Below the pieces are notes generated by a model. That model was not told the origin of the DNA. It did no database searches and saw only the letters and a list, made by a program, of their open reading frames with translations. A stretch of 9,938 bases of DNA from Candidatus Latescibacterota bacterium (lineage in GTDB: Bacteria > JAAXHH01 > JACQVL01): positions 1 to 9,938 of the forward strand of contig JACQVL010000022.1 of the NCBI GenBank assembly GCA_016209865.1, given 5' to 3'. Shown in pieces: positions 1 through 9,938 of this stretch (positions are counted from its first letter, which is position 1; each line of letters starts with the position of its first letter). Both the position numbers and the translations under genes were made by a program.

Positions 1-1
1 A

Positions 2-670
2 GGAGAATTTCTGCTCCGCTATCAGACCCCCAGCGGCGGGTTCTATGCCCTCGACGGTGAAACGCCTTTTCTGGAACCGGTTTGCACCGCCTGGGGAGGA
101 TTGGCGATGCTGGCAACAGGATGTGTTGCGCCAGCCCGCCGCGCTGGCGACCTGCTGGTGAACCTGGTGGCGGCCCAGCCCGATCCGGGGCGGTTCTACT
201 TCCGGATGGACGTGGAGGGCCACATCATCACAGATGTCCCTGCCGGATCTGAGTTGTTCTACTACGTGGATACCGCGCGTCCCAAACAGATCTACTTCAA
301 CCCGGGGATCGCTTTGATCTATCTAGCGCATCTCTACCGCGCCACCGGGGAGGAGCGCTACTTGAACGCCAGCAGCGAGATATTCCGCTTCACCCAGCGC
401 TGCGCCGACGATGTGTACCGTTTTCCGCCGAGCGGAAAACTGGGTCTGGGCTGTGCGCTGCTCTACGCGATTGCTGGGACTCCTGCGGCTCGCCGCGCTG
501 CGGTTTGCGTGGGGGACTACCTCATCGAGACCCAGACCGTAGAAGGGTTCTGGCGATTGCCAGAGGAAGAACTCTACGCTTCCATACAGAACAAGGAGAG
601 CTTTGAGGTTCACCTGGACCTCTGCTCAGAATTCAGCACCTTTCTCATGGAAATCGCTTCCTTGTGCTAA
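2..670 (+). CDS. Alpha/alpha-toroid-like protein, C-terminal part (5' truncated)
   Basis: The reading frame is open from base 2 to the TAA at 668-670, and the gene enters from outside the window; the first ATG, at 101, is internal. The 222 visible residues are rich in aromatic and Gly-containing helix-hairpin segments: TPSGGFYALDG near the start, then KQIYFNPGIALIYLAHLYRA, SGKLGLGCALLYAIAG and SEFSTFLMEIA near the end. This periodicity fits an alpha/alpha six-barrel, as in terpenoid-cyclase or unsaturated-glucuronyl-hydrolase-like folds. I cannot name the family or assign catalytic residues. The neighbouring sugar genes make a carbohydrate-active or carbohydrate-binding role plausible, but that is inference. 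The fold call is moderate and the function is unknown. Confidence 0.72.
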   Translation, partial: GEFLLRYQTPSGGFYALDGETPFLEPVCTAWGGLAMLATGCVAPARRAGDLLVNLVAAQPDPGRFYFRMDVEGHIITDVPAGSELFYYVDTARPKQIYFNPGIALIYLAHLYRATGEERYLNASSEIFRFTQRCADDVYRFPPSGKLGLGCALLYAIAGTPAARRAAVCVGDYLIETQTVEGFWRLPEEELYASIQNKESFEVHLDLCSEFSTFLMEIASLC

Positions 671-695
671 CCATCAGGAAGGCAGGAGCGGAGCC

Positions 696-866
696 ATGAT
701 ATTCCCCGCCGGCGATTGGGGTACGCAGTTTCGCTGGTCCTTTGCGGACGCTGCCTGCCAGGCGGAATCCATCATCCGCCTGGTCGATTCCACCGCCGAC
801 GGAGTCTTTCTGTTCAACGCCCAGCCCTATACCCTGGCTGCGGTGCTGGAAGGAGCGCAGCAATAG
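696..866 (+). CDS. Small ORF resembling the end of a TIM barrel; possible gene remnant
   Basis: This 56-residue ORF starts at ATG 696, with AGGAG at 684-688 and a 7-nt spacer, 25 bp after the preceding gene. The peptide begins MIFPAGDWGTQFRW and contains VDSTADGVFLFNAQPYTLA. An 'ADGVFLFNA' strand followed by a helix is typical of the last beta/alpha unit of TIM-barrel hydrolases, with the 'WG.QFRW...AA.QA..II.L' helix before it. At 56 residues it cannot be a complete barrel. It is either a small protein made from a good ribosome site or the surviving tail of a deleted gene. G or C is frequent in third codon positions, which supports real coding ancestry. No function is assigned. Confidence 0.45.
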   Translation: MIFPAGDWGTQFRWSFADAACQAESIIRLVDSTADGVFLFNAQPYTLAAVLEGAQQ

Positions 867-921
867 GACATGCCTCAGTTCGAGAGGGGGCCATCTCCCC
901 GCCTCTGTCCCGCCTAGCCTG

Positions 922-1095
922 GTGCGCCGCAGCGACAGCAGCGTGGACCTCATGGTCGCCAGTGGCCGTGGCCGGGGCGGGGAAGGGCCGCCTTACTATC
1001 CGCGCGAGGCCCCGCTGTTCATCGCGGCGCGGGACCTGGCCCCGGAAGAATTCTTCGCCATGGCAGAGCGGGCACAGATCGTGCCAGAAAAATAA
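922..1095 (+). pseudogene. Start-less coding remnant in a shifted frame
   Basis: This frame is +1 relative to the preceding small ORF and ends at the TAA at 1093-1095. Its last ~50 codons look coding: G/C-rich third positions and an ordinary acidic, aromatic C-terminus (PPYYPREAPLFIAARD, then APEEFFAMAERAQI). The other frames here give Arg/Ser/Cys-rich junk. The possible starts, GTG 922 and ATG 952, have no Shine-Dalgarno site, and the frame between 866 and 922 is unconvincing. I read it as the tail of a gene broken by a deletion or frameshift, perhaps the same gene as the ORF at 696-866. The left boundary is arbitrary and the family is not recognised. Confidence 0.3.
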
Positions 1096-1178
1096 GGAGC
1101 AGGGAGAGACTTCGTGATCGGCGCGGCACCTCAGATCGAAGGGCACATGAGGCAATCCCACTGAATGAGGAGAGACCC

Positions 1179-2300
1179 ATGAAAATCAGGGAGGTAAAAG
1201 TATTTCCAGTTAGGGAGTTCGTGTACGTCAAGGTTATCACCGATGAAGGATTGCACGGGATCGGGGAAGCTTCGCTCAGCGGTCGGTCCCTGGCGGTGGT
1301 CGAGGCCCTGGAACATCTAAAACCCCTGTTGATAGGCCAGGACGCGACCCGGATCGAGTACCTCTGGCAGGACATCTTCCGGGGCACCTTCTGGCGCGGG
1401 GGCCCGGTCCTGCAGTCGGCGCTGGCCGGCATCGACATCGCCCTGTGGGACCTGGCCGGGAAAGCCCTGGGCGCGCCGACCTACCGTCTCCTGGGCGGGG
1501 CAGCGCGGGACCGGGTGCTGGTCTACCGGCATGTGGGCGGACAGACCCCGGAAGAGTTGATCGAGAACTCGCAGCGCCTGCTCGCAGAAGGCTGGAGGGT
1601 CTTGCGGATCTCGCCCATCGATGGGATCGAAGGCGGGTTTAATCCCAAGCGAGCAATCCTGCGCGGCGTCGAGCATTTTTCCGCCCTGCGCCGGGCCATT
1701 GGGGAAGAAGTAGAGGTGATCTTCGAGGTCCACACCCGCCTGACGCCGATCCGGGCCATCGAGTTGTGCAATGCCATCGCGGATTGCCGTCCCTTCTTCG
1801 TCGAGGATCCGATCCGCTCCGAGAATCCCGCCTCCTTCGCCACCCTGCGCGCCCACACCGATGTCCCCATCGGCACTGGAGAGCAGTTGCATACCAAATG
1901 GGCCTTTCGCGAGCTGATCGAGCAGGAATTGATCGACTATCTGCGGGTGGACATCTGCCACACCGGCGGGATCACCGAGGGGAAGAAGATCGCGGCGCTG
2001 GCTGAAATGCACTACCAGGAACTCGCCTGCCACTACACTGCGAGTCCGGTGAGCACTGCGGCCATGCTGCATCTGAATCTGTCGGTGCCCAACTGTGCGG
2101 TGCAGGAGTATGCGCCGCCAGCTGCGTACATGAGCGAGGTCATCGAGCACGATTTGAAGACCGAGGCGGGGTATCTGCTCTGTTCAGAGTCACCCGGCCT
2201 GGGGGTCGATTTGAACGAAGAGGCGGCCGCGGCCTATCCCCATGTGCCGGGCGAACCACCGCACTGGCGGCGGGAGGATGGGGCCGTGCAGGACTGGTGA
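1179..2300 (+). CDS. Enolase-superfamily sugar-acid dehydratase (galactonate dehydratase-like)
   Basis: This 373-residue protein belongs to the mandelate racemase/muconate lactonizing enzyme group and is cytoplasmic (no signal peptide). An N-terminal capping domain (to ~120, with FWRGGPVLQSALAGIDIALWD at 71-91) precedes the barrel. Predicted active-site residues are E183 and H185 (FEVHTR), E209 (FFVEDP), E235 (GTGEQ), D258 (RVDICHTGG), H285 (ACHYTASP) and E310 (AVQE). These match the functional residue numbers I recall for E. coli DgoD, except that the first metal ligand is Glu, not Asp. The C-terminal EDGAVQDW also resembles DgoD's EDNSVAEW. The expected reaction is Mg-dependent dehydration of an aldonic acid to a 2-keto-3-deoxy acid. 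Galactonate or arabinonate stereochemistry is plausible but unproven, so no symbol is given. The start at ATG 1179 has GAGGAGA at 1167-1173. An 83-bp gap precedes the gene. Confidence 0.9.
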   Translation: MKIREVKVFPVREFVYVKVITDEGLHGIGEASLSGRSLAVVEALEHLKPLLIGQDATRIEYLWQDIFRGTFWRGGPVLQSALAGIDIALWDLAGKALGAPTYRLLGGAARDRVLVYRHVGGQTPEELIENSQRLLAEGWRVLRISPIDGIEGGFNPKRAILRGVEHFSALRRAIGEEVEVIFEVHTRLTPIRAIELCNAIADCRPFFVEDPIRSENPASFATLRAHTDVPIGTGEQLHTKWAFRELIEQELIDYLRVDICHTGGITEGKKIAALAEMHYQELACHYTASPVSTAAMLHLNLSVPNCAVQEYAPPAAYMSEVIEHDLKTEAGYLLCSESPGLGVDLNEEAAAAYPHVPGEPPHWRREDGAVQDW

Positions 2301-2383
2301 GGCGTGGGTGAAGTGGAGTCCCTTTCAGGCCTGGCTGAGCGCAGGAGGCCCGCATGAACTGGAATCCAAATAACTTCAGTTCG

Positions 2384-2393
2384 AAAGGAGGAG
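2384..2393 (+). promoter_or_regulatory. Strong Shine-Dalgarno site for the GH36 gene
   Basis: AAAGGAGGAG lies four bases before ATG 2398, about seven from the GGAGG core. It fixes the GH36 start, because the first in-frame family-like residues follow directly. A second strong site (AGGAGG, 2343-2348) lies upstream and serves an ATG in another frame. Confidence 0.8.
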
Positions 2394-2397
2394 AAGA

Positions 2398-4554
2398 ATG
2401 GAGAACCTTTCAAGAGACCCCTCTGCTTCCATCCTCGTCCGGAGCGCCCCCTTTCCCGGCCTGTGCTACATCTCCGGGCTGACCCTCTACGATGAAGCGC
2501 TGATCGAGGGCCGTTGGGTCGGCCGGTACTGGACAGCAAACGGGTTTATCGAACCGGAGCGAAACCTGAAATGGGTGACGCAGAACAGTCACACTCCTGA
2601 CAGCATCATCGGGCTTGATCTGCATGCGTTCGGACTGGAGATGGACGGCCAATCGCTCCACTTTGGCTGGGAGCTTGAGGGGATTCACCAGGGGCCACCT
2701 GGCAAGACGGGCGTGTGCCGCTCGGTTGCCCACTTGCGTAGCCGTCTCCGCCCGGTCATGCTCTCCATCCATACAGAAGTGGACGGCACCGGGTTTCTGC
2801 GACGATGGCTGGAGGTGAAGAATACGGGCGACAGCCCCTCTGCACTCAGCGCAATCTGGCCGTGGAGCGGGCTACTGGCCCGTGTGACCAACTGGCGGGA
2901 GACACTCGGCCAGGACGCGCCCGTGTTTATCGTGGGCTCTATGGCGGAGCGCACCTGGGGCACAGAGGGCGCGTTTGCCTGGCAGCCGTTGCCGAGCACC
3001 CCGCTCCGACTGGAGAGCCGGACGGGGAAGTCGGGGCACGGGACCCCGTTCTTCATCGTGCGGAACGAGGCCACGGGGGAACATATCGTCGGCGGCCTGG
3101 AGTGGTCGGGCAACTGGGCGATCGAGCTGACCTGTGAGCAATTCGGCTCGTCGGACGCGTTGCTGGGGTTTCGGGCCGGGCCGGTCAACCCTGGACCGCT
3201 ACGGGTGGTGGCGCCCGGCGAAACGGTGACGAGTCCAACGATGCACCTGGGAATGCTCTTTACCGACCTGGACGGCGCAGTGCAGGCATGGCATGCCCAC
3301 CTGCGGAAGAGCGTGCTCTGTCCCCAGCCGGAAGGGCGAGCCGGCCTGGTGGTCTACAACCACTGGAGCTACCATGAGCACGAAATGACGGAGGAGCGAC
3401 TCAAGTTTGAGGTAGACGTCGGGGCGGAGATCGGCGCGGAAGTCTTCGTCGTGGACGCCGGATGGTTCGGGAATATCAACACCAACTGGTGGACGACGGT
3501 CGGGGATTGGACGTGCGGAAATCGGCTCCCTGACGGACTGGAGCCCGTCTTCTCCTACGCGCGCCAGAAAGGGCTGCTCTGCGGTCTGTGGATGGATGCG
3601 GAACGCCTGGGCTCCGAGAGTCAAGTCGCCAAGGAACACCCGGAATGGCTGCTCACGCGGTACGGGACGCCGACCGGCTCCGGGGATCTGGACCTGACGA
3701 ACCCGGACGCGCAGGCGTGGCTGGAGGCGCAGATCGTCGGGCTCATCGAGCGGTACGGCCTCGACCTCTTCCGTCTGGACTATAATACCACTCCCTATGA
3801 GGGTGGGCAAACGCTCCGTGACGGGTACATGGAGAATTCCCAGTGGCGGCATTACGAGTTCGTCTACAGCCTGTACGACCGGTTGAAGCAGCGGTTCCCT
3901 TCATTGATCCTTGAGAATTGCGCGGGCGGTGGCGGGCGGACGGACCTCGGTCTGGCCAGTCGCTTCCATCATACCTGGATTACGGACTGGCAAATCCTGC
4001 CGCGAGCCATTCGAATTCTGAACGGGATGACGCTCGCCCTCCCGCCAGAGCGAGTAGACCGGAACTCTGGCGTCGGACAGAACGCCCATGTTCGGGGAGC
4101 CCTGGACACACAACTCCGTGCGACGCTGTTCAGCCACTGCACTCTGACCGGAATCTATCCCTCGCCCGGCGAACGAAACCCAGAGCACGTCCAGCGGGTC
4201 CGGCATGCAGTCGATCTCTACAAGCACTTCATCCGGACGTTCCTCTCGACCTGCCGGGTGTATCATCACACACCCATCCTCGCCGGTCGGGAGCCGCGGG
4301 GATGGTGTGTCTGGGAGTACGTGGCGGCGGATGCGTCACGGGCGGTCATCGGTCTGTTCCGCCTGGCAGGCGCGGCTGAGACCGGGTACCATGTGTCTCC
4401 GCGCGGCCTGGACCGTCAGAAGCGTTACCGCATTACCTTCGACAACGAAGGGACAACGATCGAAAAAGATGGGGATACACTAAGACGTGATGGACTCTCT
4501 GTCTCTATCGGTCATGCGTTAGGGTCTGAATTATTGCTGTTGCAGGCGGTGTGA
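2398..4554 (+). CDS. GH36 family glycosidase (alpha-galactosidase-like)
   Basis: At 718 residues this has normal GH36 length: an N-terminal beta-supersandwich (~1-300), a TIM barrel (~310-620) and a C-terminal beta domain. There is no signal peptide, so it acts in the cytoplasm as a retaining exo-glycosidase. Visible barrel motifs are YNHWSYHEHEMTEE (320-333), FVVDAGWFG (350-358), VGDWTCGNRLPDGL (368-381), GLWMDAERLGSES (396-408), HPEWLL (414-419), LFRLDYN with nucleophile D461, CAGGGGRTDLGL (508-519), and WITDW with acid/base D530. Compared with textbook GH36 enzymes, LDDGW is VDAGW, the Lys of KWD is Arg459, EPE is DAE and SDN is TDW. The fold and mechanism are secure. The sugar removed may not be plain alpha-galactose. 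It lies 97 bp downstream of the sugar-acid dehydratase, consistent with shared transcription. Confidence 0.92.
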   Translation: MENLSRDPSASILVRSAPFPGLCYISGLTLYDEALIEGRWVGRYWTANGFIEPERNLKWVTQNSHTPDSIIGLDLHAFGLEMDGQSLHFGWELEGIHQGPPGKTGVCRSVAHLRSRLRPVMLSIHTEVDGTGFLRRWLEVKNTGDSPSALSAIWPWSGLLARVTNWRETLGQDAPVFIVGSMAERTWGTEGAFAWQPLPSTPLRLESRTGKSGHGTPFFIVRNEATGEHIVGGLEWSGNWAIELTCEQFGSSDALLGFRAGPVNPGPLRVVAPGETVTSPTMHLGMLFTDLDGAVQAWHAHLRKSVLCPQPEGRAGLVVYNHWSYHEHEMTEERLKFEVDVGAEIGAEVFVVDAGWFGNINTNWWTTVGDWTCGNRLPDGLEPVFSYARQKGLLCGLWMDAERLGSESQVAKEHPEWLLTRYGTPTGSGDLDLTNPDAQAWLEAQIVGLIERYGLDLFRLDYNTTPYEGGQTLRDGYMENSQWRHYEFVYSLYDRLKQRFPSLILENCAGGGGRTDLGLASRFHHTWITDWQILPRAIRILNGMTLALPPERVDRNSGVGQNAHVRGALDTQLRATLFSHCTLTGIYPSPGERNPEHVQRVRHAVDLYKHFIRTFLSTCRVYHHTPILAGREPRGWCVWEYVAADASRAVIGLFRLAGAAETGYHVSPRGLDRQKRYRITFDNEGTTIEKDGDTLRRDGLSVSIGHALGSELLLLQAV

Positions 4555-4660
4555 ACATGTTTATGGATTTTTACTGATGGGAGCAGGGAGCGGCGGGCAG
4601 CTTCTCTGCTCTGTCGCTGTCGATGTACGTGGGTGAAAGGTAAAAAAGGGGCGTGCGGCG

Positions 4661-7372
4661 ATGTCGATCACGAACAGTGCATGGGTACAGAAGGGATTCC
4701 AGGACTTCATCCGGGGGACATTCGAGGATGGAGGGAGTAACCTGTACGTCAATGCAAACGGCATCATCGAGATGATTCACCGGACAGACGTGAACCACGA
4801 CGGGTATGTCGATATCATTCTGCCCAATTCTCACGGGTATATTGAGCGAGGGCCGACGTGGGTCTACAGAGTGGGGGCCGGGGAAGGGAAAGACTGGGAG
4901 CGCCGGGAGCTGCCGAACGATAGCGGGTGGATGAGTCGCATCGTGGATGTCGATGGGGATGGGTTCCCCGACCTGATCGTCGTGAATGGTGAAAACGGCG
5001 TCACGTCTGAGTTGATGTCGTACGTCTACTGGGGTGGTCCCAACGGGCTGACCGGTGAGCGAACAGAACTCCCGACCGTAGGGGCCTACGATGTGGCGAT
5101 CGTTGACGTGAACCGGGATGGGTACCTGGACCTGATCTTTCCTTCCGCCTGGGTTGATCATCACAACCCCGGACGCCCCAGACTCCTTCACGTCTATGTG
5201 CAGACCGGGGCGCGTCAGTTTGAGGACGCCTCGGAGCGGTACGGGTTGAGCGGGGTGGCTGCGGTGTCGGCGGCCTCTGCCGACCTGAACGGCGACGGGT
5301 GGCCTGACCTGGTGATCGCAAACTACCGGAGTGAGTTTGATTACGACACGGATTCCTTTGTCTACTGGGGAACGGAGGATGGGTTTGATGTCGAAGCCCC
5401 CTTACGTCTCCCGACCCATTGCGCCCTGAGGGTCCTACTCGCCGACCTCGACAGTGATGGCCGTAAGGAGATCATCTTCTGCGGGGGTGATCAGGTCATG
5501 ATCTACTGGAACGATCGGGGCACATTCACCCCTGATCACCGCACGACCATTGAGACGAAGGGGTTCAGCACGATGTTCTGCCTGGGAGCGATGAACGCTG
5601 CTGCTGCCGATCTGGATCTGGATGGGCGCAACGAGTTGGTTCTGGCGACCGAAGACGGGGTGCAAATCCGCTCTTCGAGCGATCTGCAGAAGGTACACAC
5701 GTTTCTTCCCCTGGGATACGCCTCGTGGGTTCACGCCGCAGACCTGGATGAGGATGGCCGGCCGGAACTGATCGTCAGCAAGTATGACGACCGGATCACC
5801 TACGAGACGGAGTCGATGATCTTCTGGAATGGAGCGGAGGGGTTTTCCACCGACAGGGTGAGCCGGGTGCCCACCGCCGGCGCGATGGGCTGCACAGCCG
5901 GTGATCTTGACGGGGATGGTCGTCCGGAGGTGGTCTTCAACAACACCATGCTCGGCCCGTCCCAGTTCTACAAAGATTTCCCGATTTACGTCTATCTGGG
6001 GAGCAAGGATGCCGTCTACGGCGTCCACCGCCGGCTGGAATTGCCCTCCGGAGGGGGGAGCACTGCCTGCGTGATGGCCGACCTCGATCTGGACGGCTAC
6101 CACGATCTGGTCATCACGACACCAGAGGGAATCCGCATCTTCCCGGGTAGCCCGGACGGCCCCAGGTCCGACCGGTCTATTGACCTGCCCGTCCGTGGTG
6201 GACCTGTAATGCAGGTCCATGTGGCCGACTTCAATCGGGATGGCTATCTCGATCTGCTCGTCTCGGTGCAGACGTACGATGACCGTCCCGAGTCGATGGC
6301 CGATTCCTCGGTCATCTTCTACGGGTCGGCCGGAGGGTTTTCGACCGACCGAACCGAGGTCCTGCCGACTTACAGCGCCGGCCAGGCACATCTGGCCGAC
6401 GTCAACCGGGATGGGTACCTCGACATTGCTATGGGGGATAAACGGGGGTATGTCAGGATCTTCCTCGGTGGGCCTGACGGCTATTCCCCCGAGCGCGTCT
6501 GGAAGATTCCGCTCAATTTTACCCTGATAGGCTCGCTCAACACCGCCGACCTGAACAAGGACGGATGGCTCGATCTGATCGTCGGTATCCTGAGCCACTA
6601 CCAGCGGGAACGGGGAACCTTTTTTATCTTTTACGGGGGGCCGGAGGGGTTCGATCCCGGCAACAGCCAATGTTACGTCGGGGGATACTCTCCCCACCAG
6701 ATCAGTATCGCCGATTTCGATCGCGATGGGAACCTGGACCTGCTCGTGGCGGCCTATTCGTCAGATCTCACACGGGTCTTACCGGCCCAACTGTTCCGGG
6801 GGAACGGCCGGATCATCGACCTCGATCATCCCCTCGACATTCCGGCCGATTCTGCCTCCCACATCACGGCCATCGACCTGAACCGCAACGGCTACGTCGA
6901 TCTGATTGTGGCCTGCCACCGCAATGACCTGGGGCATCAGGTCGATTCGCTGATCTACTGGAATGGGCCTGCCGGGATCTCCCCAGAACGGACGACACCG
7001 CTGCCCGGGATGGGACCTCACTGGATGACCATCAGAGATCACGGGAACGCCTACACCCGGGAGCCGGTGGAACACTACATCTCACCGGCGTTCGATTTGC
7101 AGGGCCGGATGCCCGCCTCGATTTCCTGGGATGCCTCTGTCCCCCCGACGACGCAACTGAAGTTCCAGTTGCGCTGGGCGAGCAACAGAGAGCATCTGGA
7201 ACAGGCCGAATGGCAGGGGTCAGGAGGGGAGGGGACGTACTACGAACGCTCGGGGGAAGCGGTACAGCATGTCCCTCTGACAGCGCACTGGCTGCAGTAC
7301 CGGGCGAGGTTTGTCTCTCTGTATGACTGCTCCTCACCCCAGTTGCAAGAGGTACGTGTCGACCTTCAATAG
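4661..7372 (+). CDS. FG-GAP/VCBS-type repeat protein with 14 calcium-loop blades
   Basis: This 903-residue protein contains fourteen D-x-[DN]-x-[DN]-G-x-x-[DE] loops, starting at residues 43, 96, 149, 208, 262, 317, 361, 415, 474, 523, 580, 630, 685 and 739. Spacing is 44-59 residues. Most loops are followed by a beta strand of the DLIV type, then a Y(W/Y)G-x-x-x-G(F/L)-type segment. This is the calcium-binding blade of integrin-like FG-GAP propellers, and 14 fits two seven-bladed propellers. Residues ~785-903 form a separate, probably beta-sandwich domain (HYISPAFDL at 805-813, WLQYRARFVSLYD at 877-889). No signal peptide is visible. A TGA at 4634-4636 in the same frame rules out a longer N-terminus. 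The ATG follows an AAGGGG site at 4646-4651. No catalytic residues are evident. Binding or scaffolding of a carbohydrate or enzyme is inference. Confidence 0.88.
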   Translation: MSITNSAWVQKGFQDFIRGTFEDGGSNLYVNANGIIEMIHRTDVNHDGYVDIILPNSHGYIERGPTWVYRVGAGEGKDWERRELPNDSGWMSRIVDVDGDGFPDLIVVNGENGVTSELMSYVYWGGPNGLTGERTELPTVGAYDVAIVDVNRDGYLDLIFPSAWVDHHNPGRPRLLHVYVQTGARQFEDASERYGLSGVAAVSAASADLNGDGWPDLVIANYRSEFDYDTDSFVYWGTEDGFDVEAPLRLPTHCALRVLLADLDSDGRKEIIFCGGDQVMIYWNDRGTFTPDHRTTIETKGFSTMFCLGAMNAAAADLDLDGRNELVLATEDGVQIRSSSDLQKVHTFLPLGYASWVHAADLDEDGRPELIVSKYDDRITYETESMIFWNGAEGFSTDRVSRVPTAGAMGCTAGDLDGDGRPEVVFNNTMLGPSQFYKDFPIYVYLGSKDAVYGVHRRLELPSGGGSTACVMADLDLDGYHDLVITTPEGIRIFPGSPDGPRSDRSIDLPVRGGPVMQVHVADFNRDGYLDLLVSVQTYDDRPESMADSSVIFYGSAGGFSTDRTEVLPTYSAGQAHLADVNRDGYLDIAMGDKRGYVRIFLGGPDGYSPERVWKIPLNFTLIGSLNTADLNKDGWLDLIVGILSHYQRERGTFFIFYGGPEGFDPGNSQCYVGGYSPHQISIADFDRDGNLDLLVAAYSSDLTRVLPAQLFRGNGRIIDLDHPLDIPADSASHITAIDLNRNGYVDLIVACHRNDLGHQVDSLIYWNGPAGISPERTTPLPGMGPHWMTIRDHGNAYTREPVEHYISPAFDLQGRMPASISWDASVPPTTQLKFQLRWASNREHLEQAEWQGSGGEGTYYERSGEAVQHVPLTAHWLQYRARFVSLYDCSSPQLQEVRVDLQ
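4787..6901 (+). repeat. Coding repeat region: 14 calcium-binding propeller blades
   Basis: The region runs from the first codon of blade loop 1 to the last codon of loop 14, with a period near 160 bp. Most copies have diverged at the DNA level, but some stay close. The loops at 5105-5131 and 6398-6424 differ at only 2 of 27 bases (GACGTSAACCGGGATGGG followed by TACCTSGAC). Loop 14 has Asn in place of the third acidic residue (DLNRNG). Confidence 0.85.
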
Positions 7373-7381
7373 TAGTGTGTC

Positions 7382-7391
7382 AAAGGAGGGG
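7382..7391 (+). promoter_or_regulatory. Very strong Shine-Dalgarno site in front of an out-of-frame ATG
   Basis: AAAGGAGGGG lies just before ATG 7395, with 5 nt from the GGAGG core. That ATG is not in the frame of the UroD-like gene. It opens a 40-codon ORF (7395-7517, beginning MPTTSIAHYRYL) that overlaps the true start at 7450 by 68 bp. It may be a leader ORF controlling translation or a leftover start site. The sequence alone does not decide. Confidence 0.5.
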
Positions 7392-7436
7392 CGTATGCCC
7401 ACGACCAGCATCGCTCACTATCGCTATCTTTTCCCC

Positions 7437-7441
7437 AGGAG
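7437..7441 (+). promoter_or_regulatory. Shine-Dalgarno site deciding the UroD-like start
   Basis: AGGAG lies eight bases before ATG 7450. The residues after this ATG (MLPKERVIRALNHQEPDRVP) are the usual N-terminus of UroD-like proteins. A GTG at 7375 in the same frame would add 25 unlike residues, has no ribosome site and nearly abuts the previous stop. Confidence 0.75.
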
Positions 7442-7449
7442 CCCAGACT

Positions 7450-8571
7450 ATGTTACCCAAAGAACGAGTCATCCGGGCGTTGAACCATCAGGAACCCGAC
7501 CGGGTGCCGACGGGTGAAATCGGCATCGACTATCCCATCACGGAGCGCGTGCTGGGACGGGAGACGTTCTACCGGGCGAAATGGAAAGAGATGATTGCCC
7601 TGTGGGACGGGAGACGGGATGAGGTGGTGGAGAGCACCAAACGGGACCTGGTCGACCTGGTGCGAAAGTTGGAGCTGGACTTTGTCCCGGTCTTTTTTGT
7701 GCCGCCCAAGGGCCACCGGCCTCAGAAGCCCAAATTTCTCGATACGTATACCTGGGAGGACGAGGTCGGCCGCATCTGGAAGTTCTCCCCTGAATCAGAA
7801 GGCTGGCCGCTATGCATCCAGGAGGTCGACGTCAGCCTGGAGGAGATCAAGGTTCCTTCCACGGTCGAGATCGACGAATCCGAACTGGAACTGGTGCGGT
7901 ACGTCGTCAACGAGCTTGGGGACACCCACTTCATCCTGGGACGGGACGCTGACGGCACATTCCCCTGTCCCGGCGGCATCACCAGCTTTCTCCTGAAGAT
8001 GATCGCCGAGCCTGAGTTCGTCAGCAAAGCCATCCAGGCGAGCACGAAAACCGCCATCGCACGGGGCAACGCGCTCATCGAGGCGGGGTGTGATGGGATT
8101 CTGATGGGGGCCGACTATTGCGAGAACCGGGGGCCGATGATGTCCCCCCACCATTTCAGAGAGTACATCTTCCCGTCCCTGAAGGAGCACTGCACCGCGT
8201 TTCACAAGGCTGGGGTCTGGGCGATCAAACACACCGACGGCAACACCTGGCCGATCATGGACATGATGCTCGAGGCGGACATCGACGGGCTGCACGGCAT
8301 CCAGACGACCGCCGGGATGGACATGAGAGAGCTCAAGGAAAAGGTGGGGGACAGAATCGCCTTGTGGGGGGCGATCGACTGTGACCTGTTGATCCGGGGG
8401 ACGGAAGAAGCGGTGGCCCGGGAGGTGGAGTACGACATCACGTCTGCAGGGCCGGGGGGTGGACTGATCGTGACATCGGGGAACACGATCATGGTAGGAG
8501 TCAGATACGAGAACTACATGGCGATGTTGAAGACGGTTCGAGACAAGGGCCGGTACCCGATTTGTGCTTGA
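7450..8571 (+). CDS. Uroporphyrinogen decarboxylase-fold protein, MtaA/CmuA-like group
   Basis: This 373-residue soluble protein starts at ATG 7450 and begins with the family signature PKERVIRALNHQEPDRVP. A TIM barrel covers most of its length. Family segments include FILGRDADGTFPCPGG (161-176), GCDGILMGADYCENRGPMMS (213-232), KHTDGN (260-265), DIDGLHGIQ (277-285) and a C-terminal GGLIVTSGNTI (337-347). The usual HemE substrate motif (RQAGR type) is absent, so haem synthesis is unlikely. Corrinoid:CoM-type methyltransferases carry H-x-C zinc ligands where this protein has H261-T-D263, so a metal site would differ. The role could be methyl transfer or processing of another substrate. The neighbours suggest sugar metabolism rather than tetrapyrroles. 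The family call is firm and the activity unknown. A second UroD-fold gene follows after 38 bp. Confidence 0.88.
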   Translation: MLPKERVIRALNHQEPDRVPTGEIGIDYPITERVLGRETFYRAKWKEMIALWDGRRDEVVESTKRDLVDLVRKLELDFVPVFFVPPKGHRPQKPKFLDTYTWEDEVGRIWKFSPESEGWPLCIQEVDVSLEEIKVPSTVEIDESELELVRYVVNELGDTHFILGRDADGTFPCPGGITSFLLKMIAEPEFVSKAIQASTKTAIARGNALIEAGCDGILMGADYCENRGPMMSPHHFREYIFPSLKEHCTAFHKAGVWAIKHTDGNTWPIMDMMLEADIDGLHGIQTTAGMDMRELKEKVGDRIALWGAIDCDLLIRGTEEAVAREVEYDITSAGPGGGLIVTSGNTIMVGVRYENYMAMLKTVRDKGRYPICA

Positions 8572-8595
8572 CGTGAATGAATTGAGTGGCGAGGA

Positions 8596-8603
8596 GAGAG
8601 GAG
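8596..8603 (+). promoter_or_regulatory. Shine-Dalgarno site deciding the second UroD-fold start
   Basis: GAGAGGAG lies six bases before ATG 8610. An in-frame GTG at 8586 would add MARREELR, but no comparable site precedes it, and the site described here would then lie inside the coding sequence. ATG 8610 is preferred. Confidence 0.65.
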
Positions 8604-8609
8604 TTGAGG

Positions 8610-9839
8610 ATGAATCAGAAAGAGCGAGCGATCGTACGAGACCTGGCCGAGCGTGTGGCCGAGGTCGCCAGTCTGCCCATCATGGCCGAACGGCGGGCAA
8701 TGTGGAAACGCCACAACCGGCTTGAGCGCGTCCGCCCGATGATCTTAGTGTTCCCCGAAGGCGCCTGGCGCGAACTCTTGCCCCAGTCCGCATTGCAGTG
8801 TGAAGACCCCATCGCACGAGCGATGGAATGGACGTTCCGGAGCCGGCTGTACTACCACGATCATTTCTACGACGATACGGTCATCGAAAAGGAGTGGGTA
8901 GTGAATAAGGTGGTCACCTCGACCGGCTGGGGACTCGACCTCAGGGAGGTCCCAAGCCACGATCCCACCGGGGCCTGGGGGTTTGATCCGGTCATCAACA
9001 CCCCGGATGACCTCAACAAGCTCCGGTTCCCTGAGATCCGGTATGACGAGGAGACGACCCGGCGAAATGACGAAACGGCCCAGGAAGTCTTCGGCGACAT
9101 CCTGGACGTCAAACTCAAAGGGATCAGCCACGTCTCCTTTCATCTGATGAACCTCTACACCCGGCTTCGGGGCCTGGAGCAGGTGCTGTACGATATGTAT
9201 GAAAACTCCAGCATGCTCCATGAGGCGATGGCATTCCTGGAAGAGGGACACCGTCGCATCATCGAACAGTACCAACGCCTGAACCTGCTCAGCCTGAATA
9301 ATGACAGTACGTACCATTCGTCGGGCGGCGTCGGGTACACCGACGAGCTGCCGCATCGAGAGGACGGGTTTGATCCCGACCACGTTCGGCCCTGTGATAT
9401 CTGGGCTTCTGCGGAGGCCCAGGAGATGGACCCGGTCTCCCCGGAGATGCACGAAGAATTCATCCTGCAGTATGAAAAGCGCCTGCTCGAACCGTTCGGG
9501 CTGAACGGCTACGGCTGCTGTGACGACCTCTCGCGGAAGATGGATTACGTGTTTCGAATCCCCCACATCCGGCGCATCTCCATCGCCCCCTGGGCCGACG
9601 TGGACGTGAGCGCGGAACGCCTCCAGGGCAACTATATCTTCTCCTGGAAACCCAAACCGTTTCACCTCGTCGGCACGTTCGACGCGCAAAAAGTACGCGA
9701 CTACATCACGCATACCCTGGATGTCACCCGCGGGTGCGTGATCGAGATGATCCTCAAAGACACCCACACGTGCGAGCATCATCCGGAACGGTTTACCCAG
9801 TGGACGGCGATCGCGCGTAAATTGGTCGAACAGTACTGA
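8610..9839 (+). CDS. Second uroporphyrinogen decarboxylase-fold protein, divergent subgroup
   Basis: This protein has 409 residues from ATG 8610 and no signal peptide. It has the architecture of a large UroD-like family of unknown function: a charged helical start, then RPMILVFPEGAWRELLP (42-58), where the first barrel strand is expected. Later it has NGYGCCDD (299-306), IPHIRRISIAPWADVD (317-332), FSWKPKP (344-350) and ILKDTHT (381-387). The adjacent Cys303-Cys304 pair falls about where the upstream paralogue has H261-T-D263, which could create a thiol metal or corrinoid site. Overall similarity to the upstream protein is low, so a complex or sequential steps are more likely than redundancy. 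Spacing of 38 bp suggests co-expression. Methyl-transfer chemistry is an inference from relatives, not shown here. Confidence 0.82.
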   Translation: MNQKERAIVRDLAERVAEVASLPIMAERRAMWKRHNRLERVRPMILVFPEGAWRELLPQSALQCEDPIARAMEWTFRSRLYYHDHFYDDTVIEKEWVVNKVVTSTGWGLDLREVPSHDPTGAWGFDPVINTPDDLNKLRFPEIRYDEETTRRNDETAQEVFGDILDVKLKGISHVSFHLMNLYTRLRGLEQVLYDMYENSSMLHEAMAFLEEGHRRIIEQYQRLNLLSLNNDSTYHSSGGVGYTDELPHREDGFDPDHVRPCDIWASAEAQEMDPVSPEMHEEFILQYEKRLLEPFGLNGYGCCDDLSRKMDYVFRIPHIRRISIAPWADVDVSAERLQGNYIFSWKPKPFHLVGTFDAQKVRDYITHTLDVTRGCVIEMILKDTHTCEHHPERFTQWTAIARKLVEQY

Positions 9840-9874
9840 AAGGAGCCTCAGAGCCTCCCATGATCCGTGATCTG

Positions 9875-9908
9875 ACCGATCACCGACCACCGGCCACCGA
9901 TCACCGAC
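9875..9908. repeat. Short direct repeat in the 3' spacer
   Basis: ACCGATCACCGAC occurs at 9875-9887 and again at 9896-9908, with CACCGGCC between, so the whole stretch is an ACCGA/CACCG-type low-complexity tract. It fills the gap before the next gene. It could be an operator with two half-sites, or a simple-sequence intergenic repeat common in G+C-rich genomes. Confidence 0.5.
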
Positions 9909-9912
9909 TTTG

Positions 9913-9919
9913 AAAGGAG
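9913..9919 (+). promoter_or_regulatory. Shine-Dalgarno site for the gene at the right edge
   Basis: AAAGGAG lies seven bases before ATG 9927. Its spacing and strength match the other genes here and support a real start so close to the edge. Confidence 0.7.
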
Positions 9920-9926
9920 CAGAGTC

Positions 9927-9938
9927 ATGTCGCACACG
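9927..9938 (+). CDS. Start of a further gene (3' truncated)
   Basis: Only ATG and three codons (M-S-H-T) are visible, so nothing can be said about the product. The ribosome site and same-strand position 87 bp after the UroD-fold pair suggest it continues the cluster. A cobalamin-binding corrinoid protein here would support the methyl-transfer idea. Confidence 0.6.

Follow-up and report, generated by a model that had tools for sequence, protein, structure and literature searches.

Introduction

Methyltransferases of the MtaA/CmuA family, which share the fold of uroporphyrinogen decarboxylase (UroD), hold zinc through the ligands of an H-x-C motif and a distal Cys. CdmB, MtvB, OdmB and VdmB are substrate-specific MT1-type methyltransferases of the same superfamily whose partners are a corrinoid carrier, a reactivase and a tetrahydrofolate (H4folate) methyltransferase; in the Cdm system the corrinoid gene belongs to the cluster itself (cdmBCA), and the structure of CdmB showed no zinc (PMC13222342). 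In the type 1 mlp clusters, several dissimilar UroD-like methyltransferases occur together with a single corrinoid protein and a single reactivase (PMC10418091). As regards methylated sugars, one report describes marine bacteria that demethylate 6-O-methyl-galactose oxidatively via P450 (PMC10033563). No anaerobic counterpart of this reaction was found in the literature searched, and nothing relevant came of searching it for sugar loci that contain UroD-like genes or for corrinoid demethylation of sugars, an absence that is not proof.

Here we describe two neighboring UroD-fold genes, A and B, in a window of 9938 bp, which is one complete contig (C203) of a Candidatus Latescibacterota genome of 3.75 Mb (356 contigs, 83% complete). 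We favor, with a probability of about 0.52, the reading that A and B are separate MT1-type (substrate-side) methyltransferases of the UroD superfamily in a hub-and-spoke corrinoid network, and are neither haem enzymes nor the halves of one enzyme.

Results

Two UroD-superfamily genes in a sugar-degradation locus

Gene A (7450–8571, + strand; 373 aa) and gene B (8610–9839, + strand; 409 aa) are open frames with ATG starts separated by 38 bp (8572–8609), as the preliminary description had placed them. Upstream, all on the + strand, lie a partial 222-aa frame that runs off the contig start (2–670) and has no Pfam or NCBIfam match, a D-galactonate dehydratase-type gene of the enolase superfamily (1179–2300; NF010624, 315.2 bits against a cut-off of 311), a GH36 (melibiase) gene for an alpha-galactosidase-type glycosidase (2398–4554; PF02065, E = 4e-43) and a gene for a 903-aa FG-GAP repeat (VCBS-type beta-propeller) protein (4661–7372; PF13517, E = 1e-70). 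The galactonate dehydratase and GH36 genes bear out the earlier view of this region as a sugar-degradation cluster. The genes are co-directional, and the gaps of 77 bp between the FG-GAP gene and A and of 38 bp between A and B make co-transcription of A and B with the sugar genes probable. Because the window is the entire contig and ends 99 bp 3' of B, the gene starting near 9927, past the end of B at 9839, is unreadable.

As also noted earlier, the window contains no haem biosynthesis gene. The true uroporphyrinogen decarboxylase of the genome is encoded on contig C195 (TIGR01464, 411.9 bits, cut-off 303), where HemD and HemE are fused into a single 659-aa protein (L030:5075-7054).

Gene A is predicted to share the fold of MtaA and UroD

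Gene A matches PF01208 in a Pfam profile search (E = 8e-27; 94.7 bits, cut-off 23.9) and misses the NCBIfam cut-off of every characterized subfamily, scoring 72.2 bits against TIGR01463 (MtaA/CmuA, cut-off 235) and 19.7 bits against TIGR01464 (hemE, cut-off 303). The best PDB sequence match is MtaA (4ay7; phmmer E = 5e-9), and the AlphaFold2 model of A (pLDDT 80.9) matches MtaA 4ay7 (Z = 31.3) and UroD 1j93 (Z = 31.2), a tie. Sequence similarity between A and CdmB (9rui) is negligible (E = 0.74); CdmB is also absent from the Foldseek/VIA structural matches, where the release of 9rui may postdate the database copies.

In the alignment with 4ay7, the zinc motif H-I-C-G of MtaA corresponds to H-T-D-G of A (residues 261–264; 8230–8241, + strand), so that the His of H-x-C is kept and Asp stands for the zinc Cys, while the distal site reads V-T-S-G-N, with Ser/Gly/Asn near the second zinc Cys. 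With H-T-D and V-T-S-G-N at these two places, A departs from the MtaA/CmuA ligand pattern. Among the UroD-like proteins in the loci examined, H-x-D-G occurs most often, and H-x-C-G with a distal Cys is also present in this genome.

Gene B belongs to a widespread uncurated family

In profile searches, no Pfam or NCBIfam model matches gene B, TIGR01463 and TIGR01464 included, and PDB sequence searches with B or with the B-family profile gave no real match. The AlphaFold2 model of B (pLDDT 89.6) aligns with uroporphyrinogen decarboxylase at Z = 20.6 over 283 residues (3.5 Å) and with MtaA at Z = 17.1, the next fold group (MetE-type) following at Z of about 10–11, and the B-family profile aligns with the UroD-family profile with an hhalign probability of 97.6–98.5 (E = 4e-12 for that single comparison). 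B is thus a predicted UroD-fold protein, belonging to the PF01208 superfamily by fold though without a Pfam match. The preliminary assignment of both proteins to the UroD/MtaA fold is upheld, for A by PF01208 and the model, and for B by the model and the profile comparison.

The family motif YGCC[ED] is Y-G-C-C-D in B (residues 301–305; 9510–9524, + strand), and its first four residues are invariant in 120/120 relatives overall. The scan pattern behind loci L031–L110 itself included YGCC, so conservation there is partly built in; we used instead 38 relatives selected by other routes, independently of the motif, in all of which Y301, G302, C303 and C304 are invariant, together with E73, D89, W265, Q271, D384 and T387. 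D384 and T387 are part of D-T-H-T (residues 384–387; 9759–9770, + strand), which would fall close to where MtaA has its second zinc Cys. Profile alignment sets C304 opposite the D of HTDG in A, and hence in line with the zinc Cys of MtaA, which agrees with the earlier remark that H-T-D-G and G-C-C-D occupy roughly the same barrel position. As judged from alignments only, the metal site of B would have Cys at the Cys position, Gly at the His position and D384 distally, with G-C-C in place of H-x-C, and so would not follow the MtaA/CmuA ligand pattern. A His/Cys zinc site had been envisaged for such proteins; one element of it stands, the Cys of B at the zinc-Cys position, but A has Asp there, B has Gly at the His position, and the CdmB structure is without zinc (PMC13222342).

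In a scan of GTDB species genomes, relatives of B were found in at least 585 candidate coding stretches, and the best 80 of these are in records labelled Poribacteria, Latescibacterota, Planctomycetota, Chloroflexi, Armatimonadota, Kiritimatiellota, Lentisphaerota, Spirochaetales, Clostridia and others. Among the matches listed, the nearest named relatives include Poribacteria and Latescibacterota records. Within Anaerolineae, B occurs in 39/249 genomes with up to six copies each; of the 14 genomes from f3, a different family in the same order, none has it. B is therefore a widespread multi-phylum family missing from curated databases, and represents a new subfamily within a known superfamily. 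To our knowledge, no member of the A or B family has been biochemically characterized. Experimental work on B is feasible, as Caldicoprobacter algeriensis TH7C1 (L051), a named strain, and a Butyricicoccus strain (L083) both carry it.

Many of the loci that contain B are carbohydrate loci. The operonic or adjacent neighbors of B include genes for alpha-L-fucosidase, GH95, GH38, GH3, sulfatase, an MFS sugar transporter, GFO/IDH/MocA and xylose-isomerase-like proteins, with no one constant partner gene among them, a variety that fits locus-specific substrates.

Adjacency of A and B

A UroD gene lies directly adjacent to B on the same strand in 10/117 B loci, 4–7 times the 1.4–2.6 expected from the UroD density of B-bearing genomes (5.5–10.3 per Mb; p = 3e-6 to 4e-4, a rough value because it assumes two neighbor genes, each 1.1 kb long, and independent loci). 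In the reverse direction, B is adjacent in 1/51 strong A-type loci of Armatimonadota and Planctomycetota. UroD–B adjacency is real but weak, and the conserved pairing of the two subfamilies across genomes, looked for from the side of A and from that of B, is rejected as a rule from both.

An A–B tandem recurs in Armatimonadota (L152/L203), where A is 46% and B 27% identical and the two are 11 bp apart including the stop codon of A, and a looser B–UroD–A-like arrangement is found in the sister genome (G001). The UroD partners adjoining B carry differing motifs (HSDG, HCCG, CSDG and HSHG). The closest relative of A, at 63% identity (L205:2724-3842, genome G728), is without B; it is flanked by LeuA (2-isopropylmalate synthase) and by an AroD/AroE fusion with shikimate kinase, its surroundings contain neither sugar nor corrinoid genes, and other relatives of A lie in QueC/radical-SAM (queuosine) contexts. 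The weak adjacency, the differing partner motifs, the single A-type locus with B and the LeuA/AroDE setting of this relative together argue that A and B are no more than recurring companions, and not subunits.

Corrinoid machinery is encoded in trans

No corrinoid protein and no Ram/RACE gene is present in the 9938-bp contig. The genome contains about 22 UroD-like genes as against one detected B12-binding_2 corrinoid protein and one RACo reactivase, both on contig C245, in the order UroD fragment, corrinoid protein, RACo, DUF1638, UroD, nitroreductase, UroD, homocysteine S-methyltransferase; the corrinoid protein is MtgC-like (219 bits) and the RACo AcsV-like (407 bits). On contig C194 (L025:1-7724), two UroD genes are followed co-directionally by three subunits of pyruvate-ferredoxin-oxidoreductase (POR) type (2-oxoacid:ferredoxin oxidoreductase subunits), a methyl-H4folate:corrinoid methyltransferase (NF005719, 324.8 bits, cut-off 259) and MTHFR. 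Carrier, reactivase and H4folate methyltransferase, the companions of CdmB-, MtvB- and OdmB-type MT1 proteins, are thus all in the genome, in trans. The corrinoid partners that the preliminary description had proposed to look for close to the pair do exist, but on these other contigs and not in the window.

In the sister genome, whose B is 67% identical, genes for methyl-H4folate methyltransferase (218 bits, partial) and MTHFR (833 bits) stand divergently beside B–UroD–UroD, and one Eubacteriales operon (L068) has the order UroD–UroD–corrinoid protein–B. A corrinoid gene adjoins B in only 1 of about 80 wide loci, approximately the chance level. At the genome level, a stand-alone corrinoid-protein frame is present in 48/50 B-bearing genomes and UroD-like genes in 50/50, with a median of 25 scored among the matches listed (a count that saturates at about 33 per genome). 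Among 249 Anaerolineae genomes, RACo is found in 37/39 with B versus 144/210 others (Fisher p = 3e-4, uncorrected for phylogeny, genome size and completeness). By comparison, any corrinoid domain (PF02607) is common in Anaerolineae generally (39/39 versus 193/210, p = 0.08) and is a weak discriminator.

Discussion

According to the favored hub-and-spoke reading, A and B would each bind their own small methylated substrate in the barrel, where a His/Asp- or Cys-based site on the C-terminal face would polarize it and the methyl group would be offered to the corrinoid, in its Co(I) state, of a common carrier protein, the one encoded on C245. The methyl-Co(III) carrier would be emptied by the C194 methyl-H4folate:corrinoid methyltransferase, yielding methyl-H4folate that MTHFR would then oxidize, and the RACo-type ATPase of C245 would rescue oxidized cobalt. 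For A and B we infer corrinoid dependence, the metal site and this direction of methyl transfer. The role would be that of CdmB-type MT1 proteins, from which A and B differ in having the corrinoid gene in trans and not in the same cluster (PMC13222342). C245 resembles the type 1 mlp clusters in its UroD-like genes with one carrier and one reactivase, as the Eubacteriales operon does in its UroD and corrinoid genes, whereas A and B sit in a sugar locus whose readable part, ending 99 bp 3' of B, holds no corrinoid gene, and the PF01208 HMM misses B (PMC10418091).

This reading draws on the predicted fold of both proteins, the imbalance between UroD-like genes and a single detected carrier and RACo, the gene order of C245 and C194, the folate neighbors in the sister genome, the Eubacteriales operon and, across B-bearing genomes, the frequent corrinoid-protein frames and RACo and the many UroD-like genes. 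The genomic evidence is consistent with a hub-and-spoke network, and none of it proves that B uses the corrinoid hub. Against it stand the lack of a corrinoid gene in the window, the chance-level adjacency of corrinoid genes to B, the uncorrected state of the RACo association, the commonness of corrinoid domains in general, the loss of the MtaA zinc Cys in A and of its His in B, and the placement of the closest relative of A between LeuA and AroDE/shikimate kinase genes, with no methyl-donor context.

Alternatively, A and B could be UroD-fold enzymes of non-corrinoid sugar or sugar-acid chemistry (of decarboxylation, lyase or isomerase type), with the corrinoid systems serving other UroD paralogues. 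The many carbohydrate genes beside B (fucosidase, GH95, GH38, GFO/IDH/MocA, sugar isomerase-like), the near absence of corrinoid genes adjoining it, the Asp of A at the zinc-Cys position and the conserved residues of B, unlike those of MtaA or UroD, would suit such a chemistry. We nevertheless consider it rather unlikely, given the co-occurrence of RACo, the folate gene neighbors in the sister genome and the fact that characterized members of the fold are UroD itself or methyltransferases (PMC13222342, PMC10418091). The carbohydrate neighbors of B speak in turn against a role of A and B in core one-carbon or methionine/thiol metabolism, like that of the mlp cluster methyltransferases or core-type MetE, with the sugar locus arising by chance, and the median number of paralogues per genome (among the matches listed) far exceeds what a single housekeeping step would need; such a role seems very improbable, even though a homocysteine S-methyltransferase is encoded on C245 and, in two further loci (L058, L148), close to B, and A-type genes occur in LeuA/AroDE and QueC/radical-SAM contexts.

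UroD proteins form dimers, and the 38-bp spacing, the recurrence of dissimilar UroD-fold tandems above expectation, the A–B tandem in a second phylum (L203) and the several UroD pairs of this genome would all accord with one heteromeric enzyme or an obligate two-step MT1–MT2 pair. Most B genes, however, have no adjacent UroD gene, the partner motifs vary, and B is nearly always missing beside A-type genes, the closest relative of A included; a heteromer or obligate pair is accordingly improbable, and the preliminary suggestion of two parts of one enzyme is not borne out by the counts from both sides.

Returning to the hub-and-spoke reading, the local substrate would be, as a guess, an O-methylated galactose-type sugar or derivative, and sugar O-demethylation by A and B is a plausible conjecture. 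A broader and distinctly doubtful extension is that B founds a UroD-fold methyltransferase family, marked by YGCC[ED] and spanning about ten phyla or more, that would remove sugar O-methyl groups anaerobically via a shared corrinoid hub, a B12 route replacing the oxygen-dependent P450 route. Anaerobic polysaccharide degraders, including Anaerolineae, Planctomycetota, Armatimonadota, Lentisphaerota, Clostridia, Poribacteria and others, often have dozens of UroD-like genes per genome; if these are spokes around one corrinoid carrier, the arrangement would account for the recovery by anaerobes of methyl groups from the glycans of algae and plants, and the substrate in each case could be surmised from the locus.

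The approximately 22 UroD-like genes of the genome often form pairs of dissimilar members, in tandem or nearly so (seen on C231, C194, C245, C41 and C355; L022–L028), and many have carbohydrate genes as neighbors. A single true MtaA/CmuA-family gene is present (C231:17370-18413; TIGR01463, 265 bits), and it runs into the beginning of a gene of a second divergent type. A third divergent family, D, includes three mutually related genes (L022:18400-19434, L026:6035-7108 and L112:1275-2369) with at most a weak MtaA/CmuA match, two of the three lacking any NCBIfam match. Family D genes immediately follow a UroD-like gene; some adjoin B (L145, L146), and in one locus (L108) a member lies near it.
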